From NCBI RefSeq assembly GCF_001261775.1, contig NZ_LN868537.1, positions 868,001 to 932,000 on the forward strand: a stretch of 64,000 bases of DNA, given 5' to 3'. Within the stretch, counting starts at the first letter, position 1, and each line of letters begins with the position of its first letter. Origin of the DNA: Anaeromassilibacillus senegalensis. Its GTDB lineage: Bacteria; Bacillota; Clostridia; Oscillospirales; Acutalibacteraceae. The position numbers were made by a program, and so were the translations under genes. Shown piece after piece: positions 1 through 64,000 of this stretch. The notes beneath the pieces were generated by a model. It was not told where the DNA came from and ran no database searches. It saw only the letters and a list, made by a program, of their open reading frames with translations.

Positions 1-159
1 ACCGTGCGGCAGGACCGTGTTTCCCTGGGAAAAAGCGCCTTTATGCTGTTGGAGGAATTGATTGGCGGAGTCAGCATCAGCAAGCTGTTGCTGCGCCCGG
101 AACTGATCATCCGGGAATCCACCGGCCCCTGTCCGGAATCCGTCGAAAAAAGCTTGTAA
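1..159 (+). CDS. C-terminal fragment of a LacI-family transcriptional regulator (5' end outside window)
   Basis: The open frame enters from the left edge and ends at TAA 157-159. The 52 visible residues include LGKSAFMLLEELIGG and LLLRPELIIREST, which resemble the last helix and strand of LacI/GalR regulators: a Gly/Ala-rich helix followed by a Pro-Glu-Leu-hydrophobic-Arg-Glu-Ser end. The DNA-binding and sugar-binding parts lie outside the window, so neither the effector nor the target can be inferred. The family call rests only on this C-terminal signature. Confidence 0.6.
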   Translation, partial: TVRQDRVSLGKSAFMLLEELIGGVSISKLLLRPELIIRESTGPCPESVEKSL

Positions 160-182
160 TTTCCATGAAAAGATGATATATT
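154..182 (+). promoter_or_regulatory. Putative sigma-A promoter for the pheST T-box transcript
   Basis: TTGTAA (154-159) and TATATT (177-182) are separated by 17 bp. The -35 overlaps the stop codon of the upstream regulator. Start of transcription just after 188 would place the T-box stem I at the 5' end of the RNA, as expected. Confidence 0.45.
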
Positions 183-189
183 AAAATAT

Positions 190-461
190 AACGCGAGGAA
201 AAAGGAAAGTAGCTTTTTACCTGTCAGACAGAGAGGGCGCGTCACCGGCTGTAAGCGTGCCTGTGAACCGGAAAAAGTGAAGTTCCCTTTGGAGCGGCAC
301 GGCTGAATGATATGTATTCTAGTAGGCTGTGACGGTGGGCGCCGATAAAGGCCAAAAAGCTGTATGCCCGTGTTTTCACACGGCATAAATCAGGGTGGTA
401 CCGCGGAGTGCTGACACGCCTTCGTCCCTTACTTTGTTAAGAGGGACAAAGGCGTTTTTTA
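190..461 (+). promoter_or_regulatory. T-box leader (tRNA-Phe responsive) upstream of pheS
   Basis: This riboswitch senses uncharged tRNA and controls transcription of pheST. The hallmark T-box sequence AGGGTGGTACCGCGG is at 392-406. Its bulge reads TGGT, so the variable base U would pair with an A discriminator, as in tRNA-Phe. Upstream, an AGAGAGGGCGC element (about 222-236) resembles the stem I distal bulge. A candidate specifier codon TTC (Phe) is at 283-285 inside GAAGTTCCC. The antiterminator lies just before an intrinsic terminator at 417-461. The specifier and the downstream pheS/pheT agree. Exact stem I boundaries were not folded. Confidence 0.93.
417..461 (+). terminator. T-box regulated intrinsic terminator
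   Basis: CGCCTTcGTCCCT pairs with AGGGACaAAGGCG (417-455) and is followed by TTTTTTATTT. Its left arm adjoins the T-box, so formation is mutually exclusive with the antiterminator. Confidence 0.9.
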
Positions 462-513
462 TTTACAAAAATTTGTCCCTGAGACCCACAATACGGAAAG
501 GAATGATCAAACC

Positions 514-1533
514 ATGAAGCAGAAGCTGGAAGAAATCCGCGCAAGCGCGATGCGCGAGCTGGCGGAAGCAACCGGACCGCAGGCTCTGGAGACCCTGCGC
601 GTGAAGTATCTTGGAAAAAAGGGTGAAGTAACCGCCATTCTCAAACAGATGGGCAAGCTGACGCCCGAGGAGCGCCCGGTCATCGGCGAGCTGGCCAACA
701 AGGTTCGTACCTTTATTGAAGAGGACCTGACCAAACGCGCCGCCGAATTAAAAGCGGAGGCGACCAAAAAGCGTCTGGAACTGGAGCGCATCGACGTGAC
801 CCTGCCGGGCACACACCGCGAGCTGGGCGTTCCGCATCCCCTGTCCATTGTATTGGATGAAATCAAGGAAATCTTTGTGGGCATGGGCTTCGACATCGTA
901 GAGGGTCCCGAGGTCGAATACGATTACTACAACTTTGAAGCGCTGAATATTCCCAAGGACCATCCGGCGCGTGATACGCAGGATACCTTTTATATCAACG
1001 ACAATATTGTCCTGCGCACGCAGACCTCTCCCGTGCAGATCCGTGTGATGGAGAAGCAGCAGCCCCCCATCCGCGTCATCTCTCCGGGCCGTGTCTACCG
1101 TTCCGACGCGGTGGACGCCACACATTCCCCGCTGTTTCACCAGATCGAAGGCCTTGTGGTCGACAAGGGCGTTACCTTTGCTGACCTGAAGGGTACGCTG
1201 GAAACCTTTGTCAAACGATTGTACGGCGAGGATTCCGTTGTGCGCTTCCGTCCGCACCATTTCCCCTTCACGGAGCCGAGCGCCGAGGTCGACGTGCAGT
1301 GCTTTAACTGCCACGGCGAGGGCTGCCGCCTCTGCAAGGGCGAGGGTTGGATTGAGATTCTCGGTTGCGGCATGGTGCACCCGAAGGTGCTCTCCAACTG
1401 CGGCATCGATCCGGAGGTCTACAGCGGCTTTGCGCTGGGCATGGGTCTGGAGCGCGTTGTAATGCGCCGCTACAACATTGACGACCTGCGGCTGTTCTAT
1501 GAGAACGACGTGCGGTTCCTCAAGCAGTTTTAA
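514..1533 (+). CDS. pheS: Phenylalanine--tRNA ligase alpha subunit
   Basis: This is the catalytic subunit of the (alpha-beta)2 enzyme that charges tRNA-Phe in the cytoplasm. It has 339 residues, normal for bacterial PheS. The N-terminal ~90 residues are the coiled-coil tRNA-binding arm. Class II motif 2 is at about residues 188-212 ([20 protein letters not shown]) and motif 3 near 305-320 ([12 protein letters not shown]). A CxxC-CxxC segment ([12 protein letters not shown]) at about 262-273 precedes the ILGCGMVHP active-site strand, as in other Firmicutes PheS. The ATG at 514 follows an AAAGGA ribosome-binding site. It is the first gene of a T-box controlled operon, and pheT starts 47 bp downstream. 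Confidence 0.97.
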
Positions 1534-1580
1534 GGGCGTTCTGAAGAATAACTTTGACATAGAAAGTGTGGTAAAAAGCA

Positions 1581-3965
1581 ATGAATCTTTCGATGAGATG
1601 GCTGAAGGAATTCGTGACGCTGGACGAAATGCCGATGCGGGATTTCACAGAAGCGATGACGATGAGCGGTTCCAAGGTGGAAGGCTGGGAAACCGAGGGC
1701 TGCGAGATTGAAAATATTGTGGTTGGCAAAGTGCTCAGTCTGGAAAAGCATCCGGACTCCGACCATTTGTGGATCTGCCAGATCGATGTGGGTGCGGATG
1801 CGCCGATCCAGATCGTGACCGGTGCGCAGAACCTGAAAGAAAACGACGTTGTCCCGGTGGCGCTGCACAACTCCATTCTACCGGGCGGCAAGAAGATTAA
1901 AAAAGGCAAGCTGCGCGGTGTGGAAAGCAACGGCATGCTCTGTTCTCTGGGCGAACTGGGACTGACACAGCACGACTTCCCCTATGCCGTGGAAGACGGC
2001 ATCTTCGTACTGGGCGACGACTGCAATCTGACCCTTGGCGCGCCCATCTGTGAGGCGATCGGCCTGAACGACACCAAAGTGGAATTTGAAATCACTTCCA
2101 ACCGTCCGGACTGCTTCTCCGTGATCGGCCTGGCGCGTGAAGCGGCGGCAACCTTTGATAAAGAGCTTTGCCTGCATACGCCGGCAGTCAAGGGCGGCAA
2201 TGGCAGCTGTGAAAACCTGCTCGACGTCAAGGTGGAGGCCCCGGACCTTTGCTCCATCTACTCCGCCAAGATTGTGAAAAACGTGCGCGTAAAATCCTCC
2301 CCCCGCTGGATGCGCGAGCGCCTGCGCGCCATGGGCGTGCGCCCCATTAACAATATCGTGGACATCACCAACTATGTAATGCTGGAATACGGCCAGCCGA
2401 TGCATGCGTTCGATCTCCGTTTTGTTGACGACTCAAAAATTTGTGTGCGCCGGGCCAAAGCAGGAGAAACCATTACGACGCTGGACGGCGTGGACCGCAC
2501 TCTGACTGAGAAACAGCTCGTCATCGCGGATGCAAACAAGCCAATCGCCATCGCGGGCGTCATGGGCGGCGAATACAGCGGCATCATGGACGACACCACG
2601 ACGATTGTATTTGAGTCCGCCTGTTTTAACGGCGCTTCCGTGCGCACCACCGCGCGCGACCAGGGCATGCGCACCGACGCCTCTTCCCGCTATGAGAAGG
2701 GCCTGGACCCGAACAACTGCCTGCCTGCGCTGGAGCGTGCCTGCGAACTGGTCGAACTGCTCGACGCCGGCGATGTAATGGACGGCGTGGTGGTCGACAA
2801 CCATTCCGGCAGCGAGCGCCGCAGGATTCATCTGGACGTCGACTGGACCAACCGTTTCCTCGACACACACCTCACCGGCGAGGAAATGAAAACGATCCTG
2901 AAAAAGCTGGACTGCACCTTCGACGGCGAGGATGTTCTCGTTCCCACCTTCCGCCCGGACCTGGAGCACAAGGCGGATATTGCCGAGGAAATCGTGCGTT
3001 TCTACGGCTATAACAAGGTGCCCGGCACCGATCTCGGCGGCGGCGCACAGGGCAAATATACCCCCCGTCAGAAATTCCTTGCAAAGCTGAGCAACACCAT
3101 GTTCGCGCTCGGTGCCAGCGAAATTATGACATACTCTTTTATCAGCCCCAAATATTACGACAAAATCTGCATGCCGGCGGACCATCCCCTGCGCAAATCC
3201 ATCATCATCAGCAATCCGCTCGGTGAAGACACCAGCATCATGCGCACCGTCGCACTCCCCTCCATGATGGAAGTGCTATCCCGCAACTATAACAACCGCA
3301 ATGAGTCCGCCTGCCTGTTTGAACTGGCCAGTGAGTATATCCCCACCACGGAGAACCAGCTCCCTGAGGAAAAGACCACACTGATCGCCGGTATGTACGG
3401 CAACAAGGCCGATTTCTTTACGGTAAAGGGCATGGTCGAACAACTTCTCGCTGCCGTCTCCATGACCGGTTATGACATTGCTGCTTCCAGCGAGGAATAC
3501 AGCTATCACCCGGGCCGATGCGCCGTACTGCGCATCGACGGCAAACAATTGGGCGTCATCGGCGAGCTGCACCCGCAGGTTGCGGAAAATTACGGCATCG
3601 GTGAACGCGTCTACAGCTTCTCCCTCGACGTTGACCTGCTGTTCGCCTGCGCCAAACCAGAAAAGACCTACACGCCGCTGCCGAAATTCCCGGCGGTCAC
3701 ACGCGACCTGGCACTGCTCTGCGACGACCGCATTCCGGTTCTGGATCTGGAAAAGGCCATTGTCAAGGGCGCTGGAAACCTGTTGGAAAAAATCAAGCTC
3801 TTTGACGTATACAAGGGTGCACAGATCGAGGACGGTAAAAAAAGCGTCGCGTTCAGTATTACACTGCGTTCCAATGACAATACTCTAACAGAAGAGCACA
3901 CCACCACTGTGATGAAAAAGGTGATGGCGGAGCTGGAAAAGATCGGTGCGAATCTGCGTTCCTGA
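1581..3965 (+). CDS. pheT: Phenylalanine--tRNA ligase beta subunit
   Basis: This is the second subunit of phenylalanyl-tRNA synthetase, providing tRNA recognition and editing of mis-charged Tyr. The 794 residues match the family. Domain order from sequence: N-terminal start MNLSMRWLKEFV, EMAP/tRNA-binding OB fold (about 42-150, VVGKVLSLEKHPDSDHL), B3/B4 editing domain (about 210-380, with TNYVMLEYGQPMHAFD), B5 domain (about 405-475), a class II-like core (about 490-680) and a C-terminal FDX-ACB anticodon-binding domain (about 700-794, PKFPAVTRDLALL). It follows pheS directly and shares its T-box control. Confidence 0.97.
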   Translation: MNLSMRWLKEFVTLDEMPMRDFTEAMTMSGSKVEGWETEGCEIENIVVGKVLSLEKHPDSDHLWICQIDVGADAPIQIVTGAQNLKENDVVPVALHNSILPGGKKIKKGKLRGVESNGMLCSLGELGLTQHDFPYAVEDGIFVLGDDCNLTLGAPICEAIGLNDTKVEFEITSNRPDCFSVIGLAREAAATFDKELCLHTPAVKGGNGSCENLLDVKVEAPDLCSIYSAKIVKNVRVKSSPRWMRERLRAMGVRPINNIVDITNYVMLEYGQPMHAFDLRFVDDSKICVRRAKAGETITTLDGVDRTLTEKQLVIADANKPIAIAGVMGGEYSGIMDDTTTIVFESACFNGASVRTTARDQGMRTDASSRYEKGLDPNNCLPALERACELVELLDAGDVMDGVVVDNHSGSERRRIHLDVDWTNRFLDTHLTGEEMKTILKKLDCTFDGEDVLVPTFRPDLEHKADIAEEIVRFYGYNKVPGTDLGGGAQGKYTPRQKFLAKLSNTMFALGASEIMTYSFISPKYYDKICMPADHPLRKSIIISNPLGEDTSIMRTVALPSMMEVLSRNYNNRNESACLFELASEYIPTTENQLPEEKTTLIAGMYGNKADFFTVKGMVEQLLAAVSMTGYDIAASSEEYSYHPGRCAVLRIDGKQLGVIGELHPQVAENYGIGERVYSFSLDVDLLFACAKPEKTYTPLPKFPAVTRDLALLCDDRIPVLDLEKAIVKGAGNLLEKIKLFDVYKGAQIEDGKKSVAFSITLRSNDNTLTEEHTTTVMKKVMAELEKIGANLRS

Positions 3966-4015
3966 GGACAACATTCTTTTTTACAGCCTTTCCCATGCTG
4001 TTTACAAATTAAACC

Positions 4016-4044
4016 TTGAAATTGTGCGTTGTATGTTGTATCAT
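4016..4044 (+). promoter_or_regulatory. Putative sigma-A promoter upstream of ireB
   Basis: TTGAAA (4016-4021), a 17-bp spacer and TATCAT (4039-4044). It lies in an AT-rich gap after pheT, so the ireB unit is probably transcribed on its own. Confidence 0.5.
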
Positions 4045-4137
4045 ATATTATAAATATCATTATGTTTTCGGTGCACGTTGCATAAATCCTGACTTTATGC
4101 GGCGATTTAAAAAGTATGATACATTGGAGGTGTTTCC

Positions 4138-4386
4138 ATGTTTGATGATAAGACAATGACCTTCTCTCTGGGGCAAAACCGTGAGGATGATATTAAACAG
4201 ATTCTGACGATCGTGTATGATGCCCTGAAGGAAAAAGGATATAATCCGATCAGCCAGTTGGTCGGCTATATTTTGTCCGAAGATCCAACATACATTACCA
4301 CACATAACAACGCGCGCAGCCTGATCCGCAGAATCGACCGTGACGAACTGCTTCAGGTCCTGCTCAAATCCTATCTGGGCGATTAA
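4138..4386 (+). CDS. ireB: IreB family regulatory phosphoprotein (UPF0297)
   Basis: An 82-residue protein with the characteristic IreB start [12 protein letters not shown] and the conserved segments [17 protein letters not shown] and [12 protein letters not shown]. In Enterococcus, IreB is a small substrate of the PASTA kinase IreK, phosphorylated on N-terminal threonines, and it affects cephalosporin tolerance. Thr6 and Thr8 are available here. That role is known for the family and only inferred for this gene. In many Firmicutes it is followed by ruvX and a DUF1292 gene; here it is followed by an unrelated-looking 98-residue protein. An AGGTG site precedes the ATG. Confidence 0.92.
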
Positions 4387-4440
4387 GCCACTGGACGAAT
4401 GATATTAAACGAAATTCATGAATAGAAGGATGGTACCGAT

Positions 4441-4737
4441 ATGAGCGAAAAGAAGGAAACGCAGCAGTTCCCCATGTATAAAGGCAAGCCCCTGGTCCGT
4501 TGCGGCGACGTCATTTACTACGGCAGCATGAAAGATAAATATGTGATCAAAATGGAGATCAAAAGCAAAAAGACAGTGCAGGATATGGAGGTTGCAGACA
4601 AGGTAACCGTACAGCTGATGTACACTGACCCCAATATCCGTTCCCGCAAGCAGATTGTAAAATCCAGCGAAAAGGAAGGCCTGTATCTGGCAATGGATAT
4701 TGCCGACGCCTGGCTGACCAGAGCGTTGGCCGAATAA
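4441..4737 (+). CDS. Small conserved protein of unknown function
   Basis: A 98-residue, charged, soluble protein with no signal peptide or membrane segment. The pattern is MYKGKPLVRCGDVIYYG followed by alternating hydrophobic strands (YVIKMEI, VTVQLMY), which suggests a small beta-rich fold. It is not recognisable as RuvX or DUF1292, which usually accompany ireB. It lies 54 bp after ireB, on the same strand and before an intrinsic terminator, so the two are probably cotranscribed. The function is unknown. Confidence 0.75.
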   Translation: MSEKKETQQFPMYKGKPLVRCGDVIYYGSMKDKYVIKMEIKSKKTVQDMEVADKVTVQLMYTDPNIRSRKQIVKSSEKEGLYLAMDIADAWLTRALAE

Positions 4738-4750
4738 AAATGTACAAAAG

Positions 4751-4780
4751 CCGGCGTTCTGAATGGACGCCGGTTTTTTA
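4751..4780 (+). terminator. Intrinsic terminator after the ireB unit
   Basis: CCGGCGT pairs with ACGCCGG (4751-4773), followed by TTTTTTA. Confidence 0.9.
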
Positions 4781-4835
4781 TGGAAAGAAAGAACGGTTGC
4801 GCCGTAAAAATGCAACCGTATCTCGCATATAGCAA

Positions 4836-4886
4836 AAACAGCGTTTCTGACTGGCTGTCTTAACCGGTCACAAACGCTGTTTTTCT
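4836..4886. terminator. Bidirectional terminator at the 3' end of the exonuclease gene
   Basis: AACAGCGTTT pairs with AAACGCTGTT, with an inner TGAC/GTCA pairing. It is flanked by T-runs on both strands (TTTTTCTTT on plus, TTTTTGC on minus). It directly abuts the minus-strand stop codon at 4887. Confidence 0.8.
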
Positions 4887-5810
4887 TTAATCTTCTGTTT
4901 TCAAGTCTTTCGTCTCGTCTTTGATCTTTTTTACCGCGACGGCTTCCACCGTCTTGACGGTTTCTTCCTTCGGCTTCTCCCGGAACGGAAGGATATATTT
5001 CTTAACCAGCAGGCCTTCGTATTTCAGTTTGAACTGTACGCGTCCATAGAATTTGTGCTGGCAGTTCCGGCAGATAAATTCCGCGCGATAACTTTTGTTT
5101 TTTAATTGCCACTCGCTCAGACGGTGCGCCCGCCTGCCGCAGAGGTCACAGTTAAAAATCATGTCGCTCCGTTTGATCAGCGGATTGGACAGGTCGCAGA
5201 TGACAACGGTTTTAAACTGGATACGGCGGTAGAATTCGTCGTCCACCGGTTGGATAAACGGCGTCAGGCTCTCCGGCGTATACAGCTTTTGGAAACACCG
5301 CAGGGAAAGCAAACTGTCGCCCAGCGCGCGGTGGTGGTCAAAGCCGTCCTCGTTGATTTCCAACAGCTGTGCGGAGGTTGAAAGCCCCATCTGTTTGGTC
5401 TTATCGTAATGCAGCATCATTTCGCAATATGCCTGCAGGTTGACATACTGCTGTAAAAACGGCACGCGCTCATTCCCGCAGAAGTACCGGCAGTTTTCAA
5501 TCAGCGCCAGGATATCGGACGTTCCCCAGGTCATCAGAATCGACTGATCCGCCCACTTCTTGAACCGGCTGATCACCTGCATGTACTGCAAGCCTCCCGC
5601 CAGTTCTTCATTTGTGATGCTGGTCAGCGTCCGGATTTTCCCGCTGATTTTTTTCCCCACCTGCGGACGGACAAGCGCCTCAAAGGTGTCGAGAATATTT
5701 AAATTTTCGTCAACCTTTACCGCGCCAAACTCAATGATTTCATTGATAAAACCCTTGAGACGGCGGCTGTAGGTGCCGTTCCACTCCAAGTCCAGTATTA
5801 CAAAATTCAT
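4887..5810 (-). CDS. DEDDh 3'-5' exonuclease domain protein with C-terminal zinc ribbon (KapD-like)
   Basis: The N-terminal ~180 residues form an RNase T/DNA polymerase III epsilon-type exonuclease. Motif I is DLEWNG (Asp7, Glu9), motif II has Asp99 in TSDILAL, and motif III is HHRALGD (His160, Asp165), so all DEDDh catalytic residues are present. The family trims RNA or DNA 3' ends with two metal ions. The C-terminal part (about 190-307) carries CxxC pairs Cys221/Cys224 and Cys247/Cys250, a likely zinc ribbon, and then a Lys/Glu-rich tail. At 307 residues it is longer than plain KapD-like proteins because of this extension. The substrate cannot be told. It stands next to typA on the same strand. 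Confidence 0.85.
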   Translation of the reverse strand: MNFVILDLEWNGTYSRRLKGFINEIIEFGAVKVDENLNILDTFEALVRPQVGKKISGKIRTLTSITNEELAGGLQYMQVISRFKKWADQSILMTWGTSDILALIENCRYFCGNERVPFLQQYVNLQAYCEMMLHYDKTKQMGLSTSAQLLEINEDGFDHHRALGDSLLSLRCFQKLYTPESLTPFIQPVDDEFYRRIQFKTVVICDLSNPLIKRSDMIFNCDLCGRRAHRLSEWQLKNKSYRAEFICRNCQHKFYGRVQFKLKYEGLLVKKYILPFREKPKEETVKTVEAVAVKKIKDETKDLKTED

Positions 5811-5842
5811 ACCTCTGGCCGTACCTCCGGTGGGAATTTTTC

Positions 5843-7663
5843 TTATTTATTCCTGCTTGCCTGCTTCATACGCTGCTCTCTGTCCAGAATCTGTTTGCGC
5901 ATCCGGACGCTCTTGGGCGTCACTTCCACCAATTCGTCCTCTTTGATGAACTCCAGGGACTGCTCCAAACTGAGGATACTCGGCGGCACCAGCTTCAGCG
6001 CTTCATCCGAACCGGATGCGCGGGTATTGGTGACGTGCTTCTTCTTACAGACGTTGACGGTCATATCTTCGCTCTTCGGGCTTACGCCGACGATCATGCC
6101 TTCATAGACCTCCACGCCGGGTCCCACGAACATTCTGCCGCGGTCCTGCGCCTGCCACAGGCCGTATCCGGTGGTCTCGCCCGTTTCATGTGCAATCAGG
6201 GAACCCTGCGAGCGGCGCTGAATTTCCCCTCTGAACGGCTCATAGGAATCAAATACGTTGTTCATAATACCGTTGCCGTTGGTATCCGTCAGGAACTCCT
6301 GACGGTAACCCATCAATCCGCGCGCCGGAATTTTAAATTCCATATGCGTCACGCCGGTATCGCGGGTACCCATGTTGACAATTTCCGCCTTGCGGGTCCC
6401 CAGCTTTTCCATCACCGCGCCGACATAGTTGTCCGGCACTTCAATCATCAGCAATTCAATCGGCTCGCAAAGCGTGCCGTTGATCTCTTTATAAATCACC
6501 TGCGGGCTGGAAACCTGAAATTCATAGCCTTGGCGGCGCATCTGCTCGATGAGAATGGAGAGGTGCAGTTCCCCGCGGCCGCTGACTTTGAACGCATCCG
6601 TGGTTTCCGTCTCCTGCACGCGCATGGCTACATTGGTCTCCACTTCTTTAAACAGACGGTCGCGGATGTTACGGGAGGTGACATACTTGCCCTCGCGGCC
6701 CGCAAACGGGCTGTTGTTGACCATAAAGATCATGGATACTGTCGGCTCGTCAATCTTGACAAACGGCAGCGGCTCAATACAGTCGGGCGCACAGGCGGTT
6801 TCGCCGATGTTCAGGTCCGCCACGCCGGAAACCGCCACCAGGTCGCCCAGCTTTGCCCCTTCTACTTCCACACGTTTGAGGCCTTCAAACTGATACAGCT
6901 TGACGACCTTTGCATTCTTGGTCGTTCCATCCAAACGGCAAAGCACGATGTTCTCTCCCGTATGAATCTCACCGCGTTCCACACGGCCGATGCCGATGCG
7001 GCCCACGTAATCATCGTAGTCCACATTGGAAAACAGCACCTGTGTCGGGCCGTTCATATCTCCTTCCGGCGCGGGAACCTCGCGGATGATCATGTCAAAA
7101 AGCGGCTGCATATTCTCTCCCGGGACGCTTGGGTCCAAGGTCGCATAGCCGTCCCTGCCGGAAGCATACACCACCGGGAACTCCAGCTGGTCGTCGTTTG
7201 CACCCAGCTCAATAAAGAGGTCCAGCACTTCGTCCACCACCTCAGTGGGGCGCGCGCCGGGACGGTCGATTTTATTGACCACCACCACGGGCTTCTTCCC
7301 GAGGCCCAGCGCCTTCTTCAGCACAAAGCGCGTCTGCGGCATGCAGCCTTCAAATGCATCTACCAGCAGCAGAACACCGTCCACCATCATCAGAATGCGT
7401 TCCACCTCACCGCCAAAATCGGCGTGGCCAGGGGTGTCCACAATGTTGATCTTTACGTCGTTATACATAACCGCCGTATTCTTGGAAAGGATGGTGATAC
7501 CGCGTTCCCTCTCAAGATCATTGGAGTCCATGACGCGTTCCGCCACTTCCTGATTGGCACGGAAAATGCCGCTTTGCTTCAGCATTTGATCAACCAATGT
7601 CGTTTTGCCGTGGTCAACGTGGGCAATAATTGCAATATTTCTTAAATCCGTTCTTACGTCCAT
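5843..7663 (-). CDS. typA: Ribosome-associated GTPase TypA/BipA
   Basis: A translational GTPase of 606 residues, normal for the family, acting on the ribosome in 50S assembly and stress adaptation. G1 is [10 protein letters not shown] (about 14-23), G2 lies around [10 protein letters not shown]3 is [11 protein letters not shown] and G4 is [10 protein letters not shown]. Domain II, an EF-G domain III-like part ([14 protein letters not shown]) and the TypA-specific C-terminal domain ([19 protein letters not shown]) follow in order. The ATG lies after GAGGG. The gene is 32 bp upstream of the exonuclease gene and may be cotranscribed with it. Confidence 0.97.
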
Positions 7664-7700
7664 TCAAAAACCCTCTTTTTTAAAATTCACAAACGTTTAT

Positions 7701-7709
7701 ATTATAACA
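7701..7709 (-). promoter_or_regulatory. Possible extended -10 promoter for typA
   Basis: On the minus strand the sequence TGTTATAAT gives an extended -10 about 38 bp before the typA start. No good -35 is visible at 17 bp. The remaining stretch to 7883 shows nothing else convincing. Confidence 0.4.
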
Positions 7710-7883
7710 TAGTGCTTCCCATTCGGGTATGGATTTTGTTCTAAAATTTTGTACACGGTCGAAATCAGTCTTATGATTTTTGTCGTTTCCTGACAAAAGC
7801 CGGATCTGGCAGCTTTTTTTACAACCTGTGGTTTTGCTGCCAATACATACATTGTGCTCCATTTCCATCCGCTCATGCCGTGT

Positions 7884-7922
7884 AAACAAAAAAATCGTCC
7901 ACTCGTTTGAGTGGACGATTTT
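7884..7922 (-). terminator. Intrinsic terminator of the tRNA-Gly gene
   Basis: A perfect 14-bp stem, 7891-7904 with 7909-7922, and a 4-nt loop. On the minus strand it is followed by a T-rich tail from 7894 down to 7884. Confidence 0.93.
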
Positions 7923-7925
7923 ACT

Positions 7926-8001
7926 TGGAGCGAACGACGAGGCTCGAACTCGCTACCTCCACCTTGGCAAGGTGGCGCTCTACCAGATGAGCTACGTTCG
8001 C
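7926..8001 (-). tRNA. tRNA-Gly (anticodon GCC)
   Basis: On the minus strand the acceptor GCGAACG (8001-7995) pairs with CGTTCGC (7936-7930). The anticodon stem CCACC/GGTGG encloses loop TTGCCAA, giving anticodon GCC. The T arm has GAGTTCGAGCCTC. The CCA end is encoded (7928-7926) after discriminator T. The length is 76 nt. It has its own consensus promoter and terminator, so it is a monocistronic tRNA gene. Confidence 0.96.
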
Positions 8002-8035
8002 ATTTCCCGCAACCGATTTCCTTGGTGCGAGAGTT

Positions 8036-8064
8036 ATTATACGATACCTGTTTTATTTTGTCAA
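8036..8064 (-). promoter_or_regulatory. Consensus sigma-A promoter of tRNA-Gly
   Basis: On the minus strand TTGACA (8064-8059), 17 bp, TATAAT (8041-8036): a perfect consensus match. It lies about 35 bp upstream of the mature tRNA 5' end. Confidence 0.9.
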
Positions 8065-8130
8065 CGGTTTTCTGCAATTTTTTTCAAGTTTTTTATAAGG
8101 CTTTTCCAGGTTCCCTATTTACAGGCCGTG

Positions 8131-8139
8131 TGCTATAAT
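8131..8139 (+). promoter_or_regulatory. Extended -10 promoter for the DnaD-helicase loader pair
   Basis: TGCTATAAT is an extended -10 with a weak -35. The following untranslated stretch to 8274 has one UUCG-capped hairpin (CCTGTC/GGCAGG, about 8203-8218) without a T-run. Nothing else is recognisable there. Confidence 0.55.
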
Positions 8140-8274
8140 AGCTTCACGCAGATTTACCCTGCGAACAACCAACGACACCAGGTTGAAATAACAACAGAAG
8201 CCTGTCTTCGGGCAGGTATGCTATTATAACCATATTTAAACACATTCGGTAAAAACTTTGGGAGTGAACTTATT

Positions 8275-9303
8275 TTGTATGCATTAAATCTGGGTGCATG
8301 GAACGCGGTTTTTGCTGTTCCCTGTGCCGTTGTCGATCAGCATTTGAAGCTGGCAAGCCCCAACCAATTAAAGGTATTGCTCTGGGTCCTGCGAAACGCC
8401 GGACATACCTTTGAAATACAGAACATCACTTCTGCCCTGGCAATCTCTCCGGAGGAAGTGGAAGACGCGCTTCTCTATTGGGAACAGGATGCCGGGCTGA
8501 TCCTCCGCAATGGGATTGAATTTAAGCCAAGCCAGGTGGAACCGTCTGCCAGTATGGAGCCACCCACACCTATAGATCTGCAGAACCAGTCTGCCGCGGT
8601 TGATCCAGCACCTCAACCCGCCAAAAAGCCCGCTGCCGTCTTAACGCGCCCACAAAAGCCGGACAACGCCTTCGTCGCAAAGCGAATGACCGAGTCGCAG
8701 GAAATCGCATTCCTGATGCAGGAAGCACAGAGCATTCTGGGACGCCTGCTCAGCAACGGTTGTTCTGCAACGCTATTGATGCTGCACGATGACTTCGGAC
8801 TGCCGGCAGACGTCATTCTTATGTTGCTGCAATACGCCGCGAGCGCCGGAAAAACCAGCACGCGCTATATTGAAAAAGTTGGGATGGACTGGGCGGAAGA
8901 GGAAATTTTCACCCATGAAAAGGCGGAGGAAAAACTGCGCCGCATTGCGGAAAATGCCAAGGCCTGGCATGTGGTGGAACAATCCCTGGGCATCACCAAG
9001 CGCTCCCCCACCGCTAAAGAGGAGTCCTTTGCCGCCGCCTGGGTCAATGACTGGCATTTTTCTGCCGCGATGATCCGGCAGGCCTATGAACGCTGCGTGG
9101 ATACGAAAGGCCAGCTCAGTCTGAGCTACATGAACGGCATCCTGACCCGCTGGCACGACCAGGGAATTGGTACCGTACAGCAGGCGGAAGAGGAAAAGGC
9201 GAAAAAGCTTGCCGCCCGCAAACAGGAGTCGGCGCGGAAAAGCACCTATAATATCGACGAATATGAGCGCTCCGGCGCATTCGATACTTTTGACGGGAAG
9301 TGA
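8275..9303 (+). CDS. DnaD domain protein (primosome component)
   Basis: A 342-residue protein resembling DnaD-type primosomal proteins of Firmicutes. These help load the replicative helicase at oriC and at restart sites. The N-terminal ~90 residues look like a winged helix (LKLASPNQLKVLLWVLRN, ISPEEVEDALLYWEQDAG). A Pro/Ala-rich linker (about 95-135) follows, then helical DnaD-fold repeats with LLSNGCSATLLMLHDDFGLP and a second copy ending near MNGILTRWHDQGI. The start is TTG at 8275, preceded by GGGAG at a suitable distance; no ATG is near. It overlaps the downstream ATPase gene by 4 bp (GTGA), which supports a functional pair. Confidence 0.88.
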   Translation: MYALNLGAWNAVFAVPCAVVDQHLKLASPNQLKVLLWVLRNAGHTFEIQNITSALAISPEEVEDALLYWEQDAGLILRNGIEFKPSQVEPSASMEPPTPIDLQNQSAAVDPAPQPAKKPAAVLTRPQKPDNAFVAKRMTESQEIAFLMQEAQSILGRLLSNGCSATLLMLHDDFGLPADVILMLLQYAASAGKTSTRYIEKVGMDWAEEEIFTHEKAEEKLRRIAENAKAWHVVEQSLGITKRSPTAKEESFAAAWVNDWHFSAAMIRQAYERCVDTKGQLSLSYMNGILTRWHDQGIGTVQQAEEEKAKKLAARKQESARKSTYNIDEYERSGAFDTFDGK

Positions 9304-10301
9304 TTGGATTGGGTTACAGCAAAGAGGTGTATCTGGCCGCCAGTGCAGCACTGAGCGAACAAAAAAGCCGGGCGGAAGCACACGCGGAACGGCACCGCAC
9401 CGAGCTTTACAGCGCCTTTCCCCGCGCACAGGAAATTGAAAAGGAACTCTCTGCCACCGCGATCTCTGCGGCGAAGGCCGTCCTTAAGGGCGGAAATACA
9501 CGGGAATTGCTCAGCCAACTGAAAGAGCGCAACCAGGCGCTGCAGCAGGAATTGAACGGCATTCTGCAAAAGGCGGGGTTGCCAAAGGACTATCTGGAGC
9601 CGCACTACGCCTGCTCCCAGTGCTGTGACACCGGTTATATCGACGGACGGACGTGCTCCTGCCTGAAAAAGCTGCTACGTTCGGAGGCATATAAAAGTCT
9701 GAACACCCTGACCCCGCTCTCCCTCTGCACCTTTGAAACGTTCGATCTGCGCTATTATTCCAGCGAACCGGATTCCTCCGGCCGTTCGGAGCGCGGCATG
9801 ATGGCCCGCGTCCTGGACATCTGCATGACCTACGCGGAGAACGTTTCCGCCGGCAGTTCCAACCTGATCATGATGGGCGGCACCGGGCTGGGAAAAACAC
9901 ACCTTTCACTTGCGATCGCCAACGCCGCCATTGAAAAGGGCTTTGGCGTCGTCTACGGTTCCGTCAACAACATGATTGCCAAGCTGGAGCGCGAACATTT
10001 TGGCCGCGAACAGGATCTTTCCACCGGGCAGCTTCTGCTGGACTGCGACCTGCTGATTCTGGACGACCTCGGCACGGAATTCCGGACGGCATTTGCCGTC
10101 TCAGAAATTTATAACATTGTCAATACACGGCAAATGGCGCAGCGGCCTACCATTATCAGCACCAACCTGACGATGAAAGAGATTGAAGAGCGGTACACGG
10201 AACGGTTTGCCTCCCGCATTTTAGGTGGCTATGTACGCCTCCCGTTTACTGGAAAAGACGTTCGCCTGCAAAAGCGCATGCGGCAGATAGAAAATACATA
10301 A
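9300..10301 (+). CDS. DnaC/DnaI-like replicative helicase loader ATPase
   Basis: A 333-residue AAA+ ATPase likely loading DnaB-type helicase together with the upstream DnaD-like protein. A helical N-terminus (about 1-90) is followed by a Cys cluster CSQCC...CSC (about 103-122), the zinc module typical of DnaI. Walker A is GGTGLGKTH (about 194-202), Walker B is LLILDDLGTE (about 254-263), and sensor I is in TIISTNLTMKE. An arginine finger is likely in RFASRILGGY. The start is GTG, translationally coupled to the upstream stop. It ends at the left edge of a large palindrome shared with convergent prfB. Confidence 0.93.
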   Translation: MIGLGYSKEVYLAASAALSEQKSRAEAHAERHRTELYSAFPRAQEIEKELSATAISAAKAVLKGGNTRELLSQLKERNQALQQELNGILQKAGLPKDYLEPHYACSQCCDTGYIDGRTCSCLKKLLRSEAYKSLNTLTPLSLCTFETFDLRYYSSEPDSSGRSERGMMARVLDICMTYAENVSAGSSNLIMMGGTGLGKTHLSLAIANAAIEKGFGVVYGSVNNMIAKLEREHFGREQDLSTGQLLLDCDLLILDDLGTEFRTAFAVSEIYNIVNTRQMAQRPTIISTNLTMKEIEERYTERFASRILGGYVRLPFTGKDVRLQKRMRQIENT

Positions 10302-10417
10302 AAAAGACCTGTATCACAATGCATGGAAACCGGCAGAACGAGCGATCCCCCGCCTGTGGCGGGGGATCGTGCTTATTCTGCCAAAATTTCATGCAAATTT
10401 GTGGTACAGGCCCTTTT
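10301..10417. repeat. Long imperfect palindrome / bidirectional terminator between convergent genes
   Basis: About 117 bp fold into one long hairpin. The core CGATCCCCCGCC/GGCGGGGGATCG has a 3-nt loop at 10354-10356. The outer arms also match: GGCAGAA with TTCTGCC, TGCAT with ATGCA, CACAA with TTGTG, and CCTGTA with TACAGG, ending in AAAAA/TTTT. It can terminate both the helicase loader (plus) and prfB (minus). Its length and outer arm similarity exceed an ordinary terminator. Confidence 0.85.
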
Positions 10418-10427
10418 ATTTAGAGAA

Positions 10428-11555
10428 TCAGTCGTCATAGTTGCCGAGGGTACCAAGGCTCTGCGCTTTCAGATATGCATTGATAAAGCCGTCGATATCG
10501 CCATCCATCACCGCATTGATGTTGCCGGACTCAAAGCCGGTGCGGTGGTCCTTTGCCAGCGTATACGGCATAAAGACATACGAACGAATCTGCGAACCCC
10601 AGGCAATTTCCTTCTGTACGCCCTTGATATCTTCGATGCGCTCCAAATTTTCGCGTTCCTTGATCTCAACCAGCTTGGATTTCAACATGCGCATCGCGAC
10701 GTCGCGGTTTTGGTACTGGCTGCGCTCCACCTGGCAGGAAACCACAATCCCCGTCGGGATATGGGTCAGACGGACTGCGGAAGAGGTCTTGTTAACCTTC
10801 TGGCCGCCCGCACCGCTCGCGCGGTATACGTCCATTTTGATATCCGCCGGATCAATTTCCACCTCAATGGTATCGTCAATCTCCGGCATGACCTCCAGAG
10901 AGGCAAAGGAGGTGTGGCGGCGGCCGGACGCATCAAACGGGGATACGCGTACCAGGCGGTGCACGCCTGCTTCACTTTTCAGGAAGCCATAGGCGTTCTC
11001 TCCTTCAATCAGGATGCTGGCACTTTTCAGGCCGGCTTCTTCGCCGTCCAGATAGTCCAACGTTGTCACCTTATAGCCATGGCGCTCACTCCAGCGGTTG
11101 TACATGCGGTACAGCATTTCCGCCCAGTCCTGCGCCTCCGTGCCGCCCGCGCCCGCGTGGAACGTCAGAATCGCGTTCTTTCCATCGTATTCTCCCCGCA
11201 GCAGGGTGGAAAGCCGCTGCGTCTCCAGGCTGTCCCTGATTTTTTTCAGTTCCTCTTCCACTTCCGGAAGCAGGGTTTCGTCCCCTTCTTCGTTCCCCAA
11301 TTCAATCAGTGCCAGCGTATCCTCATAGGCGGTGCAGAGGTCCTCATATGCCGCAATTTTATTTTTCAGCATACTGGACCGCTGCAGAACCTTTTGAGAA
11401 TTCTGAGCATCGTCCCAAAAGCCCGGCATGGAAGCCTTTGTATCCAATTCTGCGATTTCATTGCGCATGCGCTCCAGTCCCAGCGCTTCGGAGAGATCGT
11501 CGATATCCGGCTTGAGCGCCTCCAAATCCAGCTTACGTTCTTCAAATTGCAGCAT
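10428..11555 (-). CDS. prfB: Peptide chain release factor 2
   Basis: RF2 recognises UGA and UAA stop codons and hydrolyses peptidyl-tRNA on the ribosome. The GGQ motif is in SGAGGQKVNK, and the RF2-specific SPF tripeptide is in RVSPFDASGRR. The protein has 375 residues from the ATG at 11555, which follows AAGGATG. The frame is open further upstream, but that part does not resemble RF2. The N-terminal region (SEALGLERMRNEIAEL) is read in one continuous frame: the in-frame UGA and CUUUGA slippage site used in most bacteria is absent. It has a consensus promoter and is probably monocistronic. Confidence 0.96.
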   Translation of the reverse strand: MLQFEERKLDLEALKPDIDDLSEALGLERMRNEIAELDTKASMPGFWDDAQNSQKVLQRSSMLKNKIAAYEDLCTAYEDTLALIELGNEEGDETLLPEVEEELKKIRDSLETQRLSTLLRGEYDGKNAILTFHAGAGGTEAQDWAEMLYRMYNRWSERHGYKVTTLDYLDGEEAGLKSASILIEGENAYGFLKSEAGVHRLVRVSPFDASGRRHTSFASLEVMPEIDDTIEVEIDPADIKMDVYRASGAGGQKVNKTSSAVRLTHIPTGIVVSCQVERSQYQNRDVAMRMLKSKLVEIKERENLERIEDIKGVQKEIAWGSQIRSYVFMPYTLAKDHRTGFESGNINAVMDGDIDGFINAYLKAQSLGTLGNYDD

Positions 11556-11616
11556 AGTACCATCCTTAAAATTCAAATAATATACATTTACCCACATACA
11601 GGCATCTAACTGATTT

Positions 11617-11645
11617 ATTATAGGGGATTTCCCGGCAATTGTCAA
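11617..11645 (-). promoter_or_regulatory. Consensus sigma-A promoter of prfB
   Basis: On the minus strand TTGACA (11645-11640), 17 bp, TATAAT (11622-11617). This perfect match predicts strong transcription with a leader of about 55 nt. Confidence 0.88.
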
Positions 11646-11768
11646 AGTATGGAACCGACAAAATACAGGATAAAAGGTTCCCTCTGGTTGGGTAACCGGC
11701 AATAATTTTCCTTATTCCGGTAAAAAAGCTTAATTTATGAATATGATGAAAACTTATGCGCAGAAAGC

Positions 11769-11797
11769 TTGCAGTTTTTCCGGAAAACAGATAAAAT
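11769..11797 (+). promoter_or_regulatory. Sigma-A promoter of the RING/DUF2628 gene
   Basis: TTGCAG (11769-11774), 17 bp, TAAAAT (11792-11797). Between this and the divergent prfB promoter (11646-11768) I see no further element in the 314-bp gap. Confidence 0.65.
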
Positions 11798-11869
11798 AAT
11801 GTATTACAGGCTGCACAGCAGCCACTTTTATCAGCCAACATGGTTTTCAAAAATTAAGGAGGACCTTAA

Positions 11870-12934
11870 ATGGATTATATCGGTTTGAAATGCCCTGTGT
11901 GCGGCAAACCGTTTACCGCTGAAGACGATATTGTCGTCTGCCCGGAATGCGGCGCACCCTATCATCGCGCCTGCTACCAGGAAGCCGGACATTGTATCTT
12001 TGAAGAAAAGCATGGTACCCCGGATGCCTGGAAGCCGCAGAGCGAGGAAGAGCCGGAAGCGCAACCGGGCAAAAAGTGCTTCCGCTGCGGCAAAATGAAC
12101 GCGGAAAACGCGCTGTTTTGCGACCAGTGCGGGCAGATGCTCAGCGAGGATGCCGCCGGAACCCCGCCGCCCGCGCCGGGAAGCTACGTGCCATACGGCA
12201 AACAAACGAGGAACGACGCCCCGCCCTATCAGAACCCGGGTATGCCCAACCAACCCTACGGGATGCCAAACCAGCCGATGCCTTTTGCAATCGACCCTAC
12301 CGGCGGCGTGCGTCCGGAAGAACCGATTGAAGCGGATATTACCGCTGAGGACATGGCTAAATTTGTCCAGAACAACCCTCAATATTATGTCCCGGCTTTT
12401 TTCAACTTAAAACGCTATCGCCGGAATCGGTTTAATTTTGCCGCATTTTTATTCTCCGGAGGCTGGATGCTCTACCGTAAACAGTATAAATGGGGAACCA
12501 TCATCACGGTTCTGCAGGCGCTGGTCTACGTACTTTCTACATACGTTTCCTTTTGCTTTACCACGCCGCTGATCACCGACCTGATGCGTCAGATCGGTGT
12601 GGACCTCAGCACCGCCTATCCCACTATGGAACAATCTCTGGAATTCATGTCCCTGCTGATGCAGCAGGCGCCGTGGCAGATCTTTTTGATCTGGGTGCCC
12701 AGTATCCTGTCTTTTGTGCGTCTGGGAATTATGCTGTTTACCGGTTTTAACGGAAACCGGATGTATTTGAACCATTGTACCAGCAGGATTCAGACCATCC
12801 GCACGGAAAACCCCGACGCAGCAGATTGTGCCGTGCGCCTGCAGCTGCAGGGCGGCGTCAACACTTCTTTGGCAATCTGTCTGCTGGTCTGTTACATGAT
12901 CGTGATTTATTTGCCTCAGCTTTTGCTATACTAA
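11870..12934 (+). CDS. Membrane protein with prokaryotic RING-type zinc finger, zinc ribbon and DUF2628 region
   Basis: A 354-residue protein. Residues 8-42 carry Cys8/Cys11, Cys24/Cys27, His32/Cys35 and His41/Cys42 in CPVCGKPF...CPECGAPYHRACY, the arrangement of the prokaryotic RING finger family 1. A second zinc ribbon (CFRCGKMN...CDQCG) is at about 70-90. A Pro/Asn-rich linker with PNQPYGMPNQP repeats follows, and then a DUF2628-like part with NLKRYRRNRFNFAAFLFSGGWMLYRKQY before three to four hydrophobic segments. The zinc modules are probably cytosolic. Partner and process are unknown. The start is ATG after AAGGAGG, and the gene has its own promoter. Confidence 0.8.
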   Translation: MDYIGLKCPVCGKPFTAEDDIVVCPECGAPYHRACYQEAGHCIFEEKHGTPDAWKPQSEEEPEAQPGKKCFRCGKMNAENALFCDQCGQMLSEDAAGTPPPAPGSYVPYGKQTRNDAPPYQNPGMPNQPYGMPNQPMPFAIDPTGGVRPEEPIEADITAEDMAKFVQNNPQYYVPAFFNLKRYRRNRFNFAAFLFSGGWMLYRKQYKWGTIITVLQALVYVLSTYVSFCFTTPLITDLMRQIGVDLSTAYPTMEQSLEFMSLLMQQAPWQIFLIWVPSILSFVRLGIMLFTGFNGNRMYLNHCTSRIQTIRTENPDAADCAVRLQLQGGVNTSLAICLLVCYMIVIYLPQLLLY

Positions 12935-13125
12935 GAGCATGCAGTAAATAAAATTACAAGCGGAGACGGCGCGTGACAAGGTGAAGGGCGCTGATGGACC
13001 TGGCGCCTGTCCATGACAACAACGCAGCGCCGGACTGTTGAAGATATTTGCTGTAACTGTTCCCGTATCATTGGGCGCGACCGCGGTTTTACGCGCTTTT
13101 ATCTGATTATAAGGAGGACCCTCCC

Positions 13126-14001
13126 ATGAAGGTAACAAAAGCAGTTATTCCCGCCGCCGGCCTCGGAACCAGAGTGCTGCCGGCCACCAAATCCATGCCA
13201 AAGGAAATGCTGCCGATTGTGGACAAGCCTGCGATCCAGTACATTGTCGAAGAAGCCGTTCATTCCGGCATCACGGATATTCTGATCATCACCAATCGCG
13301 GTAAAGGCCTGATTGAAGATCATTTTGACCGCGTACCGGAACTGGAAGCACGTCTGACCAGCGGCGGGCCGGAAAAAGAAAAAATTCTGAAGGAAATCGT
13401 GGATATCTCCCATATGGCGAACATCTATTTCGTCCGCCAGAAGGAAACGCGCGGCCTCGGCCATGCCGTCAACTGTGCACGCTCCTTCGTCGGCAACGAA
13501 CCATTTGCGGTCCTGTACGGCGACGATGTGATTATCGGAGAAGACCCGGCCTGCGCACAGCTGATCCGCGCCTATGAAGAATTCGGCTTGGGCGTGCTGG
13601 GCGTCAAAGAAGTGACCGCGGAAGCTATCACCAAGTACAGTTCCCTGAAGGTGGACAACATCCACGACAATTACTACAAATGTACGGACATGGTGGAAAA
13701 GCCCACGCCGGATAAAATCATGTCGCTGTTTTCCATCCTGGGCCGCTGCATCCTGACGCCGGACATCTTTGATATTTTGGACAGCACTTCCCCTGGTGCG
13801 GGCGGAGAAATTCAGCTGACCGATGCCATGGGAACGATGGCGCGCAGCAAGGGCATGGTCGCAGTGGACTTTACCGGCACGCGCTACGATATGGGAAACA
13901 AGCTGGGCATTATGCAGGCTTCTGTAGAAGTGGCGCTCAAGCACCCGGAAATCGGTGACGCATTTCGCCAATATCTGAAGGAAGTCAGCAAAACCTTATA
14001 A
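13126..14001 (+). CDS. galU: UTP--glucose-1-phosphate uridylyltransferase
   Basis: It makes UDP-glucose from UTP and glucose-1-phosphate for cell-envelope glycans and glycolipids. It has 291 residues. The nucleotidyltransferase signature is PAAGLGTRVLPATKSMPKEM near the N-terminus, followed by VLYGDDVI and FTGTRYDMGNKLG, all typical of bacterial GalU. The ATG follows AAGGAGG. The preceding 190 bp contain an ATGGAC/GTCCAT hairpin (about 12993-13013) but no clear promoter. Confidence 0.97.
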   Translation: MKVTKAVIPAAGLGTRVLPATKSMPKEMLPIVDKPAIQYIVEEAVHSGITDILIITNRGKGLIEDHFDRVPELEARLTSGGPEKEKILKEIVDISHMANIYFVRQKETRGLGHAVNCARSFVGNEPFAVLYGDDVIIGEDPACAQLIRAYEEFGLGVLGVKEVTAEAITKYSSLKVDNIHDNYYKCTDMVEKPTPDKIMSLFSILGRCILTPDIFDILDSTSPGAGGEIQLTDAMGTMARSKGMVAVDFTGTRYDMGNKLGIMQASVEVALKHPEIGDAFRQYLKEVSKTL

Positions 14002-14037
14002 TATTTAATTGAAAATGCAGGCATTAAAAAGTTTTTA

Positions 14038-14066
14038 TTGACGCGAACCTGCTTCGCTGATATAAT
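14038..14066 (+). promoter_or_regulatory. Strong sigma-A promoter of rpsF-ssb-rpsR
   Basis: TTGACG (14038-14043), 17 bp, TATAAT (14061-14066). Transcription would start near 14073, leaving a leader of about 75 nt before rpsF. Confidence 0.88.
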
Positions 14067-14072
14067 AGATTC

Positions 14073-14126
14073 GTTAGCCGCATCATGGCTACAATCCTTG
14101 CTCCAGAGGTTCATCTGGGGCCTAAC
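14073..14126 (+). promoter_or_regulatory. Possible S6:S18-binding autoregulatory leader of rpsF
   Basis: GTTAG (14073-14077) pairs with CTAAC (14122-14126) and encloses CCG directly 3' of the left arm plus a CCAGA/TCTGG hairpin. Known rpsF leaders bind the S6:S18 complex through a CCG-containing bulge that mimics the 16S site. The match is by eye only; no covariation was tested. Confidence 0.45.
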
Positions 14127-14148
14127 GTCCAGAAGGAGGTGCAATACA

Positions 14149-14463
14149 ATGCCAGAAGTAAAAAATTCCTATGAAACCGTTTTCATTCTTTCCACCAAAC
14201 TGGGAGAAGACGGCATCGCGGCACTGGTTCAGAAGTTCAAGGATTTGATCGCTGCAAACGGCACGGTCGACGGCGTTGACGAGTGGGGCAAGCGCAGACT
14301 TGCTTACCTGATCAACAAAGAGGCCGAGGGCTACTATGTGCTGATCGATTTCACGAGCGTTCCGGCTTTTACCGCGGAGCTCGACCGTATTTACAAGATC
14401 ACCGACGGTGTTCTTCGTTCTCTGATCATCAAGAAAGAACCCGAAAAAGCGAAGAAAGAGTGA
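14149..14463 (+). CDS. rpsF: 30S ribosomal protein S6
   Basis: A 104-residue S6 that binds S18 on the 30S platform. Typical segments are YETVFILSTKLGEDGI, VDEWGKRRLAYLINKEAEGYYVL and the C-terminal SLIIKKE. The frame is open upstream, but the ATG at 14149 is chosen because AAGGAGGT (14133-14140) lies at ideal distance and because the family starts here. First gene of rpsF-ssb-rpsR, a conserved order in bacteria. Confidence 0.97.
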   Translation: MPEVKNSYETVFILSTKLGEDGIAALVQKFKDLIAANGTVDGVDEWGKRRLAYLINKEAEGYYVLIDFTSVPAFTAELDRIYKITDGVLRSLIIKKEPEKAKKE

Positions 14464-14468
14464 TTTAG

Positions 14469-14960
14469 ATGCTCAATGTTGCTGTATTGATGGGACGCCT
14501 TGTGGCCGATCCTGAACTGCGCCACACCGCGAACGACATTTCCGTTACCAGCTTCACGCTTGCTGTGGACCGCTCGTACGTAAAGTCCGGCGCGGACAGA
14601 CAAACCGATTTTATCGACATTGTCGCCTGGCGCAGCACTGCGGATTTTGTATGCAAATACTTCCGCAAAGGCCAGCTGGTAGCCGTGCAGGGTGCGATTC
14701 AGACCCGCACGTATACGGATAACCAAGGCAACAAGCGCAAAGCTTTTGAAATCGTGGCGGACAACGTCCATTTTGCCGAATCCAAGCGCGACAGCGCCTC
14801 CGGCGGCGGCAATTACGCCAACAACTATGGCGGCGGTTACGAAAGCAATAATTATCACTCCAGAACAGAGACCGTTGCAGAACAGCCTGCCCCCGCTTAC
14901 ACCAGCGGAAACACGGGCGACTTTGAGGAGATCCCCTCCGACGATGATCTGCCGTTCTGA
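14469..14960 (+). CDS. ssb: Single-stranded DNA-binding protein
   Basis: A 163-residue SSB. The N-terminal OB fold (about 1-105) has [23 protein letters not shown] and [21 protein letters not shown] Gly/Asn/Tyr-rich linker follows, and the acidic tip DDDLPF binds partner proteins of replication and repair. It lies 5 bp after rpsF and 44 bp before rpsR, so replication and ribosomal genes share one transcript as in many Firmicutes. Confidence 0.96.
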
Positions 14961-15004
14961 TTCCCCAGTTCCCTGAAAAGAATGAGAAAAAGGAGGTTTC
15001 CGTT

Positions 15005-15262
15005 ATGGCATATAACAACGATAGACCGGAGCGCGACAACCGCCGTGGCCGCAAGGGCCGCAAAAAGGTTTGCAGCTTCTGTGTCGACAGAATCGATACC
15101 ATCGATTACAAGGATGTGGCCAAGCTTCGCCGCTTCATTTCTGAAAGGGCAAAGATTCTGCCCCGCCGTGTGACCGGCACCTGTGCACATCACCAGCGTG
15201 AACTGACCGTCGCGATCAAGCGCGCCCGTCATCTTGCGCTGCTTCCGTTCAGCAGTGACTGA
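15005..15262 (+). CDS. rpsR: 30S ribosomal protein S18
   Basis: An 85-residue S18 with [14 protein letters not shown] at the N-terminus and the signature [21 protein letters not shown]. It carries a Cys/His set (CSFC and GTCAHH) typical of the zinc-binding C+ form; organisms with this form often induce a zinc-free paralog under zinc limitation, not seen here. The gene is preceded by AGGAGG, follows ssb and ends at an intrinsic terminator. Confidence 0.96.
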
Positions 15263-15278
15263 TTGATTTCGCATTTTA

Positions 15279-15309
15279 AGCGGACGCAATTGCGTCCGCT
15301 TTTTCTTTT
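15279..15309 (+). terminator. Intrinsic terminator of rpsF-ssb-rpsR
   Basis: A perfect palindrome AGCGGACGCAA/TTGCGTCCGCT at 15279-15300 followed by TTTTCTTTTT. Confidence 0.93.
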
Positions 15310-15336
15310 TATTCGAACAATGTCAGGAGGTTCTCT

Positions 15337-16125
15337 ATGCTTATCGATGCCCATGTCCACATGTTTTCTGAAAAGATCGCGCAGAAGGCGCTCACCAACC
15401 TTGCAAACATCTGTAAAAGCCCTTATTTTACCAACGGCACACTGGCCGATACCAAAGAAAAGCTGCGGGAGTGGGGCGTCGATGCAGCCTTTGCAATGAA
15501 TATTGCCACCAAACCCAGCCAACAGACCATTGTCAACAACTGGGCCGCATCCATAGACGACCCCATGTTTTATTCCTTTGGTTCCGTGCATCCGGACGCC
15601 CCGGATGCACTTGAGGAACTGCGGCGCATCAAGGAGCTGGGCCTGCACGGTGTAAAGCTGCATCCGGATTATCAGGAATTCATGATTGACGATCCCAGGC
15701 TTTTCCCAATCTATGACGCGATTGCCGCACTGGAACTGCCGGTCACCTTCCACACCGGATGGGACCCCCTGTCCCCCGACCTCGTCCATGCCTCCCCCAA
15801 AGCGGTGGCCAAAATTGCCAGGCAGTTTCCCAAGCTGACCATTATCGCGGCGCACATGGGCGGTATGGCACTTTACAAGGAATCTGAGGAATATGTCGCG
15901 GGACAAACGATCTTTATTGACACGGCAATGTCCGCACGCCTCTGCCAGCCTGAGCAGTTTGAACGAATCGTTTCCAAACACGGCTCTGAGCGGGTGCTTT
16001 TCGGCAGCGACTGCCCATGGAGCCGGTCCTGCGATGAATTTGATTTTATTGAGCGCACCCACCTGAGCGACCGGGAAAAAGAAAACATTTACTTTAAAAA
16101 TGCGCAGGCTCTACTGCATCTTTAG
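15337..16125 (+). CDS. Amidohydrolase-related metal-dependent hydrolase
   Basis: A 262-residue TIM-barrel protein of the amidohydrolase-2 group. Metal and catalytic positions are visible as DAHVHMF (HxH at the start), GVKLHPD, VTFHTG, IIAAHMGG and LFGSDCPW (final Asp). This set is typical of small decarboxylases or hydrolases such as the ACMSD and TatD-like relatives. The substrate cannot be read from the sequence. It is monocistronic between two terminators, with AGGAGG before the ATG. Confidence 0.85.
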   Translation: MLIDAHVHMFSEKIAQKALTNLANICKSPYFTNGTLADTKEKLREWGVDAAFAMNIATKPSQQTIVNNWAASIDDPMFYSFGSVHPDAPDALEELRRIKELGLHGVKLHPDYQEFMIDDPRLFPIYDAIAALELPVTFHTGWDPLSPDLVHASPKAVAKIARQFPKLTIIAAHMGGMALYKESEEYVAGQTIFIDTAMSARLCQPEQFERIVSKHGSERVLFGSDCPWSRSCDEFDFIERTHLSDREKENIYFKNAQALLHL

Positions 16126-16132
16126 ACAATGG

Positions 16133-16190
16133 AAACACCCCGTGATAAATGGGTTTACAGGAAACCACTTATCACGGGGTGTTTTTATAC
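16133..16190. terminator. Intrinsic terminator after the amidohydrolase gene
   Basis: AAACACCCCGTGATAA pairs with TTATCACGGGGTGTTT, followed by TTTTAT on plus. It lies between convergent genes. On the minus strand no comparable T-run follows. Confidence 0.85.
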
Positions 16191-16239
16191 AAAAATGCGG
16201 CATTGGAGATTTCTCCACGCCGCACTGCAATTGACAGAT

Positions 16240-17997
16240 TTATTCAGACATACGAGGCGCCGTCTGTCCTTCGGTTCCAACCGAAGAATCTTTCTCTGAG
16301 GAAGACGAGGGTTCTAACTCATCCTTTTGGGGGCCACTGCTGATGATAATAACCACCTGTGAACCATACGCAAGGAGGTCGCCTTCGCTTTTGTTCTGGT
16401 ATCCAATGGTCAGCCCTGCTTCTACAACGTCGCTGTATGCCTCTGTTTTTGTTGGAACAAAGCCTGCCGCCGTCACGGTTGTGGATGCTTCAGCCAGTGT
16501 CATTCCAAAAATGGACGGGAGCTTGCGCATTTCCGCGCCCTTGCTCACCACGACAACAATGGAAGTCCCGTACTCCACCATTTCGCCTGGCGCCGGAGAT
16601 TGGGAAATAATCTCGCCCTCCGGTACCTCATCGTTAAACTGTTCCGAAGAACGGAGTATCTGGTACTCTCCGCCGGAAGACGTCGTTTCTGTAAGGGCCG
16701 CATAATTCTGTCCGATTAATGTGGGTACTTCAATCAACTCGCCTGTGTTTTCCGCGGGAATGCTGGAAGCAAGGGGCGCCATCGCGGGAGATTCCGAAGG
16801 AATGCTGGAGCTGGCCTCTGCCGGTCCACTTGCATTCGACGAGGAATTGGCACCAGACTGCATCGGTACCATTCCCCCATTGGACAACCAGAAAACACCG
16901 ATCGCCGTAAAGAGCACCAATGCCAGGGCACAGGGAATGAGTACCCATGCGGCTGCAGGTGCACCGCTTTTCTTCTTCTCCGGATAAGAGGAGGATGCAT
17001 GCAGCAGCACCTCCGGGTCCTCAATCGTCGCCGTAATCGTAGGCGCGGCGGAAAGCTCCGCGCGCAATCGTTCAAACGTAGCGGTTCTCTGATCCGGCAT
17101 CACCTGCAAGGCGTTCGCCAGCGCTGTCACCACGTGCGGCGGAATGGTTCGCAGGATCGAAGTGGAGATCAGCAGCCGGGCGTCCGTACGGCGTTTTAAA
17201 GCGTCCTGCGGCAGCTCCCCTGTCAACGCGAAGAAGATGGACGCGGCAAAACCATAGACGTCCGTGGCTTCATCCGGCGCGTAGCCAACCACATATTGCT
17301 CGATGGCTGCGCAGCCGGGCACCAGATGCATCGGCAGTTCCGTATCCGCGCGGCGGACCGCCGGAATGCAAAAACCGCCCAGCTTCATCTTCCCATCCTT
17401 CATGATACAGAGGGTGTCCGGGGAGATCCCCAGGTGATTAATCTTCGCCGCGTGCATGGTACTGAGCGCGGACAAGACCGGCATAAACAGCGGGCGGGCT
17501 TCATTCCAGCCCAAGCTACCGCCGCTGCGCTCGATAAAATAGCGCAGCGTAATGCTTTCCTCCCACTCGGAAACCGTATATGCCGTGTGGTTTTCTTCAA
17601 AAATATCATAGCTTTGAATGATTGGGGTCAGCTCGCGCAGATGCGCAACCTCACGGGAAAAGCTTAAAAAATCAGCCAGATACTGGCTGAAGGCCAGTTC
17701 GCTTCCCGCCTTTACCCGAATCTCCGTGCTGCCGTCCGCTCTCCCGCAGATTGCCTGCGGAAAAAACTCCCGCAGCTCAACCGGTATATGCAAAACAGTA
17801 TCATATCCGATATAAAGGGTTCCTTCTCCATTGCTGGATTTGGCGCTTCCCACAATGTACCGGTCCTGCAGAACCGTGCCAACCGGCAGCGCATACGGCT
17901 CCTGTACACCGCCCGACTGGCATCCGCAATGGGGACATTCACTTTTTCCGGCTGTATCGGACATGCAGTTCATGCACAGATTTTCAAAGCCAGTCAT
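16240..17997 (-). CDS. Transmembrane PASTA protein with zinc ribbon and degenerate (pseudo)kinase domain
   Basis: A 585-residue protein. A zinc ribbon (Cys8, Cys11, Cys21, Cys24) comes first, then a protein-kinase-like domain (about 41-315), a hydrophobic segment (about 349-371), a Ser/Pro-rich stalk and two PASTA domains (about 417-553). The architecture is that of Firmicutes kinases that sense cell-wall fragments. The catalytic residues are lost: the VAIK lysine is replaced in VELR (73-76), the glycine loop is degraded, HRD reads HLG (188-190), and DFG reads GGF (207-209). The fold remains readable (ATDVYGFAASIFFALTGELP). Inference: a non-catalytic scaffold or allosteric partner. It could be an atypical kinase with displaced residues, but three losses together make that less likely. 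ATG at 17997; it stands 67 bp downstream of the yebC stop. Confidence 0.85.
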   Translation of the reverse strand: MTGFENLCMNCMSDTAGKSECPHCGCQSGGVQEPYALPVGTVLQDRYIVGSAKSSNGEGTLYIGYDTVLHIPVELREFFPQAICGRADGSTEIRVKAGSELAFSQYLADFLSFSREVAHLRELTPIIQSYDIFEENHTAYTVSEWEESITLRYFIERSGGSLGWNEARPLFMPVLSALSTMHAAKINHLGISPDTLCIMKDGKMKLGGFCIPAVRRADTELPMHLVPGCAAIEQYVVGYAPDEATDVYGFAASIFFALTGELPQDALKRRTDARLLISTSILRTIPPHVVTALANALQVMPDQRTATFERLRAELSAAPTITATIEDPEVLLHASSSYPEKKKSGAPAAAWVLIPCALALVLFTAIGVFWLSNGGMVPMQSGANSSSNASGPAEASSSIPSESPAMAPLASSIPAENTGELIEVPTLIGQNYAALTETTSSGGEYQILRSSEQFNDEVPEGEIISQSPAPGEMVEYGTSIVVVVSKGAEMRKLPSIFGMTLAEASTTVTAAGFVPTKTEAYSDVVEAGLTIGYQNKSEGDLLAYGSQVVIIISSGPQKDELEPSSSSEKDSSVGTEGQTAPRMSE

Positions 17998-18064
17998 GTC
18001 GCTTCCTCCGCTTTATCAATGTTTGGTAAGGAACTATCCTTATTGTTGCTGAAAAAAATCCGTT

Positions 18065-18811
18065 TTATTCATCGTCATCCTCATCCGCATTTTCCCAGTT
18101 ATGCCAAACATTCTGCACATCGTCGTTGTCTTCCAGTGCATCCAAAAGCTTCCGCATCTTAATGATGGACTCTTCTTCTGTCAAAGCGGTATAGGTGCTC
18201 GGAACCATTTCCACCTCGGCGGAAACGAATTCATAGCCCTTTTGCGTCAGGTCGTCCAGGACGCCGCTGAAGTCCTCCGGCTCGGTATATACCTCAAATA
18301 CATCCTCGTCGGCCTGAAAATCCGAAGCACCCGCCTCCAGGCAGTCCTCCATGACCTTGTCCTCTTCCAGCCCCTCTTTTTCGATCACGATAACACCCTT
18401 TTGAGAGAACATAAAGGAAACGCAGCCTGTGGTTCCCAAATTGCCGCCAAACTTGTCAAAATAGTGGCGCACATCGCCTGCCGTACGGTTGCGGTTGTCC
18501 GTTAGGGCCTCCACGATTACGGCGATGCCGTTCGGGCCGTACCCTTCATAGGTTATGTTTTCATATTTGGTATCGTCGCCTTCGCCCGCTGCCTTTTTGA
18601 TGATACGGTCGATATTTTCGTTCGGTACGTTTGCCGCTTTTGCCTTTGCAATACAGTCCTTCAACTTGGAGTTGGAAGCCGGATCCGGACCGCCGCCCTC
18701 TTTTACAGCAACTGCCAATTCACGGCCGATTTTGGTGAAAACCTTCGCTTTTGCGCCGTCGGTCTTTTCCTTTTTCCTTTTAATGTTGTTCCACTTAGAA
18801 TGGCCTGACAT
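18065..18811 (-). CDS. YebC/PmpR family protein
   Basis: A 248-residue protein with the family start [32 protein letters not shown] and the segments [20 protein letters not shown] and [13 protein letters not shown]. YebC-type proteins have long been called transcriptional regulators; recent work links some of them to translation at difficult proline stretches. The sequence does not decide between the roles. A very acidic C-terminus (ENADEDDDE) is usual. AGGAGG precedes the ATG. Confidence 0.94.
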
Positions 18812-18898
18812 ATAAAATCCTCCTGCATGTTAAAGTCTCCGGACCGGGGCCGTTAATCCGCTCTGATTCCGGATATGATCAAAATTTGTAAGTTTACA

Positions 18899-19468
18899 TT
18901 ACGTTTTATCATAGCACATTTCTCTCTTAATGGCAAGGGCCGCGCCTTTCGCGCGCTCCAAAGCATCCGCTGCTTCCCGCTCTGTTGCCCGGTCCGTCCC
19001 ACTCCAGACAACCGTATGCAGCAGACGGGTATTCATCACGGAAAAGATCATCTTGAGCTGCCGCTCCATGATTTCTGCTCCGTCGCCACTGCCGCAGGCG
19101 GCCAGCAGTACCGCGTGCTTCGGCTTTTCAATCGGCGGCTTCTTCCCCAGGGAAAACCGTGCCTCAAAATAGCGCTGGGTGCGGTCCACCATCGCCTTGA
19201 GCGGCGCGGGAAAGGTAAGATTGTACACCGGACTCGCGACAACCAGCAGGTCGGCCCGCCGGATATACGCATCGATTCTGTCAAAGTCGGGATTGGAGCA
19301 GCCTTCCTTCTTTTTGCAATAGCCGCAGGCGGTACAGGGCGCGATTTGTTCCGCATACGCATCCACAAAATCCACGGGCGCGCCGTCAAACGGTTCCAAA
19401 AAGGCATGCAGCAACCGGGCGGTATGTCCGTCCGCATGCGGAGAACCGTACAAAACCAGAATTTGCAT
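18899..19468 (-). CDS. Flavodoxin-fold NAD(P)H-dependent reductase with iron-sulfur-flavoprotein-like cysteine cluster
   Basis: A 189-residue flavodoxin-like protein. LYGSPHADGHTARLL is the FMN-phosphate loop, and VVASPVYNLTFPAPLKAMVDR is the isoalloxazine-side loop. Cys45, Cys48, Cys51 and Cys57 (CTACGYCKKKEGC) match the compact cysteine motif of iron-sulfur flavoproteins, so a 4Fe-4S cluster is likely in addition to FMN. Electron donor and acceptor are unknown. It starts one base before the pyrB stop region on the same strand (19468 against 19469), so it is probably cotranscribed with pyrB. Confidence 0.85.
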   Translation of the reverse strand: MQILVLYGSPHADGHTARLLHAFLEPFDGAPVDFVDAYAEQIAPCTACGYCKKKEGCSNPDFDRIDAYIRRADLLVVASPVYNLTFPAPLKAMVDRTQRYFEARFSLGKKPPIEKPKHAVLLAACGSGDGAEIMERQLKMIFSVMNTRLLHTVVWSGTDRATEREAADALERAKGAALAIKREMCYDKT

Positions 19469-20632
19469 TTAAATTAACGTCCTTCCGTCGCAGTACTTAC
19501 ATTCCAGCATATCGCCGGATGCAAAAAAGAGCTTTGGCAGATACGTTTCCGTTTGGGTGATGCATTTGGGATTGGAACATTTTGCCGGATGGCTGTCCCG
19601 GACCGGCGGTTTTTTCCGCTTATACTGGGGATTCATCAGCATGCTGAAAATGAGCGCCATACGGGCATACATCCCATAAACCGTCTGTTTAAAATAAGCG
19701 GCGCGCGGATCCTCGTCGACATCCGGCGTAATCTCATCAACACGCGGCAGCGGATGCAGCACTTTTAAATCCCGTTTGCCCATGTTCAGCTTTTCTTTAT
19801 CCAGCACATAAACGCCCTTTTGTGCCTCATACTGCGCCTCGCTGGCAAAGCGCTCCTTTTGAATGCGCGTCATGTACAGCACATCCAGCATCGGCATCGC
19901 CTCGCTCAGGCTGGGCACCTCGACGAACTTGCAGCCCGCCGCATGCATAATGTCTTTGACATAGTTGGGCAGCGCCAGTTCCGGCGTGGAAATCAGCACA
20001 AAGGAATTCCCCCGGTAGCGCGTCATGGTCTTGATCAGGGAATGGACGGTGCGCCCATATTTCAGGTCCCCGCACAGGCCGATGCAGAGATGATCCAAAC
20101 GTCCTTTTTCATTATATAAGGTTACCAGATCGGTCAACGTCTGTGTGGGGTGCAAATGCCCGCCGTCTCCGGCGTTGATCACCGGCGAGCGCGAGTACAT
20201 GGCCGCCGCCTCTGCCGCTCCCTCCAGCGGATGCCGAACCACCAATATATCCGCGTAGCCGCTGACGACGGTAACCGTGTCTTTTAAACTCTCTCCCTTG
20301 CTTACGGAAGAGCTCTGCGGGTTGTCAAAGCCGATCACTTCCCCGCCCAGCCGGAGCATCGCCGTCTGAAAAGACATCTTCGTACGGGTGGACGGCTCAT
20401 AGAACAAGGTTGCCATGATTTTCCCCCGGCAGGATTCGCAGTACTCCTTCGGGTAATTGCGGATCTGGTTGGCCAGCGCGATCATTTCTCCAATCTCATC
20501 CAAACTGGACTGATCCAAATCGATCATATTGCTGATCTGTACGATGCCGCCCAATTTACTGAGCTGGACTGTATCGCGAAACTGATTGATATCCAAACGT
20601 ACCACCTCTTTGTATTTTTCCCATTCTATCAT
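19469..20632 (-). CDS. pyrB: Aspartate carbamoyltransferase with C-terminal PyrI-like zinc domain
   Basis: It catalyses carbamoyl phosphate plus aspartate to carbamoyl aspartate in pyrimidine synthesis. The carbamoyl-phosphate loop is STRTKMSF (81-88), with HPTQTLTDL near 161-169 and HPLPRVDEI in the aspartate domain. At 387 residues it is about 75 longer than plain PyrB. The extension ends with Cys352-X4-Cys357 and Cys378-X2-Cys381 (CSNPKC, CKYC), the same spacing as the zinc domain of the E. coli regulatory chain PyrI, but the nucleotide-binding PyrI domain is missing. Start choice: ATG at 20632 behind AGGTGG. A TTG at 20596 behind AGAGGTGG is an equally well-spaced alternative. Confidence 0.93.
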   Translation of the reverse strand: MIEWEKYKEVVRLDINQFRDTVQLSKLGGIVQISNMIDLDQSSLDEIGEMIALANQIRNYPKEYCESCRGKIMATLFYEPSTRTKMSFQTAMLRLGGEVIGFDNPQSSSVSKGESLKDTVTVVSGYADILVVRHPLEGAAEAAAMYSRSPVINAGDGGHLHPTQTLTDLVTLYNEKGRLDHLCIGLCGDLKYGRTVHSLIKTMTRYRGNSFVLISTPELALPNYVKDIMHAAGCKFVEVPSLSEAMPMLDVLYMTRIQKERFASEAQYEAQKGVYVLDKEKLNMGKRDLKVLHPLPRVDEITPDVDEDPRAAYFKQTVYGMYARMALIFSMLMNPQYKRKKPPVRDSHPAKCSNPKCITQTETYLPKLFFASGDMLECKYCDGRTLI

Positions 20633-20710
20633 TCTTCCACCTATTTTACAACCCGCTCCCCCAAACTTCGACACCAGATATTGGAGTACCGGAATTAACA
20701 GAACATCTCT

Positions 20711-20739
20711 TGACATTTCCCTCCCTTTTTCGTAAAATA
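20711..20739 (+). promoter_or_regulatory. Sigma-A promoter of the dehydratase-activase operon
   Basis: TTGACA (20711-20716), 17 bp, TAAAAT (20734-20739). Transcription begins about 100 nt before the chosen start codon. Confidence 0.75.
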
Positions 20740-20846
20740 ATGTATCAGCGATTTAATAATTAACATTGTAAACTACTTAGAAGGCGCACTTGGTGCATAT
20801 ACATGAATGGTCAATCAACGCCGCTGGGCTAAGAGAGGGTGTCATT

Positions 20847-23741
20847 TTGAAAGTCGGGTTAGACGTCGGCTCCACCACGATCAAGTGTGTGGTGCTCGAC
20901 GACCAGAATCAGATCATCTACAAATCGTACGAGCGTCATCTCTCGCAGATTACGCAGAAAATTTCAGAACTCCTGACAAAGATACGGGACGAGGTCATGC
21001 ACGGTGCGGACGCACAGATCACCATATCCGGTTCCGCCGGAATGGGCGTTGCGGAAACATGCGACCTCCCCTTTATGCAGGAAGTGTATGCCACACGCGT
21101 CGCCATTGGCAAGCTCATCCCGGATGCGGACGTCATCATTGAGCTTGGCGGTGAAGACGCGAAAATTTTGTTCCTTTCCGGCGGCATGGAGGTTCGCATG
21201 AACGGCACCTGCGCCGGCGGCACGGGCGCTTTCATCGACCAAATGGCAACGCTTCTGGACATTTCTCCAAATGAAATGGATCAGCTTGCGGAACAGTATG
21301 AAAAGATCTATACCATTGCTTCCCGCTGCGGTGTGTTCGCAAAGTCCGATATTCAGCCGTTGCTCAACCAGGGTGCGCGCAAGAGCGATATTTCCGCCAG
21401 TATCTTCGCCGCTGTCGCCAATCAGACCATCGCCGGTCTGGCACAAGGCCGTAAAATTGCCGGGAATGTCGTATACCTGGGCGGCCCGCTGACGTTCCTC
21501 CCGCAGTTACGCCAGGCGTTCGACACGGCGCTGCACGTAAAGGGGATTTGCCCGGAAAATTCCTTGTACTTTGTCGCGCTGGGCGCGGCTTTCAGCAGCG
21601 ATACCTCTGTCGACATCGACACCGCTTTAAAAAACGTGGCCTCTTATGGGACAAAAGCCGCGTTCCTGTCCATAGATCCGCTCTTTAACAATCAGGAAGA
21701 GTTCGACGCGTTTCAAAAACGGCACGAAAGCTGCCGCGCTAAACGCGGCAACCTCAACACCTACAAAGGCCCTGCCTACCTCGGCGTTGACGCAGGCTCC
21801 ACCACGGTAAAAACCGTTTTGATGGGTCCCGGCGGCGAGGTGCTGGACTCCACTTATCAAAGCAACTCCGGTAATCCGGTGCCAATCATCAGAGAATATT
21901 TACTGGGGCTTTACAAAGAGCATCCGGACATTCAAATTCGTTCCTCGGCTGTAACCGGCTACGGCGAAGAGCTCCTGAAGAACGCCTTTGGCATCGACTT
22001 CGGCATTGTTGAGACGGTGGCGCATTTTACCGCCGCCAAACATTTTCTTCCCGATGTGGATTTTGTCATTGACATCGGCGGGCAGGACATGAAATGCTTT
22101 AAAATCCACAACGGCGCGGTGGACAATATCTTTTTGAACGAAGCCTGCTCCTCCGGCTGCGGCTCCTTTTTGCAGACGTTTGCCAACACACTGGGATACA
22201 GCATTGAGGAATTTGCCAGGCTGGGCCTGTTTGCCAAACATCCGGTGGACCTCGGTTCCCGCTGCACGGTATTTATGAACTCCTCCGTCAAGCAGGCACA
22301 GAAGGACGGTGCGACTATGGAGGACATCTCCGCGGGCCTTTCTGTCAGCGTTGTAAAAAATGCGATTTATAAGGTTATCCGTGCGTCCTCCGCCTCCGAA
22401 CTGGGCAAAAACATCGTCGTGCAGGGCGGTACTTTCCTGAATAACGCGGTCCTGCGCGTTTTTGAAAAGGAACTGGGCGTCAATGTAGTGCGGCCGGACA
22501 TCTCCGGTCTGATGGGCGCCTACGGCGCGGCACTTTACGCCGCGAAAAAGGCGGGCGACTCCAGTACCCTGCTCCCCCTGTCTGAGCTGGAACACTTCAA
22601 GCACGAGGTCAAGGTCACCTCCTGCGGCCTGTGCAACAACAACTGCCGCCTGACCATCAACATCTTTGGCGGCAACCGGCGTTTCATCGGCGGCAACCGC
22701 TGTGAAAAGCCGGTCACAAAGCGTTCCAGTCAAAGCGAACAGAACATGTACGCCTATAAGCTGCAACTTCTCCGCTCCTATCAGCCGAAGCCGGGACCGC
22801 GCGGCAAAATCGGCCTGCCGATGGGCCTGAATCTGTATGAGCTCCTGCCGTTCTGGTACACCTTCTTCACGCAGCTCGGGTTTGAAGTGGTGACCTCTCC
22901 CCTCTCCTCGCGGGAATTGTATATCAAGGGGCAGGCCAGTATTCCCAGCGACACGGTATGCTTCCCGGCCAAGCTGATGCATGGCCATGTCGATGCGCTG
23001 ATCGAGCAGGGGATTCAAAATATCTTTTACCCCTGCATGTCTTATAACTTTGATGAAAAGCTGGGCGATAACCATTACAATTGCCCGGTCGTGGCCTACT
23101 ATCCGGAGGTCATCGCGGCAAATACCAGCGAGCTGCACGGCCTGCATTTCATTCACGATTATGTGGGCATCCACCGTAAGCGCGATTTCCCTGTCAAAAT
23201 GCATGCCATTCTGGAACAGTATTTTGACGGCATCCCTTTGGCGGAGGTCAAACAGGCGGCAAAGGCCGCTTACGACGCCTACGATGCATTTATGAAGCAG
23301 ATCCGCCAGAAGGGCAACGAGATGATTGAGGAAGCCCGCAAGCAAAACAAGCCGATTATTGTGCTCAGTGGGCGCCCCTACCATCTGGACCCGGAGATCA
23401 ACCACGGCATCGACAAGTTGATCACCAGCCTGGGTGCGGCGGTCATCTCCGAAGACGTCATCAGCCCCAACGTGAAGAAGTTCCGTGTGGGCGTGTTGAA
23501 CCAGTGGACATATCACTCCCGCCTGTACGCCGCCGCGGAATTCATCGGCACACAGAAGGACATGAACCTGGTGCAGCTCGTCTCGTTTGGCTGCGGCGTG
23601 GACGCCATCACAACCGATGAGGTACGCAGTATCCTCGAAAAACATGACAAGATTTACACACAGATTAAGATAGACGAAATTACCAACCTCGGTGCGGTCA
23701 AAATCCGGCTGCGCAGCCTGTTTGCCGCTCTGGAGGGTTAA
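20847..23741 (+). CDS. Acyl-CoA dehydratase activase-like protein (two BcrAD/BadFG ATPase domains plus DUF2229-like part)
   Basis: A 964-residue protein. Two ASKHA ATPase domains follow each other: GLDVGSTTIKCVVLDD at the start with NGTCAGGTGAFID, and GVDAGSTTVKTVLMGPGG about 310 residues later with NEACSSGCGSFLQTF. The Cys-Gly motifs bridge a 4Fe-4S cluster in 2-hydroxyglutaryl-CoA dehydratase activators. A Cys-rich region (CGLCNNNCRLTI, GNRCEKP) and a DUF2229-like domain (IPSDTVCFPAKLMHGH) follow. Related clostridial proteins are about 1,400 residues and include the next gene's domain, so this looks like a split version. The start is TTG at 20847 behind AGAGAGGG; the frame is open upstream to 20790. 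The substrate is unknown. Confidence 0.88.
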   Translation: MKVGLDVGSTTIKCVVLDDQNQIIYKSYERHLSQITQKISELLTKIRDEVMHGADAQITISGSAGMGVAETCDLPFMQEVYATRVAIGKLIPDADVIIELGGEDAKILFLSGGMEVRMNGTCAGGTGAFIDQMATLLDISPNEMDQLAEQYEKIYTIASRCGVFAKSDIQPLLNQGARKSDISASIFAAVANQTIAGLAQGRKIAGNVVYLGGPLTFLPQLRQAFDTALHVKGICPENSLYFVALGAAFSSDTSVDIDTALKNVASYGTKAAFLSIDPLFNNQEEFDAFQKRHESCRAKRGNLNTYKGPAYLGVDAGSTTVKTVLMGPGGEVLDSTYQSNSGNPVPIIREYLLGLYKEHPDIQIRSSAVTGYGEELLKNAFGIDFGIVETVAHFTAAKHFLPDVDFVIDIGGQDMKCFKIHNGAVDNIFLNEACSSGCGSFLQTFANTLGYSIEEFARLGLFAKHPVDLGSRCTVFMNSSVKQAQKDGATMEDISAGLSVSVVKNAIYKVIRASSASELGKNIVVQGGTFLNNAVLRVFEKELGVNVVRPDISGLMGAYGAALYAAKKAGDSSTLLPLSELEHFKHEVKVTSCGLCNNNCRLTINIFGGNRRFIGGNRCEKPVTKRSSQSEQNMYAYKLQLLRSYQPKPGPRGKIGLPMGLNLYELLPFWYTFFTQLGFEVVTSPLSSRELYIKGQASIPSDTVCFPAKLMHGHVDALIEQGIQNIFYPCMSYNFDEKLGDNHYNCPVVAYYPEVIAANTSELHGLHFIHDYVGIHRKRDFPVKMHAILEQYFDGIPLAEVKQAAKAAYDAYDAFMKQIRQKGNEMIEEARKQNKPIIVLSGRPYHLDPEINHGIDKLITSLGAAVISEDVISPNVKKFRVGVLNQWTYHSRLYAAAEFIGTQKDMNLVQLVSFGCGVDAITTDEVRSILEKHDKIYTQIKIDEITNLGAVKIRLRSLFAALEG

Positions 23742-23797
23742 CCGGGAGGTTCCCGGCTGTGATCGGGCCTGTGCCTGATCCGAAAGGAAGATACGAT

Positions 23798-25093
23798 ATG
23801 GCAGAATTGCAATTTGATAAAACCGGCCGCCTTCTCTTTACCAAAGAGATGAAAAAGGAATACACCATCCTCTGCCCGATGATGCTTCCCATTCATTTTG
23901 AGCTGTTTGTGGACGTATTCCGCAACTGCGGCTACAATGTGGAACTGCTGACCACCAGCGGCCCCAATATTGTGACAGAAGGCCTGAAATATGTCCATAA
24001 CGATACCTGTTACCCCGCCTTACTGGTCATTGGGCAGTTCATCGACGCGTTGCACAGTGGGAAATACGACCTGGACCGCACCGCCCTGATCATCACCCAG
24101 ACCGGTGGGGGCTGCCGCGCCAGCAATTACATCCATTTGCTGCGCAAGGCGCTGCACAAAGCGGGACTGGACCAGATTCCGGTTATCTCCCTGAACCTAT
24201 CCGGATTGGAAAGCAATCCCGGATTTTCCATCACGCTGCCGATGATTCGCAAGATGGCGGCGGCGGTCGTCTACGGAGACGCGCTGATGCTGTTGAACAA
24301 CCAGGTCAAGCCGTATGAGCTGGAACCGGGCGCAAGCGAACGCATGGTGCAGAAATGGACCAAAGACCTCTGCGCACAGTTCCGCCAGGGTAAGGGCATG
24401 GGCCTGAAGAGCGAGGAAGCCAATCTGTTCCAGATTGTAAAGGACTTTGCCTCCATTCCCATGCAAAAGGTGCCGAAGGTCAAGGTCGGCGTCGTCGGGG
24501 AAATCTATGTAAAATATGCGGCGTTCGCCAATAACCATCTGGAGGACTTCCTGGCGGAGCAGAACTGTGAAGTCAACGTACCCGGCCTGATGAGCTTTGT
24601 CCAGTTCAAGGTGGACAATCGCCTGGAGGACATCAAGCTGTACGGCGGCAGCAAAGCCAAGTACATGGTGGTCAAAACCCTGATGGACTACGTCACCAAG
24701 ATGCAGGATATCCTGATCCGGGCCGTCAAAACCGAGCCCAAATTTGCTCCGCCCGCCACCTATAAGCACATTAAGAGCCTTGTTAAAGGCGTGATTGGCT
24801 ACGGGGACAAGATGGGAGAAGGTTGGCTCCTCACGGCGGAAATGCTGGAGCTGGCGGAGTCTGGCTTTGAAAACATCGTCTGTGCGCAGCCGTTTGGCTG
24901 CCTGCCCAACCACATCTGCGGAAAGGGGATGGTCCACCGCATCAAAAAGGTTGCACCCAATTCCAACATCGTTCCCATTGACTACGATCCCAGTGCCACC
25001 CGGGTCAACCAGGAAAACCGTATCAAACTGATGCTCGCGGTCGCCCGTGAAAAGCTGGCCGCCGAGACAAAACAGGAGGTTTCTGGCAAATGA
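23798..25093 (+). CDS. 2-hydroxyacyl-CoA dehydratase (HgdB-like) domain protein
   Basis: A 431-residue protein matching the C-terminal HgdB-like part of large activase-related proteins. Segments include TILCPMMLPIHFELF, YVHNDTCYPALLVIGQFIDAL, TGGGCRASNYIHLLRKAL and VCAQPFGCLPNHICGKGM; the conserved cysteines probably ligate an iron-sulfur cluster. The ATG at 23798 follows GAAAGGAAG; the frame upstream is open but has no matching motif. It is 56 bp from the activase stop and is translationally coupled to mscL. The two genes likely act as one complex; whether they dehydrate an acyl-CoA or repair another enzyme is unknown. Confidence 0.85.
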   Translation: MAELQFDKTGRLLFTKEMKKEYTILCPMMLPIHFELFVDVFRNCGYNVELLTTSGPNIVTEGLKYVHNDTCYPALLVIGQFIDALHSGKYDLDRTALIITQTGGGCRASNYIHLLRKALHKAGLDQIPVISLNLSGLESNPGFSITLPMIRKMAAAVVYGDALMLLNNQVKPYELEPGASERMVQKWTKDLCAQFRQGKGMGLKSEEANLFQIVKDFASIPMQKVPKVKVGVVGEIYVKYAAFANNHLEDFLAEQNCEVNVPGLMSFVQFKVDNRLEDIKLYGGSKAKYMVVKTLMDYVTKMQDILIRAVKTEPKFAPPATYKHIKSLVKGVIGYGDKMGEGWLLTAEMLELAESGFENIVCAQPFGCLPNHICGKGMVHRIKKVAPNSNIVPIDYDPSATRVNQENRIKLMLAVAREKLAAETKQEVSGK

Positions 25094-25497
25094 AAAAGAT
25101 GTTGAAAGAATTTAAAGAATTCGCAGTGCGCGGCAATGTGATGGATATGGCGGTCGGCGTTGTGGTCGGCGGCGCATTCAGTAAAATTGTCACCTCTTTG
25201 GTGGACAGCATCATCATGCCGGCACTTTCCCTGATCACCGGAAAGGTCAATCTGTCCGATCTGGCTTTTACAATGCCGGTTTCTGGCACCGCGCCCATCG
25301 TGCTGGCATACGGCAGCTTTTTGCAAACCGTATTGGACTTCATCCTGATTGCGTTTTCCGTCTTCCTGATGGTAAAGTTTATCAACCGATTCCACAAGAA
25401 GAAGGAAGAACCGCCCAAGGCAGAGCCGGTTCCCAGCAAAGAAGAAGTGCTGCTGACGGAGATTCGCGATCTATTGCAGGAGCAAAACGAAAAATAG
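25090..25497 (+). CDS. mscL: Large-conductance mechanosensitive channel
   Basis: A 135-residue inner-membrane channel that opens under hypo-osmotic shock. The amphipathic N-terminus KEFKEFAVRGNVMDMAVGVVVGGAFSKIVTSLV is followed by TM1, a periplasmic-type loop, TM2 (LDFILIAFSVFLMVKFINRF) and a charged cytoplasmic helix ending EIRDLLQEQ. The start codon overlaps the upstream stop (ATGA), so it is translated as part of the dehydratase-activase operon, an unusual neighbour. It ends at a strong terminator. Confidence 0.95.
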   Translation: MKKMLKEFKEFAVRGNVMDMAVGVVVGGAFSKIVTSLVDSIIMPALSLITGKVNLSDLAFTMPVSGTAPIVLAYGSFLQTVLDFILIAFSVFLMVKFINRFHKKKEEPPKAEPVPSKEEVLLTEIRDLLQEQNEK

Positions 25498-25502
25498 AAA
25501 AT

Positions 25503-25538
25503 AAAAAAGACGGCAGGAAATTTCCTGCCGTCTTTTTA
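25503..25538. terminator. Bidirectional terminator between mscL and the germination operon
   Basis: A perfect palindrome AAAAAGACGGCAGGAAA/TTTCCTGCCGTCTTTTT. T-runs on both strands serve mscL (plus) and gerAC (minus), whose stop codon lies inside it. Confidence 0.93.
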
Positions 25539-26666
25539 TCTGCTGCCGCTTTCCAAACCGGTGATCTCCTGCCCGCCGCGCCGCAGCTTTGCCTCCACTG
25601 TCACGGTAAATTTTGCGTTCGCCATCTCCTGCTTCCAGTTTTCTCCATGCATTCTCCAGTACTCCGGGTCGCTCTGATACACATGACGGCCAAAGTTAAA
25701 AATATCGCTGCTGTTCTTTTTGATGCCGGTAATAATCGCTTCCTCGCATTCCTGTTTTAAGCGCTGTCCCAAAAGCTTTTCCAGGTTCTGATACATTTGA
25801 AAGTCCAGCTTTTTTCCGCTGACCATATCCGCTGCGGCGATGCTCGCGCCGCATTGAATGGAAATATCAAAACGGAGCGGATCCCCGTCCGTGACGGGTT
25901 CTATTTTGGCGTCCGCTTTTTCCAACTCGAAGGTCACTTTGCCGATTTCCGGCACACTAAGGACTTCCGTACCGCCTTCCAGTCTCCCTGTCAGCAGCAG
26001 AAAGCCGCGCGTCTCCTTTTCGTCGAGCTGGGTTTTCAGCTTATCCCCTTGGAATACGGCTGTACCCGCCGCCATGATCTCCTTTTCCTGTTTCTGTACA
26101 ACAGGCAGATACGGCGACGAACCTTCGCCGCGAAGCTGGTTGATCACGTCCAGCATCTCCGCGTTGACGGTTTTTCCGTTGTATTTGCCCGCTTTGGCGA
26201 CCTCTGCGATTTCACGCGCCTGCACATATTTTCCGTCTTCTTTTTTGGTATTCAGGACACCTTCCGCTGTGCCGTTCGCCATCAGGACATTGACAGTGGG
26301 ATGCGCCTCCGGATAGCGGATAAAAAAATCAACCGTATCGCTCAGCCCCCGCTGGGCACACGATTTTCCCAGCACCAACAGCAGGCTGTGGCTGTACAGC
26401 GGCTTTTTGCCTGTTGAAAGGGTGACCGCATTCATCGCGTCCATCGCAGATTTCCCCTCTCCCTGCAAGACCGCCACGGTGTCGTCATCCTTTTCCCCCA
26501 CCTGGCTCACCTGCATCGTCGCCTTATAGGAATCGTTTTCATAGTCGATTCCCACCCCCTGGATCAAAAGGCGCTGGCTCAGCTGCACCTGATAATGACA
26601 GCCCTGCAGCAGAAAGCTGCACAGCAGGCAGATAAAAAGACAGACTGCACAAAATCTTTTTTTCAT
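25536..26666 (-). CDS. gerAC: Spore germination lipoprotein GerAC/GerC family
   Basis: A 376-residue lipoprotein, the C subunit of a nutrient germinant receptor in the spore inner membrane. The signal peptide has lipobox LLQGC with Cys23 as lipid anchor. Then YQVQLSQRLLIQGVGIDYE and a conserved late part with NFGRHVYQSDPEYWRM are typical of GerAC. The ATG overlaps the gerAB stop by 4 bp. Last gene of gerAA-gerAB-gerAC. Confidence 0.94.
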   Translation of the reverse strand: MKKRFCAVCLFICLLCSFLLQGCHYQVQLSQRLLIQGVGIDYENDSYKATMQVSQVGEKDDDTVAVLQGEGKSAMDAMNAVTLSTGKKPLYSHSLLLVLGKSCAQRGLSDTVDFFIRYPEAHPTVNVLMANGTAEGVLNTKKEDGKYVQAREIAEVAKAGKYNGKTVNAEMLDVINQLRGEGSSPYLPVVQKQEKEIMAAGTAVFQGDKLKTQLDEKETRGFLLLTGRLEGGTEVLSVPEIGKVTFELEKADAKIEPVTDGDPLRFDISIQCGASIAAADMVSGKKLDFQMYQNLEKLLGQRLKQECEEAIITGIKKNSSDIFNFGRHVYQSDPEYWRMHGENWKQEMANAKFTVTVEAKLRRGGQEITGLESGSR

Positions 26667-27766
26667 ACCTTTGCATCCTTCCCTGAAAGCTTTTTCCTTT
26701 TGACAATGTCAACCACCAGCAGGACACCGGGAAACAAAACCGCCACACAGCACGTCAGGATGAAGAGCAGCGGCACGCCGTAAAACAGGCGCTGCAGCGG
26801 CAGGGACTTCGTTGTCAATACCGACAGAACCGCAACCGCGATCGCACCAAACGGCAGCACAACCCGGCTCGCCATCTTATTGGTCGCTTTCCGGGCACAG
26901 AGCATGAACAGATAGGCGTCTGTAGACATCTGAATGATCAACCCTGCCGCCCAGATGGTGATGAAAACAACGTCCAGCCGTTCCAGAATGCCGGCGTCCG
27001 CCAGAGCGGCAGCCGTGTATACCGGAAACAGCTGGTTCTTCAAATAGCTTCCGCCCACACCAACCATTCCCAGGATTAAAAAAGAAATCAGGCTGTAGAT
27101 TCCCACATTCCATGCGACAAAACCGTGTTTTTTCTTTCCATGGACGCGCGGCAGCAGCAGCGCCATTGTGGCAAAGCCGGTACTGCGGGCCAAAAACAGA
27201 GCGGTACCGGTCAGCATCTGCTCCGGCCCGTTATAAAGCAGCGGCTCATAATTGATCATCTGTATCTTGGGCAGAAGTGCCACACCGATCCACACAATGC
27301 CGATCACCATAATGACCAGAACAAATCCGGCGGTACGCGCCACCGCTTCAATTCCCTGGTACGCCGTATAGCAGATCACGGCCACAATGGCAAACGCAAT
27401 CAGCCAGACCGGCATTAAGGGTTCCATCACATTGTTAAGAAACAGCTGAAAGAACGACAGATAATAGCTGTCAATTGCCATAAAATACAAGCCGTATAAG
27501 AGCACAAAGACAAGCATGCCCGGCTTTCCCAACAGCTTTTCGGACAGGTCCAAAACGTTTTCCGTCCGGTTGCGCCGATGCAAGAAATACAACGGGAGAA
27601 TGGCGATAAAATTAATACCCAACGCAAGCGCTGCCGACAGGATATTGTCCATCAAATTGCTGCCGCCGCCCAAGAGGGTGTTAAACGTCAGCATGATGAC
27701 GCTTCTGTTGACAAACAGAATGGAAAAAAGCTGTCCGGCACTGATACAATATTTTCTTTGCGTCAT
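26663..27766 (-). CDS. gerAB: Spore germination permease GerAB family
   Basis: A 367-residue integral membrane protein of the APC superfamily branch used by GerAB subunits, which bind the germinant amino acid or other nutrient. About ten hydrophobic segments are visible, starting with ISAGQLFSILFVNRSVIMLTF. Other landmarks are FFQLFLNNVMEPLMPVWLIAF and LARSTGFATMALLLPRV. It overlaps gerAA and gerAC by 4 bp at each end, so the three are translated in a coupled way. Confidence 0.93.
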   Translation of the reverse strand: MTQRKYCISAGQLFSILFVNRSVIMLTFNTLLGGGSNLMDNILSAALALGINFIAILPLYFLHRRNRTENVLDLSEKLLGKPGMLVFVLLYGLYFMAIDSYYLSFFQLFLNNVMEPLMPVWLIAFAIVAVICYTAYQGIEAVARTAGFVLVIMVIGIVWIGVALLPKIQMINYEPLLYNGPEQMLTGTALFLARSTGFATMALLLPRVHGKKKHGFVAWNVGIYSLISFLILGMVGVGGSYLKNQLFPVYTAAALADAGILERLDVVFITIWAAGLIIQMSTDAYLFMLCARKATNKMASRVVLPFGAIAVAVLSVLTTKSLPLQRLFYGVPLLFILTCCVAVLFPGVLLVVDIVKRKKLSGKDAKV

Positions 27767-29238
27767 AATTCATTTCCTTTTTGATCCGCATTTTTGATAT
27801 CCGAGCCCGGCATATTCTGCACCAGCTCCACATCCTTGGAAAGCACCCGCCAGCTTGCCCGGACCAGCACATCGCGCATACTTTTCAGATTGAAGGGCGA
27901 CAGCGGCGCGCTGAAGGGAATCTGATACACCATCTCGCTGCAAATGTTGATGATCATGACCATTAAGCCCAGCGCCAATCCCCAAAAACCCAGCGTACCG
28001 CCCACAACAATAAAGGCAAAGCGCATGATGGCAATCGGGCCGTACATGTTGGGTGTGACATAGGAGGCGGTTGCTGTCAATGCGATAACCATCAGCGTCG
28101 GCGCACCCACCAGACCGGAGTTGACGGCCGTTTCTCCAATGACCAGCGCGCCGACGATACTGACCGCGTTGCTCAGCGGCTGTGGAACCCGCAGGCCCGC
28201 CTCACGCATGATCTCATACAGAAAATGTATGATAATCGCTTCCAGCATAACGGGAAAAGGTGTGGTCGCCTCTGCCTGCGCGATTTTCAGCATCAGCGCT
28301 TCCGGCATAAGCTCCGGATGGAAGGTTGTGGCAGACACATAAAAGCCCGGCAGAAAAACCGCCAGGAAGAAGGAAAAGAATTTTAACCAACGGCTGAATG
28401 TGGCGTAAAACGGGCGAAACGCATAGTCGTCAAAGCTTTGGAAATTCTCTACAAAGAGATGCGGCACAACCAGTACGTTCGGCGTACCGTCCACAATGAC
28501 AGCGACGCGTCCTTCCGCGATCTTTCCGCAGACCGTGTCCGGCCGCTCTGAAAGGCCGACGCCGGTAAAAATAAAATGACTGCTGCGCCGCACCATCTGG
28601 TGTGAAATATAACCGGCGGCCAGCACCGTTTCCATCTGTACATCTTTGATCCGTTTTTTGACGCGGTTGAGCACCTCCGGAGAAACCGTGTCCCGCAAAT
28701 AGCAGATGCAAATGTTTGTTTTGCTTTCTTTCCCTATGGTAAACAGCTCAAATTTGAGCTTCGGCGTATGCATTCTGCGCCGGATCATCGACATATTGAT
28801 CAGAAAAGGCTCCACAAATCCCTCGCGGGAGCCGCGCTGAGTCACTTCGTTCTGCGGCTCGGAAATGCCGCGGAAGGAAAAGCCCTGTACGCTGAACGCC
28901 ATCATGCGGATACAGCCGTCGATCGCCAGAAGTGCAAACCCGTTCATCAGCTTCTGCATCGCCGCATCGTATGTGTCCACCGCCGTTTGGTCCACCGTGG
29001 CCAGGGTATTGTTGCAGATGTAGTCAAATTTTTTTACAGGGTCCTGTTCCAGAATTGTACCGTTCAGTATGGGATTCATAATGCCCTGTGCGATGACCTG
29101 TTTATTGACCATGCCTTCCAGCGTCAGCAGGGCGGCGTCTGTACCGGTAATTTCAAATTTACGCATCACAAAATCGGCGCTGCCGTCAAACTGTGTATCA
29201 AAATAGTTTAAATTCTCTTTCAAGGATGCTGCCATCAT
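27763..29238 (-). CDS. gerAA: Spore germination receptor subunit GerAA family
   Basis: A 491-residue A subunit of the GerA-type receptor. The soluble N-terminal part (about 1-265) contains NKQVIAQGIMNPIL and ICICYLRDTVSPEVLNRVKKRI. It is followed by membrane helices with FSRWLKFFSFFLAVFLPGFYVSATTFHPELMP and LVIGETAVNSGLVGAP, a strongly conserved GerAA signature. The frame extends upstream, but the ATG at 29238 is chosen because GAGGTG sits 6 bp before it. Presence of the full gerAA-AB-AC operon implies that the host makes endospores. The germinant is not predictable. Confidence 0.94.
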   Translation of the reverse strand: MMAASLKENLNYFDTQFDGSADFVMRKFEITGTDAALLTLEGMVNKQVIAQGIMNPILNGTILEQDPVKKFDYICNNTLATVDQTAVDTYDAAMQKLMNGFALLAIDGCIRMMAFSVQGFSFRGISEPQNEVTQRGSREGFVEPFLINMSMIRRRMHTPKLKFELFTIGKESKTNICICYLRDTVSPEVLNRVKKRIKDVQMETVLAAGYISHQMVRRSSHFIFTGVGLSERPDTVCGKIAEGRVAVIVDGTPNVLVVPHLFVENFQSFDDYAFRPFYATFSRWLKFFSFFLAVFLPGFYVSATTFHPELMPEALMLKIAQAEATTPFPVMLEAIIIHFLYEIMREAGLRVPQPLSNAVSIVGALVIGETAVNSGLVGAPTLMVIALTATASYVTPNMYGPIAIMRFAFIVVGGTLGFWGLALGLMVMIINICSEMVYQIPFSAPLSPFNLKSMRDVLVRASWRVLSKDVELVQNMPGSDIKNADQKGNEL

Positions 29239-29376
29239 TGCTATCACCTCATCACGGTTAATTTTGACAATCTGCCCGGCAATTATACACGCTTTCTTTG
29301 CAATCCTCTTCCCGGAATTTCGGCTGAAAACAGAATAAACCGCTGGTAACCGTCCATACTGTTTCCAGATGCAAAT

Positions 29377-29410
29377 AAAAAAATCACCTCCGCTGCCTGT
29401 GTATGCGGAG
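29377..29410 (-). terminator. Terminator-like hairpin upstream of gerAA
   Basis: On the minus strand CTCCGC (29410-29405) pairs with GCGGAG (29393-29388), followed by GTGATTTTTTTATTT. No minus-strand gene lies directly upstream, so it may act as an attenuator or guard against read-through into the germination operon. Confidence 0.4.
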
Positions 29411-29442
29411 TAAAAATCTAAACAGAATGGTGGCATTAACGT

Positions 29443-30114
29443 ATGGCAATCTCTTTAATCAGAACCCTGCTGCTATACATAGTGATTATTGTAGCAGTCA
29501 GGCTGATGGGCAAGCGGCAGATCAGCGAACTGCAAACCAGCGAGCTGGTGGTCACCCTGCTGATTTCCGACATTGCGGCGATTCCGATGCAGGATACCGG
29601 ACAGCCTCTGGTGAGCGGTTTTATTCCCATCGCGGTGCTGGTCATGTGCGAAATCCTGGTTTCCGTTTTAATGCTGAAAATCCCCAAATTCCGCAGGATG
29701 GTCTGCGGGCGTCCCATTGTCGTCATCAGCGACGGTAAGCTGATCCAGGCGGAAATGAAACGGCTGCGTATGTCCACCGAAGACCTCGGCGAACAGCTGC
29801 GCGAAAAAAGCGTGTTCAGCCTGGAGGACGTCGCGTACGCGATCATCGAGACAAACGGAAAGCTCAGCGTCATCAAAAAGCCGGATAAAGAGACGCCCAC
29901 CGCAGGTATGATGGGCGTAGCCCTGCCGAACACCGGTATCGAAACGGTCGTTGTCAGCGACGGCGTCATTTCGGAATTTGCCACAAAGCTCTGCAACAAA
30001 ACGCCGGAGTGGATAAAGGGCATTCTGCATGCAAAAAACGTACGATTAGAAGATGTATTCATTATGACCGCCAACACAAAGGGCGACTATAATATTATCC
30101 CAAAGGAAATATAA
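29443..30114 (+). CDS. DUF421 membrane protein (YetF-like)
   Basis: A 223-residue protein with about three N-terminal transmembrane helices (LLLYIVIIVAVRLMG, LVVTLLISDIAAIPM, IPIAVLVMCEILVSVLML) and the DUF421 hallmark MGKRQISELQTSELVVTLLISD. The cytoplasmic part has GRPIVVISDGKLIQAEMKRLRMS and FSLEDVAYAIIETNGKLSV. Several spore-forming Firmicutes have paralogs expressed in sporulation, but the biochemical role is unknown. It is followed after 13 bp by a DUF4363 gene, a recurrent pairing, and is divergent from the germination operon. Confidence 0.9.
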   Translation: MAISLIRTLLLYIVIIVAVRLMGKRQISELQTSELVVTLLISDIAAIPMQDTGQPLVSGFIPIAVLVMCEILVSVLMLKIPKFRRMVCGRPIVVISDGKLIQAEMKRLRMSTEDLGEQLREKSVFSLEDVAYAIIETNGKLSVIKKPDKETPTAGMMGVALPNTGIETVVVSDGVISEFATKLCNKTPEWIKGILHAKNVRLEDVFIMTANTKGDYNIIPKEI

Positions 30115-30127
30115 GGAGGGGAATCCA

Positions 30128-30508
30128 ATGAAACGGCTTTGGGCCTCTGCTATCATTCTGGTGGTTACCCTGACGCTTTGCTGGCTGGGAATTAACACGA
30201 CGCTTAACCACTCCACGCATTTGAGCGAAGCCCTGGAACAGGCACAGGCAGCTGTGGAAAGCGGCGATATCGCAACCGCCATTCAGTTGAGCGAACAGGC
30301 GGAATCCGATTGGAGGGATTCCCATCAGATTATGTGTACGTACATCCCCCATACGCGGTTGGAATCGCTCGATATGTCCCTGTCCACATTGGCGCCATTG
30401 CTGCGGCACGGCGCTCTGGACGAGTTCTCCGCCGAACGGGCGCGCGCATCCGCACAAATTGCCAGCCTGCGTGAAACAGAACTGCCTACTTTGCAGAATA
30501 TTTTATAA
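30128..30508 (+). CDS. DUF4363 family protein
   Basis: A 126-residue protein with a signal-anchor helix (ASAIILVVTLTLCWLGI) and an all-helical outer domain (LSEALEQAQAAVESGDIATAIQLSEQAESDW, then a second helical pair). This matches the DUF4363 proteins often encoded next to DUF421 genes. The arrangement suggests that it sits on the outer face of the membrane and partners with the upstream protein. The function is unknown. AAGGAGGGG precedes the ATG. Confidence 0.82.
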   Translation: MKRLWASAIILVVTLTLCWLGINTTLNHSTHLSEALEQAQAAVESGDIATAIQLSEQAESDWRDSHQIMCTYIPHTRLESLDMSLSTLAPLLRHGALDEFSAERARASAQIASLRETELPTLQNIL

Positions 30509-30515
30509 AAGACCA

Positions 30516-30560
30516 AAACGGCTGTTGTGTTTGTTATAAACACAGCAGCCGTTTCTATCA
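30516..30560 (+). terminator. Intrinsic terminator after the DUF421/DUF4363 pair
   Basis: AAACGGCTG pairs with CAGCCGTTT, with an inner TGTGTTT/AAACACA pairing and a short T-rich tail TTTCTAT. Confidence 0.7.
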
Positions 30561-30570
30561 TCCCATACAA

Positions 30571-30607
30571 AAAGGACAGCGGGAACCATCCCGCTGTCCT
30601 TGCTTTT
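30571..30607. terminator. Terminator at the 3' end of nrdR
   Basis: GGACAGCGGGA pairs with TCCCGCTGTCC (30574-30599). The minus strand then reads TTTTTGT, the plus strand TTGCTTTTTTA. Confidence 0.88.
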
Positions 30608-31078
30608 TTACTTTAAAGACCTGGATTTCATGATCCGGTCCAGTTCCTCTTTGAATGTTGCAATATCCTTAAACTCCCGATACACGGATGCAAACCGTAC
30701 ATACGCCACTTCATCCAGCTCTTTCAGCTTTTCCATCGCAAGCCTGCCAATCTCGTGAGAGGGAACCTCTCTGTCGAGGGAATTCTGCATGCTCCCCTCA
30801 ATCTCATCCACCACCCGCTCCAGCATGGCAACGGAAACCGGGCGCTTCTCGCAGGCGCGCAGCAAACCGTTCATCAGCTTATTGCGGTCAAAGCTCTCAC
30901 GGGATTTATCTTTTTTAATCACAATCAAAGGAACTGTTTCAATCACTTCATACGTGGTAAACCGTTTTGCACATTTCAGGCACTCTCTGCGCCGCCGAAT
31001 GCGCTCCCCTTCGTCTGTGGGACGGGAATCGATCACCTTGCTCTCTTCATAACCGCAATATGGGCATTTCACATGCAT
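30608..31078 (-). CDS. nrdR: Transcriptional repressor NrdR
   Basis: A 156-residue (deoxy)ATP-sensing repressor of ribonucleotide reductase genes. The zinc ribbon has Cys5/Cys8 and Cys33/Cys36 (CPYC, CLKC). The ATP-cone (about 49-139) starts [19 protein letters not shown] and ends near [11 protein letters not shown]. No ribonucleotide reductase gene lies nearby, which is common in Clostridia. It is monocistronic with its own promoter and terminator. Confidence 0.97.
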
Positions 31079-31113
31079 TACCCCTCTACTATAGCGTTGG
31101 ATTCTTTAGGCTA

Positions 31114-31143
31114 ATTGTAACATATTTGTAACGGTTTATTCAA
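31114..31143 (-). promoter_or_regulatory. Sigma-A promoter of nrdR
   Basis: On the minus strand TTGAAT (31143-31138), 18 bp, TACAAT (31119-31114). Confidence 0.6.
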
Positions 31144-31173
31144 GCTTTTTAGATCGAAAAGTTCAAGAAAAAC

Positions 31174-31956
31174 CTAAATCAGACGTTCTACGACCGACCT
31201 CGCCATACAAACCTCCTGCAAATTTTTAAAATTACTCCGGTAAACCTCTATGATCAGGTCCCCCTGATAGCCAAAGTCCGCGATCAATCTGCGAAAACGG
31301 TCGTAATCCATTGTACCGGACCCCGGCAGCAGACAATCCGACTGCGGCGTGTTGTCATTGATATGGATATGGATCAGGCGTTCGCCCATTGCGGCACAGA
31401 CGGCATAAGGGTCCTGCCCCGCACGGACCGCCTGCTTGATATCGCATACAAACGCACAGGTATCCTTCAGATAGGAACGCATCTGAGAGATAAACGCGGG
31501 CGTTTCACTGCGGAACTGGTTGACGTTTTCCTGCGCCAGAGTCACGCCGTAGCTTTTCCCCAAGGCATATAAAGCCGCGTAGCGTTCAAAATAGGCTTCC
31601 TTTGTCAATTTGCTGTATTGGTAGTCTCTTTGTCCGTGCAGCACCACAATTTCCGCCCCCAGCAGATTTGCGGCTTCAAAATACTGCTTATAAAATTCCA
31701 GACTGTCGCGGAACCTGCGCTCATACTCCGAAAACAATAAAAAGCCTTCGTATCCGGAGGTAAACGGATGGACCGATTTAATCCGGGCGCCGTATGCGTC
31801 CGCGTGCTTTTTTAATTCCTTCAAATAAACCGGTGAAAGCTCTGAAAACGTATTTAAAAACACTTCAAACAGGCGAAAATCCATGGAAAGCAGCGTGGAA
31901 AGCGACTGCTCCAGTTCCATGGGATATAGGCAAGCTGTGGAAATCCCCACCTGCAT
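31174..31956 (-). CDS. Xylose isomerase-like TIM barrel protein (sugar phosphate isomerase/epimerase family)
   Basis: A 260-residue TIM barrel of the AP endonuclease 2 superfamily. Metal-binding positions can be read in AEIVVLHGQRDY (His), VTLAQENVNQF (Glu), FVCDIKQAV (Asp), IHIHINDN (His-x-His-x-Asp-like) and LIIEVYRSNF (final Glu). Members isomerise or epimerise sugars or cleave at abasic sites; the exact reaction is not evident. It stands alone, with an ATG preceded by AGGAG and no visible partner. Confidence 0.8.
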   Translation of the reverse strand: MQVGISTACLYPMELEQSLSTLLSMDFRLFEVFLNTFSELSPVYLKELKKHADAYGARIKSVHPFTSGYEGFLLFSEYERRFRDSLEFYKQYFEAANLLGAEIVVLHGQRDYQYSKLTKEAYFERYAALYALGKSYGVTLAQENVNQFRSETPAFISQMRSYLKDTCAFVCDIKQAVRAGQDPYAVCAAMGERLIHIHINDNTPQSDCLLPGSGTMDYDRFRRLIADFGYQGDLIIEVYRSNFKNLQEVCMARSVVERLI

Positions 31957-32070
31957 ATGCGCAGCACTCCTTTTTGTTTGCTGAACCCCGTCCAGCGTTG
32001 ATTTGTTTATTATATCATCGAATGAATGAAAAATCCAGTTTATTCAAGGGGATTCCCGTGCATACTAAAA

Positions 32071-32181
32071 ATAAAAAATAGTTGATTCCGAAGAAACCTC
32101 CGCGCAGAACGACAGAAAAACCACAGCAGACCATTTTTTGTTGCGTTTAGAAGTGAAAAATCTCACGATTTTCTTAATGCA
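32071..32181. repeat. Tandem repeat, copy 1 (about 111 bp)
   Basis: First of two adjacent direct repeats. The first 75 bp, 32071-32145, match copy 2 at 71 of 75 positions; the remaining 36 bp are only loosely similar (CTC-CGATTTTCT). The 364-bp gap from 31957 to 32320 consists of this pair plus AT-rich flanks. Confidence 0.9.
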
Positions 32182-32294
32182 ATAAAAAATAGTTGATTCC
32201 GAAGAAACCTCCGCGTGGAACGACAGGAAAACCACAGCAGTCCATTTTTTGTTGCGCGTGGCTATCTCGGGATTTTCTATAAACCATGGGCGCA
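32182..32294. repeat. Tandem repeat, copy 2
   Basis: Second copy; the conserved core is 32182-32256 and the unit ends in GCGCA before AATAAAAAC, as copy 1 ends in ATGCA before AATAAAAAAT. On the minus strand both cores can be read as NKKW(T/S)AVVFLSF-AEVSSESTIFY, but three of the four base differences change residues, so coding constraint is doubtful. Confidence 0.88.
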
Positions 32295-32320
32295 ATAAAA
32301 ACAGAAAGGCGGTAACAAGG

Positions 32321-32764
32321 ATGGTCACCAATCAGAATACACAGCTATTAAAGGAAATCTATGAGGCATCCGCCATGGGCATGGAGGCAACCAAGCTGGT
32401 CCTCCCCAAAGTAACCGATGAATCCCTGCGCGGAGAAATTGAGCGGCAGGCACAGAAATACAAGGGGCTGGCGGTAAAAACTGAAAAAATGCTGGCAAAG
32501 CAGGGCGAAACGCCGGACGCGGAACCCGCCATGAAAAAAGCCATGCTTTGGGGCTCCGTACAGATGAATACGCTGGTCGACTCCTCCCCCACGCATATTG
32601 CGGAAATGATGATCAGCGGCACCACCATGGGCATCATCGACATGACCAAAAAGCTGAACCAGCTGGATGAAGCCGACGCGGGCGCCAAAAAACTGGCGGA
32701 AGAATATATCCAGGGCGAGCAGAAAAATATTGAACTCCTGAAGCAGCATTTGGGTACTGTTTAA
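32321..32764 (+). CDS. Helical (ferritin-like) protein of unknown function
   Basis: A 147-residue soluble protein predicted as four long helices: LLKEIYEASAMGMEATKLVLPKV, LRGEIERQAQKYKGLAVKTEKMLAKQ, a middle helix with MKKAMLWGSVQMNTLV, and AGAKKLAEEYIQGEQKNIELLKQHL. This resembles the ferritin-like/DUF bundle proteins of Clostridia, but the clear Glu-x-x-His metal pairs of true ferritins are not seen. The ATG at 32321 is chosen because AAAGGCGG (32305-32312) precedes it. The frame is open further upstream, but that stretch lies within the tandem repeat. It stands immediately after repeat copy 2. Confidence 0.75.
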   Translation: MVTNQNTQLLKEIYEASAMGMEATKLVLPKVTDESLRGEIERQAQKYKGLAVKTEKMLAKQGETPDAEPAMKKAMLWGSVQMNTLVDSSPTHIAEMMISGTTMGIIDMTKKLNQLDEADAGAKKLAEEYIQGEQKNIELLKQHLGTV

Positions 32765-32789
32765 GTTCCGCCGTTTCATTTTGCCAAGA

Positions 32790-32834
32790 TTGCAAAAAAC
32801 ACCTCCCGCATCTTAAAACAGTGCAGGAGGTGTT
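32790..32834 (-). terminator. Terminator of the AbrB-like gene
   Basis: AACACCTCC pairs with GGAGGTGTT (32798-32834). On the minus strand TTTTTTGC follows. The plus strand has only CCCTTTTC, so it may weakly serve the upstream gene too. Confidence 0.82.
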
Positions 32835-32870
32835 CCCTTTTCACATTTACATCTTTGTCTATTCCTATTT

Positions 32871-33119
32871 TCATTTCAACTCTGCAATACAATTATCGCA
32901 AAGATAATAACCCGATACAACTTTTTTCAGATTCTCTGTCGACCTGCATTTCAAGCATATTCTGGTTGCCTTTCGCAAGATAACCTGTTCGTTCTCCTCG
33001 TCTACCAGAATCTCCAAACCACTTGTTTCTTCAATGCCTAATACATGTCTTACTTCGACCGGGAGTACCACACGTCCCAATTCGTCTACTTTTCTGATTA
33101 CGCCCGTTGATTTGACCAT
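32871..33119 (-). CDS. AbrB-family transition-state regulator with C-terminal zinc finger
   Basis: An 82-residue DNA-binding protein. The N-terminal swapped-hairpin AbrB fold has STGVIRKVDELGRVVLPVEVRHVLGI and LEILVDEENEQVILRK. The C-terminal part holds Cys55/Cys58 and Cys74/Cys77 (CLKC, CDNC), a likely zinc site, as in clostridial AbrB homologs that control post-exponential genes. It is divergent from an XRE regulator, and its promoter overlaps repeated CTTTAACA boxes. Autoregulation or control by the XRE protein is inferred. Confidence 0.93.
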   Translation of the reverse strand: MVKSTGVIRKVDELGRVVLPVEVRHVLGIEETSGLEILVDEENEQVILRKATRICLKCRSTENLKKVVSGYYLCDNCIAELK

Positions 33120-33197
33120 TGTTTACAGCTCCTATCTTGTGTTCTATTTTGCCTGTGTACTTTCCATACATGAGCAAAATTTCCGCGTTTCTGATCT

Positions 33198-33226
33198 TTA
33201 ACACAAGAATACTGCTTTTTTATGTT
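33198..33226 (+). promoter_or_regulatory. Possible promoter of the XRE gene
   Basis: TTAACA (33198-33203), 17 bp, TATGTT (33221-33226). It shares bases with two of the three operator-like boxes. Confidence 0.45.
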
Positions 33227-33234
33227 AAAGTCAA
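33206..33234 (-). promoter_or_regulatory. Sigma-A promoter of the AbrB-like gene
   Basis: On the minus strand TTGACT (33234-33229), 17 bp, TATTCT (33211-33206). One TGTTAAAG box runs from the -35 into the spacer. Confidence 0.65.
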
Positions 33235-33273
33235 GAAAAATAAGCATCTTTAACATATAGGATAGGTGTTATT

Positions 33274-33522
33274 GTGAAAATTTATGATTACAATGGGCGT
33301 AAAAATATATCTGGCGACCGTATCAGAGAAGCCAGATTAAAATTAAAACTGTCCCAGGCTGAACTTGCGGCTCAAATGCAAATTGAGGGCATCAATATTG
33401 AGCGTGACAGCATCAGCCGAGTGGAAATTGGCACACGCTTTATCCCTGACTACGAATTGCCTGCATTTTCAAAGGTATTGAATGTTCCTGTAGAATGGAT
33501 TTTGGGAATGAAAGATCACTGA
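33274..33522 (+). CDS. XRE-family helix-turn-helix regulator
   Basis: An 82-residue Cro/CI-type DNA-binding protein. The HTH spans about 16-70, with IREARLKLKLSQAELAAQMQ as helices 1-2 and DSISRVEIGTR as the recognition region, ending VLNVPVEWILGM. There is no sensor domain. The start is GTG at 33274 behind GATAGGTG. The gene is divergent from the AbrB-like gene and shares with it 154 bp carrying three repeated boxes. Followed at once by a terminator. Confidence 0.9.
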   Translation: MKIYDYNGRKNISGDRIREARLKLKLSQAELAAQMQIEGINIERDSISRVEIGTRFIPDYELPAFSKVLNVPVEWILGMKDH

Positions 33523-33558
33523 GTGTCTATGTTTTGGACGACATAGGCACTCTTTTAT
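33521..33558 (+). terminator. Intrinsic terminator of the XRE gene
   Basis: GAGTG-CTATGT pairs with ACATAG-CACTC, followed by TTTTATAT. The left arm overlaps the stop codon. Confidence 0.8.
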
Positions 33559-33634
33559 ATTGCCAGCAATTTTCCGTATCTGCGACCGGATAACCCCGGT
33601 CTTGATTTCATTCCGCAAATTCTTTATAATGGTA

Positions 33635-33811
33635 GGGGTTGTTGCAGTTTGTATTCTGCAACGGCCCCGGAAGTCCATCCGGTCGTATAAAAGGTTCGTA
33701 AAGAACCATATCACTCGTTCCCACTCGCTCTTCTCAGGAAGAGAATTCCGTTCTCTGCGGAGAACGGCAAAGGGCTCTGCCCTTTGATCCCGCCGCTTTT
33801 TAGAAAAGCGG
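33635..33811. repeat. Cluster of seven consecutive hairpins upstream of the ABC-F gene
   Basis: Seven short inverted repeats in 177 bp: GTTGCAG/CTGCAAC inside GGGG/CCCC (33635-33668), CCGG/CCGG (33667-33682), GGTTC/GAACC (33693-33707), CTCTTC/GAAGAG (33728-33743), CCGTTCTC/GAGAACGG (33748-33767), CAAAGGGC/GCCCTTTG (33768-33786) and CCGCTTTT/AAAAGCGG (33793-33811). No T-run follows the last stem on either strand. The rest of the 394-bp gap (33523-33916) holds the XRE terminator and a weak TTACAA-N17-TATTTT promoter (33833-33861). Confidence 0.85.
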
Positions 33812-33916
33812 AAAAACACATTTCGCTCTATGTTACAATCAAAACAAGGGCTCCCTATTTTATATGACAGCCACTGCGCACGGCAGCGCCAGTGGTTTCT
33901 ACAAAGGAGAATCCCA

Positions 33917-35827
33917 ATGGCCTTGCTGAGCGCAAGCAATCTTCATAAATCATACGGCACGGACCTGGTGTTCCGCGCCGCTTCCTTTGAAATACAGGAG
34001 GGTGACCGGATCGGCCTGGTGGGTGTAAACGGTTCCGGCAAAACCACGCTGTTCCGCATTCTGACCGGCGAGGAAACCGCCGATGAAGGCGACGTCTATA
34101 AAGCGAATGCTACCGTCCTGGGATATATGGAACAGCACGTCTGCCGCGATTTGGAGCGCAGCGCATACAGCGAGGTGCTGACGGTCTTTGCAGACCTGCT
34201 GTCCATTGAAAAAGAATTGGACGCAATCAATCTGCAATTGCAGGTACATCCTTCCGACGAGCTGATCGAACGCCAGGCACTGCTGAACGATCAATTCGTT
34301 CACTCCGGCGGGCTCACCTGCCGGGCGCGGGCGCGTTCCACCCTGCTGGGCCTCGGCTTCGACGATCAACAGATGAGCATGCCCATCGGCGTGTTGAGCG
34401 GCGGACAGAAGGCAAAGTTACAGCTTGCCAAAATGCTGCTCTGCGGTGCAAACCTGCTGCTGCTGGACGAGCCGACCAACCATCTGGACATCGCCTCCGT
34501 CGAATGGCTGGAGGACTTCCTCCGCTCCTACAGCGGTTCCTTTATCGTCATTTCCCATGACCGGTATTTTCTGGACCGCATCACCAACCGCACTTTCGAG
34601 ATGGAAAACCACAAGCTTACCCTGTACAAGGGCAACTATACAAACTACTTACAGCAAAAGGAAGAAAACAACCTCGCCCTACAGCGCAAGTATGACAACA
34701 CCACAAGGGAAATCCACCGCATTGAAGGCATTGTGGCCCAGCAGCGGCAGTGGAACCGCGAAAAAAGCATCAAGACCGCGGAAAGCAAAATGAAAATGAT
34801 CGAGCGATTGGAAAGCACGCTGGAGCGCCCGGACGACAAGGTGGAAACTATCGACTTTGACTTTGGCATCAACCAGCGGGGCGGCAACGACGTCCTGACG
34901 GTCGATCACCTGGCGCTGGGCTTTGATGGAAAGGCGCTGTTCCGCAACGTCAGTATGCACGTCAAACGCGGCGAGCGCATCTTCCTGATCGGGCCGAACG
35001 GCTGCGGCAAAACTTCCTTTTTAAAAAGCCTGTTGGGCATTTACAGCCCTTCTGGCGGAGAGGTCCGCTTCGGTGCGGGGATCGACACCGGGTATTATGA
35101 TCAGATTCAGGAAGGGCTTCATCCGGAAAAGACTGTGCTGGACGAAATCTGGGACTCCTATCCCCGCATGACACAGACGGAAGTCCGCAGTGCGTTGGCG
35201 GTCTTTCTCTTTAAAGGGGAAGATGTGTTTAAAAGCGTGTCCGCCCTGTCCGGCGGCGAGCGTGCGCGCGTTTTGCTGCTGCGCCTGATGCTCTCCCGCG
35301 ACAATTTCCTCCTGCTGGACGAACCGACCAACCATTTGGACATCGGCTCGTGCGAGGCGCTGGAAAACGCCCTGCAAAGCTATGAAGGCACCCTGTTCAT
35401 CGTTTCTCACGACCGTTACCTCATCAACAAGATTGCGAACCGCATCTATTATCTGGATGAGAACGGTGCAACAGAATACGCTGGCAACTACGATTACTAT
35501 CTGGAAAAAACGAAGGCGGCGGCTGTGGAAAAAGCACAGTCCGCCGTCCCCAAGGAAAACGCCTATAAGCTGCGCAAAGAGCGCGAAGCCGCCATCCGCA
35601 AGGATCGTGCGGCGCTCAAGCGTCTGGAATCACGCATCGCAGAAACAGAAGAAAAGATCGCTGAGACGGAGGCAGAGCTCTGCAAGCCGGAGGTTGCCAG
35701 CGACTATCAGGCGACGTTGGAGCTGGCACAGGCATTGGAAACACTGAAGGAAGAAAACGAAACGCTTTTCCTGGACTGGAGCGCGCTCAGCGAAAAGCTG
35801 GAGGAACAGGAAACGCAGCAACAATAA
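33917..35827 (+). CDS. ABC-F family ATP-binding protein
   Basis: A 636-residue soluble protein with two ABC ATPase domains and no membrane part, so a ribosome-acting ABC-F rather than a transporter. Domain 1 has Walker A GVNGSGKTTL (about 36-45), signature LSGGQKAKLQLAKML and Walker B LLLLDEPTNHLDI. A charged linker (about 235-315) follows, then domain 2 with GPNGCGKTSF, LSGGERARVLLLRLML and LLLDEPTNHLDI, and a C-terminal coiled coil (about 550-636). These proteins act at the ribosomal E site and relieve stalling; some protect against antibiotics. The ATG at 33917 is behind AAAGGAGA. Its leader contains the hairpin cluster. Confidence 0.93.
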   Translation: MALLSASNLHKSYGTDLVFRAASFEIQEGDRIGLVGVNGSGKTTLFRILTGEETADEGDVYKANATVLGYMEQHVCRDLERSAYSEVLTVFADLLSIEKELDAINLQLQVHPSDELIERQALLNDQFVHSGGLTCRARARSTLLGLGFDDQQMSMPIGVLSGGQKAKLQLAKMLLCGANLLLLDEPTNHLDIASVEWLEDFLRSYSGSFIVISHDRYFLDRITNRTFEMENHKLTLYKGNYTNYLQQKEENNLALQRKYDNTTREIHRIEGIVAQQRQWNREKSIKTAESKMKMIERLESTLERPDDKVETIDFDFGINQRGGNDVLTVDHLALGFDGKALFRNVSMHVKRGERIFLIGPNGCGKTSFLKSLLGIYSPSGGEVRFGAGIDTGYYDQIQEGLHPEKTVLDEIWDSYPRMTQTEVRSALAVFLFKGEDVFKSVSALSGGERARVLLLRLMLSRDNFLLLDEPTNHLDIGSCEALENALQSYEGTLFIVSHDRYLINKIANRIYYLDENGATEYAGNYDYYLEKTKAAAVEKAQSAVPKENAYKLRKEREAAIRKDRAALKRLESRIAETEEKIAETEAELCKPEVASDYQATLELAQALETLKEENETLFLDWSALSEKLEEQETQQQ

Positions 35828-35854
35828 AAGCCCAGCCAATCGGCTGAGCTTTTC
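35826..35854. terminator. Terminator after the ABC-F gene
   Basis: AAAAGC-CAGCC pairs with GGCTG-GCTTTT; usable from both strands and lies between convergent genes. Confidence 0.8.
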
Positions 35855-35869
35855 CTTCTTTCATCCCTT

Positions 35870-36109
35870 TTATGACGCCCTTTGGAACACCGCTACCTGT
35901 TGCAGGAAATCCTGCACTTCCGGCGCGTCGCTGTCCACTTCAATTTGAATCGGTTTTGATAAATCCAGGCTGAAGACGCCCATAATGGATTTTGCATCAA
36001 TTTTATATTTGTCCGTTGTCAGATGGATCCCAAAGGGAAACTGATTCGTCAGCGATACAAACTTCTTCACTTCTTCAATGCTTGTCAGCATAATCTGTGT
36101 CTTACACAA
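35870..36109 (-). CDS. HPr-like protein without the phospho-accepting histidine
   Basis: A 79-residue protein with an HPr-type fold. IDAKSIMGVFSLDLSKPIQIEVD matches the second half of HPr, where DAKSIM is also found. The segment that should carry the active-site His and the HARPA motif reads SLTNQFPFGIHL, without it. It is therefore probably not a phosphotransfer protein; a regulatory or binding role is inference. The start chosen is TTG at 36109, since GGAGGT lies 7 bp ahead. The ATGs at 36124 and 36115 sit before or within that site. Confidence 0.72.
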   Translation of the reverse strand: MCKTQIMLTSIEEVKKFVSLTNQFPFGIHLTTDKYKIDAKSIMGVFSLDLSKPIQIEVDSDAPEVQDFLQQVAVFQRAS

Positions 36110-36216
36110 TGCCATTACCTCCATCTCTTTTCGTTTCTTATTTTATAATCATAGCGCAGGAAAAAGACCGGGTCAATACATTATTTGTAAATTTTATTAC
36201 ATACAGGAGCTTCAAA

Positions 36217-37506
36217 ATGAAAGTTAGCGTACTCACTCTCGGCTGTAAAGTCAACCAATATGAATCGCAGGCCATGCTGGAACAACTGGTTTCCGCGGGT
36301 TTTTCCGCATGCGAAACGTCCGCGGAAAGCGATGTGGTACTGATCAATTCCTGTACTGTCACCGCAACCAGCGACCAAAAGGTGCGCCAGACGCTACATC
36401 GCGCCCGGCGGGCCAATCCCAACGCTGTGATTGTGCTTACCGGCTGTATGCCGCAGGCCTTTCCCGAGTTGGCGGAACAGCTGACCGACGCGGATATTGT
36501 TTTGGGCAACTCCAATCGGCGCTCCCTTTTGCCGGATATTCTGCAATATCTCTCCTCCCGTCAGCGCATTGTGGACATCGTTCCGCATGAAAAGACCGCC
36601 GCGTTTGAAAGCATGCACGTCGACCGCTTTTATGAGCGCACCCGCGCCTTCATCAAAATAGAGGACGGCTGCAACCGCTTCTGCTCCTATTGCATCATTC
36701 CCTACGCGCGGGGCCGGGTCCGTTCCAAACCGCTGGAAGAACTGAAGCAGGAGGTTGCGGACATCGCGGCAAACGGCTACCGGGAGGTCGTACTGACCGG
36801 CATCAACCTCTCCGCCTATGGGCAGGAGCTCGGCCTTCACCTCTGCGACGCGGTGGAAGCCGCCTGCGAACCGGAAGGAATTGCGCGGGTACGTCTCGGC
36901 TCTCTGGAACCGGAGCAGCTCAGCGAGCCCGTCATTGCCCGTCTGGCACGGCAAAAGAAGCTCTGCCCGCAGTTTCATCTCTCCCTGCAAAGCGGCTGTG
37001 ACGCGACGTTAAAGCGCATGAACCGCCACTATACAGCCGACGAATACCGCACCATTGTCCGCAATTTGCGCGCGGCATTTCCAAACGCCGCCATCACCAC
37101 AGATATTATGGTGGGATTTCCCGGGGAAACCGAAGCGGAATTTGTGGAATCGCTTGCCTTTGCCGAAGAAATCCGCTTTGCCAAAGTCCATGTATTTGCC
37201 TACTCACGCCGCCCCGGCACCAAAGCCAACGATGCGCCCGGCCAGGTGACGCAGCGCGTCAAAGAAGAGCGCAGCCGCCAGATGATCGCACTGACGCAGA
37301 AAACCAAGGAAGCCTTTTTTCAGGAGCAGCTCGGCCGCACGGAAAACGTTCTTTTTGAGCGTGAAACCGCCAAGCATGTATATGACGGATACACGGAAAA
37401 CTATACCCCCGTCAAGGTCAGCAGTACAGAAAATCTCTGCGGGCAGATTCGGCCAACCGCTCTACAGGAGGCTGACGCGGAATGCTGTTTTGGCAGGCTG
37501 GTCTGA
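36217..37506 (+). CDS. mtaB: tRNA (N6-L-threonylcarbamoyladenosine(37)-C2)-methylthiotransferase
   Basis: A 429-residue radical SAM enzyme of the MiaB family, MtaB branch, converting t6A37 to ms2t6A37 in tRNAs reading ANN codons. The N-terminal domain has GCKVNQYESQAM, SCTVTATSDQKVRQ and LTGCMPQ, giving three cluster cysteines. The radical SAM motif is CNRFCSYC, followed by IPYARGR and LGSLEPEQL. A C-terminal TRAM-like part ends the protein. The ATG at 36217 is behind CAGGAG; the frame is open upstream without matching sequence. TLGCKVNQYES at the N-terminus favours MtaB over MiaB. Confidence 0.92.
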   Translation: MKVSVLTLGCKVNQYESQAMLEQLVSAGFSACETSAESDVVLINSCTVTATSDQKVRQTLHRARRANPNAVIVLTGCMPQAFPELAEQLTDADIVLGNSNRRSLLPDILQYLSSRQRIVDIVPHEKTAAFESMHVDRFYERTRAFIKIEDGCNRFCSYCIIPYARGRVRSKPLEELKQEVADIAANGYREVVLTGINLSAYGQELGLHLCDAVEAACEPEGIARVRLGSLEPEQLSEPVIARLARQKKLCPQFHLSLQSGCDATLKRMNRHYTADEYRTIVRNLRAAFPNAAITTDIMVGFPGETEAEFVESLAFAEEIRFAKVHVFAYSRRPGTKANDAPGQVTQRVKEERSRQMIALTQKTKEAFFQEQLGRTENVLFERETAKHVYDGYTENYTPVKVSSTENLCGQIRPTALQEADAECCFGRLV

Positions 37507-37540
37507 AAGGCCTGTTTGAACTCTTTAGTCTGAGCAGAAT

Positions 37541-38851
37541 TTAACCATTCAATTGTTTGATCACATTCTGGATTTCTTCTTTTGTTTGATCTGCATTTAA
37601 ATATTCCCAACTGTAAAACATGAATCCGTCACAGTCGGTTTGTCTTCCCAAAGAGACCTGCTGTGCCAGAATGTTGTTGGATTTTTTCCAGGTTCCGTCG
37701 TCCGCGTCGGAACCTGCTTTATATGCAGCCAAACCGAAATACAGCTTGATGTTGTCGTCTTTGACCATCTGTTTCCACTGATCCGCCGCCACATTAAACG
37801 GCAAGGTGGGATTTTCAAAATTGACGTACAACTGCGGGCAAATATAATCCACATAGCCGCGCACAGAACACCACGCGTTGACGTCCGCGCCGATTTTCAG
37901 GTCGTTTTCAACGTTGGCCTGCGGAGAAATACCAAATTGAACCTCCGGCTTCACGCTCTTAATTTCGCTGTAGGTGAGCTGCACCAGCGCATTGACGTTT
38001 GCGCGGCGCCACTCCTGCAAATTGAGCGGCGTGCCATTCCTGGCCGCGGACTGTGTATATTCGCTGTAAGCCGCCTGGTCAAAGGAGGCATCCTCCGTGG
38101 GATAAAAATAGTCGTCGAACTGGATGCCGTCCACGTCATAATTTTCCGCAATCTCCTTTGCCCCATCGGCAACCAGCTTGCGGACTTCCTTGTATGCCGG
38201 GTTAAAGTATTTTCCCGTGTCGGTCTGAACGATCCACCCTGCTTTAGCGGCGTCCTCTTTCCAGAGGTTGTACGCGTTCGTCTGCGCCAGGATGGAAGGC
38301 GTATCCCCCAGCTGCACGCGCATGGGATTGATCCACGCATGGAATTCCATCCCGGCGTCGTGCGTCGCTTTTACCATGTAAGCCAGCGGGTCGTAGCCGG
38401 GATTCACCCCCTGCGTTCCGCCCACAATATGGGACCATGGATAGAGCTCCGACGGATACAGCGCGTCGCCAAACGGACGGACATGGACAATCAGCGCATT
38501 CATACCGACCGCTTTGGAACCGGCAATGATGGCGTCAAATTTCTTTTGGAACGCCGCTTCGCTCCGGTCTTCCTCCTTGCTCATATCAAGGCTCATGTAA
38601 GGAACCCAAACGGCGCGCATTTCTTCCGTGGCCGCCGGCGCTGTCACCACAGGAGACTCCTGCTGAACAGAAGACGACGCAGGCGGTTCCTCTGCCTGGG
38701 AAGGCCCCTCGGAGGATATCGTTTCTGGTATAGAGGTTTGCGCCGGCTGCGTGCCGCCGCTGAAATTGACCGCCATGCACAATGCAACCGCAATGACAAG
38801 CAGGCAAACGCACGCCAGCAGGCTGTGGCGATGGAATAGCTTAATCACCAT
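37541..38851 (-). CDS. Membrane-anchored glycoside hydrolase-like protein (GHL10/DUF187 family)
   Basis: A 436-residue exported protein. The signal anchor LLACVCLLVIAVALCMAV lacks an obvious cleavage site. A Ser/Pro/Glu-rich linker (to about 75) follows, then the catalytic-like barrel: EMRAVWVPYMSLDM, NALIVHVRPFGDALYPS, EFHAWINPMRVQ, VDGIQFDDYFYP and VDYICPQLYVNFENP. These are hallmarks of the family-10-like glycosidases of Firmicutes, thought to act on cell-wall or exopolysaccharide. The substrate is unknown. The gene is divergent from a zinc-ribbon gene. Confidence 0.9.
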   Translation of the reverse strand: MVIKLFHRHSLLACVCLLVIAVALCMAVNFSGGTQPAQTSIPETISSEGPSQAEEPPASSSVQQESPVVTAPAATEEMRAVWVPYMSLDMSKEEDRSEAAFQKKFDAIIAGSKAVGMNALIVHVRPFGDALYPSELYPWSHIVGGTQGVNPGYDPLAYMVKATHDAGMEFHAWINPMRVQLGDTPSILAQTNAYNLWKEDAAKAGWIVQTDTGKYFNPAYKEVRKLVADGAKEIAENYDVDGIQFDDYFYPTEDASFDQAAYSEYTQSAARNGTPLNLQEWRRANVNALVQLTYSEIKSVKPEVQFGISPQANVENDLKIGADVNAWCSVRGYVDYICPQLYVNFENPTLPFNVAADQWKQMVKDDNIKLYFGLAAYKAGSDADDGTWKKSNNILAQQVSLGRQTDCDGFMFYSWEYLNADQTKEEIQNVIKQLNG

Positions 38852-38933
38852 ATTGATTCTTCATCCTTTCTCTCAGCGGCTTCCCGCCGTTCCTGTCGCT
38901 TTGTCCAATTGGTTCCATTGTAACGCAACCCAT

Positions 38934-38962
38934 TTGACAGATTGGCGCAAATCGTGTAGGAT
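38934..38962 (+). promoter_or_regulatory. Sigma-A promoter of the zinc-ribbon/DUF1294 pair
   Basis: TTGACA (38934-38939), 17 bp, TAGGAT (38957-38962), about 43 bp before the start codon. Confidence 0.65.
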
Positions 38963-39005
38963 GGCTAAAGAATCCCGATCATCGGCTTTACTGGAGGTGT
39001 AAACC

Positions 39006-39371
39006 TTGTTTTTTCTGATCAGTATTGTTGCCGGCGGCAGCGATTTAGGCCAGCGGCGTTGTACCATGCCCTGCTGTGGACCTGTAAACGTCTACCTGTC
39101 TTATACCTTTCAACAATTCACGTTCTTTTTCATTCCCCTCTTTCGTTTTAACAAGCAGTATTTTCTTACCTGCCCGCAGTGCGGCGCAATCTACACACTC
39201 ACCAAAGACGAAGGAAAGCGGTTGGAAAAAGACGCGGACGCGCGGGCCGATCCCGCTTGTATGCACTTGGTGCGGCAGACTCATCACAGCCATTGCCCAC
39301 GGTGCGGCGCACCGGTTGAAGCAAACAGCCGCTATTGCCCGCAATGCGGCGCTTACTTAGGAGGTCAATGA
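39006..39371 (+). CDS. Zinc-ribbon protein of unknown function
   Basis: A 121-residue protein. A hydrophobic N-terminal part (FFLISIVAGG; FFFIPLFRF) is followed by CPQCGAIYTLT and a C-terminal double CxxC zinc ribbon (CPRCGAPVEANSRYCPQCGAYL). An N-terminal Cys-Cys pair (PCCGPVNVYLS) may contribute. The start is TTG at 39006 behind GGAGGTG. Its stop overlaps the DUF1294 start region, so the two are cotranslated. The function is not known. Confidence 0.8.
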   Translation: MFFLISIVAGGSDLGQRRCTMPCCGPVNVYLSYTFQQFTFFFIPLFRFNKQYFLTCPQCGAIYTLTKDEGKRLEKDADARADPACMHLVRQTHHSHCPRCGAPVEANSRYCPQCGAYLGGQ

Positions 39372-39658
39372 TGCAATACTGGATTCTGTATTTTGTTTTT
39401 ATCAGTCTGGTCGCGATTATCCTGACGGTGCACGACAAAGACGCCGCGCAGAAACACCGCTGGCGCATCCCCGAAGCCACCCTGCTTTGGGTTGCCGCGC
39501 TCGGCGGTTCCGTCGCCATGTACTTCACCATGCAGATCATTCACCATAAGACCAGGCATAAGAAATTTATGATTGGGATTCCGGTGATTTTCTTTGTCCA
39601 GTTGATCGCAATCGCATTTATTACCGGGCAAATTTCTTTTCCAAATCTGTTTCACTAA
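39371..39658 (+). CDS. DUF1294 membrane protein
   Basis: A 95-residue membrane protein with three hydrophobic segments (WILYFVFISLVAIILTV, TLLWVAALGGSVAMYFTM, FMIGIPVIFFVQLIAIAFI) and the DUF1294 hallmarks DKDAAQKHRWRIPEATL and HHKTRHKKF. AGGAGG lies 6 bp before the ATG at 39371; another ATG at 39368 overlaps the previous stop and is only 3 bp from it. The role is unknown. Confidence 0.87.
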   Translation: MQYWILYFVFISLVAIILTVHDKDAAQKHRWRIPEATLLWVAALGGSVAMYFTMQIIHHKTRHKKFMIGIPVIFFVQLIAIAFITGQISFPNLFH

Positions 39659-39706
39659 AAAATCCCTTCCGCTGGCCAAAGCAAATGGCAGGCGGAAGGG
39701 ATTTTC
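39657..39706. terminator. Bidirectional terminator
   Basis: AAAATCCCTTCCGC pairs with GCGGAAGGGATTTT, with an inner GCCA/TGGC. It sits between convergent genes. Confidence 0.9.
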
Positions 39707-39762
39707 TGATAAAAGGATAAAATAAATAATATAATCTGGTTTCATACGGCAAGATCATTCTG

Positions 39763-40617
39763 TTATAGATGCAGCGATTTGCTCGGACACTCGTCTATAC
39801 ATTTAAAACATAATATGCACTCTGTTCCGTTTATACGTTTACGAGAATTATTGACAACATCAACATCCATAGGACAAACCTTTTTGCATTTTCCGCAGGA
39901 AATACATTTATCCATATCGTTTTTGACGCGCAATAAAGTATAATAGCTTGCTGGTTTTAAAAATACAGTGATAGGACAGATATATTTGCAAAAAGCACGG
40001 TTGTCCTGAAGCGCAAAAGCCAATCCTATCCCTAAGGCGTAATATAAAACATTTCCAATGATAAAACTCCAGAACATAATCTTTTCAATGTTGGGCAGCT
40101 GGAGTACAAAAAGCGCACCAATAAATAAGAACGAGCAAGCAAACACGGCGTACCGGATAAAACCAATCTTTTTTCTTGGATGCCTTGGTACTTTATAGGG
40201 CAGCAGATCAAGAAGCATAGCTGTCCAACAGGCATATCCGCACCACCCACGGCCAAAAAGAAGCGGGCCCGCAATTTTTGCAACCACGTAATGAATGACT
40301 GCTGCCTCAAACACACCTAAAAACAAATAATACCAAAAACCTTCAATCTGCATGTTCTCGCGGGATATAATTCCAAGATACACAAGCATATATAGGCCCA
40401 CGGCAAACTGGACAATCGTACGGGCATATTTTAATTTTCTAATATAAAAAGCAATTCCAAGTGCAAGGCATATTCCTATGTAAGAAAAGTTGAATAAATA
40501 AAAAATATTATCAAGCATCAACCACAGTGTTACAGCAATTGCTTCAAAAAGCAACCATAAAGCCGTGGGAAACAGATACTTTTTAAGCAGCAGTTTTTTA
40601 TTTTGCAATGAGCCCAC
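39763..40617 (-). CDS. Membrane-bound 4Fe-4S ferredoxin-type protein (NapH/CcoG-like)
   Basis: A 284-residue protein with about six hydrophobic segments, a mid-protein CGYACW motif, CKYICPITVF, and two C-terminal ferredoxin motifs CISCGKCKKVCP and CILCFKCIDECP. NapH-like proteins pass electrons from quinol or flavin to a reductase or help maturation. No reductase gene is next to it. It is clearly richer in A and T than its neighbours, with codons such as ATA, TTA and AAA frequent, suggesting recent acquisition. The ATG is behind GGTGGG. Confidence 0.85.
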   Translation of the reverse strand: MGSLQNKKLLLKKYLFPTALWLLFEAIAVTLWLMLDNIFYLFNFSYIGICLALGIAFYIRKLKYARTIVQFAVGLYMLVYLGIISRENMQIEGFWYYLFLGVFEAAVIHYVVAKIAGPLLFGRGWCGYACWTAMLLDLLPYKVPRHPRKKIGFIRYAVFACSFLFIGALFVLQLPNIEKIMFWSFIIGNVLYYALGIGLAFALQDNRAFCKYICPITVFLKPASYYTLLRVKNDMDKCISCGKCKKVCPMDVDVVNNSRKRINGTECILCFKCIDECPSKSLHL

Positions 40618-40657
40618 CTCACATTCGCCTTATTTGCATGAAGGCCTATATAAATAG

Positions 40658-40686
40658 AGCCGCTGCACACTCTTTGTGCAGCGGCT
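40658..40686 (-). terminator. Hairpin at the 3' end of leuS
   Basis: AGCCGCTGCAC pairs with GTGCAGCGGCT. The minus-strand tail CTATTTATAT is only moderately T-rich, so it may be a weak terminator. Confidence 0.65.
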
Positions 40687-40698
40687 TCTGTCCCTGAA

Positions 40699-43110
40699 TT
40701 ATTTTGCAACAATGTTAACCAGTTTTCCCGGTACATATATTTCCTTGATCAGCTTTTTGCCGTCGATCTCTGAGGCAATCTTGGCGTCTGCCTTTGCGGC
40801 GGCCAGAACCTCATCTTTGGAGAGATCTGCGGCAATCTCCAGACGGGTGCGCACTTTACCGTTGACCTGTACCGCAATCTCCACGGTTTCATCCTTGCAC
40901 TTTGCTTCATCGTAAGAAGGCCATGCCTGCTGGCAGACCATACCGCCAAAGCCCTGTTCACTCCAGACCTCTTCGGTCACATGCGGGGCAAACGGATTGA
41001 TCAGAATGGTAAAGGTTTTCAGCTCTTCCCGGGTGATGGAGCCGTCTGTCGCCAGCTCGTTCAGCAGGGACATCATTGCCGCAATCGCCGTATTGAACTT
41101 GAGGTTCTCAATATCCTCGCCGACCTTTTTAATCGTTTTATGGAACAGGGACTCCATATGCGGGCGAATCCCGTCCCCAGCAATCAGGTTCTCCTGCAAG
41201 TTCCAATACCGCTCGATGAAACGGCGGCAGCCCTTAATGCTGGAGGTGCTCCACGGCGCGGCCTTTTCAAAGTCGCCAATGAACATCTCATACATGCGCA
41301 TGGTATCCGCGCCGTACTCGTTGACAATGTCATCCGGGTTGACGACGTTGCCGCGGCTCTTGCTCATCTTCTCGCCGTTTTCGCCGAGAATCATACCGTG
41401 GCTGGTGCGCTTGGCATACGGCTCCGCGGTGGGAACCACGCCGATGTCGTAAAGGAACTTATGCCAAAAACGGCTGTACAGCAGATGCAGCGTGGTGTGC
41501 TCCATGCCGCCGTTGTACCAGTCAACAGGTGTCCAGTAGTCCAGCGCCTCTTTGCTCGCCAGTGCGTCGGGATTGTGCGGGTCCATATAGCGCAGGAAGT
41601 ACCAGGAAGAACCCGCCCACTGCGGCATGGTATCCGTCTCGCGCTTGGCCGGGCCGCCGCAGTGCGGGCACTTTACATTGACCCAGTCCGTCATGTGCGC
41701 CAACGGGGATTCGCCGTTGTCCGTCGGCTCATACGACTCCACCTCCGGCAGGCGGAGCGGCAGCTCGCTCTCCGGGAGCGCGACAAAGCCGCACTTCTCA
41801 CAGTGTACAATCGGGATCGGCTCGCCCCAATACCGCTGGCGGGAGAAGACCCAGTCGCGCAGTTTGAAGTTGACCTTCGGCTCTCCGATGCCCTTTTCCT
41901 TCAGGTACTCCGTAATCTTTACCTTTGCGTCTTCCACGCTCAGGCCGTCCAGAATGCCGGAGTTGACCATAACGCCGGTTTCGCAGTCGGTAAAAGCTTC
42001 CTGCTCCACATCGCCGCCCTTGACGACTTCAATGATGGGCAGGTTAAATTTCTTTGCAAACGCCCAGTCGCGCGTATCGTGCGCCGGGACTGCCATGATC
42101 GCACCGGTCCCGTAGGATACCAGGACATAGTCAGATATAAAAATGGGAATCTCCCTGCCGTTGACGGGGTTGATGGCCATGACGCCGTCCAGACGGACGC
42201 CGGTCTTGTCTTTTGCCACTTCGGTGCGCTCAAAGTCGGACTTCTTGGCGGCTTCCGCCTGATAAGTACGGATTTCCTCCATATTCTTGAGCTGGTCCGC
42301 CCACTTCTCAATCAGAGGATGCTCCGGAGAAATAACCATGTATGTCGCACCGTAGAGCGTATCCGGACGGGTGGTATAGATCTTCATTTTATCCCCGGCA
42401 GTCGTCTCAAAATCGACTTCCGCGCCGGTCGAACGGCCGATCCAGTTGCGCTGCTGCGCTTTGACGCGGTCCGGATAATTCACCAGGTCCAGATCGTCGA
42501 TCAGGCGCTGCGCATATTCGGTGATTTTGAGCATCCACTGGGATTTAACCTTGTGGACCACCTCGCTGCCGCAGCGTTCACAAACGCCGTCGACCACCTC
42601 TTCGTTCGCCAGCACGCATTTGCAGGAGGTGCACCAGTTGACGGACATCTCCTTTTTATAGGCCAGGCCATGTTTGAAAAGCTGCAGGAAAATCCACTGC
42701 GTCCATTTGTAGTACGCCGGGTCCGTCGTATTGATTTCCCTGGACCAGTCAAAGGAAATACCGAGCGATTGCAGCTGCTGCTTAAAGCGCGCAATGTTCT
42801 TCTCCGTAACGATCGCCGGATGCACGTGATTCTTGATCGCATAGTTTTCCGTCGGCAGGCCAAACGCATCCCAGCCGATGGGATACAGCACGTTGTACCC
42901 CTGCAGGCGGCGTTTGCGCGCAACGATATCCAGCGCCGTATAGGAGCGCGGATGGCCGACATGCAGCCCCTGCCCGGACGGATACGGGAATTCTACCAAT
43001 GCAAAATACTTTGGCTTTTGAAAGTCCGCGTTGGAGGCATGGAATACGCCCGCCTCTTCCCATTTGTCCTGCCACTTTTTCTCAATCGGTCTGTGGTCAT
43101 ATTTGTTCAT
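40699..43110 (-). CDS. leuS: Leucine--tRNA ligase
   Basis: An 803-residue class I synthetase charging tRNA-Leu. The HIGH motif is HVGH in [20 protein letters not shown], the CP1 editing domain lies at about 220-415 ([13 protein letters not shown]), and KMSKS is in [10 protein letters not shown]. The C-terminal anticodon-binding and tail domains end in [11 protein letters not shown]. The ATG at 43110 is chosen behind GGGAG at 11 bp; the frame is open upstream through rsfS. It is the last gene of the long minus-strand train, without a T-box in front. Confidence 0.96.
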
Positions 43111-43145
43111 GTTCTGATTCGCTCCCATATTGTATCTTATATTGA

Positions 43146-43511
43146 TTACTCGTTTGCCTTCAGTATTTCTGTGATATCCACGTTTTCGCCATCCTGCCAC
43201 AGGCGGTCCAGGTCATAGAATTCACGGGATTCGCCGGTAAACACATGGACGATCACGTTGCCGTAATCCAGCAGAATCCAGGAATTTGAACGGTATCCCT
43301 CCGTGTGCTCCGCTGCAACGCCGCACTGCTCCTTGAGCTGGAATTCCACCTCGTCCGCCAGAGACTTTACATGTGTGCTGCTTGTACCGGTCGCCAGTAC
43401 AAAATAATCCGCCAGAACGGAAATATCATGAATGCCAATCAGTTTCAAATCCTGTCCCTTTTTCTTGTCCAGTATCTGAATGGCCTTTTGCGCCAGTTCC
43501 AATGGTGTCAT
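43146..43511 (-). CDS. rsfS: Ribosomal silencing factor RsfS
   Basis: A 121-residue protein that binds L14 of the 50S subunit and blocks subunit joining in starvation. The signature is [28 protein letters not shown], then [34 protein letters not shown]. It has the usual position after nadD and yqeK. Confidence 0.95.
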
Positions 43512-43547
43512 TTTCTTCTCCCCTTCTTTAAATAGGCCTTTGCCCGT

Positions 43548-44123
43548 TTACATGATGGATTGATATTCCAGCACCGCTTCATTGTAGGCGGCGATGGAAT
43601 CCGGATGAATCGCCAGACGGCGGTCCGTCAGGTCCTGGATGGTGTAGGTCATGCCGTGCAGCAAAGCCTCCAGCAGGCCCTGTTCCGCCGCGCGGCGCAT
43701 ATCCTCCACGCCGGGATAGTCCCGGTCGGAAGAGGTAAAATCAGCCACAAACAGTACCTTTTCCAGCAGCGACATATGCGCGCGGCCGGTGGTGTGGTAC
43801 CGTATCGCGTTTAAAACCTCCTGATCCTCAATACGGAGCTCATTTTCCACGTAAGCGGCGCCGAGCATGGCATGCCAGAGCTTCTGTCCGCTGCGCTCTA
43901 CCTCCGTCAGGATAATATCGTATTTCGTCATCAGTTTCATCTGTTCTTTGGGCGGCATATCCTTCATGATATCATGCAGGATTCCGGCCGTATAGGCTTT
44001 TTTTTCATTTGCGCCGTATTTCTTCGCCAGACGCGCTGCCTCGTCCGCCACCGCCAGGGAGTGCTGATAACGTTTCTCGCTCAAGAAAGGTTTTATAATC
44101 GCCTTGTAATCCTTATGGCTCAT
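43548..44123 (-). CDS. yqeK: HD-domain phosphohydrolase YqeK
   Basis: A 191-residue HD hydrolase. HSLAVADEAARLA gives the first His, GILHDIMKDMP the His-Asp pair, and VLFVADFTSSDRDYPGV the last Asp. YqeK homologs hydrolyse diadenosine tetraphosphate symmetrically to ADP. The ATG at 44123 is behind AAAGGAAGCGG, 13 bp after nadD; the longer open frame upstream is nadD in another frame. Confidence 0.93.
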   Translation of the reverse strand: MSHKDYKAIIKPFLSEKRYQHSLAVADEAARLAKKYGANEKKAYTAGILHDIMKDMPPKEQMKLMTKYDIILTEVERSGQKLWHAMLGAAYVENELRIEDQEVLNAIRYHTTGRAHMSLLEKVLFVADFTSSDRDYPGVEDMRRAAEQGLLEALLHGMTYTIQDLTDRRLAIHPDSIAAYNEAVLEYQSIM

Positions 44124-44136
44124 TTTACCGCTTCCT

Positions 44137-44757
44137 TTACTGTTCAGTATTGCATCGAACCGCACGATATAAGCCCTTTTTCTCAATATACGTTGCAACT
44201 CCGGCGGGCACCAGCCCCCGGATGTCTTTTCCATCCCGCACCGCCTCCCGGACCATTGTGGATGAAACAGGGAGGAAGGCGATATTTGCCAGAATCGTTT
44301 TCGCACCGCTGGCCGCAATCTTTTTTGCATATTGTTCCAGTCTGGCAAGGCCGTATGCACTGCGCGGCGCGGCGCAAATGGTCGCCAGCGCGTAAATGCG
44401 CTCCGGCTCGCGCCAACGGTCCAGCGTCAGGAACATGTCTTCACCCACAATAAAACAGAGCTCATAGCCGGGATATCTGCGTTTTAACGCGGCGAGCGTC
44501 TCAGACGTGTAGCTCGGCCCGCCCCGGCAAATCTCCAAGTCGCTGACCTCATAAGGGGTTCCCTCACAGGCCAGGCGGCACATGGCCACCCGGTCCTCCG
44601 CTTCCGCCAAATCCGGCGCCGCCTTATGCGGCGGAACAGAGGTCGGAATAAACAATACCTGTTCCGCTTCCAAAAGAGATGCGAACTGGCGTGCAAGATG
44701 CAGATGACCGTTGTGGATGGGATTAAACGTCCCTCCCAAAATTGCGATCCGTTTCAT
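44137..44757 (-). CDS. nadD: Nicotinate-nucleotide adenylyltransferase
   Basis: A 206-residue NAD synthesis enzyme joining nicotinate mononucleotide and ATP. The nucleotidyltransferase motif is GGTFNPIHNGHLHLA near the N-terminus, FIVGEDMFLTLDRW in the middle, and VSSTMVREAVRDGKDI replaces the ISSTxIR motif near the end. It follows the yhbY gene in the conserved order obg-region yhbY-nadD-yqeK-rsfS. Confidence 0.96.
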   Translation of the reverse strand: MKRIAILGGTFNPIHNGHLHLARQFASLLEAEQVLFIPTSVPPHKAAPDLAEAEDRVAMCRLACEGTPYEVSDLEICRGGPSYTSETLAALKRRYPGYELCFIVGEDMFLTLDRWREPERIYALATICAAPRSAYGLARLEQYAKKIAASGAKTILANIAFLPVSSTMVREAVRDGKDIRGLVPAGVATYIEKKGLYRAVRCNTEQ

Positions 44758-44781
44758 GGCGCTCGATTCCTCTTTATTCTA

Positions 44782-45087
44782 TTACTTTTTCCCTGATTTG
44801 GGAAGAATTATTTTCGGTTCCTTCTCATTTCTTCGATAAAGTACAAATTTGGAGCCGATCACCTGCACAACATCGGCCTTAACCTCTTCTGCGATCTGGT
44901 CCGCCGCCTCACGGGAAGAGACCGGTGCGGTTTCCAGCACCTTGCCCTTGATCAGTTCGCGCGCAGTCAGCGCGTCGTCGGCCTGCTTGGTCAGCTCCGG
45001 ACCCAGACCGGATTTCCCCACCATCACGATGGTATCGATATCCACCGCAAGAGAGCGGAGATAAGCGCGTTGTTTACTGGTCAGCAT
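44782..45087 (-). CDS. yhbY: YhbY-type CRM domain RNA-binding protein
   Basis: A 101-residue CRM-domain protein, associated with pre-50S ribosomal particles in E. coli. Hallmarks are MLTSKQRAYLRSLA, the GxxG loop in MVGKSGLGPEL, and DVVQVIGSKFVLYRRN. A short basic tail (PKSGKK) ends it. It is placed between the GNAT gene and nadD with small gaps. Confidence 0.95.
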   Translation of the reverse strand: MLTSKQRAYLRSLAVDIDTIVMVGKSGLGPELTKQADDALTARELIKGKVLETAPVSSREAADQIAEEVKADVVQVIGSKFVLYRRNEKEPKIILPKSGKK

Positions 45088-45101
45088 GATATTTCTCCTT
45101 T

Positions 45102-45638
45102 TTATCTGATAATCTTTTCAAAACAATAGAACGGCGCCTGATCCCACGGCCCACGCTGCAAGCAGAGCTCCCCGGCCAATTGATAGCCGTTTTTCCGATA
45201 GAGCGACACGCCAGGCGTATTGCTCGGAAGCACATCCAGTCGAATGCTGGTTTTTCCGTTCTGCCGCGCATATTGATCGGTAAATTGCAGGAGTGTTTCA
45301 GAAATTCCCCGGCGAAAATATGCGGGATGCACCGCAAGCGTATGCACCACCAGGATTTCATCCGGCCGGTTTCCCGCTTGCCAGGAGACATCCGCATACC
45401 GCTCCGGCTGGATGCCGTCCAGAATGCAGGTTCCCGCTACAGCGCCTTCCTCCAGGCACACATACAGCGCGCCGGATTGAAGCCCCTCCTCCGCTGTCTC
45501 CCACGTCGGATAGATGTCTTTTCCCCAACCGGGATAGTTGACGTGCGATTCCAAATAGTCCGTCAGCGCATCATACAGCTGTGCAACCGCATCCAGATGC
45601 TCCGGCCCTGCCAGACGCACATGCCTTTCATCCGCCAT
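45102..45638 (-). CDS. GNAT family N-acetyltransferase
   Basis: A 178-residue GCN5-type acetyltransferase. The acetyl-CoA loop is in VVHTLAVHPAYFRRGISETLLQF (motif A, RRGIS), and motif B is IRLDVLPSNTPGVSLYRKNGYQ. The substrate is unknown; the DALTDYLESHVNYPGWGKDIYPTW region is reported in many uncharacterised Firmicutes GNATs. The ATG at 45638 is behind GGAGAG and overlaps the rdgB stop by 11 bp, so the gene is coupled to rdgB. Confidence 0.88.
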   Translation of the reverse strand: MADERHVRLAGPEHLDAVAQLYDALTDYLESHVNYPGWGKDIYPTWETAEEGLQSGALYVCLEEGAVAGTCILDGIQPERYADVSWQAGNRPDEILVVHTLAVHPAYFRRGISETLLQFTDQYARQNGKTSIRLDVLPSNTPGVSLYRKNGYQLAGELCLQRGPWDQAPFYCFEKIIR

Positions 45639-46206
45639 GCTGTCTCTCCAAACATTCCGCAAGTTTCCTCAGCGCCTTTCCCCTGTGGCTGACCGCGTCC
45701 TTCTCGGCCGGGGTCAGCTCCGCATAGGTCTTTTCTCCCACCAGAAAAATCGGGTCGTAGCCGAAGCCGTCGGTTCCGCGCGGTGCAAACGCGACACTTC
45801 CCTCACAGACGCCCTCCACGTCGATGCGCGTTCCATCCGGATACACGACGCAGATTGCACTGACAAAACGCGCGGTCCGTTGCTCCGCTGGGACATCCTT
45901 CAGTTCGTTCAACAGTTTCCGGTTGCGGTCCGCATCTGTCGCATCCTCTCCCGCGTATCGCGCAGAGTAAACGCCCGGTGCACCGTCCAAGGCGTCAACC
46001 ACAATGCCGGAATCATCCGCCACCGACGGCATCCCGGTCTGTTTGCAGGCTGCTTCCGCTTTGAGAAACGCATTTTCCGCAAAAGTGGCCCCGGTTTCCT
46101 CCACCTCGTCCAGCTGCGCGGTGGTTACCTCGATGTGCAGCGGCTCCAGAATCCGCTGCAACTCCTGCACCTTATGTTGATTGTGGGTTGCCATTACATA
46201 CTTCAT
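45628..46206 (-). CDS. rdgB: XTP/dITP diphosphatase (RdgB/HAM1)
   Basis: A 192-residue enzyme removing non-canonical purine triphosphates. It starts with MATHNQHKVQEL (the T-x-N-x-x-K loop), then ADDSGIVVDALDGAPGVYSARYAG, GYDPIFLV and SHRGKALRKL. It is 12 bp downstream of ftsY on the same transcript. Confidence 0.96.
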   Translation of the reverse strand: MKYVMATHNQHKVQELQRILEPLHIEVTTAQLDEVEETGATFAENAFLKAEAACKQTGMPSVADDSGIVVDALDGAPGVYSARYAGEDATDADRNRKLLNELKDVPAEQRTARFVSAICVVYPDGTRIDVEGVCEGSVAFAPRGTDGFGYDPIFLVGEKTYAELTPAEKDAVSHRGKALRKLAECLERQHGG

Positions 46207-46218
46207 ACCACACGCTCC

Positions 46219-47127
46219 TTATCTGGTAAACAGCGCCTCGGAAAACGCCCGCGCGTCAAAGGGCTGCAAATCATCCAGCTGTTCCCCCACACCGATATAT
46301 TTGACCGGCAGATTCAACTCTTCCCGGATGGCAAGCACCACGCCGCCGCGGGCCGTGCCGTCCAGCTTGGTCAGCACAATGCCGGTAATGTTCGCCGCGT
46401 TCTTGAATTCCCGCGCCTGATTGACCGCATTCTGACCTGTTGTGGCGTCCAACACCAGCAGGACTTCCTTGTCCGCGTCCGGCAGTTCCCGGTCGATCAC
46501 ACGGTTGATTTTTGCCAGTTCATCCATCAAATGTTTCTTGTTGTGCAGGCGGCCCGCCGTGTCACAGATTACAACGTCCATTCCTCTGGCCTTCGCCGCC
46601 GCCACGGCATCAAACACGACGGACGCCGGATCGGACCCCTCCGCCTGTTTAATCAGGCCGCATCCGCTGCGCTCCGCCCAAACCTCCAGCTGTTCGATTG
46701 CCGCCGCACGGAACGTATCCGCCGCCGCAAGCAACACTTTTTTGCCATCCTGGCGCAATTGATAGGCAATTTTTCCAATGGTCGTGGTTTTCCCCACCCC
46801 ATTGACGCCGATGACCAATACCACGGACGGCTTTGTGCCAACTTTTAAAGCTTCCTCGCCGCCGATCATCTCCGCCACCGTTGTCCGCAGCATCTCAAAG
46901 ATTACCTGCGGGTCGCTGACGCGCTCCTCTTTACAGCGCTTTTTAACCGCTTCACAAATACGTTCCGCAGTGGGCACACCCGTGTCCGCCATGACAAGCA
47001 GCTCTTCAAGCTGTTCAAACAGCGACTCATCGATTTCCGTATAGGAACCCAGCATTGTGTCCAGCGAAGAGCTGAAGCTTTCCCTTGTTTTTTTCAAGCC
47101 TTCTTTGATTTTAGAAAATAGACCCAT
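46219..47127 (-). CDS. ftsY: Signal recognition particle receptor FtsY
   Basis: A 302-residue SRP GTPase delivering nascent membrane proteins to the translocon. The N domain is followed by the G domain: GVNGVGKTTTIGKIAYQL (G1), DTFRAAAIEQLEVW, DTAGR (G3), TKLDGTARGG (G4). The acidic A domain of enterobacteria is absent, as in most Firmicutes. The ATG at 47127 is behind AGGTG; a TTG at 47136 is the alternative. It lies downstream of smc in the standard rnc-smc-ftsY order. Confidence 0.96.
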   Translation of the reverse strand: MGLFSKIKEGLKKTRESFSSSLDTMLGSYTEIDESLFEQLEELLVMADTGVPTAERICEAVKKRCKEERVSDPQVIFEMLRTTVAEMIGGEEALKVGTKPSVVLVIGVNGVGKTTTIGKIAYQLRQDGKKVLLAAADTFRAAAIEQLEVWAERSGCGLIKQAEGSDPASVVFDAVAAAKARGMDVVICDTAGRLHNKKHLMDELAKINRVIDRELPDADKEVLLVLDATTGQNAVNQAREFKNAANITGIVLTKLDGTARGGVVLAIREELNLPVKYIGVGEQLDDLQPFDARAFSEALFTR

Positions 47128-47169
47128 GCTTAACAAACACCTGCCTGTTTCAATATTCTTTGATCCATG

Positions 47170-50100
47170 CTATTTTGCGGCGCCGATGCCGAGTTTCTGT
47201 TCAATTTCATCCGCATGCAGTTCCAAAAGTTTGGAAACACCCTCGTCCTGCATCGTGACACCATACAGCACATCCGCTTCTTCCATACTGCCGCGGCGGT
47301 GGGTAATGACGATAAACTGCGTGTTTTTGTTCATCCTGCGCAGATAGGCTGCGAAACGGTCGACATTGACATCATCCAGCGCCGCCTCAATTTCGTCCAG
47401 CATACAGAACGGCGGCGGGCTGACCTTCATAATAGCGAAGTACAGTGCGATCGCCACCAGGGCTTTTTCTCCACCGGAGAGCAGTTCCAAATGTGTGACA
47501 ATCTTACCCGGCGGCTGAACGGATATTTCGATGCCGGAACGGAGCACATCCTCCGGGTCGGTCAACGCCAGATTCGCCGTACCGCCTCCAAACAGCTCTT
47601 TGAAAGTCTGGAGGAAGTTCTCATTGATCTGTTTAAACCGGGTGACGAACAGCTCCCGCATCTGGCGCGTCAGGTCCCCGATGAGCCGCAGCAGCTCGTC
47701 GCGGCTTTTTTCCACGTCCTCCACCTGCGTTTTCATAAAAGCGTAGCGCTCGCTGACTTCTTTGTATTCTTCCACTGCCGCGACGTTGACCGTTCCCAGC
47801 GCTTTGATCTTCCCCTTCAGCTCGTTCAATCGTTTCTGCGACTGCCCGGCATTTTCAATCGGCACGCCGATCTCCTCCGCTTCACGGCGGGTCAGTTCGT
47901 ATTCTTCCCATAAACGGCTGATAATTTCATCGTATTCCTTTTGCAGATTTGCCTTGCGCTCTTCCAGGCGCGCCAGCTCATGGCCGACGGTTTCCCTTGC
48001 GCCGGACTGTTCGCGTTCCTGAATCCGCAGCTCGGAGGACTGTTTTTCATATGCCATCCGCTGGGCGTTGATCTCTTCAATTTTCTTTGCAGACTGTTCT
48101 GCACGCTCCCGCAAACCGGCGGCCTGCTGTTTCAATTCGTCTATTTGGGTCTTCAAGACGTCGATCGACGTGCATACCCGCGCCTTTTCCAACTCCAATG
48201 CCTTCCGATGGCCTTCCCGGTCCGTTTTACGGCGTTCAATGTCCGCAATTGCATTGCGCAGGGATTCCACATCCTTCTGCGCGGAAAGGCAGGCAAAGCG
48301 CATCTCCTGTAAGTCCACAGATAGGGTATCGCAAATCTGGTTCTGCTCACTGCGGCTGGAGCTGATCTCGTTCATCTTGCCCTGCAATACGGAAATTTGC
48401 AGCGTCGCATCTTCCATCCGGCGCTCCGCTTCTTCCTGCAATGCCTGCTGTTCCGCCAAACGTATGTTGGCGGTGGTGCGCTCCTCCTCCAATGCACGGA
48501 TATCGCTGCCAATGGTCCGGATGTCGTCCTGTGCGCGTTTGTGCTCCGCCTCAATCCGAATACGCTCTTCCTGCGCGGTCGCCAGCTCGCCCTTTGCACC
48601 GGAAAGCGCCGCCTCTGCGGCGGACGCTTCCTCCGAAGCGGTCTTCCATACCGCTTCGGCCTGGGCCGCCTTCTCCCGCAGCTGTTCCGCCTGCGCTTTG
48701 ATGCGTTCAATTTCCGCCGCACGGCCCAACAGCCCGGCGTTTCTCGCCAGGGAACCGCCCGTCAGGGAACCGCCAGCATTGACTACCTGCCCGTCCAATG
48801 TCACGATCCGGAATTTGTACCGATACCGTTTGGCGACAGCCGTCGCGGCGTCAAGATCCTCCACCACAACAATGCGGCCCAGCAGGGAATTTTTGATCCC
48901 GTTGAACCGATCCTCACAATCGCAGAGTTTTCCCGCGATGCCGACCACGCCGGGACAATCTTCCAGCCCAGGCTCGTCCAGCACATTGCCGCGGATATTG
49001 GAAAGCGGCAAAAAGGTCGCCCGACCACCGTTGCGCTGCTTGAGGAAGCCGATTGCCCGTTTTGCGTCCTGCTCCGTCTCCACCACGATATTCTGCATCG
49101 CCGCGCCCAGCGCGATTTCAATCGCCACCGCGTATTCCCGCGGGACCTTAATCAGCCGGGAAACCGGGCCGAGAATCCCGCCGAGCGTACCGTGCCCCGC
49201 CTCTTTCATGACAACCTTGACGCTCTGCGAAAATCCCTCCAGATTGCGTTCCAGATCCTCCAGCAAACGCGCCTTGCGCGCACATTCGTTGGCATCCAAA
49301 TGCAGTCGATCGCTCTGCTGCTTGGCATTTTCCACACGCTGCCGGCGGCTGTTCAGGCGCAGTTCATAACCCTTCACCGTGTTCCCCAACGCCTGAATGC
49401 GGTCCTGTGTATCCACCAGCATTTGAGCGTAATCTGCGCCGCTCTGTTCCAGTTCCTGTGCGCGGAGCCGCTTCTCAGCCAACGACTCTTCCACTGTCTG
49501 CATGCGAAGCTTGATTTCTGAAATAGTAGAAGCCGCCGTCATCGATGCCAGCTTTTGCTCCGTAGATGCCGTGGACAGCGCGTTAATTTGGCGGGAATAC
49601 GCGTCAATCTGGGAAACAGTTTCCCCCATGCCGCGCCGCAGCTCTTCCAAACGCGCGGAACAGGCGTTGCTTTCCACCTCCTTTTCCAAGACAAAGCGGT
49701 CTTTTTCCGCAATTTCCGCATTTTTGGCAGCGATTTCCGCGTCCATATCCTTTCCGGACTGATCGGACTGTGCGATTTCCCGTTCAATGCGCGCAATGTT
49801 CTGCCTGCTATGTAGAATATCGTTTTCAAAGACGGAAATTTCTCCGTCCTTCGCCATGGCGGCTTCTTCCAAGCGGGAAGCCTCCTGCCGCACCTCGTCC
49901 ACCTTGGCGGTACAGGCATTTGCCTGCATAAAGCTTTCTTCTATGCGGCGCTCAATTGCCGCCAGTTGTTCTTCTATTTCATTATAATGATTTTTAGCGA
50001 TGATAATACGGTCGTCATGCTCGCGCAAAACTTTACCGGAACGCTCGAGCGTATTCAGCCAAAGACTGATTTCCAGCGTGCGTTTTTCTGAAGCATATTC

Positions 50101-50748
50101 CAAATACTGCTCCGCTTTTTCCGCCTGCTCCTTCAGCGGCCCGACACGGTCTTCCAGCTCTGAAAGGATATCGCGCAGGCGCAGAAGATTCTCTTCGGCC
50201 TGGTTCAGGCGGCGCTCCGATTCTTCTTTGCGGTAGCGAAAGCGGGAAATCCCCGCCGCCTCTTCAAAAATCTCGCGCCGGTCCTCGCTGCGCGCCGCGA
50301 CAATGCTGTCGATCTTGCCCTGACCGATGATGGAATAACCATCGCGCCCCAGCCCGGTATCCATGAACAGCTCGTTGATGTCGCGCAGACGGACCGCTGC
50401 CTTGTTGATCATGTATTCACTGTCTCCGGAGCGGTAATACCGCCGCGTGATGGAGACAGTGTCGTTGTCAAAGGAAAGCTGGCGGTCTGCATTGTCGATA
50501 CACAGGGTCACTTCCGCAAATCCCTGCGGCTTTCTGGCGGGCGTGCCGTTGAAAATGACATCCTCCATACGGGTACAGCGCAAAGTACGGGTGGACTGCT
50601 CCCCCAGCACCCAGCGGACAGCGTCGCTGATATTACTTTTTCCGCTGCCGTTCGGCCCAACTACCGCGGTAATGCCCTGATTGAACGTCAACGTGGTTTT
50701 ATCGGGAAATGTTTTAAACCCCTGGATCTCCAAAGATTTTAAGAGCAA
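47170..50748 (-). CDS. smc: Chromosome segregation protein SMC
   Basis: A 1192-residue ATPase of the bacterial condensin. The N-terminal head has Walker A GPNGSGKSN (32-40). Two long coiled coils flank a hinge around residues 500-680, with GGSLTGGS near its end. The C-terminal head holds the signature LLSGGEKALVAIAL and Walker B MLDEIEAALDD. The length and order are complete, with no frameshift. The usual partners scpA and scpB are not in the window. Confidence 0.97.
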   Translation of the reverse strand: MLLKSLEIQGFKTFPDKTTLTFNQGITAVVGPNGSGKSNISDAVRWVLGEQSTRTLRCTRMEDVIFNGTPARKPQGFAEVTLCIDNADRQLSFDNDTVSITRRYYRSGDSEYMINKAAVRLRDINELFMDTGLGRDGYSIIGQGKIDSIVAARSEDRREIFEEAAGISRFRYRKEESERRLNQAEENLLRLRDILSELEDRVGPLKEQAEKAEQYLEYASEKRTLEISLWLNTLERSGKVLREHDDRIIIAKNHYNEIEEQLAAIERRIEESFMQANACTAKVDEVRQEASRLEEAAMAKDGEISVFENDILHSRQNIARIEREIAQSDQSGKDMDAEIAAKNAEIAEKDRFVLEKEVESNACSARLEELRRGMGETVSQIDAYSRQINALSTASTEQKLASMTAASTISEIKLRMQTVEESLAEKRLRAQELEQSGADYAQMLVDTQDRIQALGNTVKGYELRLNSRRQRVENAKQQSDRLHLDANECARKARLLEDLERNLEGFSQSVKVVMKEAGHGTLGGILGPVSRLIKVPREYAVAIEIALGAAMQNIVVETEQDAKRAIGFLKQRNGGRATFLPLSNIRGNVLDEPGLEDCPGVVGIAGKLCDCEDRFNGIKNSLLGRIVVVEDLDAATAVAKRYRYKFRIVTLDGQVVNAGGSLTGGSLARNAGLLGRAAEIERIKAQAEQLREKAAQAEAVWKTASEEASAAEAALSGAKGELATAQEERIRIEAEHKRAQDDIRTIGSDIRALEEERTTANIRLAEQQALQEEAERRMEDATLQISVLQGKMNEISSSRSEQNQICDTLSVDLQEMRFACLSAQKDVESLRNAIADIERRKTDREGHRKALELEKARVCTSIDVLKTQIDELKQQAAGLRERAEQSAKKIEEINAQRMAYEKQSSELRIQEREQSGARETVGHELARLEERKANLQKEYDEIISRLWEEYELTRREAEEIGVPIENAGQSQKRLNELKGKIKALGTVNVAAVEEYKEVSERYAFMKTQVEDVEKSRDELLRLIGDLTRQMRELFVTRFKQINENFLQTFKELFGGGTANLALTDPEDVLRSGIEISVQPPGKIVTHLELLSGGEKALVAIALYFAIMKVSPPPFCMLDEIEAALDDVNVDRFAAYLRRMNKNTQFIVITHRRGSMEEADVLYGVTMQDEGVSKLLELHADEIEQKLGIGAAK

Positions 50749-50782
50749 GCTGTCACATCCCTTCCGATGGAAATATGGATTT

Positions 50783-51784
50783 TCAAAGCGCGTTTACCTG
50801 AAATTGTCCCAAATCAATCTGCGCATCCTGCACAAATCGTACTGAATACCCCATTTGCGTCAACGCGGTAAGGTTCTTTTTCTTTTGACCCAATGCTTTG
50901 GAAATATCTTTTGGATTTACTCTGATTTTTATAGTAAATCCAATATCCATATCATCTTTTAAGCACTTATAAACTTTATTGTAGAATCTATGACTCTCGC
51001 AGAGTTCCCGAAAAGCGGGGTGCCACGGCCCCGCCAACCGGTCCCGCTCCAATTCCGGCGTACTATGTAAACCAAGGCGAATAACCCGGATCTGTTCCCC
51101 TTCAAAGAAATCCAGCAATTCCGCGCACAACGAAACCGCTTCCTCCAGTTCCATGGGGAAATACGCGCCGCTCTGATAAAGCGCTTCCAATTCTGTTTCC
51201 CGCATAACGATCGTTGGATAAATGCGGATTGTATCGGGCTTTAAGGCCGCAAGCCTGCGGGCCGTATTCATCGCCCCCGCAGGCGTGTCGCCATAAAGAC
51301 CGGTCATCATTTGCAGTCCCAGAGAAAATCCGTATGCACGAATCTGCGCGGAAGCCTTTTCCACTTGAGCCGAGGTGTGTCCGCGCCGGTTGCAGTCCAG
51401 CACACGATCATCCATGCTCTGCGCCCCCAGTTCAATGGAAGACACCCCATACCGCTTTAAAAGGGACAATATTTCTTCATCGATGGCGTCCGGCCGGGTG
51501 GAAATACGAATTCCCGCAAAACCATCTTTTCCCACAAACGGGGCCGCCGCTTCCAAAAGAGAGATCATATCGCCGCGTTCGATCGCAGTAAAGCTCCCGC
51601 CAAAAAAGGCAATTTCCGCACTTTGTATCTCCTGCAGACTTCTTTGAGCGGTCTGAACCGCTTCGATCACATCCCGCGCTGTTGGCTGGATTTGACGGCC
51701 CGTAATGCTGCGCTGGTTACAGAAGCTGCATTGGTGTAGACAGCCGTTGTGCGGCACAAACAGCGCTACGTTCGCGTGTTTCAA
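50783..51784 (-). CDS. Radical SAM protein (Elp3-like, TIGR01212/YhcC-type relative)
   Basis: A 333-residue radical SAM enzyme with the cluster motif CLHQCSFC in FVPHNGCLHQCSFCNQR. Then FFGGSFTAIE, ISTRPDAIDEEIL, SIELGAQSMDDRVL and GLQMMTGLYGDT follow, as in the Elp3/MiaB-like proteins usually found between rnc and smc in Clostridia. The late part (about 270-333) with KIRVNPKDISKALGQKKKNL resembles an RNA-binding tail. The substrate is unknown, probably RNA. It overlaps rnc by 4 bp. Confidence 0.88.
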   Translation of the reverse strand: MKHANVALFVPHNGCLHQCSFCNQRSITGRQIQPTARDVIEAVQTAQRSLQEIQSAEIAFFGGSFTAIERGDMISLLEAAAPFVGKDGFAGIRISTRPDAIDEEILSLLKRYGVSSIELGAQSMDDRVLDCNRRGHTSAQVEKASAQIRAYGFSLGLQMMTGLYGDTPAGAMNTARRLAALKPDTIRIYPTIVMRETELEALYQSGAYFPMELEEAVSLCAELLDFFEGEQIRVIRLGLHSTPELERDRLAGPWHPAFRELCESHRFYNKVYKCLKDDMDIGFTIKIRVNPKDISKALGQKKKNLTALTQMGYSVRFVQDAQIDLGQFQVNAL

Positions 51785-52464
51785 TAGCCCATCAGCTCCA
51801 GCGCCTCACGCGCCGCCTGCTGTTCAGCTTCTTTCTTGTTGCGCCCGCCGCCCTTGCCGATCACATTGCTGTTCAGATGGACCTCCACGGTAAAATGCTT
51901 GTCGTGGTCGGGGCCGCTTTCACCGATCAGCACATACTCCAGATGTTCCTCGGGATTTTGCTGCACAATTTCCTGCAGCGCGGTTTTATAGTCCTTAAAC
52001 GCTTTTGGCCTTTGTGTTTTGAGCATTGGCAATACAAAGCGCAGAATAAACTTGCGCGCTTCTTCCATGCCTGCGTCCATATAGATCGCTGCAATGACCG
52101 CCTCAAACGCGTCTGCCAGAATGGAAGAACGTGTGCGCCCGCCGGAATTCTGCTCGCCATGGCTCAGACGCATGAATTTTCCCAAATCGATCTGCTTGGC
52201 AAATCCGCAGCACGCCTTCTCACATACAAGCGCAGCGCGGTTTTTGGTAAGGTCTCCCTCCGGCATTTCCGTATTATTCTTAAACAGATAATCCGCGACA
52301 ACAAAGCCAAGGACAGAATCGCCCAAAAACTCCAAACGCTCGTTGCTTTGCTCCTTTCCCTTCGCCTCGTTGGCGAAAGAAGAGTGTGTTAAAGCGGTCA
52401 ATAAAAGCTGTTTATTTTTGAAATGGTACCCCAGTTTTTCTTCAAATTCTTTATAGTCCGTCAT
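51781..52464 (-). CDS. rnc: Ribonuclease III
   Basis: A 227-residue endonuclease cutting double-stranded RNA, including rRNA precursors. The signature ERLEFLGDSVLGFVVADYLF (42-61) carries the catalytic carboxylates, and DAFEAVIAAIY the second pair. The C-terminal double-stranded-RNA-binding domain ends with KGGGRNKKEAEQQAAREAL. It is directly after plsX; the acpP gene usually between them is missing. Confidence 0.97.
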   Translation of the reverse strand: MTDYKEFEEKLGYHFKNKQLLLTALTHSSFANEAKGKEQSNERLEFLGDSVLGFVVADYLFKNNTEMPEGDLTKNRAALVCEKACCGFAKQIDLGKFMRLSHGEQNSGGRTRSSILADAFEAVIAAIYMDAGMEEARKFILRFVLPMLKTQRPKAFKDYKTALQEIVQQNPEEHLEYVLIGESGPDHDKHFTVEVHLNSNVIGKGGGRNKKEAEQQAAREALELMGY

Positions 52465-52482
52465 ATCCAGACCTCCTGAAAA

Positions 52483-53490
52483 TCAATCCGCGGCATTCTC
52501 CTTATACGCAGCCACAGACGCGGTAATTTCATCCACCACATTGCCCGCTACATACGCTTTGGTGAGACGCAGTGCATTTTTCACCGTCTTTGCTTTGGCG
52601 CTGCCATGGGTTTTAAAGACCGGTTTTGCCGCGCCCATGATCGGCGCACCGCCGTATTCGTTGTAATCCATGGTTTTCTTCATCGCCGTCATATCTTTTA
52701 ACACCAAAGAAGCCGCCAGCTTATTCTTCCCGTTTTTCGTGAAAATCTCCTTGATCATGCGCATCATGGTGGTGGAAACACCTTCATACATTTTCAGCAG
52801 CATATTTCCAGTAAAGCCGTCGGTCACCACAACCTCCGCAGCATCATCCGGAACCTCGCGCGCTTCAATGTTTCCAACAAAATTCAATTTGGATTCCTTC
52901 AGCAACGCATACGCTTCGTGCTGCAGCTCGCCGCCCTTATGCTCCTCTGTGCCGATATTTGCCAAACCCACACGCGGATTCTGGACTTCCATTACCTTGT
53001 TCATGTAAATGGAACCCATAACACCGAACTGACGCAGCATCTCCGGCTTGCATTCCACATTGGCGCCGCAGTCAATCAGCATGAAAAACCCTTTCCTTTT
53101 GGGAAGTACTGGTGCAAACGCAACGCGTTTGATATTTTTAATGCGTTTGACAATCATGGTTGTTCCAACCACCAGCGCGCCGGAATTGCCGCCGGAAAGA
53201 AACGCATCCCCCTCACCAGCCGCAAGCTTTTTCAGTCCCAACGCCATGGAGCTGTTGGATTTAGACTTTAAAATTTCCCCCGCGTGGTCCTCCATGGTGA
53301 TGACGTCCGGCGTATCCGCAATTTCCATCCGGTTCAAAGAAATATTGTTCTCCTTTGCCACACGGCGAATTTCCGTCTCGCTGCCGGTCAGCAGAATATC
53401 AATGTCCAACTCCTGCACAGCTTCCGCGCAGCCCTTCAGGATTTCCAATGGAGCATTATCTCCACCAAACGCATCTACAATAATTTTCAT
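52483..53490 (-). CDS. plsX: Phosphate acyltransferase PlsX
   Basis: A 335-residue enzyme converting acyl-ACP to acyl-phosphate for phospholipid synthesis. The start reads MKIIVDAFGGDNAPLEILKG, with ALGLKKLAAGEGDAFLSGGNSGALV and VTDGFTGNMLLKMYEG later. The ATG at 53490 is behind GGGAGG with 7 bp spacing; the frame upstream lacks similarity. Confidence 0.96.
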   Translation of the reverse strand: MKIIVDAFGGDNAPLEILKGCAEAVQELDIDILLTGSETEIRRVAKENNISLNRMEIADTPDVITMEDHAGEILKSKSNSSMALGLKKLAAGEGDAFLSGGNSGALVVGTTMIVKRIKNIKRVAFAPVLPKRKGFFMLIDCGANVECKPEMLRQFGVMGSIYMNKVMEVQNPRVGLANIGTEEHKGGELQHEAYALLKESKLNFVGNIEAREVPDDAAEVVVTDGFTGNMLLKMYEGVSTTMMRMIKEIFTKNGKNKLAASLVLKDMTAMKKTMDYNEYGGAPIMGAAKPVFKTHGSAKAKTVKNALRLTKAYVAGNVVDEITASVAAYKENAAD

Positions 53491-53533
53491 TGTTATACCT
53501 CCCGCAGCCAAAGAGCTGCTATGAAATCCATAT

Positions 53534-54844
53534 TTACTCTATATGTTGTATGATATCGCTCAGTAATTGTAACGAGCGCTCAGAAAACGCTGCATAACGC
53601 GCGCGTTTATCCCGGATATGCGGTTCGATCGGCGGCATGACGCCGAAATTTGCCCCCATCGGCTGGAAATCGCTTTCCCCGCCGTTCTGTACATACCGGC
53701 TCAGTGCGCCGATCATTGTTTCCGGCGGCAAGGTAAGGGTGGCTTTCTCCTGCGCCCGGCGCGCCGCGTTCCTTCCAGCCATCAGGCCGCTGGACGCGGA
53801 TTCCATGTATCCCTCTACGCCGGTTATTTGTCCCGCAAAAAACAGGTTTGGATTATTCCGCACGCTGTAATCGCTGTTTAAAACCTCCGGAGAATTTAAA
53901 AATGTATTACGGTGCATCACGCCGTACCGGATAAATTCTGCCTGCTCCAGCCCCGGAATGAGACCGAACACACGCTTCTGTTCGCCAAATTTCAGGTTGG
54001 TCTGGAATCCCACCAGATTATACAGGGTCCCTTCCCGGTCCTCGCGCCGCAGCTGCACCACGGCCCAGGGCCGGTGCCCCGTATTGGGGTCCCTCAGCCC
54101 CACCGGCTTGAGCGGCCCAAAGCGGATCGTATCCGCGCCGCGCTGTGCCATGACCTCCACCGGCATACAGCCCTCGTATACCTTTGGGTCGGCAACGTCA
54201 AAATCGTGAACCGGCGCACGTTCCGCATGGATCAGCGCATCATAGAAGCGCTCGTATTCCTCTTTGTTCATCGGGCAGTTCAGGTAGGCGTCATCCTCAC
54301 CTTTGCCATACCGCGACGCGGCAAAAATCCGCTCCCGGTTCAGGCTCTCCGCTGTGACGATCGGTGCGGCGGCGTCAAAAAAGCTGAGCCCTCCGCCGCA
54401 CAGCGCGGCAATTTCCTGCGCCAGCGCATCGGAGGTCAACGGCCCCGTCGCAACCACGGTGATCCCCTCCGCGGGGATTTTTGTCACCTCTTCGCCACAT
54501 ACCTGAATCAGCGGATGCTCCCGAACCGCCTTCGTCACGGCGGCGGAAAACGCATGACGGTCCACCGCCAGCGCACCTCCGGCTGGAACGCGACAGGAAT
54601 CCGCGCACTGCATCAGCAGGGAACCCAGCCTGCGCATCTCTTCTTTTAAAAGACCCGCCGCGCTCTCCACACGCTCCGCTTTCAGAGAATTGGAACAGAT
54701 CAGCTCCGCAAAGTTCGGGCTTTGGTGCGCGGGAGAATACTTTTGGGGCTTCATTTCATAAAGCGTAACCGGAAGCCCGGCCTGCGCGATCTGCCAAGCC
54801 GCTTCACAGCCGGCCAGGCCCGCGCCAATCACTTGTATGGTCAC
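53534..54844 (-). CDS. trmFO: Methylenetetrahydrofolate--tRNA-(uracil-5-)-methyltransferase TrmFO
   Basis: A 436-residue FAD-dependent enzyme forming m5U54 in tRNA with methylene-THF. The dinucleotide site is VIGAGLAGCEAAWQIA, followed by YEMKPQKYSPAHQSPNFAELICSNSLK with the catalytic cysteine region. PVEVMAQRGADTIRFGPLKPVGL and FFAGQITGVEGYMESASSGL are further hallmarks. It sits in the topA-trmFO order typical of Firmicutes. Confidence 0.97.
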   Translation of the reverse strand: MTIQVIGAGLAGCEAAWQIAQAGLPVTLYEMKPQKYSPAHQSPNFAELICSNSLKAERVESAAGLLKEEMRRLGSLLMQCADSCRVPAGGALAVDRHAFSAAVTKAVREHPLIQVCGEEVTKIPAEGITVVATGPLTSDALAQEIAALCGGGLSFFDAAAPIVTAESLNRERIFAASRYGKGEDDAYLNCPMNKEEYERFYDALIHAERAPVHDFDVADPKVYEGCMPVEVMAQRGADTIRFGPLKPVGLRDPNTGHRPWAVVQLRREDREGTLYNLVGFQTNLKFGEQKRVFGLIPGLEQAEFIRYGVMHRNTFLNSPEVLNSDYSVRNNPNLFFAGQITGVEGYMESASSGLMAGRNAARRAQEKATLTLPPETMIGALSRYVQNGGESDFQPMGANFGVMPPIEPHIRDKRARYAAFSERSLQLLSDIIQHIE

Positions 54845-54859
54845 CGGTTCTTCCTCCTA

Positions 54860-56965
54860 TCAGGACTCCGCATTTTCCTCTTCGTCCGGATTCTGGACTT
54901 TTTCATATCCGCAATCCGGCGTGACGCAGTAGAACTTGGGATGCTTACCCTTCTTCTTTAAAAGGGTTTTTCCACACCGGGGACATTTCTGTGTCGTCGG
55001 TTCATCCCAGGAGATGAAATCGCAGTTTGGATATTCGGCACAGCCGTAAAAGATACGGCCTTTCTTTGATTTCTTTACAATCACTTTGCCGCCGCATTTG
55101 GGGCACTCCGCGCCCGTCTCCTGCACCAGCTTTTTAATATTTTTACATTCCGGATACCCCGGGCAGGCGATAAACTTGCCGTACCGGCCCATTTTAATAA
55201 CCATTTGCCGGCCGCATTTTTCACAGATGATATCTGTTTCATCCTCTTTCAGAGGAATTTTCACGCCCTGCATTTCTTCTTTCGCCTGTTTGAGCGTCTT
55301 GTCAAAATCGCCGTAGAAGTGGTCCAGCGTCTCCACCCAATCGGTTTTTCCGCTCTGCACCTCATCCAGATCCTTCTCCACCTGCGCCGTAAAACGAACG
55401 TTGACAATCTTGGGGAAGCGCTCCTTCATGAGCTTCGTTGTCACTTCTCCCAGCTCCGTTGGCTTGAGCGCTTTGCCCTCACGCACCACGTATTCGCGGC
55501 CTGTGATCGTCGAAATAGTCGCGGCATAGGTGGACGGACGGCCGATCCCGTTTTCTTCCAGGGCTTTGATCAAAGAAGCTTCTGTAAACCGCGCCGGCGG
55601 CTGCGTAAAGTGCTGGTTGCCCGCGATTTCTTTGCAGCGCAGCAGCATCCCTTTTTCCAGGGGCGGCAGTGCGCCGCTGTCCTCTGATTCCTCGTCCTTC
55701 TTCTCTTCATACAAAACGGTGAAGCCGTCGAACGTGACGGTGTAGCCGGACGCCTTAAAGATGTAATCGTTTGCAGTGATTTCCGCCTGCGTCGTACTCT
55801 GCAGGCAGTTCGACATCTGGCAGGCAATAAAGCGCTCCCAGATCAGCTTATACAGCTTATATTGATCCGCGCTCAGGCTGTCCTTCACCTGATCCGGGGA
55901 CAGGCTCGGCATGGTCGGACGGATCGCCTCATGGCCGTCCTGCGCGTTTTTCTTGGTTTTAAAGTGTCGGGGCGTATCCGGCAGATACTTCTTGCCCCAG
56001 CGTTCCAGGATATACTCGGACGCGTCCTTGATTGCATCTTCCGACAGGCGCAGGGAGTCGGTTCTCATATAGGTGATTAAACCGACGGCGCCCATCCCTT
56101 CGATTTCCACGCCTTCATACAGCTCCTGCGCAGCCTTCATGGTACGGCGCGCCTGGAAGCCCAACCGGCGGGACGCCTCCTGCTGCAGGGTGGACGTGAT
56201 AAAGGGCGGCGCGGGAGATTTGCGGCGGGTTCCTTTTTTCAGGTTGGTGATGTGGTATTCGGCGTCTTCCAGCGCCGCCAGGATTTGATCCGCCTGTTCT
56301 TTGTTTTCAATCTTAATTTTCCCGTTTGCATCCCCGTAAAAAGATGCTGGGAACGCTTTGCGGGACCCTTTGGGAATCAGCTTTGCGTCGATGCTCCAGT
56401 ATTCCTCCGGCACAAAGGCGCGAATTTCCTCTTCCCGGTCCACCACCAGACGGACCGCCACCGACTGCACGCGTCCTGCGGAAAGACCGCGGCGGATCTT
56501 CTGAGAAAGAAATGGGCTGAGTTTGTAGCCCACCAGACGGTCCAAAATTCGCCGCGCCTGCTGTGCGTTGACCAGATCGATGTCAATGCTGCGCGGGTGC
56601 TCCATGCCGTTGGATACGCCCGTCTTGGTAATCTCATTAAATGTGACGCGGTTCTGGTCCTCCGTATCCAGGTCCAACAGATAAGCCAGATGCCAGGAAA
56701 TCGCCTCTCCCTCGCGGTCGGGGTCGGTTGCCAGAAAAACAAAATCGCTCTTTCCGGCCTTTTCTTTCAGTTCGTCGACCAGCTTCTCTTTGCCCTTGAT
56801 GACCTCATATTTCGGTTTAAAATGCTTTTTAATATCAACGCTCAGCCGGTTCTCCTGCAGGTCGCGCACATGACCCATGGACGCGATCACATCGTAACCC
56901 GGACCAAGGTATTTCTTTATGGTTTTCGCCTTTGCAGGCGACTCTACTATTACAAGTTTGGACAT
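54860..56965 (-). CDS. topA: DNA topoisomerase I
   Basis: A 701-residue type IA topoisomerase relaxing negative supercoils. The Toprim domain starts LVIVESPAKAKTIKKYLG and holds TDPDREGEAISWHL. The active-site tyrosine is in GLITYMRTDS. Three C-terminal zinc ribbons follow (CEKCGRQM, CPKCGGKV, CPRCGKTL groups), reaching the end. The ATG at 56965 is behind GAGGTG. Confidence 0.97.
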   Translation of the reverse strand: MSKLVIVESPAKAKTIKKYLGPGYDVIASMGHVRDLQENRLSVDIKKHFKPKYEVIKGKEKLVDELKEKAGKSDFVFLATDPDREGEAISWHLAYLLDLDTEDQNRVTFNEITKTGVSNGMEHPRSIDIDLVNAQQARRILDRLVGYKLSPFLSQKIRRGLSAGRVQSVAVRLVVDREEEIRAFVPEEYWSIDAKLIPKGSRKAFPASFYGDANGKIKIENKEQADQILAALEDAEYHITNLKKGTRRKSPAPPFITSTLQQEASRRLGFQARRTMKAAQELYEGVEIEGMGAVGLITYMRTDSLRLSEDAIKDASEYILERWGKKYLPDTPRHFKTKKNAQDGHEAIRPTMPSLSPDQVKDSLSADQYKLYKLIWERFIACQMSNCLQSTTQAEITANDYIFKASGYTVTFDGFTVLYEEKKDEESEDSGALPPLEKGMLLRCKEIAGNQHFTQPPARFTEASLIKALEENGIGRPSTYAATISTITGREYVVREGKALKPTELGEVTTKLMKERFPKIVNVRFTAQVEKDLDEVQSGKTDWVETLDHFYGDFDKTLKQAKEEMQGVKIPLKEDETDIICEKCGRQMVIKMGRYGKFIACPGYPECKNIKKLVQETGAECPKCGGKVIVKKSKKGRIFYGCAEYPNCDFISWDEPTTQKCPRCGKTLLKKKGKHPKFYCVTPDCGYEKVQNPDEEENAES

Positions 56966-57021
56966 ACTGCCAAGCACCTCTTTCAAATTCTGGCGGATTC
57001 CTTACGAATCCTCAAGTACTT

Positions 57022-57049
57022 ATCTTACACTATATTTTCCATATCGCAA
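57022..57049 (-). promoter_or_regulatory. Possible promoter inside the gene train, upstream of topA
   Basis: On the minus strand TTGCGA (57049-57044), 16 bp, TGTAAGAT with -10 at 57027-57022. Confidence 0.45.
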
Positions 57050-57093
57050 TCCTATATTTATCACAAGATTCAGACTTACAAAGCGTTTAAGCC

Positions 57094-57133
57094 TTGTGAA
57101 AGCCTGCCATACATACACAGCAGGCTTTCACAA
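57094..57133. terminator. Perfect hairpin between dprA and topA
   Basis: TTGTGAAAGCCTGC pairs over 14 bp with GCAGGCTTTCACAA around a 12-nt loop. No T-run follows on the minus strand, so termination is uncertain; it may instead protect or process the transcript. Confidence 0.55.
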
Positions 57134-57152
57134 AGCCTAATGTTGTACTCCA

Positions 57153-58298
57153 TCAGCGAGAATACCGCTTCCCGGAATACGATCGGATTTTCTCACAAAT
57201 TTCCAGCTCCGTCGCCGCGGCGAGGAAGCGTGAAATTGGAATCCCTGCCTGCGCAGAAAGCTCCGCAGCCGCACACGGCTGGCTTGTCAACACACGGTAG
57301 AGCGCCTGCGCTTCGGGAGAAACGTTCTCCGGAGGCTTTTCCTTCGGCTCCTCCGGTTTCGGCTGTTCCACCAAGCGGACCACATCGCCTTCGGATTCCT
57401 CCAAATGAATCTGACCGGGAAACCGGGACTGGTACTCCACCAAAATATCATTTGCACAGCTTACCAGCTTTGCGCCGTCCTTTAAAAGATCATTGGCGCC
57501 GTGGGCCACGCTGCTGCTGATGCTGCCGGGCAACGCAAAAACGTCTCTGTTCTGTTCCAAAGCGTAATTTGCAGTGATCAAGGAGCCGCTTTTTACCGCG
57601 GCTTCCACCACCAGCGTTCCCAGCGTCAGGCCGGCAATGATCCGGTTCCGAATTGGGAAATTGCGCCCGTTAACCGGTGTATCGGGTGGATACTCCGAAA
57701 TAACCGCGCCGGAATGGGAGACCGCTTCCCGCATCGAGGCGTTTTCCATCAGGTAATTGACGCCTATGCCGCAGCCAAGCACACATACGGTTTTGCCATT
57801 TGCCAAGAGCGCCCCTTTATGCGCCTCCGTATCAATTCCCAAAGCGCCTCCGCTGACAATGAGCATCCCCGCTTTTGCAAGGGAATAGGCCAGACTGTTT
57901 GCGGCACGTTTTCCGGACTGGGTCGCTTTCCGGGCTCCAACAATGGAAAGAGAGGGCGTTTTTACAAAGTCCGGCATGGTTCCTTTGACATAGAGTACAC
58001 AGGGCGGATTGTGAATTTCCAGAAGCGGGCGCGGATACGCTTCGTCCTCCGGCGTGACAACCGCCTGTCCCAGCCGTTCACAATATACAATCAGGGAAGC
58101 CGCGTGCTCCGGAGAATAAGAGCACATGGCGGAAATCTCCCGTTGTGTAAAAATACCGGCCATTCGCCACTCTGTCTCGCCGGCTTCATAAAACGCCCGC
58201 AAGCTGGGATAAACAGACAGAATATGACGCGGCTTGCTGCTGCCGGAATTTAAGGCATGCTGCAGCCAGACCCAGTAGGCCCGATGGTCAACATTCAT
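57153..58298 (-). CDS. dprA: DNA-processing protein DprA (Smf)
   Basis: A 381-residue single-strand DNA binder that loads RecA during natural transformation. The Rossmann part has SIVGARKATQSGKRAANSLA, IVSGGALGIDTEAHKGAL, VLGCGIGVNYLMEN, SEYPPDTPVNGRNFPIRNRIIAGL and LEQNRDVFALPGSI. A winged-helix-like end follows. dprA is widespread in organisms not known to be competent. The ATG is behind GGGAGGG. Confidence 0.96.
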   Translation of the reverse strand: MNVDHRAYWVWLQHALNSGSSKPRHILSVYPSLRAFYEAGETEWRMAGIFTQREISAMCSYSPEHAASLIVYCERLGQAVVTPEDEAYPRPLLEIHNPPCVLYVKGTMPDFVKTPSLSIVGARKATQSGKRAANSLAYSLAKAGMLIVSGGALGIDTEAHKGALLANGKTVCVLGCGIGVNYLMENASMREAVSHSGAVISEYPPDTPVNGRNFPIRNRIIAGLTLGTLVVEAAVKSGSLITANYALEQNRDVFALPGSISSSVAHGANDLLKDGAKLVSCANDILVEYQSRFPGQIHLEESEGDVVRLVEQPKPEEPKEKPPENVSPEAQALYRVLTSQPCAAAELSAQAGIPISRFLAAATELEICEKIRSYSGKRYSR

Positions 58299-58311
58299 CT
58301 GATTTCCCTCC

Positions 58312-59109
58312 CTAAATGCAGCGCATTAATTCCCACATCAAAATGGCGGATGACGATGCCGCATTGAGCGATTCTGCGCGCCCCTTCATAGGGATCGTCA
58401 CAGATGCGCCGCATGCTTGAATCGTCGCCGGCTCCAGACCGTTTCCTTCGTTGCCTACCACCACGACGGATCCCAGAGAAAACCGGGTTTGGGTGATGTC
58501 GGCAGCCGCGTGGTCCGGAACCGCGGCATAGATTTTCAGACCCTGTTTTTGCAATTGCTCCACCACTTCCGCCATACTGTCCGCAAAGAAAAACGGCAGG
58601 CGGAAAACCGCGCCCATACTCGCGCGCAGCACCTTGGGACTGTAGACGTCACAACAGCTTCCCGCCAGCAGCACGCCGCCGATTCCCAGCGCTTCCGCCG
58701 TGCGCAGCACCGCGCCCAGATTGCCCGGGTCCTGGACATTTTCCAAAGCGAGGTATTGCCGGTCCGCCGTCATCCCGGACGAGGCGGTCAAAGCCTCCCG
58801 CATACCGCAGACACAGAAAATCCCCTGCGTGTTCTTTGTCTCCGATAAAAGCTCCGCCACATGGGGTTCAATTAAATAGACCTGATGCGCAGCGGCGGCT
58901 ACCGGTTCCAGGTACAATGCATATTTTTGCTCCGCCTGTTCCGTATAAAACAACGTCTGTACCGGGACGCCGCTTTCCGCCGCATCCCGGCAGAGGCGCG
59001 CACCCTCCAGCATAAAAAGGCCCTCTCTCCGGCGATGTTCGGCGGAGGAGGCGAGCTTTGCGGCATGCCGCACGGTTGTATTTTTTCTGCTTGAAATGAT
59101 TTCGGGCAT
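58312..59109 (-). CDS. TrmH/SpoU family RNA methyltransferase
   Basis: A 265-residue SPOUT methyltransferase. The N-terminal substrate-binding part (HRRREGLFMLEGARLCRDA) precedes the trefoil-knot domain with YLALENVQDPGNLGAVLRTAEALG (motif 1), VVVGNEGNGL (motif 2) and TIPMKGRAESLNAASSSAILMWEL (motif 3). It likely 2'-O-methylates ribose in rRNA or tRNA; the target is unknown. The ATG at 59109 is behind AGGTG; GTG at 59118 is the alternative. Confidence 0.92.
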   Translation of the reverse strand: MPEIISSRKNTTVRHAAKLASSAEHRRREGLFMLEGARLCRDAAESGVPVQTLFYTEQAEQKYALYLEPVAAAAHQVYLIEPHVAELLSETKNTQGIFCVCGMREALTASSGMTADRQYLALENVQDPGNLGAVLRTAEALGIGGVLLAGSCCDVYSPKVLRASMGAVFRLPFFFADSMAEVVEQLQKQGLKIYAAVPDHAAADITQTRFSLGSVVVVGNEGNGLEPATIQACGASVTIPMKGRAESLNAASSSAILMWELMRCI

Positions 59110-59122
59110 TGTTTTCACCTAT

Positions 59123-59155
59123 AACAAAAGATGCGCCCGGGTTCAATCCGGGCGC
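59123..59155 (-). terminator. Intrinsic terminator after rplT
   Basis: GCGCCCGG pairs with CCGGGCGC (59133-59155) and is followed on the minus strand by ATCTTTTGTTAT. It would separate the infC operon from trmH unless read through. Confidence 0.75.
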
Positions 59156-59167
59156 AATTCCAGCTTT

Positions 59168-59521
59168 TTATACGGCTGCCTTCGCTTTTTCCACAAGCGC
59201 CTTGAACGCGGCCTCGTCGCTGATTGCAATCTCAGAAAGCATCTTGCGGTTCAGCGTGATATTCGCCTTTTTCAAACCGTTCATGAATACGGAGTAGCTG
59301 ATATCGTTCATGCGGCAAGCTGCGGAAATACGGGTGATCCACAGGCGGCGGAAGTCTCTCTTTCTCTGCTTACGGCCGATGTATGCATAGTTGCCGGACT
59401 TCATAACGGCCTGTTTGGCCATCTTAAAGTGTTTGCTCTTTGCACCGAAGTATCCCTTCGCCAGCTTTAAAGTCTTTTTTCTTCTTTTGCGTGTCATCAA
59501 CGCGCCTTTTACACGTGCCAT
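59168..59521 (-). CDS. rplT: 50S ribosomal protein L20
   Basis: A 117-residue L20, needed for early 50S assembly and in Firmicutes the repressor of its own operon. [29 protein letters not shown] and [21 protein letters not shown] are standard. It is last of infC-rpmI-rplT. Confidence 0.97.
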
Positions 59522-59571
59522 TTTATATACCTCCAGTAATGGTTGTTATTTTATCAAATACGCAGGACGGC

Positions 59572-59769
59572 TTATTTGTACGGGATCAGGCGCTTTACCT
59601 GATTCACATTCGTCTTATCGGCAACGACAGTCTGTCTGAGGCCTCTCTTGCGCTTTCTGGTCTTTTTGTTCAGGATGTGGGATTTATTGGCATGCGCGCG
59701 GATGACCTTTCCATTTTTAGAAAGCTTGAAGCGCTTTTTAGCGCCGCTGTGTGTTTTAATCTTGGGCAT
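59572..59769 (-). CDS. rpmI: 50S ribosomal protein L35
   Basis: A 65-residue basic protein with MPKIKTHSGAKKRFKLSKNGKV and the family end VKRLIPYK. It is between infC and rplT with gaps of 23 and 50 bp. A GGAGG site precedes the ATG. Confidence 0.97.
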   Translation of the reverse strand: MPKIKTHSGAKKRFKLSKNGKVIRAHANKSHILNKKTRKRKRGLRQTVVADKTNVNQVKRLIPYK

Positions 59770-59792
59770 AATTTGCTCCTCCTTAATTTTGA

Positions 59793-60311
59793 TTATTTGA
59801 CGGGTTTGGATGCAAGGAACATCAGCATATTGCGTCCTTCCAGCTTCGACGCCTTCTCCACATTGGCGATCTCACTGAGCGCCTCTGCAAAACGTCTCAT
59901 AATCTCGTGGCCCTGTTCCGGATGCCCCATCTCACGGCCGCGGAAGCGGATGGAAACCTTGACTTTGTTGCCTTCATTCAGGAACCGGGTCGCATGACCG
60001 ACCTTCGTCTCAAAGTCGTGTGTGTCAATGTTGAGGGAAAGGCGAATTTCTTTGATTTCAACAACACGCTGATTTTTCTTCGCTTCTTTTTCACGCTTTG
60101 TCTGTTCAAACCGGAATTTCCCATAGTCGATAATCTTGCACACGGGCGGCGTCGCCTGCGGCGCGATTTTCACAAGATCCAGATTTTGAGCGAACGCCAT
60201 TTCCAGCGCCTTGGCTGTTGCCAAAATGCCAAGCTGGGAACCGTCCGCAGCAATGACACGCACTTCTTTTTCACGAATTTCCTCATTAATCTGTAGTTCC
60301 TTGCTGCTAAT
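59793..60311 (-). CDS. infC: Translation initiation factor IF-3
   Basis: A 172-residue factor that checks start-codon pairing and keeps subunits apart. LQINEEIREKEVRVIAADGSQLGIL begins the N-domain, and KKNQRVVEIKEIRLSLNIDTHDFETK and VSIRFRGREMGHPEQG the C-domain. The start is taken as ATT at 60311: GGAGGTG (60319-60325) sits 7 bp in front and the family sequence begins there. The only upstream in-frame GTG lies before that site. An AUU start is known to allow IF-3 to repress its own translation. Confidence 0.95.
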   Translation of the reverse strand: MSSKELQINEEIREKEVRVIAADGSQLGILATAKALEMAFAQNLDLVKIAPQATPPVCKIIDYGKFRFEQTKREKEAKKNQRVVEIKEIRLSLNIDTHDFETKVGHATRFLNEGNKVKVSIRFRGREMGHPEQGHEIMRRFAEALSEIANVEKASKLEGRNMLMFLASKPVK

Positions 60312-60467
60312 TGTTAAGCACCTCCAAATCACGTTATCTGCTGCATAACAAAACGCGGACAGAATCCACCTGTCCGCGCATCAATACAACATTCGTATTG
60401 ACCCATGACAGACGAAACCTCATAGGTGAGGGCATTGCCCCGCTTTGTTTTTTACTCATTTACTTTA
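60312..60467 (-). promoter_or_regulatory. infC-rpmI-rplT leader (L20-leader type attenuator)
   Basis: A leader of roughly 140 nt. It has a hairpin at 60381-60401 (TCAATAC/GTATTGA) and then a terminator-like hairpin CGCGGACAG/CTGTCCGCG (60354-60378) followed by TTTTGTTA. Firmicutes infC operons are controlled by L20 binding to such a leader with premature termination. The stem order fits, but the binding-site mimic was not identified base by base. Confidence 0.65.
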
Positions 60468-60490
60468 CCATCACTGATACGGTTTGTCAA
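60462..60490 (-). promoter_or_regulatory. Sigma-A promoter of infC-rpmI-rplT
   Basis: On the minus strand TTGACA (60490-60485), 17 bp, TAAAGT (60467-60462). The bases from 60491 to the next plus-strand gene at 60612 hold no other visible element. Confidence 0.75.
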
Positions 60491-60611
60491 GCAGTATTTT
60501 CCTGTTTTTCAAAAGCGTTTCCTTGCCTGTAAATTCCAGTATGCATATTTTTCAAGTAGAATCAATCCGCGCGCCGCCTGTGCTACTGTTGGCGGGAAAG
60601 GATTGAACGCT

Positions 60612-60830
60612 ATGTGGAAAAAGATTATTGCACCCGTCGTCATCACGGTCCTTTTGGTCCTTTGGTTTGGCACCTGGCTGACCGCCTGTGTGCTGCTTCC
60701 AATTGTGCTTTGGGGCAAACTGCTGGGAAGCCTGCTGTTTGCTTCTTTGATCGGCGTTTCCGTGTATGTGCTGGTGCAGCGAATCAAAGAAATAAGGAGC
60801 GGAGAAGAAGATGATCTTAGTAAATACTGA
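60612..60830 (+). CDS. Small membrane protein of unknown function
   Basis: A 72-residue protein with two hydrophobic helices (IIAPVVITVLLVLWFGTWL and KLLGSLLFASLIGVSVYVLV) and a charged end RIKEIRSGEEDDLSKY, so both termini may face the cytoplasm. The ATG at 60612 is behind GGAAAGGA. Its stop overlaps the start of the YbjQ gene by 20 bp, so they are a translational pair. The function is unknown. Confidence 0.8.
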   Translation: MWKKIIAPVVITVLLVLWFGTWLTACVLLPIVLWGKLLGSLLFASLIGVSVYVLVQRIKEIRSGEEDDLSKY

Positions 60831-61122
60831 CTACATCACCGGCAAGGAACTGGAAATGCTCGGCATGGTGAAGGGAAGCACGATACAATCCAAAAACATC
60901 GGCCGTGACATTACGCAGAGCTTTAAGACCATTGTGGGCGGCGAGCTGAAAGCCTACACGGAGATGATGAACGAGGCCCGTGCGCTCGCTACCAAACGCA
61001 TGGTGGACGAGGCGGAAGTGCTGGGCGCCGATGCGGTCGTCAACATCCGCTATGCTTCCTCCGCAGTTATGCAGGGTGCGGCGGAGGTCATTGCTTATGG
61101 GACGGCAGTTAAATTCAAATAA
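60811..61122 (+). CDS. YbjQ family (UPF0145) protein
   Basis: A 103-residue protein with ITGKELEMLGMVKGSTIQSKNIGRDI, MMNEARALATKRMVDEAEVLGADAVVNIRY and a final AYGTAVKF, the whole UPF0145 domain. The fold is pentameric and called heavy-metal-binding-like in databases, but the role is unknown. The neighbour is a small membrane protein, perhaps its anchor. It ends at a terminator. Confidence 0.92.
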   Translation: MILVNTDYITGKELEMLGMVKGSTIQSKNIGRDITQSFKTIVGGELKAYTEMMNEARALATKRMVDEAEVLGADAVVNIRYASSAVMQGAAEVIAYGTAVKFK

Positions 61123-61135
61123 TATCTGCTTTCCG

Positions 61136-61162
61136 GCGCAGCCTTCGGGCTGCGCTTTTTTT
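61136..61162 (+). terminator. Intrinsic terminator after ybjQ
   Basis: GCGCAGCC-TTCG-GGCTGCGC followed by seven T residues. Confidence 0.95.
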
Positions 61163-61163
61163 G

Positions 61164-61349
61164 TCATGGTTTATTTCGTGTCTTCACAGAAAAAAACACC
61201 ACCAGACACAGCGCCGCAAGCGTCAGGACACCTGTAACACGAACGATCCAATCCAGCAGCGGCAAAAACCACCAATGGAGAAGCAGCAACAGCGCTCCTG
61301 TCGCGAGCACAAACCAACTGATTCTTTTTATATTTCTCATAGACTCCAT
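61164..61349 (-). CDS. Small two-helix membrane protein of unknown function
   Basis: A 61-residue protein with two hydrophobic segments (ISWFVLATGALLLLLHWWFL and VTGVLTLAALCLVVFFSV) and basic ends. The start is ATG at 61349 behind AGGTG; a second ATG at 61340 is also well placed behind GGAG. No recognisable domain. It is separated from the ACT gene by 86 bp. Confidence 0.6.
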   Translation of the reverse strand: MESMRNIKRISWFVLATGALLLLLHWWFLPLLDWIVRVTGVLTLAALCLVVFFSVKTRNKP

Positions 61350-61435
61350 CCCCTTACACCTATTAAGGTAAACAGATATGATCCTATTTCACTGCCATGT
61401 AAACGTTTATGTGCCGGCGGCATACATGATGATCG

Positions 61436-61801
61436 TCATAAAAAACGATCGCCGTTTTTCTCCAATACAGCCTTTGCCTCGGCAAAGCGTTCTGATCGCA
61501 CCAGGATATAATCCGTGTCAAACGTAGACACCGCGAACAGTGGAATTTGCGCCTCCGCTAAAACGCCGGAAATTCTGGCCAGAATCCCCACCAGGGAAAA
61601 GTCCAGCGGCCCCTCAACCCGAAAACAGCGCCAGCCAGGCTCCTTTTCCAGGCAGTGGTCCGGCGCGACGGATTCCCGGCAGACCAGAGAACATTCCGTC
61701 TCCGTCTTTGCTGCGAACACATCCGTTTCCTCCCAGGGAATATCAAATGCGCTTTGTACTTTACAGACGCAAAAGCTTCCGTCCAGTATTTTTAAATTCA
61801 T
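61436..61801 (-). CDS. ACT domain protein (ACT_7/CASTOR-like)
   Basis: A 121-residue protein with two ACT-like halves; the second reads FSLVGILARISGVLAEAQIPLFAVSTFDTDYILV, the common pattern of the ACT_7 group. Such domains bind amino acids. No enzyme domain is attached, so it is perhaps a sensor. The ATG at 61801 is behind GGGGGAG and overlaps the addA stop by 4 bp, so it is translated after addA. The open frame further upstream belongs to addA sequence in another frame. Confidence 0.85.
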   Translation of the reverse strand: MNLKILDGSFCVCKVQSAFDIPWEETDVFAAKTETECSLVCRESVAPDHCLEKEPGWRCFRVEGPLDFSLVGILARISGVLAEAQIPLFAVSTFDTDYILVRSERFAEAKAVLEKNGDRFL

Positions 61802-64000
61802 AAAGCTCCCCCTTGAATCGTCCGGTTCATATAGAACGAATATAACAAGCACTCTTTGACCGGCAGACCGGTGCACTGTTCCAAAGCCCGCCGGTACAGC
61901 TTCAACTGCGGAGCGTACCGTTCCCATAAAGCGGAAGCATTTGCCGTTCGGTCCGTCTTATAATCCACAATGACAAGCCCGCCGTCCTCTACAAACGCAC
62001 AGTCCACGGCCCCCTGCAAAATCACCGCTTCCGCCGCAAGCGTTTCGGATAAATCCGCCTGCACTTCGCCCGCGGGAATTTCCACCGTAAACTGGTATTC
62101 CCTCCATACTTGCTCAGAAACCAAAATTCGGTTTGCCAAGCCGGAGGAGAAAAACGCGCGGACTCTGTCCAGCTCCACCGCGTTCGCCTGTTCCTTTGTC
62201 AGGAACTTCTGTTGTACCAGCCGTTCGAGTTCTGCCTCCGGATGTTGCGCCGCATCCGCATATTTCGCAAACTGCATAAACGCATGCAGCGCGGTCCCCC
62301 GCTCCGCCGGCGTCAGCCCCTTTTTTTCGAGGAACGCCGGACGCGACGTCGCTGCATACTGGAAAGAAAACTTTTTCGCCGCCAGCTCGCTGGCGGCTAC
62401 TTTTGCGGGCACGCCTTTCAGCGCTTCATATGGATACCGGAATGCAATCTTTTTTTGCAGCGTTTGTAACAGAACCGGATCCGGCGCCGCTTCTTTTTCT
62501 GGTTCCTGTGTTTCCTGCATGGCTTCCCGTTCCGGATAGACAAGCTGTATGGCCCACCTTGTTTCACAGGGAACGGTAACGCCCGGCAGAGCGTCCGCCA
62601 TTTCGCGCAGCTTTCCTCCGTCCGGGTGACGCAGCGCACAGAGCAGAAGCCAGTCTGATATACAGGAAACGCCGCGCACCACATAGGGGGGAATCCGCGG
62701 TTCCTCTGTCAAGCGGGAGGCAAGCTTACCCAATGTTTTCGCCGCATCTTTCACTGTCGTCAGCAGAAGCAATTTTTCTTTCGCGCGCGTCATTGCCACA
62801 TACAGGATGCGCAGTTCTTCGCTCATCTCCCCGCGATCAATTTCCAGCGCCGCCGCCGTGCGCGGAAGCGTATCCAACCGCGCGCCGGTTTCCGGATCAC
62901 GCAGTTTTACGCCGAATCCAAGCTCCGGATGCAGCAGCACGTCGCCCCGTTCCTTATTAAAACGCCGGGAGCAGCCCGCCAGAATGCACACCGGAAATTC
63001 CAGCCCTTTACTGCGGTGTACGCTCATAATTTTCACCACATTGGCTGCTTCATTCACTGTAGATGCGGATGCCAGATCGGAATCCTGTTTTTCCAGACGG
63101 TCGATCATACGGATAAAACCGGATAAGCCATTGAAACCCGCGCCTTCATATTTTCTGGCATATTCCAGCAGAAGCCGCAGATTGGCCAGCCGCAGCGCGC
63201 CGTTCGTCTGCGCCTGTACCAAGTCAGGATAGCCCGTTTTCTCATAAATGGTGCGAATCAGGCGGTCGGACGACATAGTCGCCGCGAGCACCCGGTATTC
63301 CTCCAGATCCTTGAGAAACGCCGCCATACGTGTATTGCCGCCCTCTGCGGACTTTGTCACCGCGAGGTACAATAATTCCCTGCGCTCCCCCATACGGACG
63401 TCTGCCAGCTCATCCGGCGTAAAGCCGTAAATCGGGCTCATCAGCACAGCAAGCAGCGGGATATCCTGCATGGGATTGTCGATCACACGCAAAAGCGAGA
63501 GGACAACCGCAATCTCCGGCGCGGAAAAGAAGCCGCCGGTCGTATCGGCCCACGCGGGGACACCCAGCCGCTGCAGTTCCTGTGCATACTGTTTGGCATA
63601 GCGGTTGGCGCTGCGCAGCAGAATACAGATATCCCGGTACTCCACAGGCCGCTGTGTGCCGTTTTCCGTAACGGTCACACCCGACGCCTGCATCTGGCGG
63701 ACCCGCTGCGCAATGTGAAGGCTTTCTGCCAAAACGGCTTCTTTTTCATCGCCTTTCGAGAGGTCGATGATATCCAGGCTGGTGTCCGGAACCGTACCCG
63801 GCGGGAATGAAGCGCCCGGCACCAGCTCTTCCCGCTCGTCGTAGTCGAGATCGCCGGTCTGCACGCTCATGAGCTGATGAAACACAAAATTCACCGCGCC
63901 CGTCACGCCCTCCCGGCTGCGGAAATTGCGGTCCAGCGCGATGCTTGCGGGGTATTGATCCCTATCCCGGTCATAGGCCGGATACGACGCGCGGCGGCGC
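61798..64000 (-). CDS. addA: ATP-dependent helicase/nuclease subunit AddA, C-terminal part (5' end outside window)
   Basis: About 734 residues of AddA are visible; the reading frame is open to the right edge, so the N-terminal Walker A part is missing. AddAB processes double-strand breaks for recombination. Helicase motifs: LDRNFRSREGV (motif IV region), MSVHRSKGLEFPVCIL (motif V) and RILYVAMTRAKEKLLLL (motif VI). The RecB-like nuclease has GAVDCAFVEDGGLVIVDYKTDR (Asp-Asp-Lys). addB would be expected upstream, beyond the window. Confidence 0.94.
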   Translation of the reverse strand, partial: RRRASYPAYDRDRDQYPASIALDRNFRSREGVTGAVNFVFHQLMSVQTGDLDYDEREELVPGASFPPGTVPDTSLDIIDLSKGDEKEAVLAESLHIAQRVRQMQASGVTVTENGTQRPVEYRDICILLRSANRYAKQYAQELQRLGVPAWADTTGGFFSAPEIAVVLSLLRVIDNPMQDIPLLAVLMSPIYGFTPDELADVRMGERRELLYLAVTKSAEGGNTRMAAFLKDLEEYRVLAATMSSDRLIRTIYEKTGYPDLVQAQTNGALRLANLRLLLEYARKYEGAGFNGLSGFIRMIDRLEKQDSDLASASTVNEAANVVKIMSVHRSKGLEFPVCILAGCSRRFNKERGDVLLHPELGFGVKLRDPETGARLDTLPRTAAALEIDRGEMSEELRILYVAMTRAKEKLLLLTTVKDAAKTLGKLASRLTEEPRIPPYVVRGVSCISDWLLLCALRHPDGGKLREMADALPGVTVPCETRWAIQLVYPEREAMQETQEPEKEAAPDPVLLQTLQKKIAFRYPYEALKGVPAKVAASELAAKKFSFQYAATSRPAFLEKKGLTPAERGTALHAFMQFAKYADAAQHPEAELERLVQQKFLTKEQANAVELDRVRAFFSSGLANRILVSEQVWREYQFTVEIPAGEVQADLSETLAAEAVILQGAVDCAFVEDGGLVIVDYKTDRTANASALWERYAPQLKLYRRALEQCTGLPVKECLLYSFYMNRTIQGGAL

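Follow-up and report, generated by a model that had tools for sequence, protein, structure and literature searches.

PASTA Ser/Thr kinases, among them PrkC, PknB, StkP and IreK (NCBIfam model NF033483), share a kinase fold followed by one transmembrane helix and then PASTA repeats, and PASTA domains bind wall fragments. Bacterial pseudokinases have been little studied experimentally; the accessible text of PMC12599244 names the groups ActPs1-3, GLW, CP1, DYD, DLHK and EssB, while the word PASTA appears in it a single time, within a reference, and the word zinc is absent. According to the same text, ActPs3 of M. tuberculosis is a dead kinase domain forming part of the wall-pathway membrane protein MviN/MurJ; it is a PknB-regulated scaffold with an activation-loop deletion that recruits an inhibitor of wall synthesis, and its description mentions neither a PASTA domain nor a zinc ribbon. 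The same text also presents the type VIIb secretion protein EssB/YukC as a Firmicute membrane pseudokinase. In C. difficile, the membrane kinase-like protein CD2148 has one Asp and one Asn of the motif replaced, functions with PrkC and changes PrkC-dependent phosphorylation of CwlA, and its authors could not exclude a pseudokinase (PMC9674922, accessible text); many phosphosites are under CD2148 control in that account, which makes it the weaker pseudokinase precedent. Our literature search, with subscription journals mostly outside its coverage, found no description of a PASTA pseudokinase or of a zinc-ribbon PASTA kinase.

We analysed a stretch of 64,000 nucleotides of Anaeromassilibacillus senegalensis DNA (the window), in which a frame at 16240-17997 on the minus strand is open throughout from an ATG start and encodes a product of 585 aa with homologs in genomes of the same family. 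Analysis with Pfam together with a structural model confirmed the order that a preliminary description had proposed, namely a zinc ribbon, a kinase-like domain, a membrane helix and two PASTA domains. All coordinates of these parts lie on the minus strand. The zinc ribbon carries Cys 8/11/21/24 (17926..17976), which are present in 130/130 sequences including the window protein and in 116/116 non-redundant ones. The pseudokinase domain covers residues 36-320 (17038..17892; Pfam Pkinase E 1.5e-07), the transmembrane helix residues 349-372 (16882..16953), PASTA domain 1 residues 422-486 (16540..16734; 44.6 bits) and PASTA domain 2 residues 487-556 (16330..16539; 36.8 bits). The two PASTA domains were found by Pfam with E 1.3e-19, and the Pkinase score straddled the gathering score of 31.7 bits, with 31.5 bits in one search and 33.1 on DNA. 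The PASTA kinase model NF033483 gave 117.6 bits, below its cut-off of 450.

Structure prediction with AlphaFold2 from 29 aligned sequences (mean pLDDT 80.2, pTM 0.54) produced a kinase fold at about residues 34-321. The pLDDT was mostly 85-95 in the kinase domain (31-310) and both PASTA domains, below 50 in the linkers, and lower within the kinase domain at 211-240, the activation segment (63-80), and at 271-280 (77). With Foldseek and VIA-align, the best matches of domain 34-321 were PpkA (Z 29.2, 3.3 A, 278 residues) and PknB (Z 25.7). The architecture was surveyed in alignment A2, which holds 83 of the 116 non-redundant sequences: a hydrophobic 19-mer was present in 83/83, and Pfam PASTA domains in 82 of 83, with two in 81, three in one and zero in one. 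A family member of 398 aa at L117 5551-6744, whose genome measures about 1.1 Mb, ends without PASTA domains.

Residue counts were taken from 129 homologs plus the window protein, reduced to 116 non-redundant sequences at <90% identity. Left out of these counts were the PrkC rows L011, L002 and L142_1598, a Lachnospiraceae sequence with Lys and HLD (L081), the intact zinc-ribbon kinases L156-L162 and L164-L167, and a 160-aa fragment (L163). As previously read, VELR at 73-76 stands for VAIK, with R76 (17770..17772) replacing the Lys, and this position is R in 89, H in 15, K in 8, Q in 2 and C in 2 of the 116. HLG at 188-190 (17428..17436) was likewise correctly assigned as the replacement of HRD; position 190 is Gly in 102, Ala in 12, Glu in 1, Leu in 1 and Asp in 0/116. 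The loss of DFG also stood, but its placement as GGF at 207-209 was one residue early, since KLLDFGA of the intact zinc-ribbon kinases aligns with G208-F209-C210; the replacing residues are GFC at 208-210 (17368..17376), and Asp208 is found in 18/116. The glycine loop is degraded as described, reading S54, N56, G57, E58 and G59 against GxGGFG in intact relatives. A further lesion, absent from that description, is the loss of the alpha-C Glu, replaced by F113 (17659..17661) and found in 0/116.

With the window protein included, the HRD Asp and the alpha-C Glu are each gone in 116/116, the VAIK Lys in 108/116 and the DFG Asp in 98/116, and K76, E113, D190 and D208 are all missing in 92/116. The catalytic-loop Asn195 is retained in 38/116, and N195 together with D208 in only 2/116. 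Recurrence of the same losses through 116 non-redundant sequences is more than chance, and on sequence grounds the catalytic loss in the PASTA pseudokinase is old, not local. The homolog set was gathered by likeness to a dead query and may favour dead ones, and the intact zinc-ribbon kinases retrieved with the same query serve as a check on that selection bias. These results support the earlier proposal of a PASTA-bearing membrane pseudokinase.

Residues that hold the fold are kept. Across alignment A2 (83 members), H188, G228, E233, Y248 and R304 show no variation, and D246 is retained in 111/116. Gains of the clade over 28 intact zinc-ribbon kinases are N56 (82%), acidic side chains at 58 (109/116), basic ones at 76 (112/116) and G190 (88%). 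Conserved replacement residues thus occur, at 76 and 58, but none plainly restores catalysis. The acid near the glycine-loop tip, E58 in the window protein (17824..17826), is mostly Phe in intact relatives; it would lie opposite the Arg at the ATP-phosphate site, which suggests that the nucleotide pocket may be closed by the protein's own salt bridge. The same conserved pair could also reflect retained binding of some ligand. Set against the zinc-ribbon kinases, W164, R168 and F171 of helix E looked specific to the clade; a novel interface there was considered and dropped because the genome's own PrkC has Trp at 164 too.

To place the family, trees were computed without the catalytic columns. 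All sampled pseudokinases formed one group (SH-aLRT 97 with 64 rows, 100 with 43 rows), which adjoined the zinc-ribbon kinases, with PrkC as the outgroup; these were quick trees without bootstrap, in which many inner forks do not resolve and the positions of long rows, L155 among them, are uncertain. If the preliminary description meant a degenerate PrkC, this was not borne out, as the domain falls beside the zinc-ribbon kinases. The alignments and trees indicate a family of PASTA pseudokinases that is conserved and stands closer to the zinc-ribbon kinases than it does to PrkC. Unlike PrkC-type kinases, the window protein has an N-terminal zinc ribbon and lost catalytic residues, and its domain groups with zinc-ribbon kinases. 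With the intact clostridial zinc-ribbon receptor-like kinases (L156-L188, L209-L214) it shares the zinc ribbon, the fold-holding residues and, following beta 3, E77 and P80, whereas those kinases retain the glycine loop, the VAIK Lys, the alpha-C Glu and the HRD and DFG Asp. Several intact zinc-ribbon kinase clusters contain PP2C genes, and the window gene lies outside any such cluster.

PASTA repeats also occur on intact zinc-ribbon kinases: 4 of the 13 scanned at full length bear 4-8 repeats, a single genome accounting for two of the four and two further genomes for one apiece. The architecture therefore extends beyond the dead clade. Loci L209-L214, from other genomes of the order, hold arrays of two to five zinc-ribbon kinases, some with 4-8 PASTA repeats; PP2C genes were confirmed in L209, L210, L211 and L214, the last of which also has a WXG100 gene. 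In another family of the class, a zinc-ribbon kinase-like protein read from about 1441 (+) of L185 has lost its motifs (VLIDE, HGN) and shows no PASTA domain by eye, a motif loss separate from the PASTA pseudokinase clade. L212 14466-16355 (HGNIRPEN) may encode another motif-losing zinc-ribbon kinase-like protein.

The pseudokinase was surveyed in 200 genomes (135 genera) of the same taxonomic family. By hand count, a match was present at E<=1e-30 in 179 genomes and at E<=1e-50 in 174; these are sequence matches, in part of which the motifs were read, and the best E of an intact zinc-ribbon kinase among the matches listed was 1e-46. Twelve of the 158 high-quality family genomes had no match at E<=1e-30, and 7 of these were 0.9-1.1 Mb in size (hand count). 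Among the named hosts are Clostridium sp. D33t1, Anaeromassilibacillus and Caproiciproducens. When motifs were read in a search of the order (147 genomes), dead members turned up in family f26 (8 genomes) and in f23 (one genome) as well. In a search of the class (291 genomes), motifs were read at 19 fetched loci outside the order, some rows being partial at the zinc ribbon and L183 yielding no row; 18 of the 19 retain Lys76, Glu113, Asp190 and Asp208, and L185 does not. A general sensor of sporulation or germination was considered and rejected, since the pseudokinase and Spo0A_C dissociate both ways. Counted by hand, at least nine genomes of >=90% completeness have a pseudokinase match (E<=1e-50) without Spo0A_C, seven Spo0A_C-less genomes being uncounted, and 11 genomes have Spo0A_C without a pseudokinase match at E<=1e-30.

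Selection was estimated against the copy of a same-genus genome (L044; one pair). Overall dN/dS was 0.063, with 0.032 in the pseudokinase domain, 0.024 and 0.042 in the PASTA domains and 0.26 in the linker. Across 210 pairs from 21 genomes, mean identity was 0.577 for the pseudokinase domain versus 0.846 for the PrkC kinase domain, and that of the PASTA parts was alike (0.445 and 0.408). Judged by these values, the pseudokinase domain is under purifying selection, but constrained less than a working kinase.

The described pseudokinases resemble this protein in part. ActPs3 is likewise a dead kinase domain in a bacterial wall-pathway membrane protein. The window protein, however, is not fused to a MurJ flippase: it gave no Pfam flippase match, and its model has one transmembrane helix. 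Juxtamembrane Thr residues after the pseudokinase domain occur at 320 in 35/83 and at 322 in 29/83 members, none strongly conserved, and the two FHA genes of the genome both lie away from the pseudokinase gene; an MviN-like FHA docking on a phosphorylated tail may nonetheless occur. EssB/YukC was not among the three Pfam families matched by the window protein at E<=1, and a distant relation could escape Pfam. To our knowledge, EssB/YukC has neither PASTA domains nor a zinc ribbon. The DYD kinases, which are also membrane proteins of Firmicutes, have in common with the family the beta-3 Lys-to-Arg change (R in 89/116) and the lost alpha-C Glu (0/116). The DYD motif itself is absent from the family, with Asp210 in 1/116 and Tyr209 in 0/116, and the family's HRD Asp is lost as well. 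CD2148 is without PASTA domains in the accessible text of PMC9674922, and we liken it to the window protein by description only. The MviN, EssB and CD2148 cases are precedents and not proof for a pseudokinase mechanism.

A true PrkC-type kinase elsewhere in the genome, which the preliminary description had supposed, is indeed encoded, at C11:397622-399298, directly behind a PP2C phosphatase gene. This PP2C-prkC pair lies about 0.49 Mb away from the pseudokinase gene. PrkC scored above the NF033483 cut-off in 181 of the 200 family genomes, and because it is near-universal in the family, co-occurrence is weak evidence for a partnership. The gene ireB lies in the window and is not adjacent, as noted earlier (about 4147-4377, plus strand), and at a distance of 12 kb it carries little weight. 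Linkage of the pseudokinase gene to a PrkC operon was dropped: prkC is near it in 2/115 homolog loci, both of one genus, which may be chance, and 71/115 loci reach >=4 kb upstream (>=1 kb in 110/115). In that genus, L142 898-6947 and L103 1598-7080 carry on one strand PP2C, prkC, a gene we take to be rsgA (with a presumed thiN in L142) and the pseudokinase gene.

Directly upstream of the pseudokinase gene, on the same strand and 67 bases away, is yebC (18065..18811, minus strand; Pfam Transcrip_reg and TACO1_YebC_N), and the two genes may be co-transcribed. A same-strand yebC lies <=400 bases upstream in 32/115 homolog loci, including the distant L155 of another family. At 17/115 loci a downstream opposite-strand HTH gene and a histidine-phosphatase-family gene are found, and one of these, L031, has yebC as well. 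No steady wall-synthesis operon partner was seen among the 115 loci.

Taken together, the evidence for what the PASTA pseudokinase is is good, and that for what it does is moderate. The reading we favour, with a probability of roughly 0.55, is that of a catalytically dead membrane receptor whose pseudokinase domain signals through partner binding, with PrkC or the wall machinery as the likeliest partners. By analogy, the two PASTA domains would lie outside the cell at the wall, joined by the single transmembrane helix to the cytoplasmic pseudokinase domain and N-terminal zinc ribbon. The PASTA domains would bind peptidoglycan or its precursors, and an occupied or clustered receptor would alter the docking of the pseudokinase domain on partner proteins. 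Such partners would most likely be PrkC, as the PASTA kinase that is active, or else the phosphatase and substrates of PrkC, together with the wall-synthesis machinery, so that the protein would act as a co-receptor or scaffold passing on the state of the wall through binding, not phosphorylation. The catalytic Asp is gone from all homologs counted and the fold and PASTA domains persist, a combination that points to signalling by binding; PrkC is a plausible partner. Against this reading stand the lack of a steady wall-synthesis operon partner among the loci compared and the lower conservation of the domain relative to the PrkC kinase domain. HER3 is a comparable catalytically silent partner among eukaryotic receptor kinases. 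A HER3-like version, in which a lineage-wide second PASTA receptor with its pocket shut by E58 and R76 would form a silent half-dimer with the PrkC kinase domain, live and dead receptors jointly reading the wall, is doubtful.

Several other explanations were weighed against the favoured reading. PASTA domains can position proteins at the septum, and the dead receptor might be a wall-tethered scaffold that directly serves the septal or cell-wall machinery outside the PrkC circuit. This is a possible, if somewhat unlikely, account; the rarity of prkC near the gene and the usual neighbourhood of yebC or of HTH and histidine-phosphatase genes favour it, and nothing specific speaks against it. Less probable is continued binding of a nucleotide or other anion by the domain in the absence of phosphotransfer, or a newly acquired activity; such cases are modelled for DYD kinases and described for SelO and SidJ. 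The basic beta-3 position (112/116) and the acid at 58 (109/116) fit such binding, as do the DFG Asp kept in 18/116, the catalytic-loop Asn in 38 and the Lys in 8, and DYD pseudokinases, with Lys changed to Arg and the alpha-C Glu lost, have been modelled with ATP (PMC12599244, accessible text); on the other side, N195 and D208 are both kept in only two of the 116 sequences, Asp190 in none and Asp210, the DYD position, in one.

WNK and CASK are kinases that work without the usual Lys or DFG. Unusual catalysis of this kind is nevertheless very improbable for the present family, as all 116 sequences have another residue, mostly Gly or Ala, where HRD has its catalytic Asp. Equally improbable is a functionless, decaying kinase remnant: the domain is less conserved than that of PrkC and the 12 family genomes without a match, 7 of them of 0.9-1.1 Mb, would agree with decay, but a dN/dS of 0.03, the stable two-PASTA layout, the invariant zinc-ribbon Cys and the dead form in three taxonomic families argue against it, and it is disfavoured because of this selection signal. 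The PASTA pseudokinase has a sensor domain whose class of ligand is known, and the majority of the genomes sampled from this clostridial family encode it. Host genomes mostly hold a normal PrkC too. The protein lets the idea that a wall can be sensed without phosphorylation be tested, and it warns that annotation pipelines calling it a PASTA Ser/Thr kinase could mislead.

The same genome holds other proteins of related kinds. Contig C10 encodes another PASTA protein, and on contig C12, L215 1204-4038 (minus strand) encodes a kinase-like protein with the catalytic loop HGDIKPSN that adjoins an FHA gene. In the window, at 11870-12934 on the plus strand and about 3 kb from the pseudokinase gene, we observed a membrane protein that has a Prok-RING_1 domain (E 3e-26) as well as a second zinc ribbon and also matches DUF2628; its gene cluster was found in 9/100 loci compared, the window included.
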